Below are positions 1 to 64,000 of a stretch of 64,000 bases of DNA, piece after piece. The notes under the pieces were generated by a model, which was not told where the DNA came from, did not search any database, and saw only the letters and a list, made by a program, of their open reading frames with translations. The position numbers and the translations under genes were made by a program. Positions within the stretch are counted from its first letter, which is position 1. Each line of letters begins with the position of its first letter. Origin of the DNA: Corynebacterium pollutisoli (lineage in GTDB: Bacteria; Actinomycetota; Actinomycetes; Mycobacteriales; Mycobacteriaceae); contig NZ_FXAR01000002.1 of NCBI RefSeq assembly GCF_900177745.1, positions 1-64,000 on the forward strand, written 5' to 3'.

Positions 1-42
1 CGGTCATGGCCCGCAGGGCCTGCAACGCAGCAACGGTGTTCA
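1..42 (-). CDS. 5' end of an unidentified gene running off the window
   Basis: On the minus strand an ATG at 42 opens a frame that stays open to the window edge and reads MNTVAALQALRAMT. The hexamer TAGTGT sits at -13 to -8 from this ATG, the same leaderless promoter geometry seen at many genes here, so the start is probably real. It lies downstream of murB on the same strand. Fourteen residues are too few to name a product. Confidence 0.45.
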
Positions 43-97
43 TGCCCCGGACACTAAACCGGAAACAACGCGGCGTCGACAAGCAACCAACCCGGTC

Positions 98-122
98 TGT
101 GGATAACCACCGTCTATCCACA
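98..122. promoter_or_regulatory. DnaA-box pair, head to head
   Basis: TGTGGATAA at 98-106 is a perfect DnaA box (reverse complement TTATCCACA), and CTATCCACA at 114-122 is a one-mismatch box in the opposite orientation. They lie between the start of the minus-strand gene at 42 and the end of murB. The 16 bases CTGTGGATAACCACCG recur exactly at 51688-51703 beside another box pair. Binding by DnaA is inferred from the sequence match only. Confidence 0.5.
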
Positions 123-159
123 GAAACCGGCATTTCTGCCTAGCTACCGGTTGACAGAG

Positions 160-1278
160 TCAGTCGATGGATACTCCGATCCACACCGGCTCGGGCACGA
201 GGGTCACGCCGAAGACCTCGCGCACCCCGTCGCGGACCTCCCGCGCCAGGGCGACCAAGTCGGATGTCTTCGCCGCCCCGCGGTTGGTGAGGGCCAGGGT
301 ATGTTTCGTCGACAGGCGCACGGGCGCCCCGTCACCGGGGTGGCCCTTCGCGAAGCCCGCCCTTTCGATGAGCCAGGCGGCGGAGAGCTTCTCGCCCCCG
401 TCGGCGGGGAAGCGGGGCATGCGGTCGGCGTCGTCGTCACCGCGGGTGGCGCGGACCGCGGCCTGCACGGCGTCGGCCACCGCGGGATCCACCACGGGGT
501 TGGTGAAGAAGGAGCCGGCCGACCAGGTGTCGTGGTCCTCCTCGACGACGACCATGCCCTTGCCGCGGCGCAGTTCAAGTACGGCGTCCCGGACGGCGGC
601 CACGGGCCAGCGTGCGGTCCCGCCCATTCGACGCGCGAGTTCACCGAAGCGCAGCGGTGCGGACAGCCCGTCGGTGGACAGGTGCAGCTCGACGGCGAGC
701 ACGACGCCCCGGGAGGTGAACTTGAGGTTGGAGTAGCGGTAGGCGAGGTCCAGGGAGGATGCGGGCACCCACGAGACGGTGCCGGTGGGGCGGTCGAGCA
801 GCTGCACCTGCACGAGGACGTCAGCGATTTCCGCGCCGTACGCCCCGACGTTCTGCACCGGGGTGGCTCCGGCGGAGCCGGGGATGCCGGACAGGCACTC
901 GATGCCGCCGAGTCCGGCGGACACTGCGGCCGCCACGACGTCGTCCCACACGGCGCCGGCCCCCGCCACGACGCGGCCGGTCGCCACGTCGACGTCGAGT
1001 GAGTCGTTCTCCAGCAGGACGACCACGAGGTCGAGGTCTCCGTCGGCGACGACGAGGTTGGATCCCCCGGCGACGACGAGGAGGGGGACTGAGTGGGCGT
1101 CGAGAAGCGTGACGACCTCGGCCACCGCCGACGCGGTCGCGCACCGCACCACAGTGCGGGGCCGCCCGCCGAGGTGGAGGGTGGTGAGATCGGCGAAGGT
1201 CAGGCGGTCGTCGAGGGTGACGTCTGCCAGCTCGCTGAGACGTGACTGAATGTCGTGGGTCAGAGATGAGTCGCTCAC
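160..1278 (-). CDS. murB: UDP-N-acetylmuramate dehydrogenase MurB
   Basis: This cytoplasmic flavoenzyme uses NADPH to reduce UDP-GlcNAc-enolpyruvate to UDP-MurNAc, the second committed step of peptidoglycan precursor synthesis. The 372-residue product has the FAD-binding loop VVAGGSNLVV near residue 70, the block GIPGSAGATPVQNVGAYG, the AYRYSNLKF segment of type I MurB, the GSFFTNPVV active-site serine region and a C-terminal VPEPVWIG. The length is normal for actinobacterial MurB. The start is GTG at 1276-1278. It diverges from the DUF2505 gene at 1303 with only 24 bases between, so their promoters overlap. Confidence 0.95.
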   Translation of the reverse strand: MSDSSLTHDIQSRLSELADVTLDDRLTFADLTTLHLGGRPRTVVRCATASAVAEVVTLLDAHSVPLLVVAGGSNLVVADGDLDLVVVLLENDSLDVDVATGRVVAGAGAVWDDVVAAAVSAGLGGIECLSGIPGSAGATPVQNVGAYGAEIADVLVQVQLLDRPTGTVSWVPASSLDLAYRYSNLKFTSRGVVLAVELHLSTDGLSAPLRFGELARRMGGTARWPVAAVRDAVLELRRGKGMVVVEEDHDTWSAGSFFTNPVVDPAVADAVQAAVRATRGDDDADRMPRFPADGGEKLSAAWLIERAGFAKGHPGDGAPVRLSTKHTLALTNRGAAKTSDLVALAREVRDGVREVFGVTLVPEPVWIGVSID

Positions 1279-1302
1279 GTGCTTAACGGTAGTCTGTTAT
1301 CT

Positions 1303-1806
1303 ATGGCAACCCGCAGTGAGAACACCGTAACCATCAACCAGCCGGTCGAGAAGGTCCATGCCGCGCTGACGAATCCCGACTACTGGGCATTCATCGCCAA
1401 GAACCTCTCCCCTGAGCCGGGTGAGGTCAATGAGTTCCAGCAGACCGAGGGCGGCGCTGTCGCCACCCTGTTTGAGGTCCTGCCGCTGGACATCCTCCCG
1501 GAGGCCGTCCGCGCGATGATCTCCCAGGCGCTGAAGGTCAAGCGTGTCGTCACCGTCGGCCCGCTGGCCGACAACGCGTCGGCCGTCACCTACACCGCCG
1601 ACGTCAAGGGCACCCCGGTGGACTTCTCGGGTGACATCAACGTCTCCGGCGATGACGCCACCACCACTCTCGCCTACAACAACGAGGTCTCCGTGAACAT
1701 CCCGTTCATGGGCCCGGCCATCGAGCCGAAGGTCGCCGAGGCGCTCGGTGACCTGTTCAACAACGAGGGCGAGCTGACCAACCGCTGGATCGGCGAGAAC
1801 GCCTAG
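1303..1806 (+). CDS. DUF2505 domain protein
   Basis: The 167-residue product looks like the actinobacterial DUF2505 family, small START/SRPBCC-like proteins of unknown ligand: it opens MATRSENTVTINQPVEKVHA and shows the alternating beta-rich pattern of such a fold. It has no signal peptide or membrane segment. I chose ATG 1303 over GTG 1279 because TAGTCT lies at -13 to -8 of the ATG, which fits a leaderless mRNA, and because the family begins close to this methionine. It is transcribed away from murB. A strong hairpin follows at 1837-1884. Confidence 0.75.
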   Translation: MATRSENTVTINQPVEKVHAALTNPDYWAFIAKNLSPEPGEVNEFQQTEGGAVATLFEVLPLDILPEAVRAMISQALKVKRVVTVGPLADNASAVTYTADVKGTPVDFSGDINVSGDDATTTLAYNNEVSVNIPFMGPAIEPKVAEALGDLFNNEGELTNRWIGENA

Positions 1807-1834
1807 GCGTTCCTCGTTTCCCACTGCTCCACCC

Positions 1835-2650
1835 ATGGCCGACCATGCCCACAACCTCCGTGCGGAGGCGGGGCGTGGTCGGCCTTTCGGCGTCATCACC
1901 CGCGGCACGACCGGCTTCAACCGGTTGCGGCGTTCCGACCGGTGGGCGGTGCATCATCCGCGCCTCCGGCGCCTGCTTCTCGACGCCCCCTCTCCCCCGC
2001 TCGCCGTCGACGTCGGCTACGGTGCCTCCCACACCACGACCGTCGAATGGGCGCAACGGCTGCGCACGATCCGCCCGGACCTGGAGGTCGTGGGCCTGGA
2101 GATCGACCCGGAGCGGGTGCTGCCCCCGCGGGACGGGGTGCGTTTCGAGCTCGGTGGTTTCGAGCTGGCGGGCCACCGACCGCAGCTGGTCCGCGCCTTC
2201 AACGTGCTGCGCCAGTACGACGTCGACCAGGTCGAGACCGCCTGGGAATCCGTGCTCACCCGCCTGGCGCCCGGCGGGCTGTTCATCGAGGGGACGTGTG
2301 ACGAGATCGGGCGCCGCGCGGCGTGGCTGCTCCTCGACGCGGACGGCCCGGTGTCGCTGACGCTGGCGTGGGAGCCGTGGGACGTCGAGAAGCCGTCCGA
2401 CGTGGCGGAACGCCTGCCGAAGATCCTCATCCACCGCAACGTACCGGGCGAGCGGATCCACGCGCTGCTGACCGCCGCCGACGACGCCTGGTTCCGGGCC
2501 GCCGGCTGGGAGCCCTACGGCCCGCGCGTGCGGTGGCGGCAGGCCCGGCAGATGCTCATCGACGACGGCTGGCCCGTCGACCCCGTCCGCCGGACGTTGC
2601 GTGACAATCTCCTGACGATCCCCTGGGCTGCGGTTGCCCCCACCCCCTAG
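1835..2650 (+). CDS. class I SAM-dependent methyltransferase
   Basis: The 271-residue protein carries SAM-binding motif I as VDVGYGASHTTT near residue 58 and the acidic end of strand two at VVGLEIDPERV near residue 88. The N-terminal block GRPFGVITRGTTGFNRLRR resembles a conserved N-terminus in actinobacterial homologues, which supports starting at ATG 1835 even though this places the start inside a terminator-like hairpin. The substrate is unknown. It precedes the LmeA-like gene by 20 bases, so the two may share an mRNA. Confidence 0.75.
   Translation: MADHAHNLRAEAGRGRPFGVITRGTTGFNRLRRSDRWAVHHPRLRRLLLDAPSPPLAVDVGYGASHTTTVEWAQRLRTIRPDLEVVGLEIDPERVLPPRDGVRFELGGFELAGHRPQLVRAFNVLRQYDVDQVETAWESVLTRLAPGGLFIEGTCDEIGRRAAWLLLDADGPVSLTLAWEPWDVEKPSDVAERLPKILIHRNVPGERIHALLTAADDAWFRAAGWEPYGPRVRWRQARQMLIDDGWPVDPVRRTLRDNLLTIPWAAVAPTP
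1837..1884 (+). terminator. terminator-like hairpin overlapping the start of the next gene
   Basis: GGCCGACCATGCCC (1837-1850) pairs with GGGCGTGGTCGGCC (1871-1884) over 14 bp with one G-U pair, and CCTCC/GGAGG inside the loop extends the structure; TTT follows. It sits 30 nt after the stop of the DUF2505 gene, as a terminator would, but it also covers codons 1-17 of the methyltransferase. It could end the first transcript or limit translation of the second. Confidence 0.6.
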
Positions 2651-2670
2651 GCTGCGCCACACTGTCTGTC

Positions 2671-3426
2671 ATGGCATCTGTCTGGAAGTTCCTCGTCGGC
2701 GTGCTCGTCGGCCTTCTCGTTCTGCTGCTCGTGGTGGAGTTCGGCCTGCGCTGGTTCATCGGCAACGAGCTGCGCTCCAGCTTCGAGGAGCAGGCCGCCG
2801 CTGACGGGGTGACCATGGAGGAGGATCCGACGATCGCCTTCGGCAGCACCCCGCTCGTGCTGTCCGCGGTGCAGGGCACGATCCCCGACGTGGAGATCAC
2901 CACCCCGTCCACCCTGCAGGCCACCGACCAGGGTTTCCTCGGCCAGCCGCGCGCGCACGTCGTCCTCACCGACCTCGACATCTCCGACACGGACAACCCG
3001 GTCGCCGCCCACATGGTGGCCACCACCGAGGTGCCGGACGAGTTCCTCCTGGACACCGTCCAGCGCGCCATGCGGGAGGAGGGTGCCGACGGCGGTCTCG
3101 TCCAGATCACCGGCCTCACCGCCAACACCGTCGACAACACGCTCGACCTGGAGTTCAACGGCGGAGCAGCCGTGCTCAACCTCATCCCCCGCCCCGTCGA
3201 CGGCAACCTCACCTTCGAGGCGGCCGGCGCGTCACTGTTCGGGTTCGGCCTGCCCCAGCAGGTCTCCGACCTCATCACCCGCGGCCTGCAGCAGGGCGTG
3301 CAGGAGCAGGCCGGTGACTTCCGGATCGACGCCTTCGACGTCATCGACGGCGGTGCCCGCCTGCAGCTCAGCGGCGAGAACGTGGCCCTCAGCGAGGTGG
3401 CGGACACACAGCTGCCACGTCGCTGA
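2671..3426 (+). CDS. LmeA-like (DUF2993) phospholipid-binding protein
   Basis: The product of 251 residues begins with an uncleaved signal anchor (about residues 5-25, FLVGVLVGLLVLLLVVEFG) followed by a soluble extracytoplasmic domain of DUF2993/LmeA type, rich in short beta strands. In mycobacteria LmeA acts in the periplasm and supports lipomannan elongation; a similar envelope role here is inferred from family membership. The last 38 bases overlap the 3' end of the convergent DeoC-like gene. Confidence 0.7.
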   Translation: MASVWKFLVGVLVGLLVLLLVVEFGLRWFIGNELRSSFEEQAAADGVTMEEDPTIAFGSTPLVLSAVQGTIPDVEITTPSTLQATDQGFLGQPRAHVVLTDLDISDTDNPVAAHMVATTEVPDEFLLDTVQRAMREEGADGGLVQITGLTANTVDNTLDLEFNGGAAVLNLIPRPVDGNLTFEAAGASLFGFGLPQQVSDLITRGLQQGVQEQAGDFRIDAFDVIDGGARLQLSGENVALSEVADTQLPRR

Positions 3427-3961
3427 CCGCGACCCGGTCCGCGCCCGCGTCGAGAGCGTCGATGACGGCGTCGAGGGAATCGGCCAGGAGGGTGTGCGGC
3501 AGATCCCCGCTCATCGACGTCCCCACCAACCGCTCCGCCCCCGCCAGCGCGGCCGCGTCTGCCAGGGCGCGGGCGGAATCCGCGCCACGCCCCGCATCGA
3601 GGTGGACGGCCAGGGTGACCGGCGGCGGCACGGCCTCCCGCACGGCGACGATCTCCGCCAGCAGGGCGTTGGGGTCCGCGATGTGGGGGTCGGTGGCCAA
3701 CCAGATCTCCGTGGCCCCCTGTGCGACGGCCAGCCGGGCCTCCGCCGCCTTCACCAGCGTGTGATGACGCCCGGAGGGCCAGCCCACGACCGCGGCGACC
3801 GTCAGACCCTCCGTGTCCCCCGACGACTGCAGGGTGGAGGGGGCGAGCACCACGCCCCGCAGGCCCGCGGAGCGGGCCCGGTCGACGCCGTCGCCGACGA
3901 CGGGGGCGTCGACAAGCAGAAGAAAAGCGTGGCCCGAAAGCCACGCTGCGTCACTGGTCAC
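3389..3961 (-). CDS. degenerate DeoC-like protein without catalytic residues
   Basis: The 190-residue product aligns by eye with deoxyribose-phosphate aldolase: AAVVGWPSGRHHTLVKAAEA matches the family's strand-helix block VVGFPLG...KxxEA. However, the Schiff-base motif FxKTSTG is replaced by RLVGTSMSG, the second lysine motif VGFKPAGG is absent, the aspartate of GADEVD reads GATEIW, and the N-terminal DHTLLKP block is missing. It is therefore unlikely to be an aldolase. GTG 3961 overlaps the upstream DUF2516 stop as GTGA, which fixes the start; the longer upstream frame runs out of frame through DUF2516. The position matches deoC of related genomes. Confidence 0.7.
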   Translation of the reverse strand: MTSDAAWLSGHAFLLLVDAPVVGDGVDRARSAGLRGVVLAPSTLQSSGDTEGLTVAAVVGWPSGRHHTLVKAAEARLAVAQGATEIWLATDPHIADPNALLAEIVAVREAVPPPVTLAVHLDAGRGADSARALADAAALAGAERLVGTSMSGDLPHTLLADSLDAVIDALDAGADRVAVSDVAAVCPPPR

Positions 3962-4245
3962 CAGCCGTAGTTGCCGTTGACGATGGACTTGAGGTGCGGA
4001 CGCACATCGAACCAGTAGACGCCGATCGCCACGATGCCGGCCCACGACAGGAACGGCACGCGGGTGATCACCACGAAGGCGGAACCGACGAGGATGGCCA
4101 CCCAGATCCACTTCGACTGCCGGTCACCCGCCTGGTAGGCGTCGTCGCGCGTCGTCACCGCGAACGCGGCTCCCACCACACCGCACAGGGCGATGAGGGC
4201 GTAGAGGATCATTTCGAAGAGATTGAGACCGGCGATCAGCGACAT
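3958..4245 (-). CDS. DUF2516 family membrane protein
   Basis: The 95-residue protein has two or three hydrophobic segments (about residues 10-30, 47-63 and 66-80) separated by a charged loop TTRDDAYQAGDRQSKW, and fits the actinobacterial DUF2516 family (Rv0476-like). The function is unknown. It lies 8 bases after the helical protein gene at 4254 and overlaps the DeoC-like gene by four bases, so it sits mid-operon. In Mycobacterium the order hbhA-Rv0476-Rv0477-deoC is comparable. Confidence 0.75.
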   Translation of the reverse strand: MSLIAGLNLFEMILYALIALCGVVGAAFAVTTRDDAYQAGDRQSKWIWVAILVGSAFVVITRVPFLSWAGIVAIGVYWFDVRPHLKSIVNGNYGW

Positions 4246-4253
4246 GATGGTTC

Positions 4254-4946
4254 TTAATTGTCCTTGGTGTTCGGGGGCGGGACGTCCTCGGTGCTGACGA
4301 CCTCGCCGTCAATCATATGCGGCACGCCTTCTTCCGTGGTGGTCGAGGGGGTCTCATCCTTGTCGACGACCGTGCCGGCACGCGCAATGAGGTCGTCGAG
4401 GCGGGCGCGCAGATCGTCGATGAAGGAACGCTCACCCTCGGTCTCCGTGGCGGCACGGCGGGCGCGGGCCTGCTCGACGGTCTCGTCGAAGGTGGCACGC
4501 ACGGAGGCGACGGCGCTGTGGAAGGCGGACTTCGCCTCGGTGGCGGAGGTGGAGTCCTTCGTCTCACCCGCGGCGCGACGGGCGGAACCCGCGAGATCAC
4601 GGATGATCTCCTCCGCGCGGCTGGCGAAGTTGAGGGACACGTTCTTGTAGTCCTCGGTGGACTTGGCACCCGACAGACCCGCGCGGGCCTCCTGGGTGGC
4701 CGTGCGGAAACGCTCCTTCGCCGACTCCTTGCCCACGTTGGCCGCGTCACCGGAGTACACGCTGTGCACGTCGGAGGGGGCGTCGGTGCGCTCACGGTCC
4801 GCGCGGAAGCGCTCCCCGAAGTCGGAGACCACGTCGCCGAGACGGGCACCGGCGGAGACCCAGGCCTGGAAGGGCTCACGCAGGTTGTCCAGCACGGAGT
4901 TGTTCTGCTCGGGGGTGGTGTTGGTGTTGTCGTTCGGGGAGGTCAC
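4254..4946 (-). CDS. Ala/Glu/Arg-rich helical protein at the HbhA position
   Basis: The 230-residue product has no signal peptide or membrane segment and is almost entirely predicted helix, with long stretches such as ARAGLSGAKSTEDY and SAVASVRATFDETVEQARAR and an acidic C-terminus. I do not recognise a functional domain; homologues appear to be confined to corynebacteria. GTG 4946 is chosen because AAAGGGA lies 7-8 bases upstream; GTG 4973, which overlaps the DUF445 stop as GTGA, would add nine residues. It sits where mycobacteria carry hbhA, but the Lys/Pro/Ala adhesin tail is lacking. Confidence 0.6.
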   Translation of the reverse strand: MTSPNDNTNTTPEQNNSVLDNLREPFQAWVSAGARLGDVVSDFGERFRADRERTDAPSDVHSVYSGDAANVGKESAKERFRTATQEARAGLSGAKSTEDYKNVSLNFASRAEEIIRDLAGSARRAAGETKDSTSATEAKSAFHSAVASVRATFDETVEQARARRAATETEGERSFIDDLRARLDDLIARAGTVVDKDETPSTTTEEGVPHMIDGEVVSTEDVPPPNTKDN

Positions 4947-4969
4947 GGGACTGTCCCTTTCTGTGTCGG

Positions 4970-6295
4970 TCACGCTCCGAAGAGCAGGTGATTCACAGTG
5001 TAAATAGCTAATCCGGCGAGCGCACCAACAATTGTTCCGTTGAGCCTGATGAACTGCAGATCCTTGCCCACCATGAGCTCGATCTTGTCGCTCGCCTCCG
5101 CCGCGTCCCAGCGCTCCACGGTCTCCGAGATGATGGCCGTGACCTCGCCCGCGTAGTTGTCCGCCAGGAAGGCCGCCGCGCCGGTGATACGCCGGTCGAG
5201 GCTGGCGCGCAGCTGCGGATCCGTCTGGATGTTCGTGCCCCATGTGACACACAACTCGGAGATCTTGGTGCGCAGCAGGGACGTCTCGTCCTCGGCGGCG
5301 TCGATGAGCGAGGCCGAGGCGGTCGCCCAGATCGCGGCCGCCGCCCCCTGCACCGGGGTCGAACCCAGCAGGTCGTGCTTGAGACCCTCGATGCGCGCGA
5401 TCATCGTCGGATCGTGCTGCAGGTCCTCGGCCAGATCCTGCAGCGCCCGGCGAATCGCGTGCCGGGCCTCGTGCTCCGGATCATTCGCGACGGCCGCCGT
5501 GAACCCCACCAGCTCCTTGTACACCTTCGCCCCGACGAGATCCTTCGCGAACTTCGGTGCCCACTGCGGCGTCCGCTCGTCGATGAGACTGATGACGGTC
5601 TCCTCCATCCCCAGCACCTTCCGGTGCGCCCAGGTGACGACCTCCTGCACCACCGGCTCCGTGCGACCGTCCTCGATGAGGTCGGCGAGCAGGCGGCCGG
5701 CGGGCGGACCCCACTGCGGCTCCGTGAACCGGTCGATGAGCTGGGTCTGGATGAGCAGCTCCGCGTCCTTCGGGTCGAGGGCCCGGACCGCGTTGGCCGT
5801 CAGCCGCCCGGCCTCCCGGGACACCTTCTCCGCATTGGGTTCCTGGGCCAGCCAGGAGCCGAGCTTCTCGGGGATGTTCGCCGAGGACACCTTCTCGGTG
5901 ATGAGCTCCGCGTTGAGGAAGTTCTCCCCCACGAACTCCGACAGCGCCTGACCCAGCTGGTCCTTCTTCTTCGGGATGAGCGCCGTGTGCGGGATGGGGA
6001 TCCGCATCGGGTGGCGGAACAGGGCGGTCACCGCGAACCAGTCCGCCAGACCACCCACCATGCCAGCCTCCGCGGCCGCGCGGACGTACCCCACCCACAC
6101 CGGGGCCCCACCCGGCTGGTTCTGCCACCAGCTGCACGCCAGGAAGATGACCGCCGCCACCACCAGGAGGCTGGTGACGAAGATCTTGTGGTTCCGCAAC
6201 GTGCGGCGACGCTGCGCCTCGACCTCCGGGCTGGGACCGGGGACGGAGCGGGCGTCGCGAAGCTCGAGCTGACTGTGCCTACCCATGTCGACCAT
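4970..6295 (-). CDS. DUF445 membrane protein
   Basis: The 441-residue protein has a membrane segment at about residues 38-57, the DUF445 hallmark AGMVGGLADWFAVTALFRHP near residue 79, a long helical central region and a C-terminal hydrophobic segment GALAGLAIYTVNHLLFGA. The family is widespread and of unknown function. ATG 6295 lies 5 bases after the stop of a 29-residue membrane microprotein, suggesting coupling; ATG 6286 is an alternative, with GATAAT at -13 to -8. The downstream gene starts at or just past its stop. Confidence 0.85.
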   Translation of the reverse strand: MVDMGRHSQLELRDARSVPGPSPEVEAQRRRTLRNHKIFVTSLLVVAAVIFLACSWWQNQPGGAPVWVGYVRAAAEAGMVGGLADWFAVTALFRHPMRIPIPHTALIPKKKDQLGQALSEFVGENFLNAELITEKVSSANIPEKLGSWLAQEPNAEKVSREAGRLTANAVRALDPKDAELLIQTQLIDRFTEPQWGPPAGRLLADLIEDGRTEPVVQEVVTWAHRKVLGMEETVISLIDERTPQWAPKFAKDLVGAKVYKELVGFTAAVANDPEHEARHAIRRALQDLAEDLQHDPTMIARIEGLKHDLLGSTPVQGAAAAIWATASASLIDAAEDETSLLRTKISELCVTWGTNIQTDPQLRASLDRRITGAAAFLADNYAGEVTAIISETVERWDAAEASDKIELMVGKDLQFIRLNGTIVGALAGLAIYTVNHLLFGA

Positions 6296-6300
6296 TATCC

Positions 6301-6390
6301 TCAGAGCATCTCGAAGGCGAGCATGAGGATGTTGATCGACGTGAGGATCGTGATCAGCGTGATGAGGACGATGATGATGTTGCGACGCAC
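6301..6390 (-). CDS. 29-residue membrane microprotein
   Basis: GTG at 6388-6390 opens a 30-codon frame ending TGA at 6301-6303. The product, beginning MRRNIIIVLITLITILTS, is one hydrophobic helix preceded by two arginines, an inside-positive single-span topology. TAGGCT lies at -13 to -8 from the GTG, which fits leaderless transcription, and GGGGGA is also close. Its stop is 5 bases before the DUF445 start, so both should be on one transcript. No family is recognised; translation is inferred. Confidence 0.6.
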   Translation of the reverse strand: MRRNIIIVLITLITILTSINILMLAFEML

Positions 6391-6422
6391 GTCCCCCAGC
6401 CTACGGACCCGACAACGGCGAA

Positions 6423-6449
6423 GGCCCGCCCCCGGGGTGGGGACGGGCC
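6423..6449 (-). terminator. probable terminator after the sdh operon
   Basis: GGCCCG (6423-6428) pairs with CGGGCC (6444-6449), and the inner C and G tracts extend the stem. It lies 28-54 bases beyond the stop of the membrane protein gene at 6477. The U-tract is poor, so the call is moderate. Confidence 0.45.
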
Positions 6450-6476
6450 AGACGGGCCGAAAGACGTCAGCTGAAG

Positions 6477-6854
6477 TTAGTTGATGCGTCCGGTGGTGTC
6501 GCGGTACTCGCGGTAGTAGCGACGACCGCGGTGGATGAGACCGAAGCCGGCGGCCAGCAGAACAACTGCGATGACGGCGCCGATGATCATGTACAGCGTG
6601 GTGTCGTACTCGGCGACGGTGACGCCCTGACCCCAGATGAGGGTCGCGGCCATCCAGATCATGATGCCGAAGCCCGCCAGGGAGGTGAGCACCAGACCCA
6701 TGCCGATCCAGGTGGAGGAGCGCTCCAGGGAGGAGTGCGGCGCACTCAGGGAGTTGGGCTCGTAACCGTCGATGTAGGAGTCGTGGAGCTTCGGAGCGTA
6801 GTCCGGGAAGCTCTCGGATGCCTGATCGGCGACCGCAAAGTTGTTGGAAGCCAT
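6477..6854 (-). CDS. small membrane protein linked to sdhCAB
   Basis: The 125-residue product has a hydrophilic N-terminal half and two membrane segments (about residues 50-72 and 86-108), then a basic tail RGRRYYREYRDTTGRIN. No catalytic motif is visible. It follows sdhB by 43 bases on the same strand and ends at a terminator-like hairpin, so it is the last gene of the sdh transcript. The same arrangement is found in other corynebacteria. A role with succinate dehydrogenase is only suggested by position. Confidence 0.7.
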   Translation of the reverse strand: MASNNFAVADQASESFPDYAPKLHDSYIDGYEPNSLSAPHSSLERSSTWIGMGLVLTSLAGFGIMIWMAATLIWGQGVTVAEYDTTLYMIIGAVIAVVLLAAGFGLIHRGRRYYREYRDTTGRIN

Positions 6855-6897
6855 TGCTTACTCGCTTTCGTCTCTCGTGACTCGGGTGACCCCGAGC

Positions 6898-7646
6898 TTA
6901 GTCGTCCTTGCCGCGGAAGGCGGCGCGTGCGCGCTCCTTGGTGACGGCGGCGACGGCGGTCAGCGGGATACCCGCCGGGCAGACGTCGGCACACTCACCG
7001 AAGAGGGTGCAGTGACCGAAGTTGGTCTCGAGCTCGTCGACCATGTGACGGGCGCGCTTGCCACGCTCCTCCTTGCCCAGCGGCATGAGAGAGAGGTGGA
7101 CCAGCTTCGCGCCGGTGAACAGGTGCGCAGCACCGTTCGGGCAGGCGGCGACGCAGGCGCCACAGCCGATGCAGGCGGCGTGATCGAGAGCGAACTCGGC
7201 GGTCTCGTGGTTGACGTGCAGGGTGTCGGCGTCCGGGGCGGTGCCGGCGTTGATGGAGACGTAGCCACCCTTCTGCATGACGCGTTCCAGGGAGGAACGG
7301 TCGACGACCATGTCCTTGATGACCGGGAAGGCAGCGGAACGCATCGGCTCCAGCTTGAGCACGTCACCGTCGTTGTAGCCGACCAGGCGCTGCTGGCAGG
7401 CCGGGGTGTTCTGGCCGGGGCCGTGCGGGCGGCCGTTGACCATGAGGCCACAGGTGCCACAGATGCCCTCACGGCAGTCCGAGGCGAACATGTACGGCTC
7501 CTTGTTCTCCTCGACCAGACGGTTGTTCACGTGGTCGAGCAGCTCCAGCACCGACATCTGCGGCACGGCGTCCGGGACCTCGACGGTCTCGAAGGCACCC
7601 TCGTGGGTCGGTCCGGCCTGACGCCAGATCTCAAGTGTCAGCTTCA

Positions 7647-7647
<1 letters not shown>
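6898..7647 (-). CDS. sdhB: succinate dehydrogenase iron-sulfur subunit SdhB
   Basis: SdhB carries electrons from the flavoprotein to the membrane quinone site in complex II. The 249-residue product has the three expected clusters: cysteines 58, 63, 66 and 84 for [2Fe-2S], CIGCGACVAAC (159-169) and C213, C219, C223 for the [4Fe-4S] and [3Fe-4S] centres. Its ATG shares one base with the sdhA stop (TAATG), so translation is coupled. The subunit resembles those of the long-SdhA, menaquinone-linked class. Confidence 0.97.
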
Positions 7648-9656
<2,009 letters not shown>

Positions 9657-9681
9657 ATTTTTCAGAACTTCCCTTCAGGAC

Positions 9682-10437
9682 CTAGCTGAGCCAGCCCAGA
9701 GCGATGGACAGCGGCATCGAGATGTTGCCGATCATGACGATCGCCGGCACCAGGTAGGCGACGACGAGCAGGACCTTGCGCCAGCGCAGGCCGGTGATGC
9801 CGAGGTCGGACACGGCCAGCCAGATGCCGTGGGACAGGTGCAGGAACAGGACGACCATGGCGAGGATGTAGAAGATGGCGACCGGCCAGCGGGAGAAGCT
9901 GGCGATGAGGTTCGCGTAGATCTCGCCGTGGGCGAAGGTCTCCGGCGCGGCCGGGGTGACGCCCATGGTGAGGTCCAGGATGTGGAAGACGATGAACAGC
10001 AGCAGGATGATGCCGGTGATGAGCATCGTGCGGCTGGAGAAGGTGTTCAGGCCGCCGACTAGGTTGGTACGGGCGAACTTGCCGCGGGAGACGCGGGAAC
10101 GGCCGTGCAGGGCGAATGCACCGTGGATGTGGAGCACGACGGCTGCCAGCAGGACGATGCGGAAGATCCACAGGAATCCCTCACGCGGGAAGATCGGCGC
10201 ACCCATGGTGCGCAGCCACTCGCCGTACTCGTTGATCGCGGCGACGCCGTTGTGGTCCGGCATGAAGATCTTCAGGTTACCGACCATGTGAACCAGGACA
10301 TACAGTCCGAAGATCAGGCCGGTGATGGCCATCACGAGCTTGATGGCCCAGGTCGGGTAGGACGGCCGCTCGCGCAGCGGCTTCTCAGTGATTTTGCCGT
10401 GGACGATTGCGTCCCGGTCTGCGTTCTTAACAGTCAT
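9682..10437 (-). CDS. sdhC: succinate dehydrogenase cytochrome b subunit SdhC
   Basis: The 251-residue protein anchors complex II and carries diheme b and the menaquinone site. Five membrane segments can be traced (for example AIKLVMAITGLIFGLYVLVH and VLLAAVVLHIHGAFALHG), with several histidines in or near them as heme ligand candidates. There is no separate sdhD, as expected for this class. ATG 10437 is chosen over 10458 because GGAGGT precedes it and because the C. glutamicum protein begins MTV. It heads the sdhCAB operon, divergent from ramB. Confidence 0.95.
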   Translation of the reverse strand: MTVKNADRDAIVHGKITEKPLRERPSYPTWAIKLVMAITGLIFGLYVLVHMVGNLKIFMPDHNGVAAINEYGEWLRTMGAPIFPREGFLWIFRIVLLAAVVLHIHGAFALHGRSRVSRGKFARTNLVGGLNTFSSRTMLITGIILLLFIVFHILDLTMGVTPAAPETFAHGEIYANLIASFSRWPVAIFYILAMVVLFLHLSHGIWLAVSDLGITGLRWRKVLLVVAYLVPAIVMIGNISMPLSIALGWLS

Positions 10438-10583
10438 GGCACCTCCAGTGTCGCTCATACTTTACGGTCACTCCCCCGGTCGCGACCACTTTCGGACAAC
10501 CTCGTCGAGCACTTCCCCCCGTTGTCACACCCGCACCAGGGGCCGCGTAAGGCGAGCCTAACCTCAACTGATCCGCGCCGAAA

Positions 10584-10592
10584 TGTGCATAA
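10584..10592 (-). promoter_or_regulatory. single consensus DnaA box upstream of sdhC
   Basis: TGTGCATAA is the reverse complement of TTATGCACA, a perfect match to the bacterial DnaA consensus TTATNCACA. It stands alone in the 410-base sdhC-ramB intergenic region, so a chance match is possible. Confidence 0.3.
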
Positions 10593-10665
10593 AACGTCGC
10601 CAGCCACGGTCCGGAGAGGCTATGGGGGCGGTTTTGTTCCCGTTTCGGGGGAGTTCCCAGAATAT

Positions 10666-10681
10666 TGTGAGGTTGCTCACC
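10666..10681. promoter_or_regulatory. predicted GlxR binding site between sdhC and ramB
   Basis: TGTGAGGTTGCTCACC matches the GlxR consensus TGTGANNTANNTCACA at all but two specified positions. GlxR itself is encoded at 58866 in this window, and in C. glutamicum it is known to act on the sdhCAB and ramB control regions. The site is 182 bases upstream of the ramB start and 229 bases from the sdhC start, so it could serve either gene. Confidence 0.6.
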
Positions 10682-10793
10682 CGGTTCCCGACCCCCGACG
10701 CATCCCACCCCGTTAGGTATCAAACTTTCGGCTAATTACTCACGTGTCAGGGTTTTTCTCCACTCGATTCACGGCACGCAACAGTCTTCCCAC

Positions 10794-10840
10794 GCAAAGT
10801 TCGCAATTTGGCTTATGAGTGAGGCCCGTCACGCTACTAT
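10794..10840 (+). promoter_or_regulatory. ramB promoter with RamB-like operator
   Basis: TACTAT at 10835-10840 occupies -13 to -8 relative to the ramB ATG, so transcription probably begins at the start codon. GCAAAGTTCGCAATTT at 10794-10809 resembles the RamB site (published core ACTTTGCAAA, read on the other strand as TTTGCAAAGT), and would place RamB over the -35 region of its own promoter, consistent with known negative autoregulation. A second weaker match, CAAACTTTCG, lies at 10721-10730. The rest of the 10438-10847 region shows no gene. Confidence 0.5.
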
Positions 10841-10847
10841 GTCGGGC

Positions 10848-12275
10848 ATGGGAAAGACCTATGTGGGTTCGCGCCTGCGCCAGCTGCGCCGCGAACGCGA
10901 CCTCAGCCAGGCGTCACTCGCCGCAACGCTCGGGCTCTCGGCCAGCTACGTCAACCAGATCGAGCATGACGTCCGTCCGCTGACCGTGCCCGTCCTGCTG
11001 CGCATCACCGAGGCCTTCGGCGTTGACGCCACCTTCTTCTCCCGGGACGACGACTCCCGCCTCCTCGCCGAGATTCAGGACGTGGTGCTGGACAAGGAAC
11101 TGTGCCCCAGCCCGGTCGAGCTGCAGGAGCTCTCGGAGCTGGTCTACAACCACCCGGCTATCGCCCGGACGATGGTCGACATGCACCGTCGATACCGCAA
11201 CGTCCGCGACAAGCTGTCCATCGCCACGGACACCCGCCGCCACGCCGGCCCCCTCAACGCCGCCGGCCCGCAGGCCCTGTCCATGCCGCATGACGAGGTG
11301 CGCGACTTCTTCTACGCGCGCCAGAACTACCTCGACGACCTGGACACCAACGCCGAAGCGATCTCGGCGGACCTGGACATCCAGCGGTTCTCCATCCGTT
11401 CCACCGAGGAGTCCCTCGCCGAGCGCCTCCGGGAGCGACACGGCATCGAGATCTCCACATCGGAGGATCTCGACGGCACGCTGCACAGCCTCGACCGCAG
11501 CACCGGTCATCTCCAGCTGGCCAGCCGCCTCAACACCGGGCAGCGGGCCTTCCGCATGGGCATGGAGCTGGCCTACCTCGAGGCCGGCGACGACATCGAG
11601 GCGCTCATCTCCGCGGAGAGCTTCACCTCCGAGGCGTCGGCCAACCTGGCCCGGCGCGGTATCGCCAGCTACTTCGCCGCCGCCGTGCTGCTGCCGTACA
11701 AGGGCATCCACTCGGAGGCGGAGCGTTCGGGCTACGACGTCGACTTCCTGTGCCACGTCTTCGGCGTCGGCTACGAGACGGTCGCCTCCCGCCTGTCGAC
11801 GATGCAGCGCCCCAACCTGCGCGGCATCCCGTTCACGTTCGTCCGCGTCGACCGCGCGGGCAACATGTCCAAGCGCCAGTCGGCGACGGGTTTCCACCTG
11901 GCGAACTCCGGCGGCACCTGCCCGCTGTGGAACATCTACGAGACGTTCACCAACCCGGGCACGATCCTGCGTCAGTTGGCGCAGATGCCGGACGGGCGGA
12001 ACTACCTGTGGATCGCCCGCACGGTGCGTCATCACCGGGGTCGTTTCGGGGACACGGGCAAGCTCTTCGCCATCGGCCTGGGCTGCGAGGCCCGCCACGC
12101 CGACCGCACGGTGTACGCGCAGGGCCTCAACCTCGACGATCTCTCCAGCGCCACCCCCATCGGTGCCGGCTGCCGCGTGTGCCCCCGCGAGAACTGCGCC
12201 CAGCGCGCGTTCCCGCCGATCCACGAGGAGATCACCATCGACGCGCACCGTTCGTCGGTCGCCCCCTACAACTAG
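10848..12275 (+). CDS. ramB: acetate metabolism regulator RamB
   Basis: RamB represses acetate-activation and glyoxylate-cycle genes and affects sdhCAB in C. glutamicum. The 475-residue product opens with an XRE-type helix-turn-helix (about residues 5-60, with [20 protein letters not shown]), followed by an IrrE/DUF955-like central region ([20 protein letters not shown]) and a C-terminal domain with the cysteine cluster [15 protein letters not shown], the short-chain-fatty-acid regulator architecture. ATG 10848 ([16 protein letters not shown]) is chosen because it matches the family N-terminus and has TACTAT at -13 to -8. It overlaps the convergent gene by four bases. Confidence 0.93.
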
Positions 12276-13345
12276 TCCCCCGCCCAGCTCTGCGCGCGCC
12301 GTTCGTGCTCGCGCAGGTTGTAGGTGGCGGACCGGATCTCCACGTCGCGGTCGAAGTTGGAGCCCAGCGCCCCGGCCATCGCGCCGAGGGAGGCGCTGAG
12401 CCAGGCGATGGACAGGTAGGTGATGATGCCGACGTCGCGCTCGAGTTCCCCCTCGAGGTACGCCCGCGGGATGACCACGACGGAGGCGAGCACCATGACC
12501 AGCCACACGGTGGTGTGGAGGATGACGGCGGTCATGCCGATGGTGCCGATCGTCGCCAGGTTGTCGACGTTCTCCCGCCACCGGGACTCCTGCGTGTTCT
12601 TCCGCTGCCACAGCCGGTTGTGCACGATGAGCCAGGCGGTGAAGGCGACGGTGGCGAAGACGCTGATGAGCAGCAGCCGCCAGAACGTCAGCTCCTCGGC
12701 GAGCTTCCAGATCGAACCGTAGAAGATACCGAAACCACCGGTCGCGGTCATCGCCGCCAGCGACGACGAGAGCACCGGCAGCAACCGCCCCGGCTCGTTG
12801 CTGCGCACCATGCCCAGCACCATGCGCAGGGTGAGCCCCGGGTGTTCGAGGACATGGGTCTCGACGTCCGGTGCATCCGCCGAATCCTCCCCCTCCGCCG
12901 GGTCCGGCCCGGAGCGCAGCACACCGCTGACCTGCTCGTCGCGCTCCACGAGGCCGGTGATCTCGCGGCGCAGGCGGCGGCGCACGCCGAAGGCCCCGAG
13001 CGCGGGCAGGGAGATGAGGACCGCCTTCTGTCCGGTGGCCCGCTGGGTGACCACCGGCTTCTCCCACGCGGACAGCGGCAGGTCGGTGACGTAGATGAGG
13101 CGCTCCCAGCCGTAGGCGTCGAGCAGCTCACCGGCGTGGTCGTTGAGCTGCACGTCCCCGTCGGGGGACATGGGCACGGTCCCCTTGCGCACCTCCACCG
13201 GGCCGACGTCGGGCCAGGTGCCCTGCAGCACCTCGCTGCCGTCGTCGGCGGTGATGAGGCGGGCGTCGATGAGCACGGACCGCAGGATGCGGGACACGTC
13301 GGCGGTCGGCTGACCCGAGTCCGCCAGGATTCCGATCGGTTTCAT
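12272..13345 (-). CDS. conserved membrane protein of unknown function
   Basis: The 357-residue product has a soluble N-terminal half of about 190 residues with a beta/alpha pattern ([20 protein letters not shown], then [20 protein letters not shown]), followed by four membrane segments and a short cytoplasmic tail. I recognise no catalytic motif. ATG 13345 is chosen because AGGGGAAAG lies about 8 bases upstream. It lies between lpd and ramB as in other corynebacteria, separated from lpd by a perfect 22-base hairpin, and so may have its own promoter. Confidence 0.65.
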
Positions 13346-13375
13346 CTGGATCTTTCCCCTCCCTGACATGCAGAA

Positions 13376-13397
13376 AGGGGCCTCCGCGGAGGCCCCT
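13376..13397 (-). terminator. rho-independent terminator of lpd
   Basis: AGGGGCCTCCGCGGAGGCCCCT is a perfect 22-base palindrome 15 bases beyond the lpd stop; on the minus strand it is followed by TTTCT. Confidence 0.7.
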
Positions 13398-13411
13398 GCT
13401 GCGTGGTCGAG

Positions 13412-14821
13412 CTAGAAGTTGATCATGTGGCCGGAGATGCCGTGGGCGGCCTCCTTGACGGCCTCCGACAGAGTCGGGTGAATGTGGACCGCGCGGGAGA
13501 TCTCCTCGGTGGTGAGATCGTAGTTCTGCGCGAGGACCAGCTCGTTGATCAGCTCGGAGGCGTTGGCACCGACGACGTGGCCGCCGAGCAGCTCGCCGAA
13601 CTCGGCGTCGGCGACGATCTTGGCGAAACCGTCGGTCTCGGCCAGGCCGACTGCCTTACCGTTCGCGGAGAACGGGAAGGAGGCGACCTTGATCTCGCGG
13701 TCCGGCCACTTCTCCTTGGCCTGCTCCTCGGTGTAACCGAAGGAGGCGACCTGCGGGTTACAGAAGGTGGCGCGCGGCATCATCATGTAGTCGCCCAGCT
13801 CGTGGGTCTCGGCGCCCGCGATGGTCTCGGCGGCGACAATGCCCTGGGCCTCGGCGACGTGGGCCAGCTGCAGCTTGGCGGTGACGTCACCGATGGCGTA
13901 GATGTGCTCGACGTTAGTGCGCATGAAGTCGTCGATGGCGATGGCGCCCCGCTCGGTGAGCTCGACGCCGGTGTTCTCCAGGCCGAAGCCCTCGACGCGC
14001 GGGCGGAAGCCGACGGAGACCAGGACGCGGTCGCAGGTGATGGTCTCGGTCTTGTCCGAGCCCTTCTTCTGGTAGTCGACCTCGACGGAGTCACCGTTGT
14101 CGCGCACGGCGGTGGTGGCGTGGCCCGGCAGCAGCTTCACGCCGAGCTTCTTGTAGGCCTTGGCGATGACCTTGGAGACCTCGGCGTCCTCGTTCGGCAG
14201 GACGCGGTCCATGTACTCGATGACGGTGACGTCGACGCCGTAGTTGGAGAGCACGTAGGCGAACTCCATGCCGATGGCCCCGGCACCGACGATGACCATC
14301 TTCTCCGGGGCGACCGGGTTGAGGATCTGCTCCTCGTAGGAGACGACGTTCTCGGAGAACTCGACGCCGCGCAGGCTGTTGACCACGGAGCCGGTGGCGA
14401 TGATGCAGTCGTCGAAGGTGATGACCTTGCCGGCGTCCTTGCCCTCGGTCACCTCGATGGTCGAGGCATCCTGGAAAGTGCCGAAGCCGTCGATCTCGGT
14501 GATCTTGTTCTTCTTCATCAGGTAGTGGACGCCACCGACGATCTTGTCGGACACGCCACGGGAACGCTTGTGGGCGTCCTCGTAGTTGAAGGAGACGTCG
14601 CCGTTGATGCCGAACACCTTCTTCTCGTGGGTGAAGATGTGGGCGACCTCGGCGTTCTTGATGAGGGACTTCGAGGGGATGCAGCCCACGTTGAGGCACA
14701 CACCGCCCCAGTACTGCTTCTCGACGACGGCAACCTTCTTGCCGAGCTGGGAGGCACGGATGGCGGCGACGTAGCCACCGGGGCCCGCGCCGAGTACAAC
14801 AACGTCATAATGTTCAGTCAC
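13412..14821 (-). CDS. lpd: dihydrolipoamide dehydrogenase Lpd
   Basis: Lpd reoxidises dihydrolipoamide with NAD+ and is the E3 component of pyruvate and 2-oxoglutarate dehydrogenase. The 469-residue product has the FAD-binding GAGPGGYVAAIRASQLG, the redox disulfide GGVCLNVGCIPSK, the NAD-binding GAGAIGMEFAYVLSNYG and the C-terminal HIHPTLSEAVKEAAHG histidine-glutamate pair. The start is GTG 14821, with TATTCT at -13 to -8 (plus strand 14829-14834), a leaderless arrangement. The protein is nearly identical in reading to C. glutamicum Lpd. A hairpin at 13376-13397 ends the transcript. Confidence 0.97.
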   Translation of the reverse strand: MTEHYDVVVLGAGPGGYVAAIRASQLGKKVAVVEKQYWGGVCLNVGCIPSKSLIKNAEVAHIFTHEKKVFGINGDVSFNYEDAHKRSRGVSDKIVGGVHYLMKKNKITEIDGFGTFQDASTIEVTEGKDAGKVITFDDCIIATGSVVNSLRGVEFSENVVSYEEQILNPVAPEKMVIVGAGAIGMEFAYVLSNYGVDVTVIEYMDRVLPNEDAEVSKVIAKAYKKLGVKLLPGHATTAVRDNGDSVEVDYQKKGSDKTETITCDRVLVSVGFRPRVEGFGLENTGVELTERGAIAIDDFMRTNVEHIYAIGDVTAKLQLAHVAEAQGIVAAETIAGAETHELGDYMMMPRATFCNPQVASFGYTEEQAKEKWPDREIKVASFPFSANGKAVGLAETDGFAKIVADAEFGELLGGHVVGANASELINELVLAQNYDLTTEEISRAVHIHPTLSEAVKEAAHGISGHMINF

Positions 14822-14890
14822 GATCACCAGAATAGGGCACCGTATGCCCGGTGTCACCGGTGAGTGCCCCCACAAAAGGAAACCGGAAAG

Positions 14891-14919
14891 AAAAAACGCC
14901 CCGGTGGGTACCGGGGCGT
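14891..14919 (-). terminator. rho-independent terminator of the 36-residue peptide gene
   Basis: ACGCCCCGGT (14896-14905) pairs perfectly with ACCGGGGCGT (14910-14919) around a four-base loop, and on the minus strand the stem is followed by six T residues. It lies 14 bases after the stop at 14933, which supports the small gene as a real transcription unit. The outer arm overlaps a copy of the dispersed motif GGCGTCGATAAGC. Confidence 0.85.
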
Positions 14920-14927
14920 CGATAAGC
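14915..14927 (+). repeat. dispersed 13-bp motif GGCGTCGANAAGC (representative copy; 15 in the window)
   Basis: Exact copies on the plus strand start at 72, 1096, 3905, 14915, 18236, 22121, 40455 and 44356; on the minus strand they span 1975-1987, 17047-17059, 17662-17674, 32748-32760, 47403-47415, 49151-49163 and 54812-54824. Six have N=T. They fall in intergenic DNA (72, 14915), across a stop codon (44356) and in genes in several reading frames. By chance, far less than one exact copy is expected. The role is unknown. Confidence 0.7.
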
Positions 14928-14932
14928 GGGGG

Positions 14933-15043
14933 TTAGAACAGGCCCGCCATCAGGGCCGCCTGGGAGGAGGCGGAGGACATGGCGTGGATGCCGGGGCCGA
15001 TGAAGGTGTTGATGGCGACGATGATCTGCTCGAAGATGGTCAT
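14933..15043 (-). CDS. 36-residue hydrophobic/amphipathic peptide, possible small porin or mycoloylated peptide
   Basis: ATG 15043 opens a 37-codon frame beginning MTIFEQIIVAINTFIGPGIH and ending in a serine/alanine-rich segment SSASSQAALMAGLF. A ribosome site GAAAGAG lies 6-7 bases upstream and a textbook terminator follows, so this is an independent gene. It has no signal peptide. Corynebacterial PorA, PorH and related peptides are 36-57 residues, unsignalled, helical and O-mycoloylated on serine. A mycolyltransferase gene is divergent next door. The porin idea is inference; no sequence identity to PorA or PorH is obvious. Confidence 0.65.
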   Translation of the reverse strand: MTIFEQIIVAINTFIGPGIHAMSSASSQAALMAGLF

Positions 15044-15222
15044 GCTCTGCTCTTTCTGTGGCTTGGTGGCTCTTCAGTGTCTTTAGCGGTTGCGCGCCGC
15101 ATAACGTTACGCGTCGGCCCCGGAGCGGGCACCCCGGGGAACTGCAATGCATTATGACATAACAACCACTTGCCCACCACTAATCACTTAGGTAACTTTG
15201 GTTTCACGCAGGGAGTGCGCTG

Positions 15223-15299
15223 CCACCCCCGTTCCCGCGCACAACCGGGGGTGGGGGGTTAACATAAGCGGCAGTCTCTACGATGTACACCTGTGTACA
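15223..15299 (+). promoter_or_regulatory. control region of the mycolyltransferase gene
   Basis: In the 306-base gap between the peptide gene and the mycolyltransferase, CCACCCCCG (15223-15231) can pair with CGGGGGTGG (15246-15254). TACGAT at 15279-15284 is a likely -10 box. Overlapping it and the expected start point is the palindrome TGTACACCTGTGTACA (15284-15299), which looks like an operator for a dimeric repressor that I cannot identify. Nothing else recognisable is in the gap. Confidence 0.45.
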
Positions 15300-15349
15300 C
15301 GGTCGGAAAACCCGCCCGGATAACACCGAAAGATCTAGGAAGCCACTCC

Positions 15350-16402
15350 ATGAAGTTCCTCCGCACGATTGCCGCCCCGATCGCGGCCCTCGCCATCGGC
15401 GCCTCCACCCTGGTCACCCCGGCAGCACTGGCCAACCCGGCCGTCACCGTCGAGACCGCTGAGCGCAGCAACAGCGACCGCACCTGGCGTGCCATCGCCG
15501 AGGAGCACGGCGTCGAGCAGCTCGACGTCAACTCCCCCGCCATGGAGCGCAAGATCCCGCTCGCCGTCATCAAGGCCGAGCAGCCGAACGCCCCGACCCT
15601 CTACCTGCTCAACGGCGCCGGCGGCGCAGAGCAGAACATGGACTGGCTGACCCGCTACCCGGAGCTCGTCAAATTCTACCGCGGCAAGGGCGTCAACGTC
15701 GTCATCCCGCAGGAGGGCGCGTTCTCCTACTACATCGACTGGGCCAACCCGAACCCGGGCAACAGCAAGGGCTACCTCGGCGGCAAGCAGCTGTGGGAGA
15801 CCTTCCTCACCAAGGAGCTGCCGGACGCCATCGAGGGCTACCTCGGCGCCGGTGACAAGCGCGCCATCGCCGGTTTCTCCATGTCCGCCACCTCCTCCCT
15901 GCTGCTGGCAGAGAAGAACCCGGGCTTCTACGCCGGCGTCGGCTCCTTCTCCGGCTGCGCCGAGACCTCCTCCTTCATCGGCTACAAGTCCGCCGAGCTG
16001 ACCGTCAACCGTGCCGGCTCCAACGTCGTCGACATGCTCGGCCCGATGGGCTCCGAGCACAACCGCGCCAACGACGCCCTCATCCACGCCGAGGGCCTGC
16101 GCGACACCGAGCTCTACATCTCCAACGCCACCGGCCTGGCCGGCGAGTACGACATGCCGGGCTACTACACCGCCCAGGGCGTCAACCCGGCCGAGGCCTC
16201 CGCCGGTGCCGCCACCCTCATCGTCGAGGGCGGCGCCATCGAGGCAGCCACCAACATCTGCACCCACAACCTCAAGGCCAAGCTGGACAACCTGGGCATC
16301 GAGGCCGACTGGAACCTGCGTCCGACCGGCACCCACTCCTGGAACTACTGGATCGAGGACGTCACCGCGTCCTGGCCGACCCTGGAGCGCGCACTCTTCT
16401 AG
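15350..16402 (+). CDS. secreted corynomycolyltransferase (antigen 85/esterase D type)
   Basis: This alpha/beta-hydrolase family transfers mycolic acids between trehalose monomycolate, arabinogalactan and, in some members, proteins, outside the cytoplasmic membrane. The 350-residue product has a signal peptide (MKFLRTIAAPIAALAIGAS to an ALA cleavage site near residue 28), the nucleophile elbow GFSMSATSSLL, and a C-terminal histidine in GTHSWNYW. ATG 15350 has AGGAAG upstream. It is near the size of the short Cmt proteins and lacks a long C-terminal domain. The divergent 36-residue peptide is a possible substrate. Confidence 0.9.
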   Translation: MKFLRTIAAPIAALAIGASTLVTPAALANPAVTVETAERSNSDRTWRAIAEEHGVEQLDVNSPAMERKIPLAVIKAEQPNAPTLYLLNGAGGAEQNMDWLTRYPELVKFYRGKGVNVVIPQEGAFSYYIDWANPNPGNSKGYLGGKQLWETFLTKELPDAIEGYLGAGDKRAIAGFSMSATSSLLLAEKNPGFYAGVGSFSGCAETSSFIGYKSAELTVNRAGSNVVDMLGPMGSEHNRANDALIHAEGLRDTELYISNATGLAGEYDMPGYYTAQGVNPAEASAGAATLIVEGGAIEAATNICTHNLKAKLDNLGIEADWNLRPTGTHSWNYWIEDVTASWPTLERALF

Positions 16403-16415
16403 TTCGCCCCGGCTC

Positions 16416-16453
16416 AAGCACCGTCCACCTGCGGGTGGGCGGTGCTTTCGCTT
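16416..16453 (+). terminator. rho-independent terminator of the mycolyltransferase gene
   Basis: AAGCACCGTCCACC pairs with GGTGGGCGGTGCTT across a three- to four-base loop, with one wobble, followed by TTCGCTTT. It starts 14 bases after the stop codon. Confidence 0.8.
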
Positions 16454-16474
16454 TCCCCGCGTAGCCTTGGGGGC

Positions 16475-18472
16475 ATGAGCTTTCTTGAGTCGGTCGACGC
16501 CCCGGAGGCCCTCGACTGGGCCCGCACCTGGTCGGAGGCGACCGAGTCCGGGTTGGACAACCCCGGCCTGCGGGAGCGGATCCGGGCGGCGTTGGACATC
16601 GATGACCGCATCCCCTTCGTCATCCGCCGCGGCGAGCACCTGTACAATTTCTGGCGCGACGCCCGCCACGTCCGCGGCGTGTGGCGGCGCACCACCCTGG
16701 ACTCCTACCTCTCCGCGGCCCCCGACTGGGAGGTGCTCATCGACGTCGACGCCCTCGCCGCCGCCGAGGACGAGAACTGGGTGTGGAAGGGTGCGCACGT
16801 GCGCACCCCGGACGTCGACCGCGCGCTCGTGCGGTTGTCCCGGGGAGGCGCCGACGCCACCGTGATCCGCGAGTTCGACCTACTCACCGGGGGCTTCGTC
16901 ACCGACGGATTCGAGATCCCCGAGGCCAAGACCGACGTCAGCTGGCTCGACGTCGACACCCTGCTCGTGGGCACCGACACCGGCGAGGGCTCCCTCACCG
17001 CCTCCGGCTATCCCGCGCAGGTCCGCGTGTGGCGCCGCGGCACCCCGCTTCTCGACGCCCCCGTCTACACCTCCGGCCGCCGCGACGACGTCGCCGTCGG
17101 CGCCTGGGCCGACACGACCCCCGGCCACGAACGCATCATCGTCTCCCGGGCGCTGGACTTCTACCGCACCCGCCAGTCCGTCGCCCCGCTCGACCCGAAC
17201 GCCTCACTCCAGGTCCTCGAGGTGCCGGAGGACTGCGACACCATCCTCCACCGCGAGTGGCTCTTCCTCGCCCCGCGCGAGGCCTTCGCCGGCATCCCAT
17301 CCGGCGGCCTGGGCTGCATCCGGCTGCGGGACTTCCTCGACGGCGGCCGCGACATCCGCCCCGTCTTCCTGCCCACCCCGCACGTCTCCCTGCAGGCGAC
17401 GGCGTTCACCGCCGATCACCTGGTGCTCACGCTCCTCGACGACGTCGCCACCCGCCTCACCGTCCACCCCCTGTCGGATCCGACGCAGCCGGGCCGCGAC
17501 CTCGCCCTCCCGCCGCTGGTCACCGCCTCCGTCGTGGCCACCAGCCCCCTCGACGGCAACGAGGTGTGGCTGACCACCTCCTCCTTCACCGAACCGACGA
17601 CGCTCTACCGCCTCGACCTCGACGAGGGCCTCGCGCCGCAGGTGGTCCGCCGCTCCCCCGCGCTTTTCGACGCCACCGGCCTTAAGACCCGCCAGCACTG
17701 GGTCACCTCCGCCGACGGCACCCGCGTCCCCTACTTCATCACCGGAGACTTCTCCCGCGGCCCCCGGCCCACCCTCGTCGGCGGGTACGGCGGCTTCGAG
17801 GTGTCCCTCACCCCCGGCTACTCCGCGGTGCAGGGCATCGGCTGGCTCGAGGACGGCCACTTCTTCGTCCAACCCAACCTGCGCGGCGGCGGTGAGTTCG
17901 GTCCCGAATGGCACACTCAGGTGGTCAAGACCAACCGTCACAAGGTGTGGGAGGACCACGCCGCCGTCCTCGCCGACCTGGTGGAACGCGGCTACACCTC
18001 CCCCTCGCAGATCGCGGTCCGCGGTGGTTCCAACGGCGGCCTGCTCACCTCCGGGGCCCTCGTGCAGTACCCCGAACTCCTCGGCGCGGCCGTCATCCAG
18101 GTCCCGCTCACCGACATGCTCCGCTACCACACCTGGTCCGCCGGGGCGTCGTGGATGGCGGAGTACGGCGATCCCGACGACCCCGCCGAACGGGCGGCGC
18201 TGGAACGGTGGTCTCCGTTGCACAACGTCGCGGCTGGCGTCGATAAGCGGTATCCGCCCGCACTCGTGACGACCTCGACGCGGGATGACCGCGTCCACCC
18301 GGCGCACGCCCGCCTCTTCGCGCACGCGCTGCGCGAGGCCGGGCAGCCGGTCGACTACTTCGAGAACATGGCGGGCGGGCACGCCGGCGCGGCCGACAAC
18401 GCTCAGGTCGCGCGAGTGGAGGCGCTCATCTACGAGTGGTTGAGGCAACAGGTAACATCTGCAGGATCATGA
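16475..18472 (+). CDS. prolyl oligopeptidase family serine peptidase
   Basis: The 665-residue cytoplasmic protein has an N-terminal seven-bladed-propeller region (about residues 60-400) and a C-terminal alpha/beta-hydrolase domain with nucleophile RGGSNGGLL, aspartate in STRDDRVHP and histidine in MAGGHAGA. This is the S9A architecture of enzymes that cleave after proline in short peptides. ATG 16475 is chosen because TAGCCT lies at -13 to -8. The stop overlaps the aminopeptidase start (ATGA), so the two peptidases are co-translated. A GGCGTCGATAAGC motif copy lies near its 3' end at 18236. Confidence 0.9.
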   Translation: MSFLESVDAPEALDWARTWSEATESGLDNPGLRERIRAALDIDDRIPFVIRRGEHLYNFWRDARHVRGVWRRTTLDSYLSAAPDWEVLIDVDALAAAEDENWVWKGAHVRTPDVDRALVRLSRGGADATVIREFDLLTGGFVTDGFEIPEAKTDVSWLDVDTLLVGTDTGEGSLTASGYPAQVRVWRRGTPLLDAPVYTSGRRDDVAVGAWADTTPGHERIIVSRALDFYRTRQSVAPLDPNASLQVLEVPEDCDTILHREWLFLAPREAFAGIPSGGLGCIRLRDFLDGGRDIRPVFLPTPHVSLQATAFTADHLVLTLLDDVATRLTVHPLSDPTQPGRDLALPPLVTASVVATSPLDGNEVWLTTSSFTEPTTLYRLDLDEGLAPQVVRRSPALFDATGLKTRQHWVTSADGTRVPYFITGDFSRGPRPTLVGGYGGFEVSLTPGYSAVQGIGWLEDGHFFVQPNLRGGGEFGPEWHTQVVKTNRHKVWEDHAAVLADLVERGYTSPSQIAVRGGSNGGLLTSGALVQYPELLGAAVIQVPLTDMLRYHTWSAGASWMAEYGDPDDPAERAALERWSPLHNVAAGVDKRYPPALVTTSTRDDRVHPAHARLFAHALREAGQPVDYFENMAGGHAGAADNAQVARVEALIYEWLRQQVTSAGS

Positions 18473-19851
18473 CCAGAAACAGGCTGCGTTCCACCCCCGT
18501 GCCCGGCGTCCGCGACGCGTACACGGGAATCGACTTCAACCTCGGATTCCACGTCCGCGCCTACCACCTGGACCTCAGCTACCGGGTCGGACCGAACCGC
18601 CTCGACGGCACCGCCACCCTGCGCCTGGACAACTGGGAACCCCTCACCGCGATGACCCTCGACCTCGCGCCGTCACTGCGGGTCCAGCGGATCACCGCGC
18701 AGGGCTCCGCGGGTGTCGAAGTCCGCGTCTCCCGCTTCCGCCAGTCCGGCGGGAAGCTCCGCATCACCTTCGCGCAGGAGATCCCCGTCGACTCGGAGTT
18801 CACCCTGGTCATCCGCTACGCCGGCACGCCGCGGCCCATCCGCACGCCGTGGGGCACCCTCGGCTGGGAGGAACTGGAGAACGGCGCGCTCGTCGCCTCG
18901 CAGCCCAACGGCGCACCCAGCTGGTTCCCCTGCGACGACACCCCGGACGAGAAGGCGCTGTACGAGATCATCGTCACCACCGACAACCCGTACGTCGTCG
19001 CCGTCAACGGGACCCTGCTGTCGAAGAAGACCGCCGGCTCCCGCACCACCTGGCGCTACCAGGTGGGCAACCCCATGGCCACCTACCTGGCCACCGTCCA
19101 GATCGGCGACTACGTGCCGCTGCTGCTCTCGGAGGAGGGCGCCGCCGTGCCCGTCCGCGCCTGGGTGCCGCCCGCCCTGCGCGACAGTGCCCGCGAGGAG
19201 TTCGCCGACCAGGCCCGCATGCTGGAGCTCTACACCGGATTATTCGGGCCGTACCCGTTCAACTCGTACTCCGTCGTGGTCACCGAGGACGACCTCGAGA
19301 TCCCCCTCGAGGCCCAGGGCCTGTCCATCTTCGGCGCCAACCACATCCGCGGCGACCACGCCTGGGAACGCCTCATCGCCCACGAACTGTCCCACCAGTG
19401 GTTCGGCAACTCCCTCGGCCTCGCGCAGTGGAACGACATCTGGCTCAACGAGGGCTTCGCCTGCTACGCCGAATGGCTGTGGTTCGAGCACTCCACCGGC
19501 CGCCACGCCGCCGACTCTGCCCGCGAGCACTACGCCGAGATCGCCGCTCAGCCGCAGACCATCCTCCTGGCGGATCCCGGCCCGCGCGACATGTTCGACG
19601 ACCGCGTCTACAAGCGCGGGGCATTGACCGTCCACGCGCTGCGCGTCCTGCTCGGCGACGACGCCTTCTTCCGCATGGTCCGCCGCTACGTCGCCACCGG
19701 CCGTCACTCCGTCGTCGAACCGATCGACCTCAAGCGGGAGGTGCTCGCCGAGGCCCGCGCCGTCGGCGTTCCGGAGGACGAGGTCAAGAACCTCTGGCGC
19801 GCGTGGCTCCACCAGCTCGAGCTGCCCCCCTTCCCGGAGCCCCGCAGATGA
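18469..19851 (+). CDS. M1 family metallo-aminopeptidase
   Basis: The 460-residue enzyme has the zinc site HELSHQWFGN followed 18 residues on by the third ligand in LNEGFACYAEW, and the substrate-binding region IPLEAQGLSIFG, which takes the place of GxMEN as is usual in the short actinobacterial M1 proteins. The sequence starts without a signal peptide. It lacks the C-terminal HEAT-like domain of PepN. ATG 18469 overlaps the upstream peptidase stop by four bases, suggesting that both enzymes digest peptides together in the cytoplasm. Confidence 0.9.
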   Translation: MTRNRLRSTPVPGVRDAYTGIDFNLGFHVRAYHLDLSYRVGPNRLDGTATLRLDNWEPLTAMTLDLAPSLRVQRITAQGSAGVEVRVSRFRQSGGKLRITFAQEIPVDSEFTLVIRYAGTPRPIRTPWGTLGWEELENGALVASQPNGAPSWFPCDDTPDEKALYEIIVTTDNPYVVAVNGTLLSKKTAGSRTTWRYQVGNPMATYLATVQIGDYVPLLLSEEGAAVPVRAWVPPALRDSAREEFADQARMLELYTGLFGPYPFNSYSVVVTEDDLEIPLEAQGLSIFGANHIRGDHAWERLIAHELSHQWFGNSLGLAQWNDIWLNEGFACYAEWLWFEHSTGRHAADSAREHYAEIAAQPQTILLADPGPRDMFDDRVYKRGALTVHALRVLLGDDAFFRMVRRYVATGRHSVVEPIDLKREVLAEARAVGVPEDEVKNLWRAWLHQLELPPFPEPRR

Positions 19852-19870
19852 GATCGCTGAGCCACCAGCG

Positions 19871-21136
19871 ATGAGATACCTGACGCTCGCCACCGCGATC
19901 GCGGGAATCTCCGGCTTCGTCGTGATTATTGTCGCGGCCTGGGCGCTAGGCGACGACGCCGACCTGACGACTGACTTCAACGCCTACTGGGGCCTGTTCT
20001 TCGCTGGCACCGGCGTGCTCACGGGCTTCATGCAGGAAACCACCCGGGCGGTGTCCGTCTCCCGTCGCGACGAGACCGGAAAAACGGCGGGAGGAACGGA
20101 CGTCGACAAGCAGGGCTACGCCCGACCGTTGCTTGTGGCGGCCGGAATTGCGCTGCTCGCCGGAGTCTTGATCGCGGTGACCGCCCCGGCCTGGATGCAC
20201 CTAGTTCTGGGTACCCACCAGGGAATCGGAGTGGGGCTCCTCGCGGTCGGTCTGGCCAGCTACGCAATGCAGGCGGCAGTCTCCGGCGTGCTGTCGGGCT
20301 GCCAGTTATGGAGGCAGTACGCAGTGCTGGTCGCGGTCGACTCGGGAATCCGCATGGTGATCGCGATTATCGCCTGGCTAGCGGGGTGGGGAATCCTGGC
20401 CTTCCTGGTGATCACGGTGGTGGGGGCAGGCACGTGGGTGTTCATCGCCGCCTCCTCGTCGAAGGTGCGGGCCACGCTGCGTTCCGCGGTCACCGACGTC
20501 TCTCCCCGGGAGTTCCTGCGCCAGGGTGGCACAGCGATGGCCGCTTCCGGCGCCACGGCGGTGCTCATCACCGGCTTTCCCACGCTCGTGCGGGTCACCA
20601 ACCCTGACACCACCGGGCAGGCGGTGACCGCCGCCGCCGTCATCTACGCTGTGACGCTCACCCGTGCCCCGCTACTGGTTCCTCTGCAGCAGTTCCAGTC
20701 GGCGATCATCGTCCGTTTCGTACGCCATCAGGGGCACCCCTTCGCAGCACTCGCCGCTCCGGTGGGCCTGGTGTGGGCGGTGGGCCTGACTGGCTCCGGC
20801 GCGGCCTGGCTGCTCGGTCCATGGTTGATGGAGACCCTCCTGCGCAACGAGATATTCGCGGTGCCCGGCCACCTCTTGGCCGCTTTCACTCTTGGTGCGG
20901 CATGCACCGGAACGCTCATGGTCACCGGTGCGGCCGCGATCGCCGTGAAACGGCACGACTTCTACCTGAGCGGCTGGATAGTAGCCACCGTCGTCGCCGT
21001 CAGCCTGCTGCTCGGGCCCTGGGAACTGGCTACCGCTGCGGCTCTGGCCCTGATCGTCGGCCCACTGAGCGGTCTGTTCATCCACGCGGTGGGCCTGCTG
21101 CGCGCGCCCCGCGGAGCAGCGGAGCTGCCCGTATAG
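19871..21136 (+). CDS. polysaccharide-flippase-like integral membrane protein
   Basis: The 421-residue protein has about twelve hydrophobic segments spaced as in MOP-superfamily (Wzx/MurJ-like) exporters, with a charged cytoplasmic loop SRRDETGKTAGGTDVDKQGY near residue 66. Family assignment rests on topology and on position, which matches Rv3630 next to the Rv3631/Rv3632 pair in Mycobacterium. It precedes the rml genes by 9 bases and may flip a lipid-linked sugar made by neighbouring enzymes. Codons such as CTA and ATA are more frequent here than in flanking genes. Confidence 0.65.
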   Translation: MRYLTLATAIAGISGFVVIIVAAWALGDDADLTTDFNAYWGLFFAGTGVLTGFMQETTRAVSVSRRDETGKTAGGTDVDKQGYARPLLVAAGIALLAGVLIAVTAPAWMHLVLGTHQGIGVGLLAVGLASYAMQAAVSGVLSGCQLWRQYAVLVAVDSGIRMVIAIIAWLAGWGILAFLVITVVGAGTWVFIAASSSKVRATLRSAVTDVSPREFLRQGGTAMAASGATAVLITGFPTLVRVTNPDTTGQAVTAAAVIYAVTLTRAPLLVPLQQFQSAIIVRFVRHQGHPFAALAAPVGLVWAVGLTGSGAAWLLGPWLMETLLRNEIFAVPGHLLAAFTLGAACTGTLMVTGAAAIAVKRHDFYLSGWIVATVVAVSLLLGPWELATAAALALIVGPLSGLFIHAVGLLRAPRGAAELPV

Positions 21137-22156
<1,020 letters not shown>

Positions 22157-23512
22157 ATGCGGATCGAATCCACCCCGGTCGAGGGGCTGCTGGTCGTCCA
22201 CCTCGACGTTCACGGCGATGAGCGCGGCTGGTTCAAGGAGAACTGGCAGCGGGCGAAGATGACCGCCGCGGGTCTACCGGATTTCGGCCCGGTGCAGAAC
22301 AACATCTCCCTCAACGCGGCCAAGGGAGTCACCCGCGGGCTGCACGCCGAGCCGTGGGACAAGTATGTTTCCGTGGCCACCGGCGCGGTCTTCGGCGCCT
22401 GGTGCGACCTGCGGGAAGGATCGCCGACCTTCGGGCGGACCCACACCCAGGAGATCACCCCCGGCGTGGCCATCTACGTCCCCCGCGGGGTAGCCAACGG
22501 TTTCCAGGCGCTGGCAGAGAACACCGCCTACACCTACCTGGTCAACGACCACTGGTCGCCCGAGGCGCTGTACTCCAACGTCAACCTCGACATGATCGAC
22601 TGGCCGCTTGAGCCCACGGAGCTCTCCGCCAAGGACGAAAGTCATCCGGCCCTGGCAGATGCCGTTGCCGTCCCGCCCCGCAAGATCCTGGTCACCGGCG
22701 CGGACGGTCAGCTCGGCCGCGCCCTGCGCAAGGTTTTCCCGCGGGCGGAATTCTGCACCCGTGCTGAACTGGACATCACCTCACCCGAGCTGGCCGATAC
22801 CCGCCCGTGGCGCAGCTATTCCGCGATCATCAACGCCGCGGCCTACACCGGCGTCGACGCCGCCGAAGATGACCGCGCCGCCGCCTGGGCGGTCAACGCC
22901 GCAGGACCGGCCAACCTGGCCCGCGTGGCGGCGGAGAACAACCTCACCCTGGTGCACGTCTCCTCCGACTACGTCTTCGACGGCACCCGCGGGAACTGGA
23001 GCGAAAGCGACCCGCTGAGCCCACTGGGCGTCTACGGCCAGTCCAAGGCCGCCGGCGACCTAGCCGCCGCTGTTGCGCCGCGCCACTACATCGTGCGCAC
23101 CAGCTGGGTGGTCGGGGAGGGCAAGAACTTCGTCGACACCATGGCCAGCCTCTCCGAACGCGGCATCGCCCCCAGCGTGGTCGATGACCAGGTCGGGCGT
23201 CTGAGCTTCACCGGCGAGATCGCCGCCGGCATCCGGCACCTGCTCGACACCCGGCCGGACTACGGCACCTACAACCTCAGCAATTCCGGGCATCCGGCTT
23301 CCTGGGCGGAGGTGGCCATGGCCGTCTACGCTTCCACCGGCCACGATCCGGCCGATGTCACCCCGGTGACCACTGCGCAGTACTTCAGGGATACACCGCA
23401 TGCCCCGCGCCCGGCCGACAGCACCTTGGATCTGTCGAAGATCACCGCCACCGGCTTCACCCCCACCGACTGGCGGGTGGGGCTGGCGCTGCACCTGGCC
23501 AACCGCGACTGA
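22157..23512 (+). CDS. rmlCD: fused dTDP-4-keto-rhamnose 3,5-epimerase/reductase RmlCD
   Basis: The 451-residue protein joins two consecutive enzymes of dTDP-rhamnose synthesis. Residues 1-170 are an RmlC cupin (FKENWQRAKM, then RGLHAEPWDKYVSVATG with the catalytic histidine), and residues 173-451 are an RmlD reductase (KILVTGADGQLGRALRK nucleotide-binding motif, YGQSKAAGD Tyr/Lys pair). Such fusion is characteristic of corynebacteria. ATG 22157 directly follows the rmlB stop, so translation is coupled. Channelling of the unstable keto intermediate is a reasonable inference. Confidence 0.95.
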   Translation: MRIESTPVEGLLVVHLDVHGDERGWFKENWQRAKMTAAGLPDFGPVQNNISLNAAKGVTRGLHAEPWDKYVSVATGAVFGAWCDLREGSPTFGRTHTQEITPGVAIYVPRGVANGFQALAENTAYTYLVNDHWSPEALYSNVNLDMIDWPLEPTELSAKDESHPALADAVAVPPRKILVTGADGQLGRALRKVFPRAEFCTRAELDITSPELADTRPWRSYSAIINAAAYTGVDAAEDDRAAAWAVNAAGPANLARVAAENNLTLVHVSSDYVFDGTRGNWSESDPLSPLGVYGQSKAAGDLAAAVAPRHYIVRTSWVVGEGKNFVDTMASLSERGIAPSVVDDQVGRLSFTGEIAAGIRHLLDTRPDYGTYNLSNSGHPASWAEVAMAVYASTGHDPADVTPVTTAQYFRDTPHAPRPADSTLDLSKITATGFTPTDWRVGLALHLANRD

Positions 23513-23530
23513 AAGGAACCTTTCCCCGTC

Positions 23531-24397
23531 ATGAAGGGCATTATCCTAGCCGGAGGTTCCGGCACCCGGCTCTACCCGATCACCCGGGGCATCTCGAAGC
23601 AGTTGATGCCCATCTACGACAAGCCGATGATTTACTATCCGCTGACCACGCTCATCCAGGCCGGCATCCGCGAGATCATGATCATCACCACGCCGGAGGA
23701 CTCCGATGCTTTCCGCCGTCTGCTCGGGGACGGCTCCGACTGGGGAATCCGGCTCAGTTACGCCGTTCAGCCCTCCCCCGACGGTCTAGCCCAGGCATTC
23801 CTCATCGGCGAGGACTTCATCGGCGATGATTCCGTCGCGCTGGTCCTCGGCGACAACATCTTCGACGGCCACCAGTTCTCCTCCTCTCTCCGGGGCTGCC
23901 TCGATCCGCAGGGTGGCACCGTCTTCGCCTACGAGGTCTCAGATCCGGAGCGTTACGGCGTCGTGGAGTTCGACGAGAACGACACTGCCGTATCCATCGA
24001 GGAGAAACCCGCCCGCCCGAAATCACATTACGCCGTGGTCGGGCTGTACTTCTACGACAACCGGGTCGTCGACATCGCGAAGTCGATCACGCCTTCCGCG
24101 CGCGGCGAGCTGGAGATCACCAGTGTCAACGAGGCATACCTGGAACTGGGGGAACTCAAAGTCAAGCGCCTGGACCGGGGCGATGTGTGGCTGGACACGG
24201 GAACCATCGACTCGATGAGCGAGGCGTCGGCCTACGTCGAGGTCATTCAGAAGCGCACCGGCAACATCATCGGCAGCCCCGAGGTCGCCGCGTACCGCTC
24301 AGGCTTCATTACCGCCGGGCAGCTGGAGAAGCTCGCCGGCGCCCTGCTGAAGTCCGGGTATGGGCGCTACCTGCGCAACGCCGTGCGCGAGGCCTAA
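23531..24397 (+). CDS. rmlA: glucose-1-phosphate thymidylyltransferase RmlA
   Basis: RmlA makes dTDP-glucose from dTTP and glucose-1-phosphate and is the feedback-controlled first step to dTDP-rhamnose. The 288-residue protein has the nucleotidyl-transferase signature [19 protein letters not shown], the loop [13 protein letters not shown] and the metal-site region LGDNIFDG, and is the usual length for RmlA. GAAAGGAACC precedes the ATG. It completes the rmlB-rmlCD-rmlA set, all on the plus strand with gaps of 0 and 18 bases, and ends facing a minus-strand glycosyltransferase. Confidence 0.95.
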
Positions 24398-24416
24398 TGC
24401 GCACTCTCCCGCACGT

Positions 24417-25481
24417 TCAGCGGGGGCGTCGGGAAGCGAAGACGCCCAGCAGAAGCATGCTCAACCCGTAATAAGCGCGGTAGACAGCGGCGACCGCACG
24501 GGATTCGGACATCGCACCCAGGTTCGGGTTGTCGATCCGGTGCTCCATATGCGCGAGATACTCAGCGCCCGACACCTTGCGCACGGGCTGTACCTTCTTC
24601 CGGAGCCGGAAAGTTTCCGGCAGACCCCGCAACAGAAGCCCCAGCGACTTCAGTTTCAACCGCAGCCTCCCCTCCTTCGCGGCGATCAGCCACAGCGCCA
24701 GGTTCACCGCGAGGATCTGGGGTGCCAATACTGCGATGACCGACGTCGGCCACACGCTGAGGATCAGGACATGGCGGTTGCGTTCGATGTAGATCCACTT
24801 GTAGTCGCCCTTGGCGTAGTCGTAATCGTGGGTGACCGACGTCCCGTGGCACAACCCGACCCGGGCACCGGCCAGCAGGAGCCGGGCGCTGAAGTCCGTG
24901 TCCTCGTGGTACATGAAGTAGGTCTCTTCCATGCCTCCAAGCCTGCGCCACCATTCAGTGCGGACCACCAGGCACGCGCCGGAGGCGACGGAGATGTCCG
25001 ACCACCCCTCCGACAGCTGCGGCAGCTCCCCGAGCCCCTCCACCCAGGACAACCCAGAGATGTGCAAGGCGTTGCCGGCAGAGTTGATGGTGCCGTCCGG
25101 CAACAGCAGGTACGGCATCCATGCGGCGTAATCTGTGTCGACGCCCGAGCGCAGCGTGTCCAGCAACTTCGGATCTTCCACCAGGGTGTCAGGGTTGAGG
25201 AAGAAGAGCAGATCGACGTCGTCGACGACCGCTTCCGCACCGATATTGCAGCCGGCGGCGAAACCACCGTTGTCGTGCTCGACGATAATCACTCCGTGTT
25301 CGCGGAGAGCCTCCCCGGCAACCCCCTCGAGCACCCACGGCCTCTTGTTGTCCACGGCCACCACACGGTCGCCCTCGCGCAACTGATCCGCGAAGGAATC
25401 AACAAGTCTCACGACATCGCGTTCATGGCCGTAAGAGACGATGACCACCCCGATCCGGGCAGCTGCGGTGTTCTCCGACAT
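24417..25481 (-). CDS. GT2-family glycosyltransferase
   Basis: The 354-residue product has a GT-A domain with the N-terminal IGVVIVSYGHERDVVRLVDS, the metal-binding region FFLNPDTLVEDP and the acceptor-side MYHEDTDFSARL, and then hydrophobic helices near residues 225-265 and at the C-terminus that suggest membrane association. It resembles rhamnosyltransferases of the WbbL type, which fits the adjacent rml genes, but the sugar donor cannot be settled by eye. GAAGGGA lies about 8 bases before ATG 25481. It is convergent with rmlA and divergent from the next GT2 gene. Confidence 0.8.
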   Translation of the reverse strand: MSENTAAARIGVVIVSYGHERDVVRLVDSFADQLREGDRVVAVDNKRPWVLEGVAGEALREHGVIIVEHDNGGFAAGCNIGAEAVVDDVDLLFFLNPDTLVEDPKLLDTLRSGVDTDYAAWMPYLLLPDGTINSAGNALHISGLSWVEGLGELPQLSEGWSDISVASGACLVVRTEWWRRLGGMEETYFMYHEDTDFSARLLLAGARVGLCHGTSVTHDYDYAKGDYKWIYIERNRHVLILSVWPTSVIAVLAPQILAVNLALWLIAAKEGRLRLKLKSLGLLLRGLPETFRLRKKVQPVRKVSGAEYLAHMEHRIDNPNLGAMSESRAVAAVYRAYYGLSMLLLGVFASRRPR

Positions 25482-25637
25482 CTACGGTCCCTTCAAGTAT
25501 GCGGCATATTCTCCAGGTAGCATACCGTCGCCGGTACACCGGGCCGAGGTAACTCGGCACCCCGCCCACCCTGCTCCAGGGTCGCCCCGGGTGCCTGCAC
25601 TCCTTTTCCCCGGGACTGCACTAGGCTCAGCCCCATC

Positions 25638-26348
25638 ATGGATGTCACAATTCCCCCTGATTTCTCGGACACGTGGCTAATCGTCCCCTGCTACAACGAA
25701 GCCACCGTGATCCGGGAGGTCCTCAGCCACGCCCGCGAGACTTTTCCCAACATCGTCGCCGTCAACGACGGTTCCGCCGACAACTCGGCCCAGGAGATCC
25801 ACACAGCCGGCGCTCACTTGGTCAATCACCCCGTTAACCTGGGGCAGGGCGCCAGCATACAGACAGGGGTGGAGTACGCCCGCAGCCAGCCCGGTGCACA
25901 GTACTTTGTCACCTTCGACGCCGACGGCCAGCACCAGGTCAAGGACGTCGTGCGGATGATCGCCCGCCTACGGGAAGAACCCGTGGACATCATCGTGGGC
26001 ACCCGCTTCGGCCGCCCGCGCGCCGAGGGCGATCAGGTGCCCTGGATCAAACGAGTGGTGCTCAAGACCGTAGTCCTGCTCTCCCCCACGACCCGTAAAC
26101 TGGGTCTCACCGATGCCCACAACGGACTGCGCGTGTTCAATAAGAAAGTCGCCGACGAGATGAACATCCGGATGAACGGTATGTCACATGCTTCGGAGCT
26201 GGTCTCTATGATCGCCGAGCAGAAATGGCGGGTGGCCGAGGAACCCGTCGACATCCTCTACACCGAATACTCGATGAGCAAGGGCCAGTCGCTCATCAAC
26301 GGCGTGAACATCCTCGCCGACGGACTTCTGGCCAGGAGGCTCCCGTGA
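25638..26348 (+). CDS. polyprenyl-phosphate glycosyltransferase, PpgS-like
   Basis: The 236-residue GT2 enzyme has TWLIVPCYNEATVIREVL, VNDGSADNS and the DXD-type FDADGQHQ motif, and resembles dolichol/polyprenyl-phosphate sugar synthases. It has no membrane segment of its own. The next gene, overlapping by four bases, encodes a DUF2304 membrane protein. The same pair in M. tuberculosis (Rv3631-Rv3632) makes polyprenyl-phospho-N-acetylgalactosamine, and synteny with the flippase-like gene and GalE supports orthology. The sugar used here is inferred. Confidence 0.8.
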   Translation: MDVTIPPDFSDTWLIVPCYNEATVIREVLSHARETFPNIVAVNDGSADNSAQEIHTAGAHLVNHPVNLGQGASIQTGVEYARSQPGAQYFVTFDADGQHQVKDVVRMIARLREEPVDIIVGTRFGRPRAEGDQVPWIKRVVLKTVVLLSPTTRKLGLTDAHNGLRVFNKKVADEMNIRMNGMSHASELVSMIAEQKWRVAEEPVDILYTEYSMSKGQSLINGVNILADGLLARRLP

Positions 26349-26719
26349 CCATCATCCTCTTCCAGATCCTGCTGCTGCTGGCCACCTTCATGCTGGTCGT
26401 GTACTTCCTGTCCCGCCGACGCAAGGCCCGCGCCAAAGCCGGGGTGAAACTCGGTTTCGTCCTCTTCATCGTCGCCGCCGTGTGGGCCGTCCTGCGCCCG
26501 GACGACCTGACCGTCCTCGCCAACTTCGTCGGTGTGGACCGCGGCACGGACCTGCTTCTCTATGTGGTGGTGGTCGCGTTTCTGTTCACCACGTTGTCCA
26601 CGTGGATCCGCTTCCGCGAGCAGGAGCTGCGCTACGCCCGCCTCGCCCGGGCGGTGGCACTGCAGACCGTGGTACTTCCGGCAGTGTCGGGGGCCGATGA
26701 GGACCGTGCTGCGCGATAG
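26345..26719 (+). CDS. DUF2304 membrane partner of the GT2 enzyme
   Basis: The 124-residue protein has three hydrophobic segments (about residues 2-22, 34-52 and 68-86) and a C-terminal amphipathic stretch FREQELRYARLARAVALQT, as in DUF2304 proteins. The mycobacterial relative Rv3632 boosts its glycosyltransferase and draws it to the membrane; the same is likely here. GTG 26345 overlaps the upstream stop as GTGA and has AGGAGG before it, which settles the start against the longer open frame from 26225. Confidence 0.8.
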   Translation: MTIILFQILLLLATFMLVVYFLSRRRKARAKAGVKLGFVLFIVAAVWAVLRPDDLTVLANFVGVDRGTDLLLYVVVVAFLFTTLSTWIRFREQELRYARLARAVALQTVVLPAVSGADEDRAAR

Positions 26720-26738
26720 CCCGGTCCCTCTCACCACC

Positions 26739-26758
26739 GATCGCGGGTTTACGCGATC
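26739..26758. terminator. hairpin between convergent genes
   Basis: GATCGCG (26739-26745) pairs with CGCGATC (26752-26758) around GGTTTA, between the DUF2304 stop and the galE stop. There is no U-tract, so a terminator role is tentative. Confidence 0.35.
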
Positions 26759-26766
26759 GCGCCCGA

Positions 26767-27735
<969 letters not shown>

Positions 27736-27742
27736 TCAGTGC

Positions 27743-27767
27743 GACCCCGCCCGGAACGGACGGGGTC
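27743..27767 (-). terminator. terminator after the SGNH hydrolase gene
   Basis: GACCCCGCCC pairs with GGACGGGGTC around GGAAC, 14 bases beyond the hydrolase stop. The U-tract is weak. Confidence 0.5.
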
Positions 27768-27780
27768 GGTGTGCGCCGGG

Positions 27781-28650
27781 TCAGGAGGCGGCGATGACGT
27801 TCGCGACGTGCTCGTGGCCGCGGTCGGTCATGTGGATGGGCATGTTGCCCGGGCCGGCGTGGAAGTCGATGAGGCCGGCCCAGCTGCGCAGGTGATCCGG
27901 GGCGCACATGCCGCGGTCCCGGGTGGAGGGCTTCATGTCGATGAACTGGGTGCCGGTGGAGTGCGCCAGATCGCTGAGCATGCCCTGGGACAGGCGCTCC
28001 CAGTAGCCGACCTGCGGGGCGTAGGTGCGGTCGTGGATGTTGCCGCCCAGGTGGACGAGGCACACGTGGTCGTGGTCGGTGATGGTGGAGTAACCGACGA
28101 TCTGGATGCGTGCGTTCGGGGCGGCGGCACGGATGCGGTCGATCTGCGGGCGCATGGCACCGACGAAGCGGGCGCGGATGTCACCCTCGCTGAGGTTGCC
28201 GTTGTTGTAGGTGTCGTTGAACCCGGTGGTGATGATGACGCGGGCGGTGGCCGGGGTCAGCGCGCCGTCGCCGAGGGCGCGGTCGACCTGACCGGAGAAC
28301 TGCGGGCCCGGGGAGATGGCGGTGGTGCCGGCACAGGAGTAGTCCCAGGCGGGCAGGCCCAGCTTGTGGCCGGCGCGGATGCCGTAGTTGTTCTGCGAGG
28401 TCGGGCACTGCTGGAAGCTGCTGCCGTCGGAGGAGCCGGAGCTCAGCGAGGAGTTGGAGCTGGCGGAGCCGATGCGGTTGACCAGGTACTCCGGGGTGGG
28501 GGTGTCCGCGATGATGGAGTCGCCGAAGACGACGAGGTTGCGCTGCTGCGCGTCGGCGCCGGGGGCAGCGACGGACACGACGCCGGTGAGCATGATCAGC
28601 GAGGCCAGAGCCACCCAGAGGCGGCGGGTGGTCAGGGTGAGGTTGAGCAT
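27781..28650 (-). CDS. secreted SGNH/GDSL hydrolase
   Basis: The 289-residue product has a signal peptide (LWVALASLIMLTGVVSVAAP with cleavage after GADA near residue 34) and the SGNH blocks: LVVFGDSIIAD (block I serine), the block II/III glycine and TGFND asparagine, and HMTDRGHEH with the Asp and His of block V. It therefore is an exported esterase or lipase acting in the envelope or outside; corynebacteria encode several paralogues. The serine-rich insert NSSLSSGSSDGSSF is near residue 65. The substrate is unknown. Confidence 0.85.
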   Translation of the reverse strand: MLNLTLTTRRLWVALASLIMLTGVVSVAAPGADAQQRNLVVFGDSIIADTPTPEYLVNRIGSASSNSSLSSGSSDGSSFQQCPTSQNNYGIRAGHKLGLPAWDYSCAGTTAISPGPQFSGQVDRALGDGALTPATARVIITTGFNDTYNNGNLSEGDIRARFVGAMRPQIDRIRAAAPNARIQIVGYSTITDHDHVCLVHLGGNIHDRTYAPQVGYWERLSQGMLSDLAHSTGTQFIDMKPSTRDRGMCAPDHLRSWAGLIDFHAGPGNMPIHMTDRGHEHVANVIAAS

Positions 28651-28867
28651 GGGGTCCTTACGGTCCTGTGGTGCCGGGTTACGTGACTACCAGTTTGTCC
28701 CACCGAGGCGGTTTTGTCACAATAACCACTTCAGCCACTCTGGTAGATCACGGAACGATCACGGAGTACTTTAGCCGTCTGTGATGGAAACGTCACGCCA
28801 TCCGGGAATGTTCTTAGCCGTGTGAAACTATGGTGGTACAGAACCCAGCCGAAGGAGTCCGTCCACC

Positions 28868-30517
28868 GTGTCCCTTGCCGCCCGATTCCGTTACCCCGCC
28901 ATCACCGCCCGCGCCCTCGGGGAGTTCGCCCCCGCCGTGCTGCGCACCGGCATCCTCAGTTCCCGCGGCGGACTCGGCCAGGGAGCGGCACTGGGCCGCT
29001 ACTGGTTCACCACCGCCCGCGAGGTCGAGCAGGGCAACCTGGCCACCCCGCACCGCGTCGCCGTCATCGACGACGAGGGCGAGATCACCTACCGCCAGCT
29101 CCGCGAGAACTCCCAGACCCTCGCCCGCCACATCGCCGGCCTGGGCCTCGACGACATCCGCCTCGGCGTCATGGCCCGCAACGGCCGCGGCATCATCTAC
29201 CCGCTGGCGGCCAAGGGCTACGTCGGCGCCGGCATCTACCTCCTCAACGTCGCCTCCTCCCCCGAGCAGCTCACCGGCTGCATCGAGGAGAACGGCATCA
29301 ACGTCCTGGTCATCGACGATGAGTTCATCGACCGCCTGGACCCGGCGGTCGTCGAGAAGCAGGGCGTCCACGTCATCATCGGCCACCAGACCCGCGAGCA
29401 CTCCGCGCACATCACCCTGCGCGACATCGTCGAACGCCCCTGGGTCACCGAGGACATCTCCCTGCCGGTGCTGCCGAAGCACGGCCCGATCGTGCTCATG
29501 TCGTCCGGCACCACCGGCATCCCCAAGGGCGTCATGCGCCCCGAGCCGAAGCTGCCGCTCGTGCTCGCCGGCATGCTGAAGAAGGTGCCGTGGCGGGCGA
29601 ACATCCGCGTCCAGATGCACGCCTCCATCTTCCACACCTGGGGCTGGAGCGCGATCAACATCGCCCTCGCCGCCCGCGCCACGGTCGTCTGCCACCGCAT
29701 CTTCGACGCCGAGCAGGTCCTCCGCGACATCGACACCCACCAGCTCGAGGCGATGGTCACCTCCCCGATCTTCCTCAAGCAGATCCTCGAGGTCGAGGAC
29801 AACGAGCGCTACGACACCTCGCAGCTCGAGTTCATCGTCTCCTCCGGCCACGCCCTCACCCCCACCCTCGTCGAGCACACCATCGAACGCTTCGGCCCGA
29901 TCCTGTGCAACGTCTACGGCTCCACCGAGTTGACACTGGCCTCCGTGGCCTCCGCCGAGGAACTTGCCGCCGACCCGACCACCTCCGGCCCGGTCGCCCT
30001 GGGCACCGACCTCAAGATCCTCGACGAGGACGGCAATGAGGTCCCCCAGGGCACCGTCGGCCAGATCCACCTGCGCAACTCCACCACGCTCACCGGCTAC
30101 ACCAACCCCGACATCCCCCTGGACAAGTCCGGCGACCTGGTCCGCATCGGCGACCTCGGCTTCATCGACGACGAGGGCCACCTCCGCGTCCTCGGGCGTA
30201 TCGACGACATGATCATCGTCGGCGGCGAGAACGTCCACCCGGCCTCCGTCGACGAGATCCTCGACGCCATGCCCGGCATCAGCGAGGTCTACTCCCACGG
30301 CGTCGCGGATCCGGACACCTTCCGCCGCGTCGCCTCGTGGATCGTCCGCGACGACAGCGAGGCCGGGCAGTCGCTCACCGAGGACGACGTCCGCGACTTC
30401 GTCCGCGACAACCTCGCCGAGCACTCCATCCCCCGCGACGTCCACTTCCTGGACGAACTCCCCCGCAACCCCACGGGCAAGGTCATGCCCCGCTTCCTGC
30501 CCGGACTGGAGGGGTAG
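28868..30517 (+). CDS. acyl-CoA ligase (AMP-forming), FadD-type
   Basis: The 549-residue protein has the AMP-binding P-loop MSSGTTGIPKGVMRPE near residue 213, the adenine motif NVYGSTELT, the hinge region GDLGFIDDEGHLRVLGRIDD and the C-terminal lysine in LPRNPTGKVMPR. It should activate a carboxylic acid, probably a fatty acid, to its CoA thioester via an acyl-adenylate. The start is GTG 28868 with GAAGGAG about 11 bases upstream; TATGGT near 28828 is a possible -10. No partner gene adjoins it, so the natural acid is unknown. Confidence 0.87.
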   Translation: MSLAARFRYPAITARALGEFAPAVLRTGILSSRGGLGQGAALGRYWFTTAREVEQGNLATPHRVAVIDDEGEITYRQLRENSQTLARHIAGLGLDDIRLGVMARNGRGIIYPLAAKGYVGAGIYLLNVASSPEQLTGCIEENGINVLVIDDEFIDRLDPAVVEKQGVHVIIGHQTREHSAHITLRDIVERPWVTEDISLPVLPKHGPIVLMSSGTTGIPKGVMRPEPKLPLVLAGMLKKVPWRANIRVQMHASIFHTWGWSAINIALAARATVVCHRIFDAEQVLRDIDTHQLEAMVTSPIFLKQILEVEDNERYDTSQLEFIVSSGHALTPTLVEHTIERFGPILCNVYGSTELTLASVASAEELAADPTTSGPVALGTDLKILDEDGNEVPQGTVGQIHLRNSTTLTGYTNPDIPLDKSGDLVRIGDLGFIDDEGHLRVLGRIDDMIIVGGENVHPASVDEILDAMPGISEVYSHGVADPDTFRRVASWIVRDDSEAGQSLTEDDVRDFVRDNLAEHSIPRDVHFLDELPRNPTGKVMPRFLPGLEG

Positions 30518-30629
30518 CGCAGGTGTTCTGCTCCCGGGGAGGCCGTGTCCGCACCGGAGCCTAGTGTGCGGGAGGTCGACATCACCTTGACCCCGGCCAC
30601 CGATCGGCGGCCGGGCGGAAGGGCGGCGC

Positions 30630-30733
30630 TCGTAATTACGACCAGCCAAACCATAAGCAGACCCCTATAGTGCCAGGTCGCTTCTGACGTTGCGCGGCGC
30701 TTATGGTCGTAAATACGACGATCGTAATTACGA
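30630..30733. repeat. cluster of three TCGTAATTACGA palindromes
   Basis: TCGTAATTACGA occurs at 30630-30641 and 30722-30733, and TCGTAAATACGA at 30707-30718. The second and third are centred 15 bases apart. Inside the cluster ACCATAAGC (30650-30658) and GCTTATGGT (30699-30707) form a further inverted pair, giving the block a mirror-like layout. The third copy covers the stop codon of the rhodanese gene. They are AT-rich islands in GC-rich DNA between two convergent genes, so they look like protein-binding sites rather than a terminator. Confidence 0.65.
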
Positions 30734-31153
30734 CGCCCGGTATTCCTCCGTCGGCAGGCCCGCCCTGGCCCAGGCGCTGAACCCGCCCTCCAGGTGGGCG
30801 ACGTCGGTGCGGCCCATATCGTGCAGCGCCGCCGTCGACAGCGCGGAACGCCACGCGGAACCGCAGTAGAGGACGAGGGTGCGGCCGTCGTCAAGCGCGG
30901 GCTTGTAGTACGGGCTCTCCGGATCGACCCAGAACTCCAGCATCCCGCGCGGGGCCCGGAAAGCACCCGGAATGACGCCGTTAGCCTCCCACTCGCGGGG
31001 ATCGCGGATGTCGACGAAGAGGTGGCCCGGGTCGTCGACAAGCTCTCCGGCCTCGTCGAGACTCAACGTACGGACGCGGGCATTCGCGCGGGCAACGAGT
31101 TCCGCGGCGGGAACCGGCAGCGGGTCACCGGGGCGGCGGGTGATGTGGTTCAT
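30728..31153 (-). CDS. rhodanese-like domain protein
   Basis: The 141-residue single-domain protein has the rhodanese entry motif LFVDIRDPREWEANGVIPGA and the active-site loop YCGSAWRSAL, in which Cys97 would carry a persulfide, so it may be a sulfurtransferase. An N-terminal extension of about 30 residues precedes the domain. There is no signal peptide. TACGCT is at -12 to -7 from ATG 31153, fitting leaderless expression. The stop codon lies inside a palindromic repeat. Confidence 0.85.
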   Translation of the reverse strand: MNHITRRPGDPLPVPAAELVARANARVRTLSLDEAGELVDDPGHLFVDIRDPREWEANGVIPGAFRAPRGMLEFWVDPESPYYKPALDDGRTLVLYCGSAWRSALSTAALHDMGRTDVAHLEGGFSAWARAGLPTEEYRAS

Positions 31154-31173
31154 GACACGAGCGTAGTCGCCCG

Positions 31174-31992
31174 TCAGAGTCCGCTGCTGAGCACTGCGGA
31201 GAGGAACTGGCGGGTGCGCTCCTCCTTCGGCTCGGTGAAGATGGTCGCGGGGTCGGAGGATTCGACGATCTTGCCGCCGTCGAGCATCATCACCCGGTGC
31301 GAGACGTCGCGGGCGAAGGACATCTCGTGGGTGACGATGAGCATGGTCACGTCGGTCGTCTCCGCCACCTTCCGGAGAATACCCAGCACTTCGACCACGA
31401 CCTCCGGATCCAGCGCGGAGGTCACCTCGTCGAGAAGCAGGATCTCGGGGTCCATGGCCAGCGCTCGGGCGATGGCCACGCGCTGCTGCTGACCGCCGGA
31501 CAGCGAGGTGGGGTGGGCGTCCGCCTTGTCGGGCAGTCCGACCTGCTCGAGCAGGTCCTTCGCCTTGGCCACGGCCTCCTGCTTGGGGATCCCCAGCACG
31601 TGGATGGGGGCCTCGATGATGTTCTCCAGCACCGTCATGTTGGGGAAGAGGTTGAACTGCTGGAACACCATGCCGATCTTCGTCCGCAGGCGCTTCTGCT
31701 CCTTCGCGCTGACCGGCACCCGCTTTCCGTTGCGTTCGGTGTGGGTGAGGGGTTCGCCGTCGATGAAGATGTAGCCGTCGCTGAGCTTCTCCAGGGTCAT
31801 CACCAGTCGCAGAATGGTGGTCTTGCCGGAACCCGACGGCCCGATGAGCGTGACCCTCTCGCCCCGCTTCACGCTGAAGTTGAGGTCCTTGAGCACCGTG
31901 TGGTCACCGAAGGACTTGACCACGTCACGGAACTCGATCACCGGGGGTTCGCTGTTCACCGGGGTGCCGGCGGGATCAATGGGCGTAGACAA
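31174..31992 (-). CDS. ehuA: ABC importer ATP-binding protein, EhuA-type
   Basis: The 272-residue ATPase has Walker A GPSGSGKTT, signature LSGGQQQRVAIARAL, Walker B ILLLDEVTSALD and the switch histidine in IVTHEMSFA, as in polar amino-acid/ectoine importers. It powers the permeases encoded just upstream. The apparent start is TTG 31992, preceded by GGAGAAG, and overlaps the permease stop by 17 bases; a GTG 12 codons later is possible. The four-gene order B-C-D-A matches ehu operons for uptake of ectoine and hydroxyectoine. Confidence 0.85.
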   Translation of the reverse strand: MSTPIDPAGTPVNSEPPVIEFRDVVKSFGDHTVLKDLNFSVKRGERVTLIGPSGSGKTTILRLVMTLEKLSDGYIFIDGEPLTHTERNGKRVPVSAKEQKRLRTKIGMVFQQFNLFPNMTVLENIIEAPIHVLGIPKQEAVAKAKDLLEQVGLPDKADAHPTSLSGGQQQRVAIARALAMDPEILLLDEVTSALDPEVVVEVLGILRKVAETTDVTMLIVTHEMSFARDVSHRVMMLDGGKIVESSDPATIFTEPKEERTRQFLSAVLSSGL

Positions 31993-32695
31993 GCTTCTTC
32001 TCCAATCGGTTCACGAGCAGGGCCGTGGGGTAGCTGGCCGCCAGGAAGATGATTCCGGCGATGGTGATCACCTCGTTGTAACGGTAGGTGAAACCGCCGA
32101 TCGCGAGGGCCGTGTTGACCATCTCCATCACCGAGATAGCGATGAGGAACGGGGACTCCTTGAACATGGAGATGGCGTAGTTGCCGAGTGCCGGGACGGT
32201 CGACCGCAGGGCCTGCGGGATGATGACGCGGATCCAGGCACGGCGCGGGGACAACGACAGGGCGGTGATGGCCTCCCACTGCCCCTTGGGGACGGATTCG
32301 ATACCGGCGCGGTACACCTCGGACATGTAGGTGGCGTAGTGCACGCCGAACACGGCGATGCCGATGACCAGCGGATCCAACCACACCATCCCGTAGAACA
32401 CGAGGAGCAGCTGGACCACCAGCGGCGTCATCCGGATGAAGTTGGCTATCCACCGCACGATCGCCGCGAGGGGCCGGGGCAGCACGCGGATGAGGATGGC
32501 GATGATCAGCCCCAGGACCGCCGCGATGAGGGTGCCCACGACGGTGACCAGCAGCGTCACCTGCACGAAGGCCTTGAGCATCTCCGGGAGGACCTCCCAG
32601 GCGAAGTCCCACCGCCAGAAACTGGTGCGGTCCCGGATGTCCGGGGCGTCGACGTCCTGCGCGAGAAGCAGGAGGTTGTCTGTCAGTGTCATCAT
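31976..32695 (-). CDS. ehuD: ABC importer permease, EhuD-type
   Basis: The 239-residue inner-membrane protein has about five membrane segments and the EAA coupling loop in YRAGIESVPKGQWEAITALSL-like sequence that contacts the ATPase. It belongs to the His/Glu/Gln/Arg/opine permease family. ATG 32695 follows GGAAGGGAG and overlaps the preceding permease stop as ATGA. With EhuC it would form the heterodimeric channel for ectoine or a related compatible solute. Confidence 0.82.
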   Translation of the reverse strand: MMTLTDNLLLLAQDVDAPDIRDRTSFWRWDFAWEVLPEMLKAFVQVTLLVTVVGTLIAAVLGLIIAILIRVLPRPLAAIVRWIANFIRMTPLVVQLLLVFYGMVWLDPLVIGIAVFGVHYATYMSEVYRAGIESVPKGQWEAITALSLSPRRAWIRVIIPQALRSTVPALGNYAISMFKESPFLIAISVMEMVNTALAIGGFTYRYNEVITIAGIIFLAASYPTALLVNRLEKKLVYAH

Positions 32696-33504
32696 TGCTC
32701 TCCCTTCCGGTCGCCGCCCACGGCGACGGTGGCCGCGTCACCGCCCCGCTTATCGACGCCGGCGTCGGCGCCACCCACCCCGACCTTGTCCGGCGCGCCC
32801 GGACGGAGGGTGGGCTCCAACGAGAGCACCTCCCGCAGGCTCGGTCCGCGGCCCAGCCGGAACTTGGCGCGCACCTCCAGCAGGTGCATGCCCCAGGTGA
32901 TGAGCAGCGCGAACAGGAAGTAGCCGATGAGGCCGACGACGGCGAACGCGAAGAACCAGTCGGTTCCCCGGCGCAGCTGCTGGAGCTGGAAGGTGAACTC
33001 GCTGAGCCCCACGACGTAGACGATGGAGCTCGCCTTGAGCAGGTGGACCCACAGGTTCGTCAGGGAGGGCAGCATGAGCGCCCATGCCTGGGGGAAGATG
33101 ATGCGGCGCATCTTGTGGGCCCAGGACATCGACAGCGCCGTCGTGGCCTCCCACTGGCCCCGTGGAACGGAGGTGAGGGAGGCTCGTACGGCCTCCGCCG
33201 CGTAGGCGCCGTAGTTGAGGCTCAGCGCCGCGACGCCGACGGTGAAGGCGTCGAGCTGCGGGCCGAACAGCGGCAGGACGTAGTAGAGCCAGAACAGCTG
33301 CACCAGCAGAGAGGTACCGCGGAAGAACTCGACGACGGCGCGCGCCGGGTACCGGATGAGGCGCTTCGAGCTGCCGCCGGCGATGCCGAGAATGATGGCG
33401 ATGACGAATGCGAGAATTCCACTCAGCGCCGTCAGTTGGATGGTCAGCCACATTCCCTCCCACAGCAACGGGGCCCGGGAGAGAAATTGTTCAAGGTTGT
33501 CCAC
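32692..33504 (-). CDS. ehuC: ABC importer permease, EhuC-type, with extended tail
   Basis: The 270-residue permease has about five membrane segments and the coupling loop around VRASLTSVPRGQWEATTAL. The core ends near residue 215; a hydrophilic tail of roughly 50 residues, including GVGGADAGVDKRGGD, follows and is not expected in the family. A copy of the dispersed motif GGCGTCGATAAGC encodes part of this tail (AGVDKR). The start is GTG 33504 with GGAAG upstream. It lies 81 bases after ehuB. Confidence 0.82.
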   Translation of the reverse strand: MDNLEQFLSRAPLLWEGMWLTIQLTALSGILAFVIAIILGIAGGSSKRLIRYPARAVVEFFRGTSLLVQLFWLYYVLPLFGPQLDAFTVGVAALSLNYGAYAAEAVRASLTSVPRGQWEATTALSMSWAHKMRRIIFPQAWALMLPSLTNLWVHLLKASSIVYVVGLSEFTFQLQQLRRGTDWFFAFAVVGLIGYFLFALLITWGMHLLEVRAKFRLGRGPSLREVLSLEPTLRPGAPDKVGVGGADAGVDKRGGDAATVAVGGDRKGEQ

Positions 33505-33585
33505 GAGGGCTTCCAGACGGTCGGGGCGCCGTCGGCGAAGATCTGCGGGGACCGCAGGCCTGGCTGACGGCGGTCAGCGTGGGGG

Positions 33586-34482
33586 CTAGTTCTCGATGTC
33601 CTGGAGCGCCTCCAGGTCGCCGGCGCACAGGTCCGCAGCGGTCATCTCGAGCGGCGGGATCTCGGCCTCGGTGAAGCCGTGCTCGCTGAGGATGTCCAGC
33701 AGCTCACCGGACTCCTTCAGCTCGGCGAGGTGGGTGTTGTACTCGTCGAGGGTCTCCTCGTCGTCGAGACGGAAGACGGTCGAACCGGCACCGTACTGCT
33801 TGACGCCGTCGATCTCCTGCACGAAGCCCTCGGTGACCTCGACGTTGGGGTTGTCGGCGGCCATCTGGTTGAGGGAGATCGCGGTCATGGCGAACGCGTC
33901 GGCGCGGCCGCCCTCGACCATCTCGATGCCCTCGTCGGCGCTGCCGACGCCCATGTACTCCAGGCCCATCTCGGTGGAGTAGTTGGCCTCGATGCCGGCG
34001 GTGAGGACCGCGAGGGTGATGTCCTCGCCGGCGTCCCTGGCCGCCTGGACATCGTCGAGGGTGTGCACGTCGTACGGGTTGCCCTCCGCAACCACCAGAG
34101 CGGTGGTGTACATGATCTCGGGCTCTGCGAACGCTGCCTCGGAGCAGCGGTCCGGGGTGATCGACATGCCGGCGGAGATCGCGTCGAAACGCTCGGCCTG
34201 CAGGCCCGGGATGAGGTTGTCCCAGTCGACGAGATCGGCCTCGACCTCGTAGCCCATCTCCTCGCCGAAGATGCGCTCGGCCAAGGCGACGGTGGCGCCC
34301 TCGGGATCGCCGGAATCGCTGAGGAAGGAGTACGGCACCTCACCGGCGATGCCGATGGTGAAGGTCTCTCCCCCGTCGCCGTCCCCGTTCCCGTTACCGG
34401 TGTCTCCACAGGCGCTGAGCACCAGGAGAGTGGCGGCGCCGACGGCGGCGGTGGTCATGGTCTTCTTGGTCCGTGCAAACAT
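33586..34482 (-). CDS. ehuB: solute-binding lipoprotein, EhuB-type
   Basis: The 298-residue product has a lipoprotein signal ending LLVLSACGD, so it is tethered to the outer face of the membrane, followed by an acidic linker and a type II solute-binding fold (FTIGIAGEVPYSF, MSITPDRCSEAAF). These last two segments resemble EhuB more than glutamine- or arginine-binding proteins, but the ligand is not proven. ATG 34482 has GAGGAAA upstream; the longer open frame to 34590 would hide the signal peptide. It leads the ehuBCDA operon. Confidence 0.82.
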   Translation of the reverse strand: MFARTKKTMTTAAVGAATLLVLSACGDTGNGNGDGDGGETFTIGIAGEVPYSFLSDSGDPEGATVALAERIFGEEMGYEVEADLVDWDNLIPGLQAERFDAISAGMSITPDRCSEAAFAEPEIMYTTALVVAEGNPYDVHTLDDVQAARDAGEDITLAVLTAGIEANYSTEMGLEYMGVGSADEGIEMVEGGRADAFAMTAISLNQMAADNPNVEVTEGFVQEIDGVKQYGAGSTVFRLDDEETLDEYNTHLAELKESGELLDILSEHGFTEAEIPPLEMTAADLCAGDLEALQDIEN

Positions 34483-34874
34483 TCCGGTTTCCTCATCTCG
34501 GTGGCGGGCAACTGGAAGACGCAGATCAAAGCGAATTCCCAGAAATTTTCCAGACCCGTGACAGGTCCGGGAACTCTTCCACCGTGACACACATAAAGGG
34601 CAGCCTCAACCGGTTTTCGGCCCCCGGGCCCGAGGCCGGCTCGCGGACCGGCCCCGTAGCGGGCGCCCTTCCCCCACCCTTCCGGCACGACGGTCCCCGC
34701 TCCCTACCGGCGCGTTTTACCCCCGGTGACATGCGCCGTCGCAGAAATCGGACAGTTCCGCCCCAGGTGAGTTCCCCACCCGAACAGTCGCCCCGGGAAG
34801 CATCCGCCCGGCCCCATGGCAACAGAATGGTCACAGTCTCCCCGTCTCCCCAACATGAGGGATCAGCGGCACGG
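34483..34874. other. intergenic region upstream of ehuB, no gene seen
   Basis: About 390 bases separate ehuB from the tRNA terminator. The stretch 34530-34560 is locally AT-rich (CAGAAATTTTCCAG) and is the best place for the ehuB promoter, but no convincing -10/-35 pair was found. No open frame with a credible start and ribosome site is present. Confidence 0.5.
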
Positions 34875-34906
34875 AAAAACCCACTTCCCCGGGGAGGGAG
34901 GTGGGT
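34875..34906 (-). terminator. terminator of the tRNA-Thr gene
   Basis: ACCCAC (34879-34884) pairs with GTGGGT (34901-34906), with inner TCCCC/GGGGA pairs; five A residues at 34875-34879 give a T-tract on the minus strand. It begins 4 bases after the tRNA 3' end. Confidence 0.75.
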
Positions 34907-34910
34907 GTCG

Positions 34911-34986
34911 TGGAGCCGCCTGCGAGAATCGAACTCGCGACCTTCTCATTACGAGTGAGATGCTCTACCGACTGAGCTAAGGCGGC
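34911..34986 (-). tRNA. tRNA-Thr (anticodon CGT)
   Basis: The minus strand folds as a cloverleaf: acceptor GCCGCCT/AGGCGGC, D-loop AGTCGGTAGA, anticodon stem TCTCA/TGAGA with loop CTCGTAA (anticodon CGT, reading ACG), and T-arm GCGAG-TTCGATT-CTCGC. The 3' CCA is encoded at 34911-34913. It is followed by its own terminator. No integrase or duplicated 3' end was found nearby. Confidence 0.96.
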
Positions 34987-35053
34987 GTGGTGCAGCGCAA
35001 ACAGCACCGATGCGTCATTTTAGCGCACGCCGATCACGCGGAGAAATCAGAGG

Positions 35054-36265
35054 TCAGGACACCTGGGAGGCGAGGCGGATGCGGCCGAGCATGCCGTCGA
35101 TGGCGATGGTGGGGGTGACGTTGACGGTGATGTGTTCGCGGGCGGTGGTGACGGCGTCGAGGCATTCGACGAGGCCGGGTTCGCTGACCTTGTCGGCGAG
35201 TTCGCGGGCGAGGCCCTCGAAGTCGGGGTGGGTGAGGCCGACGTCGGCACCCGTGGAGAGCATGAGGGCGTCGCGGTAGAGGCCGGCGAGATCGACGAGG
35301 GCGAGGTCGATGAAGTCGCGCTTGCGGCGGTTGCGGCGGGTCTTCTGGGCTTTCTCCAGTTCGGAGAGGGCACCGGCGGAGCCGTCCATGGCCTTCTGGG
35401 TGCCCTTGCCGCGTCCGCCCTTGCCGAGGGAGCGTTCGAGGGTGGCCAGTTCGGTGGCGTCCTCGTCGTCGCTCATCTCCTTGACCTGCTTGTCGACGCT
35501 CTTGAGGAACGCGGTCGCCGCCTTGAAGGCCTCGTCGCGGTGGAAGACCATCTCGGCGAGGTTGAGGGCGGAGGCGCGGCGCTTCTGCGCCTCCGGGTCG
35601 GTGACGAGGCGGCGGGCACGCCCGATGTGCCGCCCGGAGGCGACGGCGGCGAGGCGGGCGTCGGCGGGGGACGCACCGGTGTCGTCGATAAGCAGGGCGA
35701 CGATCTTGTCCACCGACGGGTAGGGGACGTAGAGGTGGCGGCAGCGGGAGCGCAACGTCGGGGAGAAGTCCTCCGGGTCGATCGACGGGGCGCACATGAG
35801 AATGACGGTGCGCTCCGGCGGCTCCTCGACCACCTTGAGGATGGCGTCCGCGGCGGGGCCGGTGAGACGGTCGGCGTCCTCGATGATGATGACGCGCCAA
35901 TCGGCGACGGTGGGCAGTTTCGACGCCTCGCTGCGCATGTCGCGCATCTCCTCGATGCCGATGGACAGGCCGGCGGGGACGATGTGGAGGACGTCGGTGT
36001 GGGCGTCGGCGAGCACGTCCCGGCAGTCCTGGCAGCGCCCGCACCCCACCTCCCCGGGATCGGAGCACTGGAGGGCGGCGGCGAAGGCGAGGGCGGCGAC
36101 GGAGCGGCCGGACCCGGGCGGGCCGGTGAGGATCCAGGCGTGTGCCATGGCGCTGCCGAGGTCGGCGGCCTCCCCGCGGGCGAAGGCCCGGGCCGCCGTG
36201 GCGGCACCCAGGACGGTGTCCCGGACGGTCGGGGTGTCGGAGAGCCGCTCGGCAACGCTGTTCAC
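35054..36265 (-). CDS. holB: DNA polymerase III delta-prime subunit HolB
   Basis: Delta-prime is part of the clamp loader that places the beta clamp on DNA. The 403-residue AAA+ protein has ILTGPPGSGRSVAALAF, where the Walker A lysine is arginine as expected for the non-ATP-binding subunit, the zinc module CGRCQDC and a sensor region around LRSRCRHLYVPYP. GTG 36265 is chosen because TAGGGT lies at -13 to -8; the open frame extends nine codons further to ATG 36292. It is divergent from the adenylate cyclase gene, as Rv3644c is from Rv3645. Confidence 0.9.
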   Translation of the reverse strand: MNSVAERLSDTPTVRDTVLGAATAARAFARGEAADLGSAMAHAWILTGPPGSGRSVAALAFAAALQCSDPGEVGCGRCQDCRDVLADAHTDVLHIVPAGLSIGIEEMRDMRSEASKLPTVADWRVIIIEDADRLTGPAADAILKVVEEPPERTVILMCAPSIDPEDFSPTLRSRCRHLYVPYPSVDKIVALLIDDTGASPADARLAAVASGRHIGRARRLVTDPEAQKRRASALNLAEMVFHRDEAFKAATAFLKSVDKQVKEMSDDEDATELATLERSLGKGGRGKGTQKAMDGSAGALSELEKAQKTRRNRRKRDFIDLALVDLAGLYRDALMLSTGADVGLTHPDFEGLARELADKVSEPGLVECLDAVTTAREHITVNVTPTIAIDGMLGRIRLASQVS

Positions 36266-36336
36266 CTCACCCACCCTATTCACCCTGGCCATGCGGTGCC
36301 CCCGCGGGAGGGCCGAGGGGGTTAAAGTAGTGAACC

Positions 36337-37863
36337 ATGAGTCGACTGTTGCGGGCGTTCAAGTGGCTGTGGGGCACGTCGTGGCCCCTGTATGCCGCAC
36401 TGGTGCTCGCGGCGAACCTCATCGGTGCCCTGGCGATCATGGCGTTCATCCGTTTCCTCGTGCCCATGCCGGAGGTCCGCAGCTTCACCTCGGAGGTCCC
36501 GCACCTGGAGGTCATCGGCCTGACGTACCTCGCGTTCGCGGTGATCGTCGGCGTGGTGGCCACACTGTTCCTGTTCCGGCCGGTGTTGGAGTGGCAGCGG
36601 CACCCGGATGACCATGACCCCAACATGGTGCGCAACCTCGTCATGCGGCTGCCCGTCTATCAGGCGGTGGTGTGCGCGGCGGTGTGGGTGATCGGTATTG
36701 CGATCGCGGTGGTGACGGCGGCGTCGGCAAGCGGGCGGTTGGCGCTGGTCATCGGCCTGGCGACGGCCCTGGCAGGCATGGTGGTGGTGCTCATCACCTA
36801 CCTGCTGGCGGAGCGTCTGGTGCGACCGGTGGCGGCGTCCGCCCTGGCGCGGCGCTTCGAGGATTCGACGCTGGAGCCGCCGATCACGCAGCGTCTGCGC
36901 CTGACGTGGATCATGACCACCGCCCTGCCCGTCCTGGGCATCCTGCTGCTGGCCCTGGGGCAGCGGGCCGGGTTCTTCATGGGCAACGCGGGCGAGCTCA
37001 TCCCGGGCATCGTCGCCCTGTCACTGACGGCGCTGGTCACCGGTTTCGTGGGGACGACGTTCGCCATCATGAGCGTCGTTGACCCCGTCCTGGAGCTGCA
37101 GGAGGCGATCAACCGGGTGCGTCGTGGTGACACGAACGTGCAGGTCGACATCTACGACGGCTCCGAGATGGGTGTCCTGCAGGCCGGTTTCAACGAGATG
37201 ATGCGCGGCCTCAAGGAGCGTCAGCGCGTGCGTGACATCTTCGGCCGCTACGTCGGCGCCGAGGTGGCCAAGCGCGCCCTGGAGGAGCGTCCCACCCTGG
37301 GCGGTGAGGACCGCAAGGTCGCCGTCCTGTTCGTCGACGTCATCGGCTCGACCACCTTCGCGGTCAACCACACTCCGGAGGAGGTCGTCGAGGCGCTCAA
37401 CCAGTTCTTCGAGCACGTCGTCGAGGTGGTGCACCGCAACAAGGGCATCATCAACAAGTTCCAGGGTGACGCCGCGCTCGCCGTCTTCGGTGCCCCGATC
37501 TCCCTGCCCGACTCCACCTCCCACGCGCTCACCGCTGCCCGCGAGCTGCGTCAGGAGCTCAAGGGCATGGCCCTGCAGGCCGGCATCGGGGTGGCCGCCG
37601 GGCACGTCGTCGCCGGTCACATCGGCGGTTCCGACCGCTTCGAGTACACCGTCATCGGCGACGCCGTGAACTCGGCCGCCCGCCTCACCGAGCTGGCCAA
37701 GGACACTGACGGCCGGGTGCTCACCAACGCCGCCACCCTGCGCGGCGCCAACGAGGCCGAGCAGGCGCGGTGGACCGTCATGAAGTCGGTGGAGCTGCGT
37801 GGGCGGCGGGAAATGACCCAGCTGGCCCGCCCCATCCGACCCACCATGGCGGACCGGTCCTGA
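36337..37863 (+). CDS. cyaB: membrane class III adenylate cyclase
   Basis: The 508-residue protein has six membrane segments (residues about 15-260), a HAMP-like linker (VDPVLELQEAINRVRRGDTN) and a C-terminal cyclase homology domain with metal aspartates in VLFVDVIGSTTFA and KFQGDAALAVFGAP and the turn GDAVNSAARLTEL. It makes cAMP, the ligand of GlxR encoded 21 kb away, and corresponds to Rv3645 and C. glutamicum CyaB. TAAAGT lies at -14 to -9 of ATG 36337. The next gene starts one base after its stop. Confidence 0.93.
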   Translation: MSRLLRAFKWLWGTSWPLYAALVLAANLIGALAIMAFIRFLVPMPEVRSFTSEVPHLEVIGLTYLAFAVIVGVVATLFLFRPVLEWQRHPDDHDPNMVRNLVMRLPVYQAVVCAAVWVIGIAIAVVTAASASGRLALVIGLATALAGMVVVLITYLLAERLVRPVAASALARRFEDSTLEPPITQRLRLTWIMTTALPVLGILLLALGQRAGFFMGNAGELIPGIVALSLTALVTGFVGTTFAIMSVVDPVLELQEAINRVRRGDTNVQVDIYDGSEMGVLQAGFNEMMRGLKERQRVRDIFGRYVGAEVAKRALEERPTLGGEDRKVAVLFVDVIGSTTFAVNHTPEEVVEALNQFFEHVVEVVHRNKGIINKFQGDAALAVFGAPISLPDSTSHALTAARELRQELKGMALQAGIGVAAGHVVAGHIGGSDRFEYTVIGDAVNSAARLTELAKDTDGRVLTNAATLRGANEAEQARWTVMKSVELRGRREMTQLARPIRPTMADRS

Positions 37864-37864
37864 G

Positions 37865-38530
37865 GTGGAGATCCTTGCTCCCCGGCGGCTGCTTCTCCTG
37901 CTGACCGGGCTCACCGTCATGTCGTTCGGCATCGCCCTGTCGGTGCGTTCCGACCTGGGTACCACGACCATCTCCTCCCTCCCGTACGTCCTCAGCCTCA
38001 TCTCCGCGCTGAGTCTGGGGACGGCGACGATCCTGGTGAATTCCGGCCTCGTGTTCCTGCAGTTTCTTCTGCTGAGGCGCCGTTTCCGCCCGATCCAGCT
38101 GCTCCAGCTGCCGGTGCTGCTGGTGTTCGGCGTGCTCAACGACATCGCGCTGTGGGCCACGTCGTGGGTGGGCCACACGGCGTACTGGCAGCAGTGGGTG
38201 CTGGTTCTTCTGGCGATCGTCGTGCTCGCGGTGGGCATCGTCTTCCAGATCGCGGCGCGGTCCATCATGCTGGCCGGTGAGGCCACGGTGCTCACCATCG
38301 CGACCGAGCTGGCGCGCGTGTTCGGCGAGCGTCGCCTCTTCGTCTTCGGCTACGTCAAGATCGCCTTCGACGTCGCGCTCGTGCTCTCCGCCGTGGTGCT
38401 GGGTCTGGCGTTCGCCGGCCAGGTGGTGGGTGTGCGCGAGGGCACGGTCGCTGCGGCACTGCTCATCGGCATCTGCGTCAAACGGCTGCAGCCGGTGCTC
38501 GGCCCGCCGCTGGAGCGTTTCCGCCGCTGA
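37865..38530 (+). CDS. YczE/YitT-like integral membrane protein
   Basis: The 221-residue protein has five to six hydrophobic segments and the N-terminal pattern RRLLLLLTGLTVMSFGIALSV followed by RSDLGTTTISSLPYVLS, typical of YczE-like proteins of unknown function. It starts at GTG 37865, one base after the cyclase stop, so it is co-expressed with the cyclase. Whether it takes part in cAMP signalling is unknown. Confidence 0.7.
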   Translation: MEILAPRRLLLLLTGLTVMSFGIALSVRSDLGTTTISSLPYVLSLISALSLGTATILVNSGLVFLQFLLLRRRFRPIQLLQLPVLLVFGVLNDIALWATSWVGHTAYWQQWVLVLLAIVVLAVGIVFQIAARSIMLAGEATVLTIATELARVFGERRLFVFGYVKIAFDVALVLSAVVLGLAFAGQVVGVREGTVAAALLIGICVKRLQPVLGPPLERFRR

Positions 38531-38581
38531 TCCCTTGCCTATCGACGCCCGCGCAGTGCGCAACTGCGCACTTTCCGGGGT

Positions 38582-38631
38582 TTATCCACAGATTTTCGCT
38601 GACACATCACCCTTCGGGCGAGTTATCCACA
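38582..38631 (+). promoter_or_regulatory. two direct DnaA boxes, 41 bp apart
   Basis: Perfect TTATCCACA boxes occur at 38582-38590 and 38623-38631 in the same orientation, in the 153-base gap before a gene of unknown function. The first is just after the 3' end of the membrane protein gene. The spacing, four helical turns, is identical to that of the pair at 51648/51689. Confidence 0.6.
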
Positions 38632-38683
38632 GGCCACACCACGGGGCCTGGACCCCCTCGAACAGTGCTGCGAAAGTGGGGGC

Positions 38684-39220
38684 ATGGCCAAGAAACAGAA
38701 GCGGACCACCCCACCCACGACCACCGTCACCGTTCGCCCTCTCCCCCTGACCGACGCCACCTCCCCACCCCGCGTCCGCACCCTGCGTGCCCGCCGCAGC
38801 GGGGATTCCTTCCAGCTGCTCGGCGACGCCCTCGACCTGGGGCTCGTCTCCGGCGACGTGGTCAGCTGCGCCTCCGGGGCCGACGGCCGTCGCTACCTCA
38901 GCGGCATCGTCCGGCTGCGCGAGGGGACACTCACCCAGGTGGGGATCCACGGTGCCTTGTGCCGCCACCATTTCGGGGAGTTCGTCGACCAGGCGACCGA
39001 CGACTGGCACGACGACGGAGCCTGCCGCATCCAGGAACGCGGCGGCGCACTCTTCGGTTTCTGGCCACCCGAGGTCCCGGCGGACGAGGCGCGCCTGGCC
39101 ACGGAGCTGTCCGCGGCGGAGTACCGGCTGCAGTCGGCGGTCATCCCCGGATACTCGCGGCAGGCCCTCATCGGTCACTGCGTGGTCTTCGGGCCGCCGG
39201 CCGCCGTGCAGGCCGCGTGA
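38684..39220 (+). CDS. conserved hypothetical protein downstream of DnaA boxes
   Basis: The 178-residue product has a basic, proline/threonine-rich N-terminus (MAKKQKRTTPPTTTVTVRPL), then a compact domain with LLGDALDLGLVSGDVV, a glycine-rich LSGIVRLREGTLTQVG and two closely spaced histidines in ALCRHHFGEF. I do not recognise the family. It has no signal or membrane segment. A G-rich ribosome site GTGGGGG precedes ATG 38684. The paired DnaA boxes within 100 bases upstream make a replication-linked role worth testing. Confidence 0.6.
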   Translation: MAKKQKRTTPPTTTVTVRPLPLTDATSPPRVRTLRARRSGDSFQLLGDALDLGLVSGDVVSCASGADGRRYLSGIVRLREGTLTQVGIHGALCRHHFGEFVDQATDDWHDDGACRIQERGGALFGFWPPEVPADEARLATELSAAEYRLQSAVIPGYSRQALIGHCVVFGPPAAVQAA

Positions 39221-39222
39221 GG

Positions 39223-39948
39223 CTACTCCCGCGTCAGCCCGTCGACGAGCAGCATGTTGCCGATGACGTGCGAGGCCCGCATGCCGGCGTCCAGGGCCCG
39301 GTGGCCAAGGGAATCACCGGTGAGGACGGTCTCGCGCAGCAGGGCGATGCCCTCCGCGACGAGCAGCAGATTGCCGCCGTGCCCGAGTCCCTGGCGCACG
39401 GTGGTGCCGTCCTGCAGGGAGCGGTCATCGGCCAGGGTGGAGGTGGCGGCGACGAACACGCCGGCCAGCGCGGACGGCGCGATGAGCGACTTCTTCCGCC
39501 ACGTCGCCAGCCCCAGGCCGGTGGCCCAGGCGGCGGCCCGCAGCCCCACACGCGCCGGGGAGGGGCGGGCACCCCGGTCGTAGAGCTTCGCGGAGTAGGC
39601 GGCGTGCTGGGCGGCGATGCCGAACATGCCCATCACCGGGGTGTGGTCCGGCTTGCGCAGCTTGGCCAGATCGCCGACCCACCCGCCGGCCAGGCCCGCG
39701 AGCAGCACCGGGGAGGCGTCGTGGCGGGCCACGGTTCCGGCCAGCGGCGGCATGGTGGCCGAGATCGCCACCGCAGCGGGCTTCTCCCACCCGAACAGGC
39801 GCGACCAGATGCTCAGCTCACCGGCCGCCAGGTAGGCGATGCGCTCCGGTTCCTGGAAGGAGGCGAGCAGGGAGTCACGCAGCGCGTCGACGCCCTCGCG
39901 GGTGCGGGTGACCAGTTCATTCACGGGAGAGGTGGCGGGGGAAGTCAT
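39223..39948 (-). CDS. lysoplasmalogenase-like (YhhN) membrane protein
   Basis: The 241-residue protein has seven to eight short hydrophobic segments with small-residue-rich sequence and the repeated element LAGLAGGWVGDLAKL, like its neighbour. I read it as a divergent member of the YhhN/TMEM86 family, whose characterised members cleave the vinyl-ether bond of lysoplasmalogens. Expected acidic residues are present in GGWVGD, but the C-terminal part is degenerate. TACGCT lies at -13 to -8 of ATG 39948, so it may have its own promoter behind the gene at 40580. Confidence 0.55.
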   Translation of the reverse strand: MTSPATSPVNELVTRTREGVDALRDSLLASFQEPERIAYLAAGELSIWSRLFGWEKPAAVAISATMPPLAGTVARHDASPVLLAGLAGGWVGDLAKLRKPDHTPVMGMFGIAAQHAAYSAKLYDRGARPSPARVGLRAAAWATGLGLATWRKKSLIAPSALAGVFVAATSTLADDRSLQDGTTVRQGLGHGGNLLLVAEGIALLRETVLTGDSLGHRALDAGMRASHVIGNMLLVDGLTRE

Positions 39949-39962
39949 GGGTTCCAGCGTAG

Positions 39963-40580
39963 TCAGCGGCGGAACAACCCGTCGACGATCAGCCGCTGCG
40001 CCGTGACGTAGGTGCCCGCCACCGCCACATCCAGACCCCGCGCCAGCCCGGAATCACGGGACGGCAGCAGCATCCGCACGAGGATCAGTGAGTCCGAGAG
40101 GAGGAAGAGATCACCACCGACAGCCAGACCCGCCAGACCCCGCCCGCGCAGCCGCGGGTCCGCGGCCAGCGCCGCCGTCGCGGTCACCATGCCGCCGTAG
40201 AGCAGCACCAGGCCCAGGTGTCTCCTACCGAGCCACGCGGCGGCCGCGAACGGCACCGCCCGCAGCGCCACCGGCCCCGGCCGGAAGCGGGCTCCGCGCC
40301 GCCACAGCAGCCACTGGTAGGCCGCCTGATTGACGGCGAACGCCGCCGCCCCCTGCGGCAGGCTGTTCTCCCGCAGCAACACCACGTCCCCGGCCCAGCC
40401 ACCGGCCAGACCGACCAGGCCCACCTCCCGCTCCGGGAAGGGGGCGGCGAGGGGGGCGTCGAGAAGCAACGGGACCACCGCCGGCTTGGACGCGAGCAGC
40501 AGACGGCGCGACCCCACCGCCCGCGAGGCGGCGTAGGCTCCGCCGGCGAGCCAGTACGCCGCGCGCAGGATCCGGGACAT
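39963..40580 (-). CDS. lysoplasmalogenase-like (YhhN) membrane protein
   Basis: The 205-residue protein shows the YhhN pattern more clearly: ASKPAVVPLLLDAPL, LVGLAGGWAGDVVLL, an NQAAYQWLLW helix and GGDLFLLSDSLILVRM, spread over about seven membrane helices. ATG 40580 follows the topA stop with no gap, so its translation is coupled to topA. With the next gene it forms a tandem pair of relatives. The enzyme activity is inferred from the family only. Confidence 0.65.
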   Translation of the reverse strand: MSRILRAAYWLAGGAYAASRAVGSRRLLLASKPAVVPLLLDAPLAAPFPEREVGLVGLAGGWAGDVVLLRENSLPQGAAAFAVNQAAYQWLLWRRGARFRPGPVALRAVPFAAAAWLGRRHLGLVLLYGGMVTATAALAADPRLRGRGLAGLAVGGDLFLLSDSLILVRMLLPSRDSGLARGLDVAVAGTYVTAQRLIVDGLFRR

Positions 40581-43568
40581 CTACTTCTTGCGGTTACCGG
40601 CCTTGACCACGCGCTTCGTGCCCGGGGACGGGGCCTTGCGGGTGGTCTTCTTGGTGGTCTTCTTGGCCGTCTTCTTCGCCGTCTTCTTCGCCGACTTCTT
40701 GGTGGTCTTCTTGGTGGTCTTCTTCGCCGGGGACCCGCCGTCGGCGGCCTCCTTGGCGCGACGCTCCGAGAGCAGCTCGTTGGCGCGCGCGTCGGTGATG
40801 GTCTCCGGGCTGTCACCCTTGCGCAGCGAGGCGTTGGTGGTGCCGTCTGTGACGTACGGGCCGAAGCGACCGTCCTTGACGGACATCGGCTTGCCGGAGA
40901 CGTCGTTGTCGCCGAGCATCTTCAGCGGCGGCTGCGCGGCGGCGCGACCACGGCGCTTCGGCTCGGCGTAGATGCGCCGCGCCTCGTCGAGGGTGATGGA
41001 GAAGATCTGGTCCTCGCTGGCCAGGGAACGGGAGTCGCTGCCCTTCTTCAGGTACGGGCCGTAGCGGCCGTTCTGGGCCGTGATGACCTCGTTGTCGGCG
41101 GGGTCGACGCCCACCTCACGCGGCAGGCTGAGCAGCTTGAGCGCCTCCTCGAGGGTGACGCTGGCGGGCTCCATCGAGCTGAACAGCGAGGCGGTGCCCG
41201 GCTTGAGGTTCTCCTCGACCAGGGCGTTGATGCGCTTCTCCTTCTGCGCCGCCGCGGTCTTGGTGCCCCAGTTCTTGGCGCGCATGCCGTCGGCGGCGCG
41301 CTGGGCGTCCTCCTCGGCACGCTCCTGCGCCACGATGTCCTCGGCGGCGGCCTCGGCGGTGGCGCGTTCGTCGTCACGCACGATCTCGGTGACATACGGG
41401 CCGTAACGGCCCTCCTTCGCCACGATCATGCGCCCGTTGGCCGGGTTGACCCCCAGCTCACGGCCGCCCTGCGGGGTGGCGAAGAGCTTCTCCGCGAGCT
41501 CCAGGTTGAGCTCGTCCGGGGTGGTCGACTCCGGGAGGTTGGCGCGCTGGTACTCCGGCTCCCCCTCGGCGGTCTCGCCGACCTTGCGCTCGATGTAGGG
41601 GCCGTAGCGTCCGACGCGGACGAACACGGCCCGCCCCTCCTCGTCGTCGAAGAGGTGGAGGGAGTTCACCGCGCGGGCGTCGATGTGCTCGAGGTTCTCG
41701 CCGACCAGAGCCTTGAGGCCACCGTGGCGGGCGATGGACTCCGCGGTGTTGTCGTCGGCCTCGGCGTCACCGAAGTAGAAGCCGGTCAGCCAGTGGGTGC
41801 CGTCCTCCTCACCGGCGGCGATGTTGTCCAGCTCATCCTCCATGGAGGAGGTGAAGTCGTAGTCGACGAGCGGGGTGAAGTTGTTCTCCAGCAGGCCGAC
41901 CACGGCGAACGCCACCCAGCTGGGCACGAGCGCGTTGCCGCGCGGCACGACGTAGCCACGGTCCTGGATCGTCTTGATGATCGACGCATACGTCGACGGA
42001 CGACCGATACCCAGGTCCTCCATCTTCTTCACCAGGCTGGCCTCGGTGTAGCGGGCCGGCGGGTTGGTGGAGTGACCGTCCGCAGTGATCTCGGTGGCGG
42101 TGAGGGCGTCACCCTCCGACAGGTTGGGCAGGCGCTTCTCGGCGTTGTCGGCGACATCTCGACCGTCGGCCAGACGGGTGGTCTCCACGTAGGCGCGGAG
42201 GAAGCCGGGGAAGGTGATGGTGCGGCCGGTCGCGGAGAACTCGGTCTGCTCACCGGTGCGGGCGGTGCCGGCGATGGTCACCTTCATCGAGGTACCCTTC
42301 GCATCCGACATCTGGGAGGCGACGGTGCGCTGCCAGATGAGCTCGTAGAGCTTGAACTCCTCCGCGTCGAGCTGTCCGTGCAGCTCACCGGGGGTGGCGA
42401 AGCGCTCGCCGGCGGGGCGGATCGCCTCGTGCGCCTCCTGCGAGTTCTTCGACTTACGGTCGTAGCGGCGCGGCGAGTCCGCGACGAAGGCGTCACCGTA
42501 GAGCTCCTTCGCCTGCTGGCGGGCGGCGGTGAGGCCCTGCTCGGACAGCGAGGTCGAGTCGGTACGCATGTAGGTGATGTGGCCGTTCTCGTACAGACGC
42601 TGCGCGATACGCATCGTGCGGTCCGAGGTGTAGTGCAGCTTGCGGCCGGCCTCCTGCTGGAGGGTCGACGTCATGAACGGCGCGTACGGACGGCGGGTGT
42701 AGGGCTTCTCCTCCACCCCGGACACCTGCATGTCGACACCCTGCAGCGCCTCGGCGAGAGCCTCCGCCTGCTGCTTACCGACGACCACCGCCTCACCCTT
42801 GAGCCGGCCCCGGTCATCGAAGTCACGGCCCTGGGCGACACGCTGACCGTCGATGGTGGCCAGCTTCGCCTGGAAGGTGCGCGGGTTCTCCGGATCATCC
42901 CCGTCCCTACCCGTGTCGAGGTCGGCGGACAGGTCCCAGTACTCAGCGGAGATGAACGCCATGCGCTCGCGCTCACGCTCGACGATGACGCGGGTGGCCA
43001 CCGACTGCACGCGGCCCGCCGACAGTCGCGGCATAACCTTCTTCCACAGCACCGGGGACACCTCGTAGCCGTAGAGACGGTCGAGGATACGGCGGGTCTC
43101 CTGCGCGTCGACGAGGTTCTCATCGAGCTCACGGGTGTTTTCCGCGGCGGCGAGGATGGCGGGCTTGGTGATCTCGTTGAACACCATGCGGCGCACCGGC
43201 ACCGTCGGCTTGAGCACCTCGAGCAGGTGCCACGCGATGGCCTCACCCTCGCGGTCGGGGTCTGTCGCGAGCAGCAGCTCGTCGCACTGCTTCAGCTTCG
43301 CCTTGAGGTCGGCGACCTTCTTCTTCTTGTCGGGGCTGACGACGTAGAGCGGCGTGAAGCCGTTCTCCGTGTCCACGCCGAGTCGCGCCCACGGTTCCTT
43401 CTTGTACTTCGTGGGGACGTCAGCAGCACCGCGCGGGAGGTCACGGATGTGTCCGACCGAGGCCTCGACAATGTAGTCGTTGCCCAGGTAAGGCTGGATC
43501 TTCTTCGCCTTGGTCGACGACTCCACAATGACCAGGGTCTTCTTCCCTGATCCCTTCGCTTCTGCCAC
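40581..43568 (-). CDS. topA: DNA topoisomerase I TopA
   Basis: This type IA enzyme relaxes negative supercoils. The 995-residue protein has a TOPRIM domain (KTLVIVESSTKAKKIQPYLG and LATDPDREGEAIAWHL), the active-site tyrosine in GHITYMRTDSTSLSEQG, C-terminal repeat modules of the type NGRYGPYLKKG and NGRMIVAKEGRYGPYV, and a lysine-rich tail built from KKT/KKA repeats (coded at about 40600-40735) that binds DNA in actinobacterial TopA. There are no zinc fingers, as usual here. GTG 43568 is chosen because AGGGAAG precedes it. It corresponds to Rv3646c. Confidence 0.97.
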   Translation of the reverse strand: MAEAKGSGKKTLVIVESSTKAKKIQPYLGNDYIVEASVGHIRDLPRGAADVPTKYKKEPWARLGVDTENGFTPLYVVSPDKKKKVADLKAKLKQCDELLLATDPDREGEAIAWHLLEVLKPTVPVRRMVFNEITKPAILAAAENTRELDENLVDAQETRRILDRLYGYEVSPVLWKKVMPRLSAGRVQSVATRVIVERERERMAFISAEYWDLSADLDTGRDGDDPENPRTFQAKLATIDGQRVAQGRDFDDRGRLKGEAVVVGKQQAEALAEALQGVDMQVSGVEEKPYTRRPYAPFMTSTLQQEAGRKLHYTSDRTMRIAQRLYENGHITYMRTDSTSLSEQGLTAARQQAKELYGDAFVADSPRRYDRKSKNSQEAHEAIRPAGERFATPGELHGQLDAEEFKLYELIWQRTVASQMSDAKGTSMKVTIAGTARTGEQTEFSATGRTITFPGFLRAYVETTRLADGRDVADNAEKRLPNLSEGDALTATEITADGHSTNPPARYTEASLVKKMEDLGIGRPSTYASIIKTIQDRGYVVPRGNALVPSWVAFAVVGLLENNFTPLVDYDFTSSMEDELDNIAAGEEDGTHWLTGFYFGDAEADDNTAESIARHGGLKALVGENLEHIDARAVNSLHLFDDEEGRAVFVRVGRYGPYIERKVGETAEGEPEYQRANLPESTTPDELNLELAEKLFATPQGGRELGVNPANGRMIVAKEGRYGPYVTEIVRDDERATAEAAAEDIVAQERAEEDAQRAADGMRAKNWGTKTAAAQKEKRINALVEENLKPGTASLFSSMEPASVTLEEALKLLSLPREVGVDPADNEVITAQNGRYGPYLKKGSDSRSLASEDQIFSITLDEARRIYAEPKRRGRAAAQPPLKMLGDNDVSGKPMSVKDGRFGPYVTDGTTNASLRKGDSPETITDARANELLSERRAKEAADGGSPAKKTTKKTTKKSAKKTAKKTAKKTTKKTTRKAPSPGTKRVVKAGNRKK

Positions 43569-43766
43569 TAGGGAATCTTCCCTCTCGTCTGCTGGATGAC
43601 ACGATTCGACGGACAAAACAGTCCTTCCGGGAGACTTTAGCCCAGACCCGGTTCCTGACAACACGTTACACAGTATTTAATGGCCCTCCTGTGGCCGACC
43701 CATTCGCAGGAACCTCACAGCCGTCTCCCCTGCCCCACCGGGCGGGCCTTCATTATCGTGTCGACA

Positions 43767-44366
43767 ATGACCGAGCAGATCATCACGTGGGTGGAGACCC
43801 TGCTCACCCTGCCCGTCTTCTACCCGGTCCTCGCCGCCCTGGTGGTGGCCGACTCCCTCGTGCCCGCGATCCCCAGCGAGGCCGTCCTCACCCTGGCCGG
43901 CAGCTGGTCCGGCGCGCGCGGGGTGCCCGACCTGGGGATGATCATCCTCGTCGCGGTCACCGCCGCCGTCATCGGCGACAACATCTGTTACCTGGCGGGT
44001 ACCCGGCTCATCGGCATTGTGGAACGCACCCCGGAGGACTCCGCCCGCGGGCAGGCCATCGCGTGGGTGCGGGAGAACATCCGCCGCAACGCGGCCGCCA
44101 CGATCATCATCGCCCGGTTCATCCCCTGGGCCCGGTGGTTCATGACGATCATGCTCGGTTCCGTCCGTTACCCCTGGCGGTGGTTCTTCCTCTACGACAC
44201 GATCGGCGTGGTGCTGTGGGCCCTGCTCGCCGTGCTCATCGGGTACGCGGGCGGCTGGTACTTCTCCGACTACCCGCTGCTGGGCGTCATCGTCGGCATC
44301 GCCGTCGGCGGCCTGGTGGGCGTGGCTATTCAGCGGCTGCAGGCGCGGTGGGCGGGGCGTCGATAA
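43767..44366 (+). CDS. DedA family membrane protein
   Basis: The 199-residue protein has the DedA/SNARE-associated pattern: an N-terminal re-entrant segment with VPAIPSEAVLTLAGSW, then GDNICYLAG and the conserved arginine-rich FIPWARWFMTIMLGSVRYPW. DedA proteins are thought to move undecaprenyl phosphate or phospholipids across the membrane. ATG 43767 is chosen because TATCGT lies at -13 to -8. The stop codon TAA is supplied by a copy of the GGCGTCGATAAGC motif, giving a GRR C-terminus. Confidence 0.88.
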   Translation: MTEQIITWVETLLTLPVFYPVLAALVVADSLVPAIPSEAVLTLAGSWSGARGVPDLGMIILVAVTAAVIGDNICYLAGTRLIGIVERTPEDSARGQAIAWVRENIRRNAAATIIIARFIPWARWFMTIMLGSVRYPWRWFFLYDTIGVVLWALLAVLIGYAGGWYFSDYPLLGVIVGIAVGGLVGVAIQRLQARWAGRR

Positions 44367-44396
44367 GCAGTCCGCACCGACCCCGGAAACAACAAC

Positions 44397-44427
44397 GACC
44401 GCCCTCCCGTGTCACGGGTGGACGGTC
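44397..44427. terminator. imperfect hairpin between dedA and cspA
   Basis: GACCGCCCTCCCG (44397-44409) pairs with CGGGTGGACGGTC (44415-44427) with two mismatches. It lies 31 bases after dedA and 65 bases after the end of the convergent cspA. There is no U-tract. Confidence 0.4.
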
Positions 44428-44491
44428 CTGCGAGAAAACTTTCACTCAGCCTGGGCGGCCGCCAGTTTTCTTGAAGTGCTCGGTGTGAGGC

Positions 44492-44695
44492 TTAGAGCGG
44501 GCGAACAGCCTGAGCCTGCGGGCCCTTGGCGCCCTCACCGATCTCGAACTCGACCTGCTGGTTCTCCTCGAGGGTACGGAAGCCGGAGCCCTGGATCTCG
44601 GAGTAGTGGACGAAGACGTCAGCGGAGCCATCGGCCGGAGCGATGAAGCCGAAGCCCTTCTCAGCGTTGAACCACTTCACAGTTCCCTGTGCCAT
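44492..44695 (-). CDS. cspA: cold-shock protein CspA
   Basis: The 67-residue OB-fold protein has RNP1 KGFGFI and RNP2 VFVHY and starts [16 protein letters not shown], the standard CspA form. It binds single-stranded RNA and DNA as an RNA chaperone. About 180 bases upstream carry no gene, leaving room for the long 5' leader usual for csp mRNAs. It is divergent from the helicase gene, the same order as Rv3648c-Rv3649. Confidence 0.96.
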
Positions 44696-44962
44696 GTTTT
44701 AAACCTATTTCTTGATGTGGAGGTGGTACGGCGCCGACATCTGCCGACGGCCGGGTCGTATCGAACCCCCGATGGACCACCATCCCCAGGTTGGAGCGGT
44801 GATTCGGGTGCTCGCGTATAAATCCCTTGCGAGCACGTAAACGTAACGCACAGAAACAGCGACCGGCACCCAGTGTGTCACGGATTAGCCCGGCGCGATA
44901 GTCTAACCACATTTCAGGGCGGGAAATATCCCTGCGCTCTCCCACATACAGGGGTGATCACA

Positions 44963-47344
44963 ATGACGACTCCCTCCTCGCCGGGCAGTGACCTCGGCGC
45001 CGAGCTGGCCGCCGCGATCACCCGTCGTTTCTCCGCCTCCACCTGCACATACTCCACCGTCCAGGATGCCCGTCCGGCCCGGCACGCGCCGTGGCCGGAG
45101 TGGGTCCATCCGGGGCTGCGGGGGTATCTGGAGGACCACGGCATCAGCTCGCTGTTTACCCATCAGGCGCAGACCGCGAACCGGGCCCACGAGGGTGAGG
45201 ATGTGGTCGTCTCCACGGGAACCTCGTCGGGGAAATCGCTGGGATACCTCCTCCCGATTCTCAGCGACCTGGCAGCCGACCCCACCGCCTGCGCCCTCTA
45301 CCTCACGCCGACGAAGGCACTGGGGTCCGACCAGCTGCAGGCCGTCAGCGCACTGACCCGCTCGATCGGGGGCCTGAACACCGTCCACCCCGCCCCCTAC
45401 GACGGTGACACCCCCACCGAGGCGCGCAGCGGAATACGGGACACCTCGCGTTTCGTGTTCACCAATCCGGACATGCTCCATGTCTCGTTATTGGCGCACC
45501 ACCAGCGCTGGGCCCGTCTGCTGCGCCGTCTGCGCTACATCGTCGTCGACGAGTGCCACACCTACCGCGGCGTCTTCGGCGCGCACGTCGCCCTGGCGCT
45601 GCGGCGGTTGCTGCGCATCGCGGAGCACTACGGGTCCGCGCCGACGGTCATCCTCGCCTCCGCCACGGCCAATGACCCGGCCGCGCACGCCGCGAACCTG
45701 CTCGGTCGCCCCGTCACGGCGGTCACCGAGGACGGTGCCCCCACCGGCGCGCGGACGGTGCTGTTGTGGGAGCCCGGGTTCCTCGACGGCGTGGAGGGGG
45801 AGAACGGCGCGCCGGTGCGCCGGGCCGCGGCCACCGAGGCCGCCGGCATCATGGCCACCTTCGTCGCCGAGGGCGCGCGCACCCTGACGTTCGTCCGGTC
45901 CCGCCGTTCCGCCGAGCTCGTCGCCCTCCGCACGATGGAGGAGCTGTCCTCCCTGGGGCGGCCGGACTTCGGGCGCCGCATCGCCGCCTACCGGGCCGGC
46001 TACCTGGCGGAGGACCGCCGCCGCCTGGAACAGCAGCTTGACGACGGCACCCTGCTCGGCGTCGCCACGACCAACGCCCTCGAGCTGGGCATCGACGTCG
46101 GGGGCCTCGACGCCGTCGTCACCGCAGGCTTCCCCGGCACCGTCGCCAGTTTCTGGCAGCAGGCGGGCCGGGCCGGACGCCGGGGCCAGGGCTCGGTGGT
46201 GGTGCTCGTCGCCCGGGACGAGCCGATGGACACCTACCTCGTCCACCATCCCGAGGCCCTGCTGGGCCGGCCGGTGGAACGCGCGGTGTTCAACCCGCGC
46301 AACCCTTATGTGCTGCGGGGTCACGTGTACTGCGCGGCCGTCGAGAAGCCTCTCACGGAGGCCGACGTCGACGCCCTCGGTGCGCACGAGGTCGTCGCGG
46401 AGCTCACCGATGCCGGGCTGCTGCGCCGTCGCCCGCGCGGCTGGTTCCCCGCCCCGCTCATCGACGCCCCGCTCACCCCCGACACCGCCCACGCCGCCGT
46501 GCAGCTGCGCGGCGGCAGCGGGGAGGAGGTGCTCATCGTCGACGTCACCGACGGGCGGCTGCTGGGCACCATCGACGCCGCCCGCGCCGCCGCACAGGTC
46601 CACCCCGGCGCCGTCTACCTGCACCAGGGGGAGAGCTTCGTCATCGACGACCTCGACTTCGACGACCGCATCGCCCTCGCCCGCCCGGAGACGCCCGAGT
46701 ACTCGACGATCGCCCGCTCGGAGACGGACATCCGCATCCTCGGCCGCCCGGGGCCGGACGAGCTGGTGAACTACTCCCCCGGCCTGTGGGTGGCCAACGT
46801 CGAGGTGGAGGTGACGGACCGGGTGACGGGGTACATCGTCAAGCTGCCCGACGGCACCACCGCCGACCACGTGCCGCTGGACATGCCGGAGCAGACCCTG
46901 GTCACCCGCGCGGTGGCGTACACGATCGACCCGCTGGCGCTCGACGCGATGGGGGTCACCGCGGGGGACACCCCGGGCACGCTGCATGCGGCGGAGCACG
47001 CGGCGATCGGGCTGCTGCCGCTCATCGCCACGTGCGACCGCTGGGACATCGGCGGGGTCTCCACGGCACTGCACCCGGACACGATGCTGCCGACGGTGTT
47101 CGTCTACGACGGCCACCCCGGCGGCGCGGGTTTCGCAGACGAGGGTTTCGCCCGCTTCCCGGAGTGGATCGAGGCCACCTTCGACGCCGTGCGCTCCTGC
47201 GGCTGCGAGTCCGGCTGCCCCTCGTGCGTGCAGTCACCGAAGTGCGGCAACGGGAACAATCCGCTGGACAAGGCCGGCGCGCTGAAGCTGCTCGGCGCGC
47301 TGGTGACCATGACGGGCGCTACACCGGGCCCGCCGTCGCCCTGA
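44963..47344 (+). CDS. DEAD/DEAH-box helicase with DUF1998 zinc domain (MrfA/YprA-like)
   Basis: The 793-residue protein has helicase motifs VVSTGTSSGKSLGYLLP (Walker A region), VVDECHTYRG (DECH box), ILASATA, and the C-terminal QQAGRAGRRGQG, then a DUF1998 domain ending in the four-cysteine cluster CGCESGCPSCVQSPKCGNG. This is the MrfA/Hrq1-like class acting in repair of mitomycin-type lesions; the mycobacterial counterpart is Rv3649. ATG 44963 has AGGGGTGAT upstream and fits the family better than the open frame from 44873. The 3' end overlaps the tad cluster by 26 bases. Confidence 0.9.
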   Translation: MTTPSSPGSDLGAELAAAITRRFSASTCTYSTVQDARPARHAPWPEWVHPGLRGYLEDHGISSLFTHQAQTANRAHEGEDVVVSTGTSSGKSLGYLLPILSDLAADPTACALYLTPTKALGSDQLQAVSALTRSIGGLNTVHPAPYDGDTPTEARSGIRDTSRFVFTNPDMLHVSLLAHHQRWARLLRRLRYIVVDECHTYRGVFGAHVALALRRLLRIAEHYGSAPTVILASATANDPAAHAANLLGRPVTAVTEDGAPTGARTVLLWEPGFLDGVEGENGAPVRRAAATEAAGIMATFVAEGARTLTFVRSRRSAELVALRTMEELSSLGRPDFGRRIAAYRAGYLAEDRRRLEQQLDDGTLLGVATTNALELGIDVGGLDAVVTAGFPGTVASFWQQAGRAGRRGQGSVVVLVARDEPMDTYLVHHPEALLGRPVERAVFNPRNPYVLRGHVYCAAVEKPLTEADVDALGAHEVVAELTDAGLLRRRPRGWFPAPLIDAPLTPDTAHAAVQLRGGSGEEVLIVDVTDGRLLGTIDAARAAAQVHPGAVYLHQGESFVIDDLDFDDRIALARPETPEYSTIARSETDIRILGRPGPDELVNYSPGLWVANVEVEVTDRVTGYIVKLPDGTTADHVPLDMPEQTLVTRAVAYTIDPLALDAMGVTAGDTPGTLHAAEHAAIGLLPLIATCDRWDIGGVSTALHPDTMLPTVFVYDGHPGGAGFADEGFARFPEWIEATFDAVRSCGCESGCPSCVQSPKCGNGNNPLDKAGALKLLGALVTMTGATPGPPSP

Positions 47345-47612
47345 CCTCCCTTCCGCGCACGTCAACGGTGACGGTGAGATCCGCCCCCGCCACGCGGCAG
47401 GTGCTTATCGACGCCCCGTTGTGCCCCGCCACCTGCGTGGCTGCGACGCAGCCGTCCTCCCCGCGGTAGACGGCGAAGGCCCCCGCCACGGCCGCGAGGT
47501 CCGCGGCCACCCGCGCCCGGTGGTGGGCTTCGACCTGGCCGGCCACCCCGATGACCACGAGGCACAGGCTGAGAAGTGCGGCCGCCGCGCCGGCGGTGAC
47601 GATGGTGGGCAT
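47319..47612 (-). CDS. Rv3654c-like TadE-type pseudopilin
   Basis: The 97-residue protein starts with a hydrophobic helix (VTAGAAAALLSLCLVVIGVAG), followed by the segment VEAHHRARVAADLAAVAGAFAVY and a short domain with two cysteines (GCVAAT and STCRVAG) that could form a disulfide outside the cell. It belongs to the small TadE-like proteins at the end of actinobacterial tad operons. ATG 47612 shares one base with the upstream stop. A motif copy at 47403 encodes GASIS. Confidence 0.8.
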   Translation of the reverse strand: MPTIVTAGAAAALLSLCLVVIGVAGQVEAHHRARVAADLAAVAGAFAVYRGEDGCVAATQVAGHNGASISTCRVAGADLTVTVDVRGREVRATAGPV

Positions 47613-47884
47613 CAGGGCACCTCGACCGGGAAGACGGCCGCGTGGCGGCGCGGTCCCAGCGGGGAGGGCACGCTCGCCACGGCGGTGGCCAGTCCGGAGG
47701 ACTCGCTCACGGCCACGTCGCCCCGGGGTGGGGTGAAGTCCGCGCCGATGGCGTACGCGCGGGCCGCCGCCCCGGCGGTGTCGACGGCCACCAGGTGCGC
47801 GGACATCGTCGCGATGCCCGCCACGATGAGGCCGCACACCGTGACGAGGCTGCCGATGCCGAGCGCCGTCTCGATCGTGGTCAC
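47612..47884 (-). CDS. Rv3655c-like TadE family pseudopilin
   Basis: The 90-residue protein begins VTTIETALGIGSLVTVCGLIV, in which glutamate 5 of the hydrophobic helix matches the type IV pilin position. A prepilin peptidase site is not obvious because the leader is very short. It would be a minor pilin of the tad fibre. GTG 47884 overlaps the preceding stop as GTGA. Confidence 0.8.
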   Translation of the reverse strand: MTTIETALGIGSLVTVCGLIVAGIATMSAHLVAVDTAGAAARAYAIGADFTPPRGDVAVSESSGLATAVASVPSPLGPRRHAAVFPVEVP

Positions 47885-48066
47885 GGGGCGGAGGAGAGGG
47901 CGTCGGTGATGATCCCCTCGATGGCGGAGACGACCGCGGGGGCGTTGATGACGCCGTAGAGCACGGCGGCGAGGGCGGCCGCGGCGAGCGAGCCCATGGC
48001 GTACTCCACCGTCGACATGCCCTTGTCGTCGCGGAGGGTGGTGGTGAGGTGGTTGATGAGGGTCAT
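47881..48066 (-). CDS. flp: Flp-type major pilin (DUF4244)
   Basis: The 61-residue protein has a 16-residue positively charged leader ending at glycine, then MSTVEYAMGSLAAAALAAVL with glutamate at position 5 after the likely cut, the classic Flp prepilin layout. It should be the main subunit of the tad pilus. No prepilin peptidase gene is in the window, so it must be encoded elsewhere. It follows tadC by 10 bases. Confidence 0.85.
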   Translation of the reverse strand: MTLINHLTTTLRDDKGMSTVEYAMGSLAAAALAAVLYGVINAPAVVSAIEGIITDALSSAP

Positions 48067-48076
48067 GGTGTTTCTC

Positions 48077-48631
48077 CTAGGTGAGTAGTTGGGTGCCCAG
48101 GCTGATGACCACGGGGGCCAGGCCCAGGATGAGGAAGGCGGGCAGGAAACAGAGGGTGAGCGGCAGCGCGATGAGCACTCCCGCGCGTTCGGCCCGGGCG
48201 GTGGCCCGGGCGGCGGCGTCGTCGCGCAGGGTGGCGGCGATGCGGCCGGCGGCGGTGGACAGGGCTGCGCCGGAGCGCCCCGACAGGGCGGCCGGGCCGG
48301 CCAGGTCCCGGAGTCCGGGGAGGTCGGCGGCCTCCGCCCAGGCGCGCCGGGCGGGCACCCCGATGGCGAGCAGCGCCGCGATGGTGCGCCACGCGCCCCG
48401 GCTGCCCGTATCGGCCCCGGCGTCGACGAGGGCGGCTGCGGCTGCCGCCGGGGTGAGCCCGGCCTGCAGGCAGGCGGCGTAGAGGTCGATGTCGGCGGCC
48501 ACGGCGAGCAGGTCCGGGTCCCCGCGGCGGCGCGGGCCGTCGCGCGGGGTCTTCGGTCCGAGGTCACGCAGGCGCAGGATGAGCTGCGGGGGCGGCAGGA
48601 GGAGCACGGCGGCGAGGATCAGCAGCGTCAC
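48077..48631 (-). CDS. tadC: TadC-like type II secretion F protein
   Basis: The 184-residue protein has a T2SSF domain (AADIDLYAACLQAGLTPAAA to SGAALSTAAGRIAATLRDDA) with membrane helices at each end. It is about half the length of a proteobacterial TadC but normal for actinobacteria. It would form the inner-membrane platform with TadB. GTG 48631 overlaps the tadB stop as GTGA. Confidence 0.85.
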   Translation of the reverse strand: MTLLILAAVLLLPPPQLILRLRDLGPKTPRDGPRRRGDPDLLAVAADIDLYAACLQAGLTPAAAAAALVDAGADTGSRGAWRTIAALLAIGVPARRAWAEAADLPGLRDLAGPAALSGRSGAALSTAAGRIAATLRDDAAARATARAERAGVLIALPLTLCFLPAFLILGLAPVVISLGTQLLT

Positions 48632-49392
48632 GGGGCGGCCCTCCCGATGATGTGGCGGGACCAGAGGAAACCGCCGGCGGCCAGGGTGGTGCCCGTGACC
48701 AGCAGGATCCCGCCGAGCCCGCCGCCGGTGAGGAACCCGACGGGGTCGGCCCCCATCGCGGTGCCCATGCCCACGCCGGCCAGCGGCAGGAGGGTGAGGA
48801 TGACGGCGGTGGCCTGCGGTCCCTGCAGCGTGGCGGTGGTGGCGGCGCGGTGGCGGAGGCGGGCGTCGAGACGCAGGCGGGCCTGCTCCACCAACGGCGC
48901 GAGCGGCAGCCCGTGGCGTTCCGACAGGGACCACAGGGTGCCGAGGGGTGCCAGTTCGGCGGGGCCGTCGAGCAGCACGGCCGCCCCGGACAACCCGCGG
49001 CCGACCCGGGTGCGCACCTGGTTGAGGGTGGTCGCCAGCTCGGTGGGGGTGTCGGCGGGCAGGTTCCCCGCCGCGTGATCGACGGCCATGGACATGGTGT
49101 GCCCGGCGCGCAGTTCGCCGTCGAGGAGTCCGAGGAAGGCGGCGGTGTGTGCTTCTCGACGCCGCCTCCTCCCCCGCTCCCGCATGTCCCGGCCGACCCA
49201 CGCGGCGGTGCCCAGCACGAGGAGCAGGGCGACGGTGCCCGAGGCGCTGCCCAGCAGGATGAACAGCACGGCCCCGGCCCCGAGGACGGGGAGTCCGAGC
49301 AGGCGGGCGTCGGGTGCCACGGCATGCAGGCGGCCGGACGGCGACGGGGCGGGCAGGGCCAGGTGGGCGGCGAGCAGCAGGAGCGGGGTCAT
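48628..49392 (-). CDS. tadB: TadB-like type II secretion F protein
   Basis: The 254-residue protein has two N-terminal membrane helices, an RRRR-rich stop segment near residue 70, a T2SSF helical domain (FLGLLDGELRAGHTMSMAV to ERHGLPLAPLVEQARLRLD) and two C-terminal helices. It is the platform partner of TadC. ATG 49392 overlaps the ATPase stop as ATGA, which rules out the longer frame to 49458. Confidence 0.87.
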   Translation of the reverse strand: MTPLLLLAAHLALPAPSPSGRLHAVAPDARLLGLPVLGAGAVLFILLGSASGTVALLLVLGTAAWVGRDMRERGRRRRREAHTAAFLGLLDGELRAGHTMSMAVDHAAGNLPADTPTELATTLNQVRTRVGRGLSGAAVLLDGPAELAPLGTLWSLSERHGLPLAPLVEQARLRLDARLRHRAATTATLQGPQATAVILTLLPLAGVGMGTAMGADPVGFLTGGGLGGILLVTGTTLAAGGFLWSRHIIGRAAP

Positions 49393-50528
49393 GTGGACGC
49401 GGTCACCTCCGCCTGCAGCTCGGCGAAACCGGGCAGCGCGCCGTGGTCGGCGTCCCACACGGGGTGGGCCTCCACCGGGTTGCCGCGCAGCAGGCCGATC
49501 TGGTGGACCCGGCGGCGGCCGTCGCTGCCGCGGCGCATGACGACGACCACGTCCATCGCCGCCGCCAGCTGGGAGTGCAGCGCGGTGCGGGTCATCCCGC
49601 CGAGGGCGGCCAGGGCCTCCATGCGGGCGGGGACCTCGGCGAGGGCGTTGGCGTGGATGGTGCCGGCGCCACCCTCATGGCCGGTGTTGAGTGCGGCGAG
49701 CAGGTCGACGACCTCCGCCCCGCGGATCTCCCCGACGATGATGCGGTCGGGGCGCATGCGCAGCGCCTGCCGGAGCAGGTCGGCCATGGTGATCTCCCCC
49801 GAACCCTCAACGTTGCGGCCGCGCGCCACCAGGTTGAGCACGTGCGGGTGCCGGGGCTGGAGTTCGGCGGTGTCCTCGATGCACAGGATGCGTTCCTGCG
49901 GGCCCACCTCGGCCAGCAGCGCGGCGAGCAGGGTGGTCTTCCCCGTGCCGGTGCCGCCGACGACGAGGAAGGCCCGGCGGCAGCGCACGAGGCCACGCAG
50001 CACGGCAGCGATCTCCTCGCTCACGGTGCCGCGGGCGACCAGCTCGTCGAGGGTGGTGGTGGCCTGACGGAGAACCCTCAGACTGAGGCAGGTGTGCCGG
50101 GCGGACGGCGGGGCCAGCAGGGCGTGGAGGCGGATGATGGAGCCGTCGTCGCGGGTGAGGCGGCCGTCGGCGAAGGGCTGCGCGTCGTCGAGACGTCGCC
50201 CGCAGGAGGTGGCGAGGCGGGTGGCCAACTGGCGGACTGCGGCGTCGTCGCCGAAACTCACGTCCGCGCGTTCCAGTCCGCGACCCCGGTCGAACCACAC
50301 CTCGTCGGGCCCGTTGACCACGATGTCGGTGATGCCCTCGGTGGAGAGCACGGGCTCGAGGGGGCCGACGCCGGTGGAGTCGTGGCGGAGCCGACGCAGC
50401 AGGTCGAGGACGTCGACGTCGGAGATGACCCCGGCCTCCTCCCGGATGAGACGGACGATGTCGGCCGCGTCCGCGCCGGCGGGGGAGTCGACGAGGCGGC
50501 GCTGCACCTTCTCGAAGAGGTCGTTCAC
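49389..50528 (-). CDS. tadA: TadA/CpaF pilus assembly ATPase
   Basis: The 379-residue ATPase has Walker A VVGGTGTGKTTLL, the Asp box around ERILCIEDTAELQ, Walker B RIIVGEIRGAEVVDLL and the His box HEGGAGTIHANAL. It drives pilin assembly at the cytoplasmic side of the TadBC platform. The start is GTG 50528, overlapping the CpaE-like gene's stop. The N-terminal domain is shorter than in some CpaF proteins but contains the family's RRLRHDSTGVGPLEP region. Confidence 0.93.
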   Translation of the reverse strand: MNDLFEKVQRRLVDSPAGADAADIVRLIREEAGVISDVDVLDLLRRLRHDSTGVGPLEPVLSTEGITDIVVNGPDEVWFDRGRGLERADVSFGDDAAVRQLATRLATSCGRRLDDAQPFADGRLTRDDGSIIRLHALLAPPSARHTCLSLRVLRQATTTLDELVARGTVSEEIAAVLRGLVRCRRAFLVVGGTGTGKTTLLAALLAEVGPQERILCIEDTAELQPRHPHVLNLVARGRNVEGSGEITMADLLRQALRMRPDRIIVGEIRGAEVVDLLAALNTGHEGGAGTIHANALAEVPARMEALAALGGMTRTALHSQLAAAMDVVVVMRRGSDGRRRVHQIGLLRGNPVEAHPVWDADHGALPGFAELQAEVTAST

Positions 50529-51595
50529 AGCGTCACCCCGGCGTGCTCCAGCACGAGGCGGGCGGTGGCGGACAGCTGTCCGGGGAGGCGGTCCGGCAGG
50601 CCCCCGAGCTCGACGGTGCGGGACAGACGGGGGACGTTGCCCAGGGGCGTGATCATGTCGCAGTGGGTGATCTTCTCCAGGTCCCCGGTGCCCAGGCCCG
50701 ACCAGTGGCGGTGCCGCACCACCCCGGCGACGGTGCAGCGCCGGGCGGTGAAGCGCGCGACGAGTCCGGCGGCCGCGGCGGCGGGCCGCACCTCGGCCGG
50801 GACGACGATCGCCACGTGCCGACAGGCGTCGGCGACGGCGTCCGCCACCTCCCCGCCGCCGGGCATGTCGATGATGGTCACCCCGGGGGCGGCCCGGAGT
50901 GCCTCGAGCACCGGCCCGACCAGGCCCGGGGTGAGGCGGAAGGGGTCGGCGATGGTGCTGCGGGCGGCGGACAGGCAGGCGATGCCGTCGGAGGTGGTCG
51001 GCAGGGCCGCCCGGAGATCCGCCCCGTCCACCGTGCCCTCCCCCAACCGGAGTTCCGGCCAGCGGATCCCCGGGGTCTCCTCGAGCCCGAGCAGCAGATC
51101 GAGTCCACCGGAGCGGTCGTCGGCGTCGATGAGCGTGACCGGGTGCGCGCCGGCGGCGACCCGGGCCATGGCGGCGGCGAGAGTCGACGCCCCGGCCCCG
51201 CCGGCCGCCCCGCAGACGGCGAGGAGGACACCCGGGGAGCCCGGGGCGGGTCCCGGCGTCGCGGGCACCCGGCTGTGTCCCACCGCCGCGAGCAGGTCCG
51301 GGGCCTGGGCGGGCAGCACCCAGGCGTCCTCGGCGTGGGCCTGCAGGGCGGTCTGCCAGTCGACCGGCCCGGGGTCGGCGGCGAGGAAGTGGATGCCGGG
51401 CCGCCGGTCGAGGGTGGCGACGTGGCGGGCGGTGTCGGCGTCGACGAGCACGGCGTGCGCGCGGGGCAGCAGGCGGGTGATCTCGCGGGGGTCGATGGTG
51501 TCGATGACGTCGTGGCCGGTGGCCGCCGCCACGTGGGTGGCCTCCGGGTGGATGACGGGATCACTCACGGCGACGAGGATGAAGGTGCTGGTCAT
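50525..51595 (-). CDS. CpaE/Ssd-like MinD-family ATPase
   Basis: The 356-residue protein has an N-terminal receiver-like region of about 120 residues and a C-terminal ParA/MinD domain with GAAGGAGASTLAAAMARV. The deviant Walker A carries alanine where the signature lysine is expected, and the switch region reads IIDMPGG. The mycobacterial equivalent is Rv3660c (Ssd, septum site determining protein). It starts the tad operon and probably localises the pilus machine or links it to division. ATP hydrolysis may be weak or absent. Confidence 0.85.
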   Translation of the reverse strand: MTSTFILVAVSDPVIHPEATHVAAATGHDVIDTIDPREITRLLPRAHAVLVDADTARHVATLDRRPGIHFLAADPGPVDWQTALQAHAEDAWVLPAQAPDLLAAVGHSRVPATPGPAPGSPGVLLAVCGAAGGAGASTLAAAMARVAAGAHPVTLIDADDRSGGLDLLLGLEETPGIRWPELRLGEGTVDGADLRAALPTTSDGIACLSAARSTIADPFRLTPGLVGPVLEALRAAPGVTIIDMPGGGEVADAVADACRHVAIVVPAEVRPAAAAAGLVARFTARRCTVAGVVRHRHWSGLGTGDLEKITHCDMITPLGNVPRLSRTVELGGLPDRLPGQLSATARLVLEHAGVTL

Positions 51596-51647
51596 GGCCC
51601 CACCATCGCCTGAGCCGTGGCCCCGGACAAGAGGACGACGCCCGGCC

Positions 51648-51697
51648 TGTGGATAACTTGGGTGACTGATGACGGATCATCATCGTTCTGTGGATAA
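51648..51697 (-). promoter_or_regulatory. two direct DnaA boxes, 41 bp apart, upstream of the tad operon
   Basis: TGTGGATAA occurs at 51648-51656 and 51689-51697, both reading TTATCCACA on the minus strand. They lie 53-102 bases upstream of the CpaE-like start and about 60 bases beyond the 3' end of the 6C RNA. The 41-base spacing equals that at 38582/38623. Control of the tad operon by DnaA is a hypothesis. Confidence 0.6.
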
Positions 51698-51756
51698 CCA
51701 CCGCCACCGAGTGGTCGCGCGCCGGTGGGCATGTCACACTGACGGCGCCCGGGGGA

Positions 51757-51837
51757 GAAATAAGGGACGGCCCGCGCCTCGGGGGGGGTGTGCGCGGGCC
51801 GTCTGTAACCCGGCATCGGGGGGGATTGCCGGGGCAG
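51757..51837 (-). ncRNA. 6C small RNA (B11/ncRv13660c homologue)
   Basis: On the minus strand two consecutive hairpins have C-rich loops: stem CCCGGCA/TGCCGGG (51827-51833 with 51809-51815) with seven Cs in the loop, and stem GACGGCCCGCGC/GCGCGGGCCGTC (51792-51803 with 51766-51777) with eight Cs. CTTATTTC follows the second stem as a terminator tail. TATACAGT at 51843-51850 gives a -10 for a start near 51837. This is the 6C RNA structure, and the location between the Rv3660c and Rv3661 equivalents matches M. tuberculosis B11. The C-rich loops pair with G-rich mRNA sites there. The ends given are estimates. Confidence 0.9.
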
Positions 51838-52046
51838 GCCGCACTGTATATCGGGGCCTTGCAAGAGGAATTATGGCACACCTTTCGGCTCATGACAATA
51901 CCGGGGCGACGACTTTCTCGAAAAGGCTTTCTATGCCGCGAATCGTTTCCGACAAGCACAACTCGACAACCACTTTCACCCCACCAGTATCACCTGCACC
52001 ACATTCACCTTACGTTTCACAGGGTGGAGGTCTACACTGTGTCCTC

Positions 52047-52883
52047 ATGAACCCCGGGTCTCCTGCACGCAAGCAGGCCACCACGCCAGACACCCCGCGC
52101 GTGGCGGCCTTCTTCGACCTGGACAAAACCATCATCGCCACCTCCTCCGCCTTCGCCTTCGGACGCGAGTTCATGCACAACGGACTCATCACCACCTCCG
52201 AGGCCCTGCAGATGTCCCTGGCCAAGGCCACCTACATGATCGCCGGCCAGTCGAGTGAGCAGATGGACTCCACCCGCGACCAGCTCGCCGCCCTCGTGGC
52301 CGGCTGGTCCGTCGAGCAGGTCCGCACCATCGCCTCCGAGACGATGCACAACGTGGTCACCCCGGCCATCTACGCCGAGGCCCGCGAGCTCATCGCCTTC
52401 CACCGCAGCGCCGGCCACGACGTCATCATCATCTCCGCCTCCGCCTCCCACCTCGTCGATCTCATCGCGGAGGAGCTGGGCATCGACCAGGTCGTCGCCA
52501 CCGAGCTGGAGGTCGAGGACGGCCGTTTCACCGGTGAGATCCTCTTCTACTGCAAGGGTGACGCCAAGGCACAGGCCATCACGGACCTCGCGGCGGAGAA
52601 CAACTACGACCTCTCCGTCAGCTACGCCTACTCCGATTCGGCCACCGACATCCCCATGCTGCAGGCCGTGGGCAATCCCATCGCCGTCAATCCGGACCGC
52701 GCCATGAAGAAGGCCGCCCTGGAGAACGGGTGGGAGATCCGCACCTTCCGCGACCCGGTGCCGCTGTTCCAGATGCCCTCGCCCCGCGAGATCAGCATCG
52801 GCGCGTCGATCGTGGCTGTCATCTCCGCCGCCGCAGCCGGCGGCATCTGGTGGGCGCAGCGCGGCCGCCGCGGCTCCGCCTGA
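52047..52883 (+). CDS. HAD-IB family phosphatase (Rv3661-like)
   Basis: The 278-residue protein has the HAD nucleophile motif AAFFDLDKTIIATSSAFAF, motif II serine in IIISASASHLVD, the lysine region CKGDAKAQAI and motif III YAYSDSATDIPMLQAVG, followed by a C-terminal membrane helix (IGASIVAVISAAAAGGIWW). It resembles SerB-type hydrolases; the substrate is unknown. ATG 52047 is chosen because TACACT lies at -14 to -9; the open frame back to 51669 runs through the 6C RNA locus. The 451-base gap upstream holds only that RNA and the DnaA boxes. Confidence 0.87.
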   Translation: MNPGSPARKQATTPDTPRVAAFFDLDKTIIATSSAFAFGREFMHNGLITTSEALQMSLAKATYMIAGQSSEQMDSTRDQLAALVAGWSVEQVRTIASETMHNVVTPAIYAEARELIAFHRSAGHDVIIISASASHLVDLIAEELGIDQVVATELEVEDGRFTGEILFYCKGDAKAQAITDLAAENNYDLSVSYAYSDSATDIPMLQAVGNPIAVNPDRAMKKAALENGWEIRTFRDPVPLFQMPSPREISIGASIVAVISAAAAGGIWWAQRGRRGSA

Positions 52884-52906
52884 ACCTGACGCTACAGCAC
52901 CTGCCG

Positions 52907-53599
52907 CTACAGCGCCCGGGCGATGGCCTCCGCCTCCTCGGCGCCCGCGATCCACGACCGCAGCGACAGCTCGAGGAACTCCCCGGCACTGCCCTGCGCC
53001 CACGCCCGCGCCGCCGCCAGATATTCGTCCCGGTGCCGCAGAAGGTAGGTCTCCGGCACGGCCAGCCCGCGCGGATCCAGGCCAGTCGTCACCGCCGCGA
53101 GACGCCCGGCGGCCCGCGCCACCAGCCCGGACCGGTTCCCGAACAGCTCGTGCGCCAGGATCTCGGCGTGCACCACCTGCGGCAGCAGCACGTCGTGCGT
53201 CCCGCCCGCCAACCACCCGGCCAGGCGCTGCAGCCGCTCCGGGGAGCCCTCCGGACGGCCCCCGCCTCCGGCGAGGACGGACATCCGCGCGAGGATCTGC
53301 AGTGGTGCCCGCCCGAAGACCCGCGCCGACGCCTGCAGGGAATCGGGGGCCAGCATGCTGGAGACCGAGATGGACGCGCCGAGCACCCCGACCGGCTCGT
53401 CGCCGAGGCGGACGGTGGGATCGTCGATGAGCGCGGACGTGCGGGCACCCCGCAGCACGGACTCCGATCCGGTGACCTCCGCGCGGCGCAGCGACACGGG
53501 TCGCCGGTGGACGGCGGCGACGGCCTGCTGCGCGGAGTCGGCCAGCGAGGCGACGTCGCCGAGTCGGAGAAGAGGTTGCAGGGGGTCAGCCGCGGACAT
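52907..53599 (-). CDS. Rv3662c-like conserved hypothetical protein
   Basis: The 230-residue protein is mainly helical, with no signal, membrane segment or catalytic motif that I recognise. Conserved-looking stretches include LLPQVVHAEILAHELFGNRSGLVARAAGRL and YLLRHRDEYLAAARAWAQGSAGEFLELS-type segments near the C-terminus; histidines and glutamates there might bind metal, but this is speculation. ATG 53599 is chosen because TATCGT lies at -13 to -8. Its place after the HAD phosphatase matches Rv3662c. Confidence 0.65.
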   Translation of the reverse strand: MSAADPLQPLLRLGDVASLADSAQQAVAAVHRRPVSLRRAEVTGSESVLRGARTSALIDDPTVRLGDEPVGVLGASISVSSMLAPDSLQASARVFGRAPLQILARMSVLAGGGGRPEGSPERLQRLAGWLAGGTHDVLLPQVVHAEILAHELFGNRSGLVARAAGRLAAVTTGLDPRGLAVPETYLLRHRDEYLAAARAWAQGSAGEFLELSLRSWIAGAEEAEAIARAL

Positions 53600-53709
53600 A
53601 TCCACTACGATAGCGCTGTGAGGGTTGCACATTCACTGTGAATCCGTGGCACCATGGTCAGGAATAGCCGACACCATATGACAGCATGACAGCAGCAGGA
53701 AGGCACATC

Positions 53710-54213
53710 GTGAGCAACAAGGGACTTTTCACCGACGGACCGAAGGACTTCACTCCGCGGGTCAGCTCGATTCCGCTGAGTGACGTTGACACGACCCGCG
53801 CCGGCGAGGGCTCCATCGGCGACCTGGTCTCCAACGCCACCGCGCAGATGTCCTCCCTGTTCCGCGCCGAGCTGGAGCTGGCCAAGACCGAGCTCGCCGG
53901 CGAGGCGAAGAAGGGCGCCATCGGTGGCGGCCTGTTCGGCGTCGCCGGTGTTATCGCCCTCTACTCCTCCTTCTTCTTCTTCTTCTTCGCCGCGGAGCTG
54001 TTGAGCACCTGGCTGGAGCGCTGGGCCTCCTTCCTCATTGTCTTCCTGTTCATGCTGCTGCTCGCCGCGCTGCTGGCCCTGTTCGGCTGGAAGAAGGTCA
54101 AGACGGTCGGCGCCCCGCAGAAGACGATCAACTCGGTCAACGAACTGAAGAACCTGGTTCCGGGGCAGGCCACGCAGAAGCTCGAGGCCCGCAACCGCGG
54201 GATGTACAGCTAG
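53710..54213 (+). CDS. phage-holin-3-like (DUF1469) membrane protein
   Basis: The 167-residue protein has an N-terminal segment of about 35 residues, an amphipathic helix AQMSSLFRAELELAKTELAGEAKKG, and two membrane helices, one containing SSFFFFFFAAELL, as in the putative Actinobacteriophage holin III / DUF1469 family. These are cellular proteins of unknown role despite the name. GTG 53710 has AGGAAGG upstream; ATG 53686 is the alternative. ATTCACTGTGAAT at 53631-53643 is an inverted repeat in the divergent promoter region. A strong terminator follows. Confidence 0.75.
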   Translation: MSNKGLFTDGPKDFTPRVSSIPLSDVDTTRAGEGSIGDLVSNATAQMSSLFRAELELAKTELAGEAKKGAIGGGLFGVAGVIALYSSFFFFFFAAELLSTWLERWASFLIVFLFMLLLAALLALFGWKKVKTVGAPQKTINSVNELKNLVPGQATQKLEARNRGMYS

Positions 54214-54225
54214 CCCGTCCCCCGC

Positions 54226-54263
54226 ATCCGCCCGCGCAGTCACCGCGAGGGCGGATTTTTCTT
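54226..54263 (+). terminator. rho-independent terminator
   Basis: ATCCGCCCGCGC (54226-54237) pairs with GCGAGGGCGGAT (54245-54256) with one mismatch, followed by TTTTTCTTT. It closes the DUF1469 gene. Confidence 0.85.
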
Positions 54264-54286
54264 TGCTCAACCGGAGAGGAGTCCCC

Positions 54287-55195
54287 GTGTTCCCGCGCCG
54301 CCGCCCGCTGTCGCCGTCCGTCGTGGAGCTCGACGGCCCCTTCCGCCACCAGCTCGTGCACACCCGCGGGATCCGGCTCCACGCGGCGGTGGCCGGCCGC
54401 CCGCAGGACCCGCTGGTGGTGCTGCTGCACAGTGCCTTCGGCGGCTGGTTCGAGTACCGCCGGGTCATCGCCCCGTTGGCGGCCCGGGGGTTCCACGTCG
54501 CGGCCGTCGACGCCCGCGGCTACGGCCTCAGCGACAAGCCGCCGTCAACGGCCGGGGATGATCTGCGCACCGCCGCCGGGGACATCGCCGGGCTCATCCG
54601 CGCCCTGGGCCACGAGCGGGCGATCGTCGTCGGGGCGGATTCGGGTGGCACCGTCGCCTGGGCGTTGGCCGCGAACTACCCCGACATGGTCGCGGGGCTC
54701 GTGTCCGTCAGCGCCGCCCACCCCGTCGACCTGCGGCGCGCCATCGCGGCGCGCCCGTGGTACCACGTGCGCACCATGGCCCGGCCCGGGTTGCCGTTGC
54801 TCGGCACCGCCGCTTATCGACGCCACCTCCTCGCCTCCACCGCCCCGGAGTTCCGGCACTCCCCGGAGTGTGCCGAGGAGCTTCACCTCCGGCTGCAGTC
54901 GGCGCGGATCAGCAACGCCCGCCCCGGGATGCTGCGGGCCAACCGGCTGCTCACGGCGTCGGTGTCGGCCCGCTGGCTCCACACCACCGTCGCGGCCCCC
55001 ACCCTGCTCCTGCAGCCCCCGCTGCCGATGTGGCGGCACCTGGCGCGCCGTTCCCTGCGGCGGATCTCCGGAGACGTCGCCGTGCGGCACGTAGCACGGA
55101 CGCGGGACCTGCCGCACGTGGAGAACCCGTCGGCCTTCGTCGAGACGGTCGCGGAGTTCGCCGACAACGCCGACAACGCCGACAACCACGCCTAA
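54287..55195 (+). CDS. alpha/beta hydrolase, EphE-like epoxide hydrolase
   Basis: The 302-residue protein has the oxyanion region LLHSAFGGWFEYR, DARGYGLSDKP and the nucleophile elbow VVGADSGGTVAW, where aspartate replaces the usual serine, as in epoxide hydrolases. The C-terminal histidine is likely that in DLPHVENPSAF. The gene precedes a convergent marP, the same as ephE (Rv3670)-marP (Rv3671c). GTG 54287 has GAGAGGAG upstream. The C-terminus ends in DNADNADN, coded by three direct copies of a 9-base unit, and overlaps marP by four bases. Confidence 0.8.
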   Translation: MFPRRRPLSPSVVELDGPFRHQLVHTRGIRLHAAVAGRPQDPLVVLLHSAFGGWFEYRRVIAPLAARGFHVAAVDARGYGLSDKPPSTAGDDLRTAAGDIAGLIRALGHERAIVVGADSGGTVAWALAANYPDMVAGLVSVSAAHPVDLRRAIAARPWYHVRTMARPGLPLLGTAAYRRHLLASTAPEFRHSPECAEELHLRLQSARISNARPGMLRANRLLTASVSARWLHTTVAAPTLLLQPPLPMWRHLARRSLRRISGDVAVRHVARTRDLPHVENPSAFVETVAEFADNADNADNHA

Positions 55196-56385
55196 CGGGC
55201 GACGCACTCCTGGGTGCCCACCGGCGCGGTGAGGGCCGCGACGTCGCCGACCTGGCGCTGGACCTCCTCGGCGGTGAGGACGTAACCGGTGTCGGTCTGA
55301 TCCACGCTGGCACCGAAGACCACGCCGAGCACCGCACCCTGGGTGTCGAGCATCGGGCCGCCGGAATTGCCCTGGCGGATGGTGCCGCGGACGGTGTAGG
55401 CGTCACGCTCGACGCGCCCCTCCGCGTAGATGTCGGGGCCCGCGATGAGCAGCTGCTCGCGGATACGCGCGGGGGCCGCCTCGAAGGGGCCGGACTCGGG
55501 GAAGCCCATGACGATGGCGTCGTCGCCCGACTCTGCCGGGGCCGGTGCCCACGGCAGGGCGGGCAGGTTGAGGCCCGGGGAGTGCAGGACGGCGATGTCC
55601 ACGCCCGGGTTGTAGTAGACGACCTCGGCCTCCTTGACGCCCAGCACCGTGTCCAGGCGCACCGACTGGGTGCCCGCGACGACGTGCGCGTTGGTGATGA
55701 CGTAGTCGGGCTCGGTGACGAAGCCGGAGCCCATGAGGCGGCGGAAGCACTGGTCCGAATCGCCCTGGATGTGCACCACCGAGGGGCGCACCCGCTCGAC
55801 GAGGGCGTGGTCGTCGATCTGGATGTTGGGGGCGGCGACGTCCCGGGCGGGTGGCTCGTCGAAGGGGGCGAAGATGGGCGGGAGACCCGATTCGTCGAGA
55901 AGCACGGTGATCCGGGCGGGCAGCTGCTCGAGCCCCGGCGGGGTGTTGCGGTCGACGAACCCGAGGATCGTCGAGTTGCGGATCCCCTGGCTGACGCTGC
56001 CCGTCAGGCCCGTGGCCAGCGGAATCGAGATGAGCCAGATGACCAGCAGGGTGGCGGCGGCGGTGAACAACGCGCCCACGGCCGAGTCGATGGTCTGCGA
56101 GGCGCGCATCCGCATCCGGTCGCGTAACGACGACCCGAGCACCCCGCCGATGAGATTGCCCAGACCGACGAGCATGATGATCGTGCCCAGCCCCAGGAGG
56201 AACCGCAGCGCCACCGACTCGGTGAGCTGCATGACCGGCGGCGCCAGGGCCGCCCCGAGGATGAGTCCCGCCACGACACCGATGGTCGCCAGCACCGAGG
56301 CGAACGCCCCCTGCCGCCAGCCGGTGACGATCGCCGCCACGAGGGCCAGCAGGATGAGACCGTCTACGAGGAGGGCGGGGGTCAC
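55192..56385 (-). CDS. marP: membrane-anchored serine protease MarP
   Basis: The 397-residue protein has four N-terminal membrane helices of the CvpA/colicin V type (residues about 5-120) and an extracytoplasmic trypsin-like domain with the triad His in NAHVV, Asp in GVDIAVLHS and Ser in RQGNSGGPML. MarP protects mycobacteria against acid and oxidative stress by cleaving envelope proteins such as RipA. Cysteines in SDQCFRR and QECVAR may form the regulatory disulfide. The start is GTG 56385. It is last in the nth-tlpA-nudix-marP operon. Confidence 0.92.
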   Translation of the reverse strand: MTPALLVDGLILLALVAAIVTGWRQGAFASVLATIGVVAGLILGAALAPPVMQLTESVALRFLLGLGTIIMLVGLGNLIGGVLGSSLRDRMRMRASQTIDSAVGALFTAAATLLVIWLISIPLATGLTGSVSQGIRNSTILGFVDRNTPPGLEQLPARITVLLDESGLPPIFAPFDEPPARDVAAPNIQIDDHALVERVRPSVVHIQGDSDQCFRRLMGSGFVTEPDYVITNAHVVAGTQSVRLDTVLGVKEAEVVYYNPGVDIAVLHSPGLNLPALPWAPAPAESGDDAIVMGFPESGPFEAAPARIREQLLIAGPDIYAEGRVERDAYTVRGTIRQGNSGGPMLDTQGAVLGVVFGASVDQTDTGYVLTAEEVQRQVGDVAALTAPVGTQECVAR

Positions 56386-56416
56386 GGGGCGATGCGTCCA
56401 ATCAGGGTGTCGTCGG

Positions 56417-57199
56417 TTATCGCAGAAATCTTACCCGGTTGCCCGGGTCCGAATAGCGAGGCTCGTTGTTCCGCGATTTCGCCAGCGTGTCCTGCAGGTC
56501 GAGCGTGGTCTCGCGGTCCCACTCCTGCTCCCAGCCGCCCTGGTGCAGCAGCGCGGAGATGAGCCCCGCGGTGAAACCCCACACCAGGTAGTCGTTGATG
56601 GTGAACGCTGGCCCCTTCCACCCCGACCAGCCGACCATGAGGCGGTTACGCGGGTCGACCAGGTCCGACAGGTAGGCGGGGAAGACGTCGTCGGCCTCGG
56701 TGGGGCTGGCCACCCCGACCTCCCCGGGCGTGTGCCAGTGGCCCAGCACGGGGTGCACCGGGTAGCCGGAGGCCCGGATGTGCACGGGCTCCAGCTCGGC
56801 GACCGGGGTGACCGTGGTGCGGTCCAGGCCGGTCTCCTCCCACGCCTCACGGAGGGCGGCGTCGACCGCGTTGAGGTCGGTGTCGTCGACCCGCCCACCG
56901 GGGAAGGCGATCTGCCCGGAGTGCGAGCGCATCGACGGCGAGCGGTGCGTGAGCAGCAGCGCCGCGTCCTGCGGCGGATCCGCCTGCAGGTGATCCGCCC
57001 CGGAGAAGAGCATGAGCACCGCCGCCGAGCGGTCCGCCTTGACGGGGCCGGACCGCCCGCGGGCGTCGACACCGCGCACGTCGGGGTGGGCACGGGCCCG
57101 GGTGACGTCGCTGAGCAGGGAGCGCATCCAGCGTGGTGCCCGTTCCGGCGCCAGTCGCGTGTTCTCCCCCGGCGAGTCCGGGCCGAAATCCATCCTCAT
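56417..57199 (-). CDS. Nudix hydrolase, CoA pyrophosphatase-like
   Basis: The 260-residue protein has a Nudix box in GGRVDDTDLNAVDAALREAW continuing EETGL, and the preceding HSGQIAFPGGR that marks NudL/CoA pyrophosphatases. It would split CoA derivatives into 4'-phosphopantetheine and 3',5'-ADP; the first acidic residue of the box is aspartate rather than glutamate. It equals Rv3672c. ATG 57199 overlaps the tlpA-like stop as ATGA. Confidence 0.87.
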   Translation of the reverse strand: MRMDFGPDSPGENTRLAPERAPRWMRSLLSDVTRARAHPDVRGVDARGRSGPVKADRSAAVLMLFSGADHLQADPPQDAALLLTHRSPSMRSHSGQIAFPGGRVDDTDLNAVDAALREAWEETGLDRTTVTPVAELEPVHIRASGYPVHPVLGHWHTPGEVGVASPTEADDVFPAYLSDLVDPRNRLMVGWSGWKGPAFTINDYLVWGFTAGLISALLHQGGWEQEWDRETTLDLQDTLAKSRNNEPRYSDPGNRVRFLR

Positions 57200-57795
57200 C
57201 GACCGGTCACCGCCGCCTGCACGGCCTCCTCGATCTCGGCCGCCGACTCGAAGGTCCGCGGGAACATCTGCAGCTGCTCGTCCCCGTCGAAGACCACCGT
57301 GATGGGGATGACGCCGGGCAGGCCGAGCGTGCCGGCGAAGGCGTTGTCGAGGTCCTGGTAGCTCGGCAGGGAGATCCCCAGCTCATCCAGCATCGCGGCC
57401 CCGTTACCGGGGTTGCGGTCCGCGTGGACGCCGACAACCGTGTACTCGGGGTGGGCGGCGGCGAACTCGTCGAAGTACGGCAGCTCGTCGCGGCACGGAC
57501 CGCACCACCAGGCCCACACGTTGGCCACCGTGATGCCCTCCGCCGCCGCCGGGCCGTTCTCCCCGCCGAGGCAGTCGAGGGTGACACCGCCGACCCCGGT
57601 CGCCGGGCAGTCGGGCCGGTCACCGACCTCGGAGAGCAGGGCGTCGGTGGTGAGGGGGCCGGCGTCCTCGGGGGCCTGCGCACCGTTCTCCGGGCCCGGG
57701 TCATTGACGGTGCGCAGCATGACGAACGCGCCCGCCACGACGGCGACGGTGAGGACGACGCCGATGATGACCGTCCACAGGGCCTGCCGATTCAT
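57196..57795 (-). CDS. membrane-anchored thioredoxin-like (TlpA) protein
   Basis: The 199-residue protein has an N-terminal membrane anchor (TVIIGVVLTVAVVAGAFVML) and an extracytoplasmic thioredoxin fold with active site ANVWAWWCGPCRDELPYF. It would reduce or isomerise disulfides in the envelope; MarP next door has candidate disulfide cysteines, and a redox link between them is plausible. ATG 57795 has GGGAGG upstream and overlaps the nth stop as ATGA. It matches Rv3673c. Confidence 0.88.
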   Translation of the reverse strand: MNRQALWTVIIGVVLTVAVVAGAFVMLRTVNDPGPENGAQAPEDAGPLTTDALLSEVGDRPDCPATGVGGVTLDCLGGENGPAAAEGITVANVWAWWCGPCRDELPYFDEFAAAHPEYTVVGVHADRNPGNGAAMLDELGISLPSYQDLDNAFAGTLGLPGVIPITVVFDGDEQLQMFPRTFESAAEIEEAVQAAVTGR

Positions 57796-58481
57796 GCCGC
57801 CACCTCCCGGGAGGGACAGTCCCTCGCGATGACGCACTCGGCGCACGCCGGGCGGCGGGCATGGCACACGCGACGTCCGTGGAAGATCATCCGGTGGGAG
57901 AACATGGTCCACTCCTTCTTCTCGATGCGCTCGGTGAGATCATGCTCGATCCGCAGTACATCGGTCGAATCGGTGAGTATGAGCCGCTGCGCCAGGCGGG
58001 AGACGTGGGTGTCCACCGCCAGCCCGGGCAGACCGAACGCGTTGCCACGGACGACGAGCGCCGTCTTGCGCCCCACCCCGGGCAGGGACACCAGGTCGTC
58101 GAGGTCACGCGGCACCTCGCCGTCGAACCTCGCCATGAGCGCCTCCCCCAGCCCCAGCAGGCTCTTCGCCTTGGCCCGGAAGAAGCCGAGGGGGCGGAGG
58201 ATCTCCTCCAGCTCGGCGGTGTCGGCGGCGGCGAGAGACGCGGGCGTCGGAAAGCGGCGGAACAGCTCCGGGGTGACCTGGTTGACGCGGACATCGGTGG
58301 TCTGGGCCGACAGGACCGTCGCCACCGTCAGTTGGAAGGCGTCGGCGAAGTCGAGCTCGCAGTGTGCGTCCGGGTACTCCTCCGCCAGCTGCCGGTTGAT
58401 CCGGCGGGCTCGGCGGGTGCGCCCCAGGTCAGTCTCGGTGCCGCGGGCGGCGGGGTGGGGGCGTGGGGATCTGACCGGCAT
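57792..58481 (-). CDS. nth: endonuclease III Nth
   Basis: This base-excision-repair glycosylase/AP lyase removes oxidised pyrimidines. The 229-residue protein has the helix-hairpin-helix LPGVGRKTALVV with the catalytic lysine, the aspartate in AVDTHVSRLAQR, and the [4Fe-4S] ligands CHARRPACAECVIARDC (C-x6-C-x2-C-x5-C). ATG 58481 is preferred over 58499 because TAAGCT lies at -13 to -8. It starts the operon nth-tlpA-nudix-marP, divergent from a small membrane protein gene. Confidence 0.95.
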   Translation of the reverse strand: MPVRSPRPHPAARGTETDLGRTRRARRINRQLAEEYPDAHCELDFADAFQLTVATVLSAQTTDVRVNQVTPELFRRFPTPASLAAADTAELEEILRPLGFFRAKAKSLLGLGEALMARFDGEVPRDLDDLVSLPGVGRKTALVVRGNAFGLPGLAVDTHVSRLAQRLILTDSTDVLRIEHDLTERIEKKEWTMFSHRMIFHGRRVCHARRPACAECVIARDCPSREVAA

Positions 58482-58513
58482 ACCGGACAGCTTAGCCACT
58501 ACGATGATTTCCC

Positions 58514-58711
58514 ATGACCGTCGTTCTCGTCGTCGCTGCTCCGATCATCCTCGCCCTCTTCGCCATGCAGATGGAGAAGCTGGAGTCGTGGATCCTGCCG
58601 TCGGCACCTGCGGCCGCCGAGCCCGTCCCCGAGCTTGCCGACGAACCGGGCGGGGACAGGGTCGACAATGACGACAGGGACACCGCCGGGGAAAACACTG
58701 AAGAGATGTGA
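58514..58711 (+). CDS. small single-span membrane protein (Rv3675-like)
   Basis: The 65-residue protein has one N-terminal membrane helix (VVLVVAAPIILALFAMQMEK) and an acidic, proline-containing tail ending NTEEM. The function is unknown. TACGAT lies at -14 to -9 of ATG 58514, within 33 bases of the divergent nth start. It occupies the place of Rv3675, upstream of crp/glxR. Confidence 0.7.
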   Translation: MTVVLVVAAPIILALFAMQMEKLESWILPSAPAAAEPVPELADEPGGDRVDNDDRDTAGENTEEM

Positions 58712-58865
58712 CAAATTTCCCTGAGGTGGCTCACACGTGACCAATTCCACGGTAGGGTGGTAAGGAACACACTGCGCCGAGAGTTACATTTGTGCCCTCA
58801 CCAGGGCCCCACCACCATCCCGTGGGTCCTCCCGGCGCGCCGTCGATAGGACCGAGGAGCGTCAA

Positions 58866-59549
58866 GTGGAAGGTGTACAGGAGATCCTGTCCCGCGCCGG
58901 AATCTTCCAGGGGGTTGATCCGGTTGCCGTGAACAACCTGATCAAGGACATGGAGACCGTCCGTTTCCCCCGTGGAACAACCATCTTCGAGGAAGGCGAA
59001 CCGGGCGACCGTCTCTACATCATCACCGCCGGCAAGGTGAAGCTCGCCCGCCACGCGTCCGACGGCCGGGAGAACCTCCTCACCGTCATGGGCCCCTCCG
59101 ACATGTTCGGCGAACTCTCCATCTTCGACCCGGGCCCGCGCACCTCCTCCGCCGTCTGCGTCACCGAGGTGCAGGCCGCCACCATGAACTCGGAGATGCT
59201 CAGGCAGTGGGTGTCCGACCACCCGGAGATCGCCCAGCAGCTCCTGCGCGTCCTGGCCCGCCGCCTGCGCCGCACCAACGCCTCCCTGGCCGACCTCATC
59301 TTCACCGACGTCCCGGGCCGCGTCGCCAAGACCCTGCTGCAGCTGGCCAACCGCTTCGGCTCCCAGGAGGGTGGCGCCCTGCGCGTCAACCATGACCTCA
59401 CCCAGGAGGAGATCGCCCAGCTCGTCGGTGCCTCCCGTGAGACCGTGAACAAGGCGCTGGCCACCTTCGCCCACCGTGGGTGGATCCGCCTCGAGGGCAA
59501 GTCCGTCCTCATCGTGGACACCGAGTCGCTGGCCAAGCGCGCCCGCTGA
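58866..59549 (+). CDS. glxR: cAMP-dependent global regulator GlxR
   Basis: GlxR is the CRP-family master regulator of carbon metabolism in corynebacteria. The 227-residue protein has a cyclic-nucleotide domain (phosphate-binding cassette [16 protein letters not shown] near residue 81) and a C-terminal winged helix with [20 protein letters not shown]. The start is GTG 58866 with GAGGAGC upstream. Half-sites TGTGA at 58707 and TCACA at 58731 lie upstream but do not form a full operator. Targets in the window probably include sdhCAB/ramB (site at 10666). Confidence 0.97.
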
Positions 59550-59561
59550 CCCGCAGAAAGA

Positions 59562-59600
59562 GACACCCGCCGCACCTCCTCGGGGAGGGCGGCGGGTGTC
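59562..59600. terminator. bidirectional hairpin between glxR and the metallo-hydrolase gene
   Basis: GACACCCGCCGC (59562-59573) pairs perfectly with GCGGCGGGTGTC (59589-59600), and CCTCC/GGAGG extends the stem inside. It separates two convergent genes. Confidence 0.75.
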
Positions 59601-59619
59601 GCGTGTCCGGGGGCTGCGG

Positions 59620-60435
59620 CTACTTCTGAGCGGCCAGGTAGCGCAGGGCGACGCGGGTCGACTGCTCGGCGGCGTGGCGCAGCACCGGGTCGACATCGTC
59701 GTACATCTCGTCGATGAGCGTCTTGAGGTCGACGTCCTCGCCCAGGCGGGAGTGGACCTCCCGGATCTGGTTGAGGCGGTGCTCACGGCGATCGATGTAC
59801 TTGCGGGCGAAGGCGGAGATGTCCTCGCCCTCGGGGCCGTGGCCCGGCAGCAGGGTGATGCCCTGGCCGCGCTCCTCCAGCAGACGCAGGGTGTCCAGGT
59901 ACTGGCCCAGGTCACCGTCGGTCTCGGAGATCATGGTGGTGTGGCGGCCGGCGATGGTGTCACCGGTGATGATGCCCTCCAGGGTGGACTCCCCCGGCTT
60001 GCCGGACCAGACGAAGAAGCACGCGGAGTCCGCGGTGTGGCCCGGGGTGTGCACGACCTCGATCTGCGGGGTGACGCCGTCGGCGGAGACGATCTCACCG
60101 TCGGTGATCGGGGCGACATCGCCGGCGCAGATGGTGGGATCGAACGCCCGGATGGGGGCGCCGGTGAGCTGGCGGAAGCGGTGCGCACCGTCAGCGTGAT
60201 CCGGGTGGTGGTGGGTCAGCAGGACGAGGCCGACCTTGTCCGCCTTCGCTCCGAGCACATTGAGGTGTCCCTCATCCTCCGGGCCGGGGTCGATGACGAT
60301 GCTGTGGGTGTCACCCTCAGTACGGATGACCCACGAGTTCGTACCCTCCAGGGAGGCGTACCCCGGGTTCGGGCACAGGACGACAGACACGGACTCAGAG
60401 ACCGGTCGAAGCTGGCTGTAGGCAGGATGCTCCAT
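59620..60435 (-). CDS. metallo-beta-lactamase fold hydrolase
   Basis: The 271-residue protein has the metal motif LLTHHHPDHADG, the second histidine in VHTPGHTADS, the bridging aspartate in IITGDTIAG and the last histidine in LLPGHGPEG, so it should bind two zinc ions. It resembles the LACTB2-like hydrolases; the substrate is unknown, and Rv3677c is the mycobacterial counterpart. ATG 60435 is chosen because TAAGCT lies at -13 to -8; the open frame to 60621 has no supporting start. Confidence 0.85.
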   Translation of the reverse strand: MEHPAYSQLRPVSESVSVVLCPNPGYASLEGTNSWVIRTEGDTHSIVIDPGPEDEGHLNVLGAKADKVGLVLLTHHHPDHADGAHRFRQLTGAPIRAFDPTICAGDVAPITDGEIVSADGVTPQIEVVHTPGHTADSACFFVWSGKPGESTLEGIITGDTIAGRHTTMISETDGDLGQYLDTLRLLEERGQGITLLPGHGPEGEDISAFARKYIDRREHRLNQIREVHSRLGEDVDLKTLIDEMYDDVDPVLRHAAEQSTRVALRYLAAQK

Positions 60436-60493
60436 GCGCACCAGCTTAGCCCGGTTGACCCTGCATGCCGAACCGAATGCCCGAGAAAAGGGT

Positions 60494-60955
60494 CTAGTCC
60501 GCGACCTCGACGATGAGCTCGACCTCGACCGGGGCACCGAGCGGGAGTTCTGCGACTCCGACGGCGGAACGGGCGTGCTCCCCGGCCTCCCCGAAGATCT
60601 CACCCATGAGGTTGGACGCACCGTTGACCACGGCCGGCTGGGCCGAGAATCCCGGGGCGGAGGCGACGTAACCGACGATCTTGAGGACGCGGGTCACCTT
60701 GTCGATGCCGACGAGGGCGTCGATCGCGGCCAGGCCGTTGAGGGTCGCGGTGCGGGCGAGACGGGCGGCCTCCTCCTCGGAGACGTCCTCCCCCACCTTG
60801 CCGGTGGCGGCGAGCTGGCCGTCGACGAACGGCAGCTGGCCGGAGGTCCACACCTGGTTGCCGGTGCGGATCGCGGGGACGTAGGCGGCGACGGGGGCGG
60901 CCACCTCGGGCAGGTCGATGCGCAGCTCGGCGAGGCGCTCGGAGACGGTGCTCAT
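60494..60955 (-). CDS. ridA: RidA family deaminase
   Basis: The 153-residue protein has the RidA/YjgF pattern: VPAIRTGNQVWTSGQLPFVD, GKVGEDVSEEEAARLARTATLNGL and the C-terminal LPLGAPVEVELIVEVAD. Members hydrolyse reactive 2-aminoacrylate and other imines; this longer form matches Rv3678c. ATG 60955 shares a base with the DUF4177 stop (TGATG), so it is translated after that gene. The longer frame reported upstream runs through DUF4177 and whcA out of frame and is not used. Confidence 0.88.
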   Translation of the reverse strand: MSTVSERLAELRIDLPEVAAPVAAYVPAIRTGNQVWTSGQLPFVDGQLAATGKVGEDVSEEEAARLARTATLNGLAAIDALVGIDKVTRVLKIVGYVASAPGFSAQPAVVNGASNLMGEIFGEAGEHARSAVGVAELPLGAPVEVELIVEVAD

Positions 60956-61110
60956 CAGTTCTTCTCCCGCTTCATGTAGGCGACGACATTCTCCGGGTTC
61001 GGCCCCGGGATGACGGTGACGAGCTCCCAGCCGTCCTCGCCCCAGGTGTCGAGGATCTGCTTCGTGGCGTGGCTGAGCAGCGGAACAGTGGCGTATTCCC
61101 AATTGGTCAT
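60955..61110 (-). CDS. DUF4177 small protein
   Basis: The 51-residue protein starts MTNWEYATVPLLSHATKQIL and continues DTWGEDGWELVTVIPG, the standard DUF4177 sequence (Rv3678A-like). The function is unknown. TACTGT lies at -12 to -7 of ATG 61110, so it is probably leaderless and leads a two-gene unit with ridA. Confidence 0.85.
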   Translation of the reverse strand: MTNWEYATVPLLSHATKQILDTWGEDGWELVTVIPGPNPENVVAYMKREKN

Positions 61111-61128
61111 GGCACCACAGTACCCGGG

Positions 61129-61467
61129 TCAGATGCCGTTGAGTTCCCCACCGGAGGACAGGTACTCGGCCCAGTTGGTGATGTGCGGGTTCTTGCGCAG
61201 CAGCGCACGACGCTGGCGCTCCGTGAGGCCGCCCCACACGCCGAACTCGACCTTGTTGTCGAGGGCGTCGGCCCGGCATTCGGTGACCACCGGGCAGTGG
61301 CGGCAGATGACGGCGGCCTTGCGCTGCTCCGCGCCGCGGACGAACAGCGCGTCCGGATCGCCGGCGCGACACTTGGCGTGAGTGATCCACTCACCGCGCT
61401 CGTAACAGACGGGCTGCTGCTGCTCGAACGGGGAACGGAAGGACTCTCCAGCGAGCGGGGTTGCCAT
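61129..61467 (-). CDS. whcA: WhiB-family redox regulator WhcA (WhiB4-like)
   Basis: The 112-residue protein has cysteines 33, 55, 58 and 64 (C-x21-C-x2-C-x5-C) to hold a [4Fe-4S] cluster, followed by the WhiB turn GVWGGLTERQRRAL. In C. glutamicum WhcA lies next to a penicillin-binding protein and represses oxidative-stress genes; the position here is the same. An extra cysteine is at 21. ATG 61467 is chosen because GGAGAG lies 5-10 bases upstream; the open frame begins with a TTG at 61479. Confidence 0.92.
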   Translation of the reverse strand: MATPLAGESFRSPFEQQQPVCYERGEWITHAKCRAGDPDALFVRGAEQRKAAVICRHCPVVTECRADALDNKVEFGVWGGLTERQRRALLRKNPHITNWAEYLSSGGELNGI

Positions 61468-61614
61468 CGTGCTCTCCAATCAGACAGGCCGGAAGTGGCG
61501 GGGTCTTTCTGCGTGTAAGTGTATTCACAGCCTTAACACTAAGTCGAATACGTCACACTTCCAGGGGCAATCAATAGTTCCCTCCACCCCCCTCCACTGC
61601 GTAGGGTAAGGGGC

Positions 61615-64000
61615 GTGTCTGTGTCGAAATCCTTGGCCAATATCACCGCCGCCGCCATTGTCGCAGGTGTAGCGGGTGCCCTCGCCCTCGCCCCCGTCGC
61701 GGGCATCTCCGGCGTGGGCATCGCGAGAACCAACGAGACGATGCAGTCGAACCTCGCGGACCTCACCGACGGCACCACCCCCGGGGTCACCACCATCACC
61801 GACTCCACCGGCCAGCCGATGGCCTGGCTGTACAACCAGCGCCGCTACCCGGTGAGTAACGAGCAGATCTCGCAGCACATGAAGGACGCGATCGTCGCCA
61901 TCGAGGATCACCGCTTCTACGAGCACGACGGCGTCGACATCCAGGGCACCGTCCGCGCCATGGCCACCAACGTGCTGGCCGGCGGCGTCGAGCAGGGCGC
62001 GTCGACGATCAACCAGCAGTACGTGAAGAACTACCTGCTGTTCATCGACGCGGAGAACGAGGCGGAGCAGGCCGCCGCCGTCGAGCAGTCCATCCCCCGC
62101 AAGCTGCGGGAGATGCGCATGGCCTCCGACCTGGACCGCAATCTGTCCAAGGACGACATCCTCACCCGCTACCTCAACCTGGTGCCCTTCGGTAACCGCT
62201 CCTTCGGCATCGAGGCGGCGGCCCGCACCTACTTCGGCATCAGCGCCGCGGAGCTCAGCGTCCCGCAGTCCGCGCTGCTGGCGGGCATGGTCCAGTCCTC
62301 GGAGTACCTCAACCCGTACACCAACCCTGACGGGGCCACGCAGCGCCGCGACACGGTGCTGCGCGCGATGGCCAACCAGGGGGTCATCACCGCCGAGCAG
62401 GCCGACGCCCACATCGCCGAACCACTCGGCGTGCTGGAGTCCCCCGCCACCCTGCCCAACGGCTGCATCGCCGCCGGGGACCGCGGTTTCTTCTGCGACT
62501 ACGCCCTCACCTACCTCGAGTCGAAGGGCGTGGAGAAGGAACGCCTCATGGAGGGCGGCTACACCATCACCACCACCCTCGACCCGCAGGTGCAGGACGC
62601 GGCCCGCGCGGCCGTCTCCCGCAACGTCGACCCCATGACCACCGGTGTCGCCGAGGTGATGAACGTCGTCGAGCCGGGCACCGAGTCCCGCGACATCCTC
62701 GCCATGACCTCCTCCCGCAATTACGGCCTCAACCTCGACGCGGGTGAGACCGTCCTGCCGCAGCCCAGCTCCCTGGTGGGCAACGGCGCAGGCTCGGTGT
62801 TCAAGGTGTTCACCGCCGCCGCGGCCATCGAGCAGGGCATGGGTCTGGAGACGGTCCTCGACGTCCCCGACCGCTACGAGGCCGAGGGCCTGGGCACCGG
62901 CGGCGCCCGGAACTGCCCGCCGAACACCTACTGCGTGGAGAACGCCGGCAACTACAAGGACCAGATGACGCTGCGTGAGGCGCTGGCCCACTCCCCGAAC
63001 ACCACGTTCATCCAGCTCATCGAGCAGGTGGGCGTGCCGGCCGTGGTGGACATGTCCGTCAAACTCGGTCTGCGCAGCTACGAGGTGCCCGGCACCTTCG
63101 ACGGGGAGAGCTCCATCGCGGAGTACATGAAGAACGCCAACCTCGGCTCCTACACCCTGGGCCCCACCGCGGTGAACCCGCTCGAGCTGTCCAACGTCGG
63201 CGCCACCCTGGCCTCCGGGGGCCGCTGGTGCGAGCCGAACCCCATCGTCTCGGTCACCGACCGGGAGGGCCAGGAGATCTTCCTCGAGCGCCCCGCCTGC
63301 GAGCAGGCCCTTGACTCGGGTGTGGCGAACGCCCTCGCCGGCGGCATGGCCGAGGACCTCATCACCGGTACCGGCGCCCGCGCGGCGAACGTCACCGGCT
63401 GGGGTGGGCAGGCCGCCGCCAAGACGGGTACCACCGAGTCACACCTGTCTTCGGCGTTCCTGGGCTTCAACAGCGGTTTCGCGGCGGCACCGTACATCTA
63501 CAACGACGGCACCAGCTCCTCCCCGCTGTGCACCTCCCCGGTGCGCCAGTGCGGTTCGGGTGATCTCTTCGGTGGCCGGGAGGCCGCGGAGTCGTGGTTC
63601 CAGACCGCCAACCAGGTGCCCGCCGCCCTCAACGGGGGCCTGGCCGGGCATGATCCCAAGTACGATCTCGGCACCACGCACGGTGTCCTCGCCGAGGTGG
63701 TGGGCATGACCGAGCAGCAGGCGCGGTCCACCCTCGAGGGGCAGGGCTACCGGGTGGAGGTCCGTACCGTCGACGGCACCCAGCCGCGGGGCCGCGTCGA
63801 GCGGGCCCTCAACCAGGGCATCCTCGAGCCGGGCAGCACGGTCATCATCGAGCTCTCCCGCGGCGTCACCCAGGCTCCGGCCCCGCAGCCGGCCCCCGCG
63901 CCGCGTCAGCCGTCGCAGTCTCCCCCGCCGATCCCCCAGATCCCGGACCTCACGCAGGAGGACATCGACGAGATGACCAACCAGCTGCGTGACGCCCTGG
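61615..64000 (+). CDS. class A penicillin-binding protein with PASTA domain, cut by window end
   Basis: This bifunctional enzyme polymerises and cross-links peptidoglycan outside the membrane. At least 795 residues are present: an N-terminal membrane anchor (NITAAAIVAGVAGALALAP), a GT51 glycosyltransferase domain (AIEDHRFYEHDGVD, GASTINQQYVKNYLL), a transpeptidase domain with SVFK, HSPNTTFIQ and AAKTGTTESH, a single PASTA domain (MTEQQARSTLEGQGYRVEV) and a proline-rich tail. GTG 61615 has TAGGGT at -13 to -8. It corresponds to PonA2 (Rv3682) and C. glutamicum Pbp1a. No stop is reached. Confidence 0.95.
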   Translation, partial: MSVSKSLANITAAAIVAGVAGALALAPVAGISGVGIARTNETMQSNLADLTDGTTPGVTTITDSTGQPMAWLYNQRRYPVSNEQISQHMKDAIVAIEDHRFYEHDGVDIQGTVRAMATNVLAGGVEQGASTINQQYVKNYLLFIDAENEAEQAAAVEQSIPRKLREMRMASDLDRNLSKDDILTRYLNLVPFGNRSFGIEAAARTYFGISAAELSVPQSALLAGMVQSSEYLNPYTNPDGATQRRDTVLRAMANQGVITAEQADAHIAEPLGVLESPATLPNGCIAAGDRGFFCDYALTYLESKGVEKERLMEGGYTITTTLDPQVQDAARAAVSRNVDPMTTGVAEVMNVVEPGTESRDILAMTSSRNYGLNLDAGETVLPQPSSLVGNGAGSVFKVFTAAAAIEQGMGLETVLDVPDRYEAEGLGTGGARNCPPNTYCVENAGNYKDQMTLREALAHSPNTTFIQLIEQVGVPAVVDMSVKLGLRSYEVPGTFDGESSIAEYMKNANLGSYTLGPTAVNPLELSNVGATLASGGRWCEPNPIVSVTDREGQEIFLERPACEQALDSGVANALAGGMAEDLITGTGARAANVTGWGGQAAAKTGTTESHLSSAFLGFNSGFAAAPYIYNDGTSSSPLCTSPVRQCGSGDLFGGREAAESWFQTANQVPAALNGGLAGHDPKYDLGTTHGVLAEVVGMTEQQARSTLEGQGYRVEVRTVDGTQPRGRVERALNQGILEPGSTVIIELSRGVTQAPAPQPAPAPRQPSQSPPPIPQIPDLTQEDIDEMTNQLRDAL

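Follow-up and report, generated by a model that had tools for sequence, protein, structure and literature searches.

A degenerate DeoC homolog is conserved beside DUF2516 in much of Corynebacterium and bears a terminator-like hairpin in its first codons in one species group

Results

The window analyzed here, i.e., a 64,000-nucleotide stretch of Corynebacterium pollutisoli contig NZ_FXAR01000002.1, contains a run of genes on the minus strand that begins with a gene for a DUF445 protein (4970-6295) and continues with those for a CGLAU_01105 family protein (4254-4946; NF040480, 212.8 bits; start codon assigned by eye) and a DUF2516 protein (PF10724; 3958-4245). Directly downstream of DUF2516 lies a degenerate deoC (pseudo-aldolase; 3389-3961), which forms an open frame of 190 codons with a GTG start at 3961 and a stop codon at 3389-3391, in agreement with a preliminary description of this DNA in which the frame had been called intact. 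The gene shares its first 4 nt (GTGA, 3958-3961) with the end of DUF2516, an arrangement that may couple the translation of the two. At its 3' end the gene overlaps tail-to-tail with a convergent LmeA-like gene on the plus strand (2671-3426), over 38 bp (3389-3426).

The TIGR00126 profile matched residues 39-149 of the window protein with 37.0 bits (E 2.4e-9), which is below its cut-off of 117.3, and the Pfam DeoC profile (PF01791) gave 13.4 bits, under its cut-off of 23.8. The best solved relative by sequence was the Mycobacterium smegmatis DeoC 3ndo (PDB, E 2.2e-9). Homology to DeoC is thus real, yet weak at the sequence level. In a family alignment with Escherichia coli DeoC, the catalytic positions D16, C47, D102, K167 and K201 were occupied by F13, V38, W87, V146 and T157, respectively, the counterpart of K167 being G147 when the two proteins were read pairwise. 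Hence all three of the residues that mark a DERA/DeoC enzyme, i.e., K167, K201 and Asp102, are absent, and the preliminary description was correct in reporting that both lysines, the acid residue and the DHTLLKP block are missing. The place of Asp102 is codon 87 (3701-3703, minus strand), with Trp in 64 of 91 degenerate relatives, and that of the Schiff-base Lys167 is codons 146-147 (Val-Gly; 3521-3526, minus strand), with Lys in none of the 91. The possibility that the catalytic lysines had been displaced elsewhere was checked by alignment and rejected, because the sole lysine of the protein, the non-catalytic K71, is the helix alpha3 lysine that is shared with intact enzymes and present in 97-100% of each DeoC group examined.

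The loss extends to the whole set of degenerate relatives: among the 91, K167 and D102 are retained in none, K201 in one, C47 in 12 and D16 in three. All five catalytic residues are kept in 20/20 sampled second copies and in 26/26 outgroup copies compared (outgroup rows in our alignments representing 27 of 57 genomes). Amongst 20 DUF2516-linked rows classed as intact, which contain genome G163 twice (L040 and L232), 19 or 20 keep the residue at each catalytic position, the exceptions being G015, with Asn for D102, and one partial row. A further partial sequence (L234) was left out of this tally, of the alignment with E. coli DeoC and of both AU-test sets described below.

A search for a true second deoC in the same genome, as proposed in the preliminary description, found one at G000:C5:503095-503709 (220.1-220.6 bits), adjoining deoA (501837-503009). 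Its 214-residue product resembles the 190-residue window protein in superfamily and in sharing the HH and K-x-x-E-A block, but differs in carrying all five catalytic residues. In the protein tree, 20 sampled second copies clustered with sequences from other genera (98*), apart from the DUF2516-linked genes, which suggests that the second copies are a later acquisition. Above-cut-off deoC genes elsewhere in the genome were found in 46 of the 91 genomes with a degenerate gene, and none in the other 45. No TIGR02644 (deoA) match above cut-off was found in any of these 45 genomes. The missing deoA proved uninformative as a mark of pathway loss, 23 of the 24 genomes whose locus encodes both lysines also being without it.

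DUF2516 was found in 200 of the 201 Corynebacterium genomes searched, and the locus was surveyed in the 150 with a DUF2516 place among the matches listed. A degenerate DeoC was present at 91 of these loci, an above-cut-off DeoC within 10 kb at 29, and no DeoC nearby at 30. The 91 are ORFs that scored >25 bits against a profile of 10 seed rows, eight of them degenerate, so that frameshifted copies would be missed, and they include two matches apart from DUF2516 (G091, 808 nt; G097, 1627 nt). All 91 lie on the DUF2516 strand. A scan seeded with the family also detected it in, for example, C. lemuris, C. hylobatis, C. alimapuense, C. flavescens, C. minutissimum, C. striatum, C. tuberculostearicum, C. 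aurimucosum and C. propinquum; the K/R-TSTG motif was missing in 50 of the 80 loci kept from that scan, a share biased by the degenerate seed. The degenerate proteins of G007 and G087 (L119, L121) have a low-complexity insertion ahead of the conserved core.

Among 57 genomes from 30 other genera of the family, deoC above cut-off is present in 56. In 49 of the 57, a deoC gene sits downstream of DUF2516 at a distance of up to 11 kb, and in 41 the two genes share a strand. Because of this position in 49 of the 57, we take the DUF2516 locus to be the ancestral place of deoC. Lost copies seem to go cleanly, since tblastn over 0.3-2.4 kb at each of the 30 gene-less loci found no deoC remnants.

The 29 above-cut-off loci comprise 24 with both lysines and five that encode full-length proteins without them. 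In G041, G062, G120 and G160, K167 is replaced by Arg and K201 by Glu or Ala, and each genome also has a second intact deoC with deoA. Such full-length proteins, with the same replacements and D102 retained, occur in C. meridianum, Corynebacterium sp. TAE3-ERU16, C. marambiense and C. pygosceleis (L258, L262, L265, L288), whose genomes score 163.5-169.4 bits, over the TIGR00126 cut-off. G173 (L347; 140.8 bits, likewise over the cut-off) has K167 replaced by Ala, K201 by Thr and D102 by Gly; no second deoC was found in this genome, and its closest relatives are intact. A similar lysine-less state was seen in the DeoC of C. mendelii (L315), at 98 bits.

Long branches make the trees of these proteins unsure. 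A single origin was not rejected by the AU test for the 95 lysine-less proteins (p 0.53) or for 96 including G173 (p 0.42), and the 91 degenerate proteins alone as one clade gave p 0.286. The best tree places G173 with intact relatives (starred set of 4), and its starred branches force three label changes. The partial sequence L040 was left out of the tree and of both AU-test sets, and L232 out of the 95-protein test.

The AlphaFold2 model of the window protein, built from a 56-row alignment, reached a pLDDT of 96.3 and a pTM of 0.91, and superimposed on 3ndo over 188 residues with an rmsd of 2.1 (VIA-align, Z 26.1). It has eight strands, with strands 6 and 7 not separated by a helix; a shrunken TIM barrel of the DeoC type is predicted with high confidence. 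A conserved core occupies codons 50-117 (3611-3814, minus strand), predicted as beta3-alpha3-beta4-alpha4, with the pattern GWPSGRHHxxxKAxEARLA...GAxEIW. Near-invariant residues (94-100% of 91), i.e., G60, P62, G64, H66, H67, K71, A72, E74, A75, R76, G82 and A83, map to the loop after strand 3 and to helix 3. Published work on E. coli DERA places K58, D82 and A95 in the dimer interface, and helices 5-7, which lie beside the lysine strands, opposite to it (PMC4725968). By alignment, D82 corresponds to H67 and A95 to A80 of the window protein, and in the model the kept face is that of the DERA dimer (helix alpha3), the decayed face being that of the lysines. Gln stands at the place of A95 in 62 of the 91 degenerate proteins, and the dimer contact itself would therefore have changed in most of them. 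We infer that the kept face is a protein-protein interaction module.

In the C. minutissimum/C. tuberculostearicum group, the protein occurs in short forms of about 146-176 residues (L253, 3965-4402, and relatives). The 146-residue C. minutissimum form was modeled with seven strands (pLDDT 95.3, pTM 0.88), aligns to 3ndo residues 14-192, and seems to be without the last strand.

We calculated dN/dS by the NG86 method on 84 pairs preselected for similarity, of which 82 (dS <1.5) were used, the pairs being non-independent. The median for the degenerate genes was 0.17 overall, 0.06 in a 65-codon core and 0.22 in the rest, and DUF2516 gave 0.09 over the same pairs. Pairs of intact DUF2516-linked deoC genes gave 0.04-0.12 at dS <0.6 and 0.13-0.32 at dS 0.8-1.2. 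Against its nearest relative, G075, the window gene had a dN/dS of 0.318 (p 2.4e-7), with 0.141 (p 4.9e-5) in the core and 0.402 (p 2.7e-4) in the rest. The non-core part could not be told apart from neutral against G176 (0.663, p 0.085) and G140 (0.820, p 0.21), and the core remained constrained in both comparisons (0.121, p 7.7e-10, and 0.137, p 8.8e-9, respectively). The degenerate deoC is therefore constrained mainly in its core, and less so than the active gene, given the low values in the core, the weak constraint outside it and the lower values of intact pairs. A pseudogene would be marked by a disrupted frame or relaxed selection; here the frame is open and dN/dS against the nearest relative is well below one.

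The start of the gene holds a further feature. A hairpin of nine pairs with a 4-nt loop, resembling an intrinsic terminator, lies at 3926-3947 on the minus strand (codons 5-12), 10 nt past the DUF2516 stop, and is followed by the U-rich tail TTTCTTCTGC (3916-3925, minus strand; codons TTT CTT CTG and on). Hairpin and U-tract together span codons 5-16. The 3' arm and the tract encode GHAFLLL where intact enzymes have DHTLLKP, with Phe (TTT) at the place of Asp16. Taken alone, this single hit is uninformative, because shuffles of the scanned region gave 0.9 such sites on average. We scanned the junction at all 150 loci over a stretch that began 20 nt ahead of the DUF2516 stop and ended 130 nt past it. 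Hairpins were present at 12 of 95 loci classed as lysine-less (11 alike, including the window, plus G031), at one of 30 empty loci and at six of the 25 remaining above-cut-off loci, where DUF2516 and deoC are not neighbors. In control stretches taken from the 91 degenerate loci, such hairpins numbered 0, 2 and 3 of 91.

The 11 alike loci account for all but one of the 12 members of the window's tree group (support 80); the remaining member, G097, is a long-branch match at a distance of 1.6 kb from DUF2516. With G029 and G170 (L012, L013), which were picked for their similar protein start and also carry the hairpin, 13 relatives including the window share a GC-rich stem followed by a U-tract, which is absent from G097 and from the next relative, G155, whose protein still reads VDLTLLTPD. 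Pairing in the stem held in 117/117 cells of the 13 sequences. Covariation is thin: one of nine pairs changes on both sides (A-U/G-C), with a score matched by 15/500 shuffles and a pair count matched by 200/500, and change at these sites is also limited by the protein code. Of the 13 sequences, six were folded and gave z-scores of -2.4 to -4.7, compared with -0.7 in G155.

Codon choice also sets the segment apart. Phe is encoded by TTT in 14/14 cases in the tract versus 3/22 elsewhere in the same genes, and TTT accounts for 0/49 Phe codons in the sdhA, DUF445, CGLAU_01105 and DUF2516 genes of the window. GC3 amounts to 0.56 within the tract and 0.85 elsewhere (p 4.7e-7, related sequences being counted as independent), and codons for the same residue agree in 0.77 of the pairs compared for the hairpin segment versus 0.58 in the rest (11 sequences). 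Rfam returned no match within 3300-4300 of the window, and a scan for the sigma-70 consensus found no promoter-like site in 3300-6500. The hairpin was rejected as a repeated genome element, as one exact copy only was found. We regard it as likely that, in the window's species group, the gene carries a stop signal for transcription within its first codons. Because selection still acts on the downstream core in the hairpin relatives, their pseudo-aldolase is presumably still made, through read-through or translation gating.

A different terminator-like hairpin occurs in the first codons of the degenerate deoC in the C. propinquum group (L170, L291, L282); its sequence was not seen in C. pseudodiphtheriticum (L290).

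Discussion

The window protein is like DERA/DeoC (TIGR00126, PF01791) in predicted fold, ancestry, locus, the FPxG and KxxEA block and the alpha3 region, but unlike it in having no K167, K201, D102, C47 or DHTLLKP and in scoring below the curated cut-offs. A homologous fold (predicted), lost catalytic residues and a conserved gene are among the features of a pseudoenzyme. Since the catalytic residues are lost and yet the gene is conserved in many corynebacteria, the protein probably has a new, non-enzymatic job. The preliminary description had left a choice between an early pseudogene and such a protein; the latter fits both the loss and the conservation, and the former is not supported, as discussed below. 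That description contained neither the extent of the loss across much of the genus nor the terminator-like hairpin at the place of DHTLLKP.

The explanation that we favor, with fair though by no means full confidence, is that of a conserved pseudo-aldolase that acts as an interaction module and whose expression would be gated, in the window's group, by a terminator inside the ORF. A vertically inherited family deoC, beside its old neighbor DUF2516, would have lost aldolase catalysis within Corynebacterium, with retention of a catalysis-free TIM-barrel protein. The kept face with alpha3 would mediate self-association or contact with a partner, for which the co-encoded DUF2516 protein is a candidate, and the lysine face would have been free to decay. 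The hairpin would probably end many DUF445-CGLAU_01105-DUF2516 transcripts, and ribosomes that resume translation at the overlapping GTG would unfold it, allowing the pseudo-aldolase to be made, i.e., translation-coupled attenuation. The weak constraint outside the core for some pairs of the window's group and the thin covariation of the hairpin count against this explanation. The link to DUF2516 may also be one of inherited gene order only, because above-cut-off deoC genes overlap DUF2516 as well (a gap of -4 in 11 of 22 loci, start codons having been picked nearest the DUF2516 stop, which favors small gaps), and because DUF2516 persists at the 30 of 150 listed loci without a nearby DeoC. DUF2516 positions that might track the pseudo-aldolase were sought and set aside: a few differ by group (W39, 0.75/0.23/0.04), but kinship explains them equally well. 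We consider it rather doubtful that, after catalysis was lost, the DHTLLKP block was rewritten as a terminator controlling its own protein via translation of the upstream gene that overlaps it, and that the barrel is a DUF2516-linked interaction module in much of Corynebacterium.

A new enzyme is an unlikely alternative, if one to be taken seriously. It would catalyze a different reaction at another active site, made up of the RHH motif that follows beta3 and of Asp91 where beta4 ends. In the model (DSSP), H66-H67 come after strand 3 and D91 after strand 4, at the end of the barrel at which TIM-barrel active sites lie; conservation in the 91 degenerate proteins is 94% for H66 and H67, 97% for K71, 100% for E74, 98% for R76 and 85% for D91. 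However, H66, K71, E74 and D91 are also present in 96-100% of 26 outgroup enzymes and may thus be structural, Trp fills the place of Asp102 in 64/91, the 146-residue form was modeled with only seven strands, and the Gly-Gly after K201, which we take to be the phosphate loop of DeoC, is absent from the window protein. We find it very unlikely that the protein is instead a prozyme, i.e., a non-catalytic partner that regulates intact DeoC through mixed dimers: the alpha3 dimer face is kept and 46/91 genomes have an above-cut-off deoC elsewhere, but the protein persists in the 45 that have no other. A comparable case is plant PDX1.2, a non-catalytic TIM-barrel paralog that has kept the enzyme fold after loss of the catalytic lysine and works together with its active paralog; those 45 genomes without a second DeoC above cut-off set the corynebacterial protein apart from it.

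That the gene is an early pseudogene, still in frame, is highly improbable. The catalytic residues are indeed lost and the non-core parts evolve fast, but median dN/dS is 0.17 over the 82 pairs and 0.06 in the core, the comparison of the window with G075 is significant (p 2.4e-7), the loss is common to 91 of the 150 genomes listed, and no remnants were detected by tblastn at the 30 gene-less loci (0.3-2.4 kb each). As to the hairpin, it might be the plain end of the DUF2516 operon, the pseudo-deoC being expressed ungated from its own promoter or from a later start, which we judge to be quite improbable. Terminator-like hairpins do follow DUF2516 at the six of 25 other above-cut-off loci with a non-adjacent deoC, and an in-frame ATG stands right behind the U-tract in six of the 13 sequences; yet the window gene has no such ATG, the N-terminal W-L stretch occurs in hairpin-less relatives too, and the sigma-70 consensus scan of 3300-6500 gave no promoter-like site.

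We found no pseudo-DeoC and no publication on DUF2516 in the open-access literature, and our literature search yielded no essentiality data. In C. glutamicum, one transposon insertion in deoC (ort-cg0458) was recovered with an anti-cell-wall antibody screen and read by the authors as metabolic (PMC7775120). In a C. diphtheriae screen, insertions in deoC_1 (DIP0273) were enriched at pH 5 (PMC12022263); since it is listed together with deoR (DIP0267), DIP0273 is probably the intact copy.

Pseudoenzymes are known; here, a bacterial TIM-barrel aldolase appears to have persisted without catalysis at a single locus in 91 of the 150 genomes listed, and for half of the 91 our search revealed no second DeoC, which makes it a clean case for uses of a metabolic fold beyond catalysis. 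The five lysine-less full-length members above the DeoC cut-off would be called active by cut-off annotation. ORF-internal RNA 3' ends and premature terminators, with a termination signal within the coding sequence, are described for E. coli (PMC7815308). Unlike the cases given there, the putative signal reported here lies in the first codons of the downstream gene, in 13 corynebacterial relatives, and offers a testable example of a stretch that encodes protein and probably also signals to the transcription machinery.
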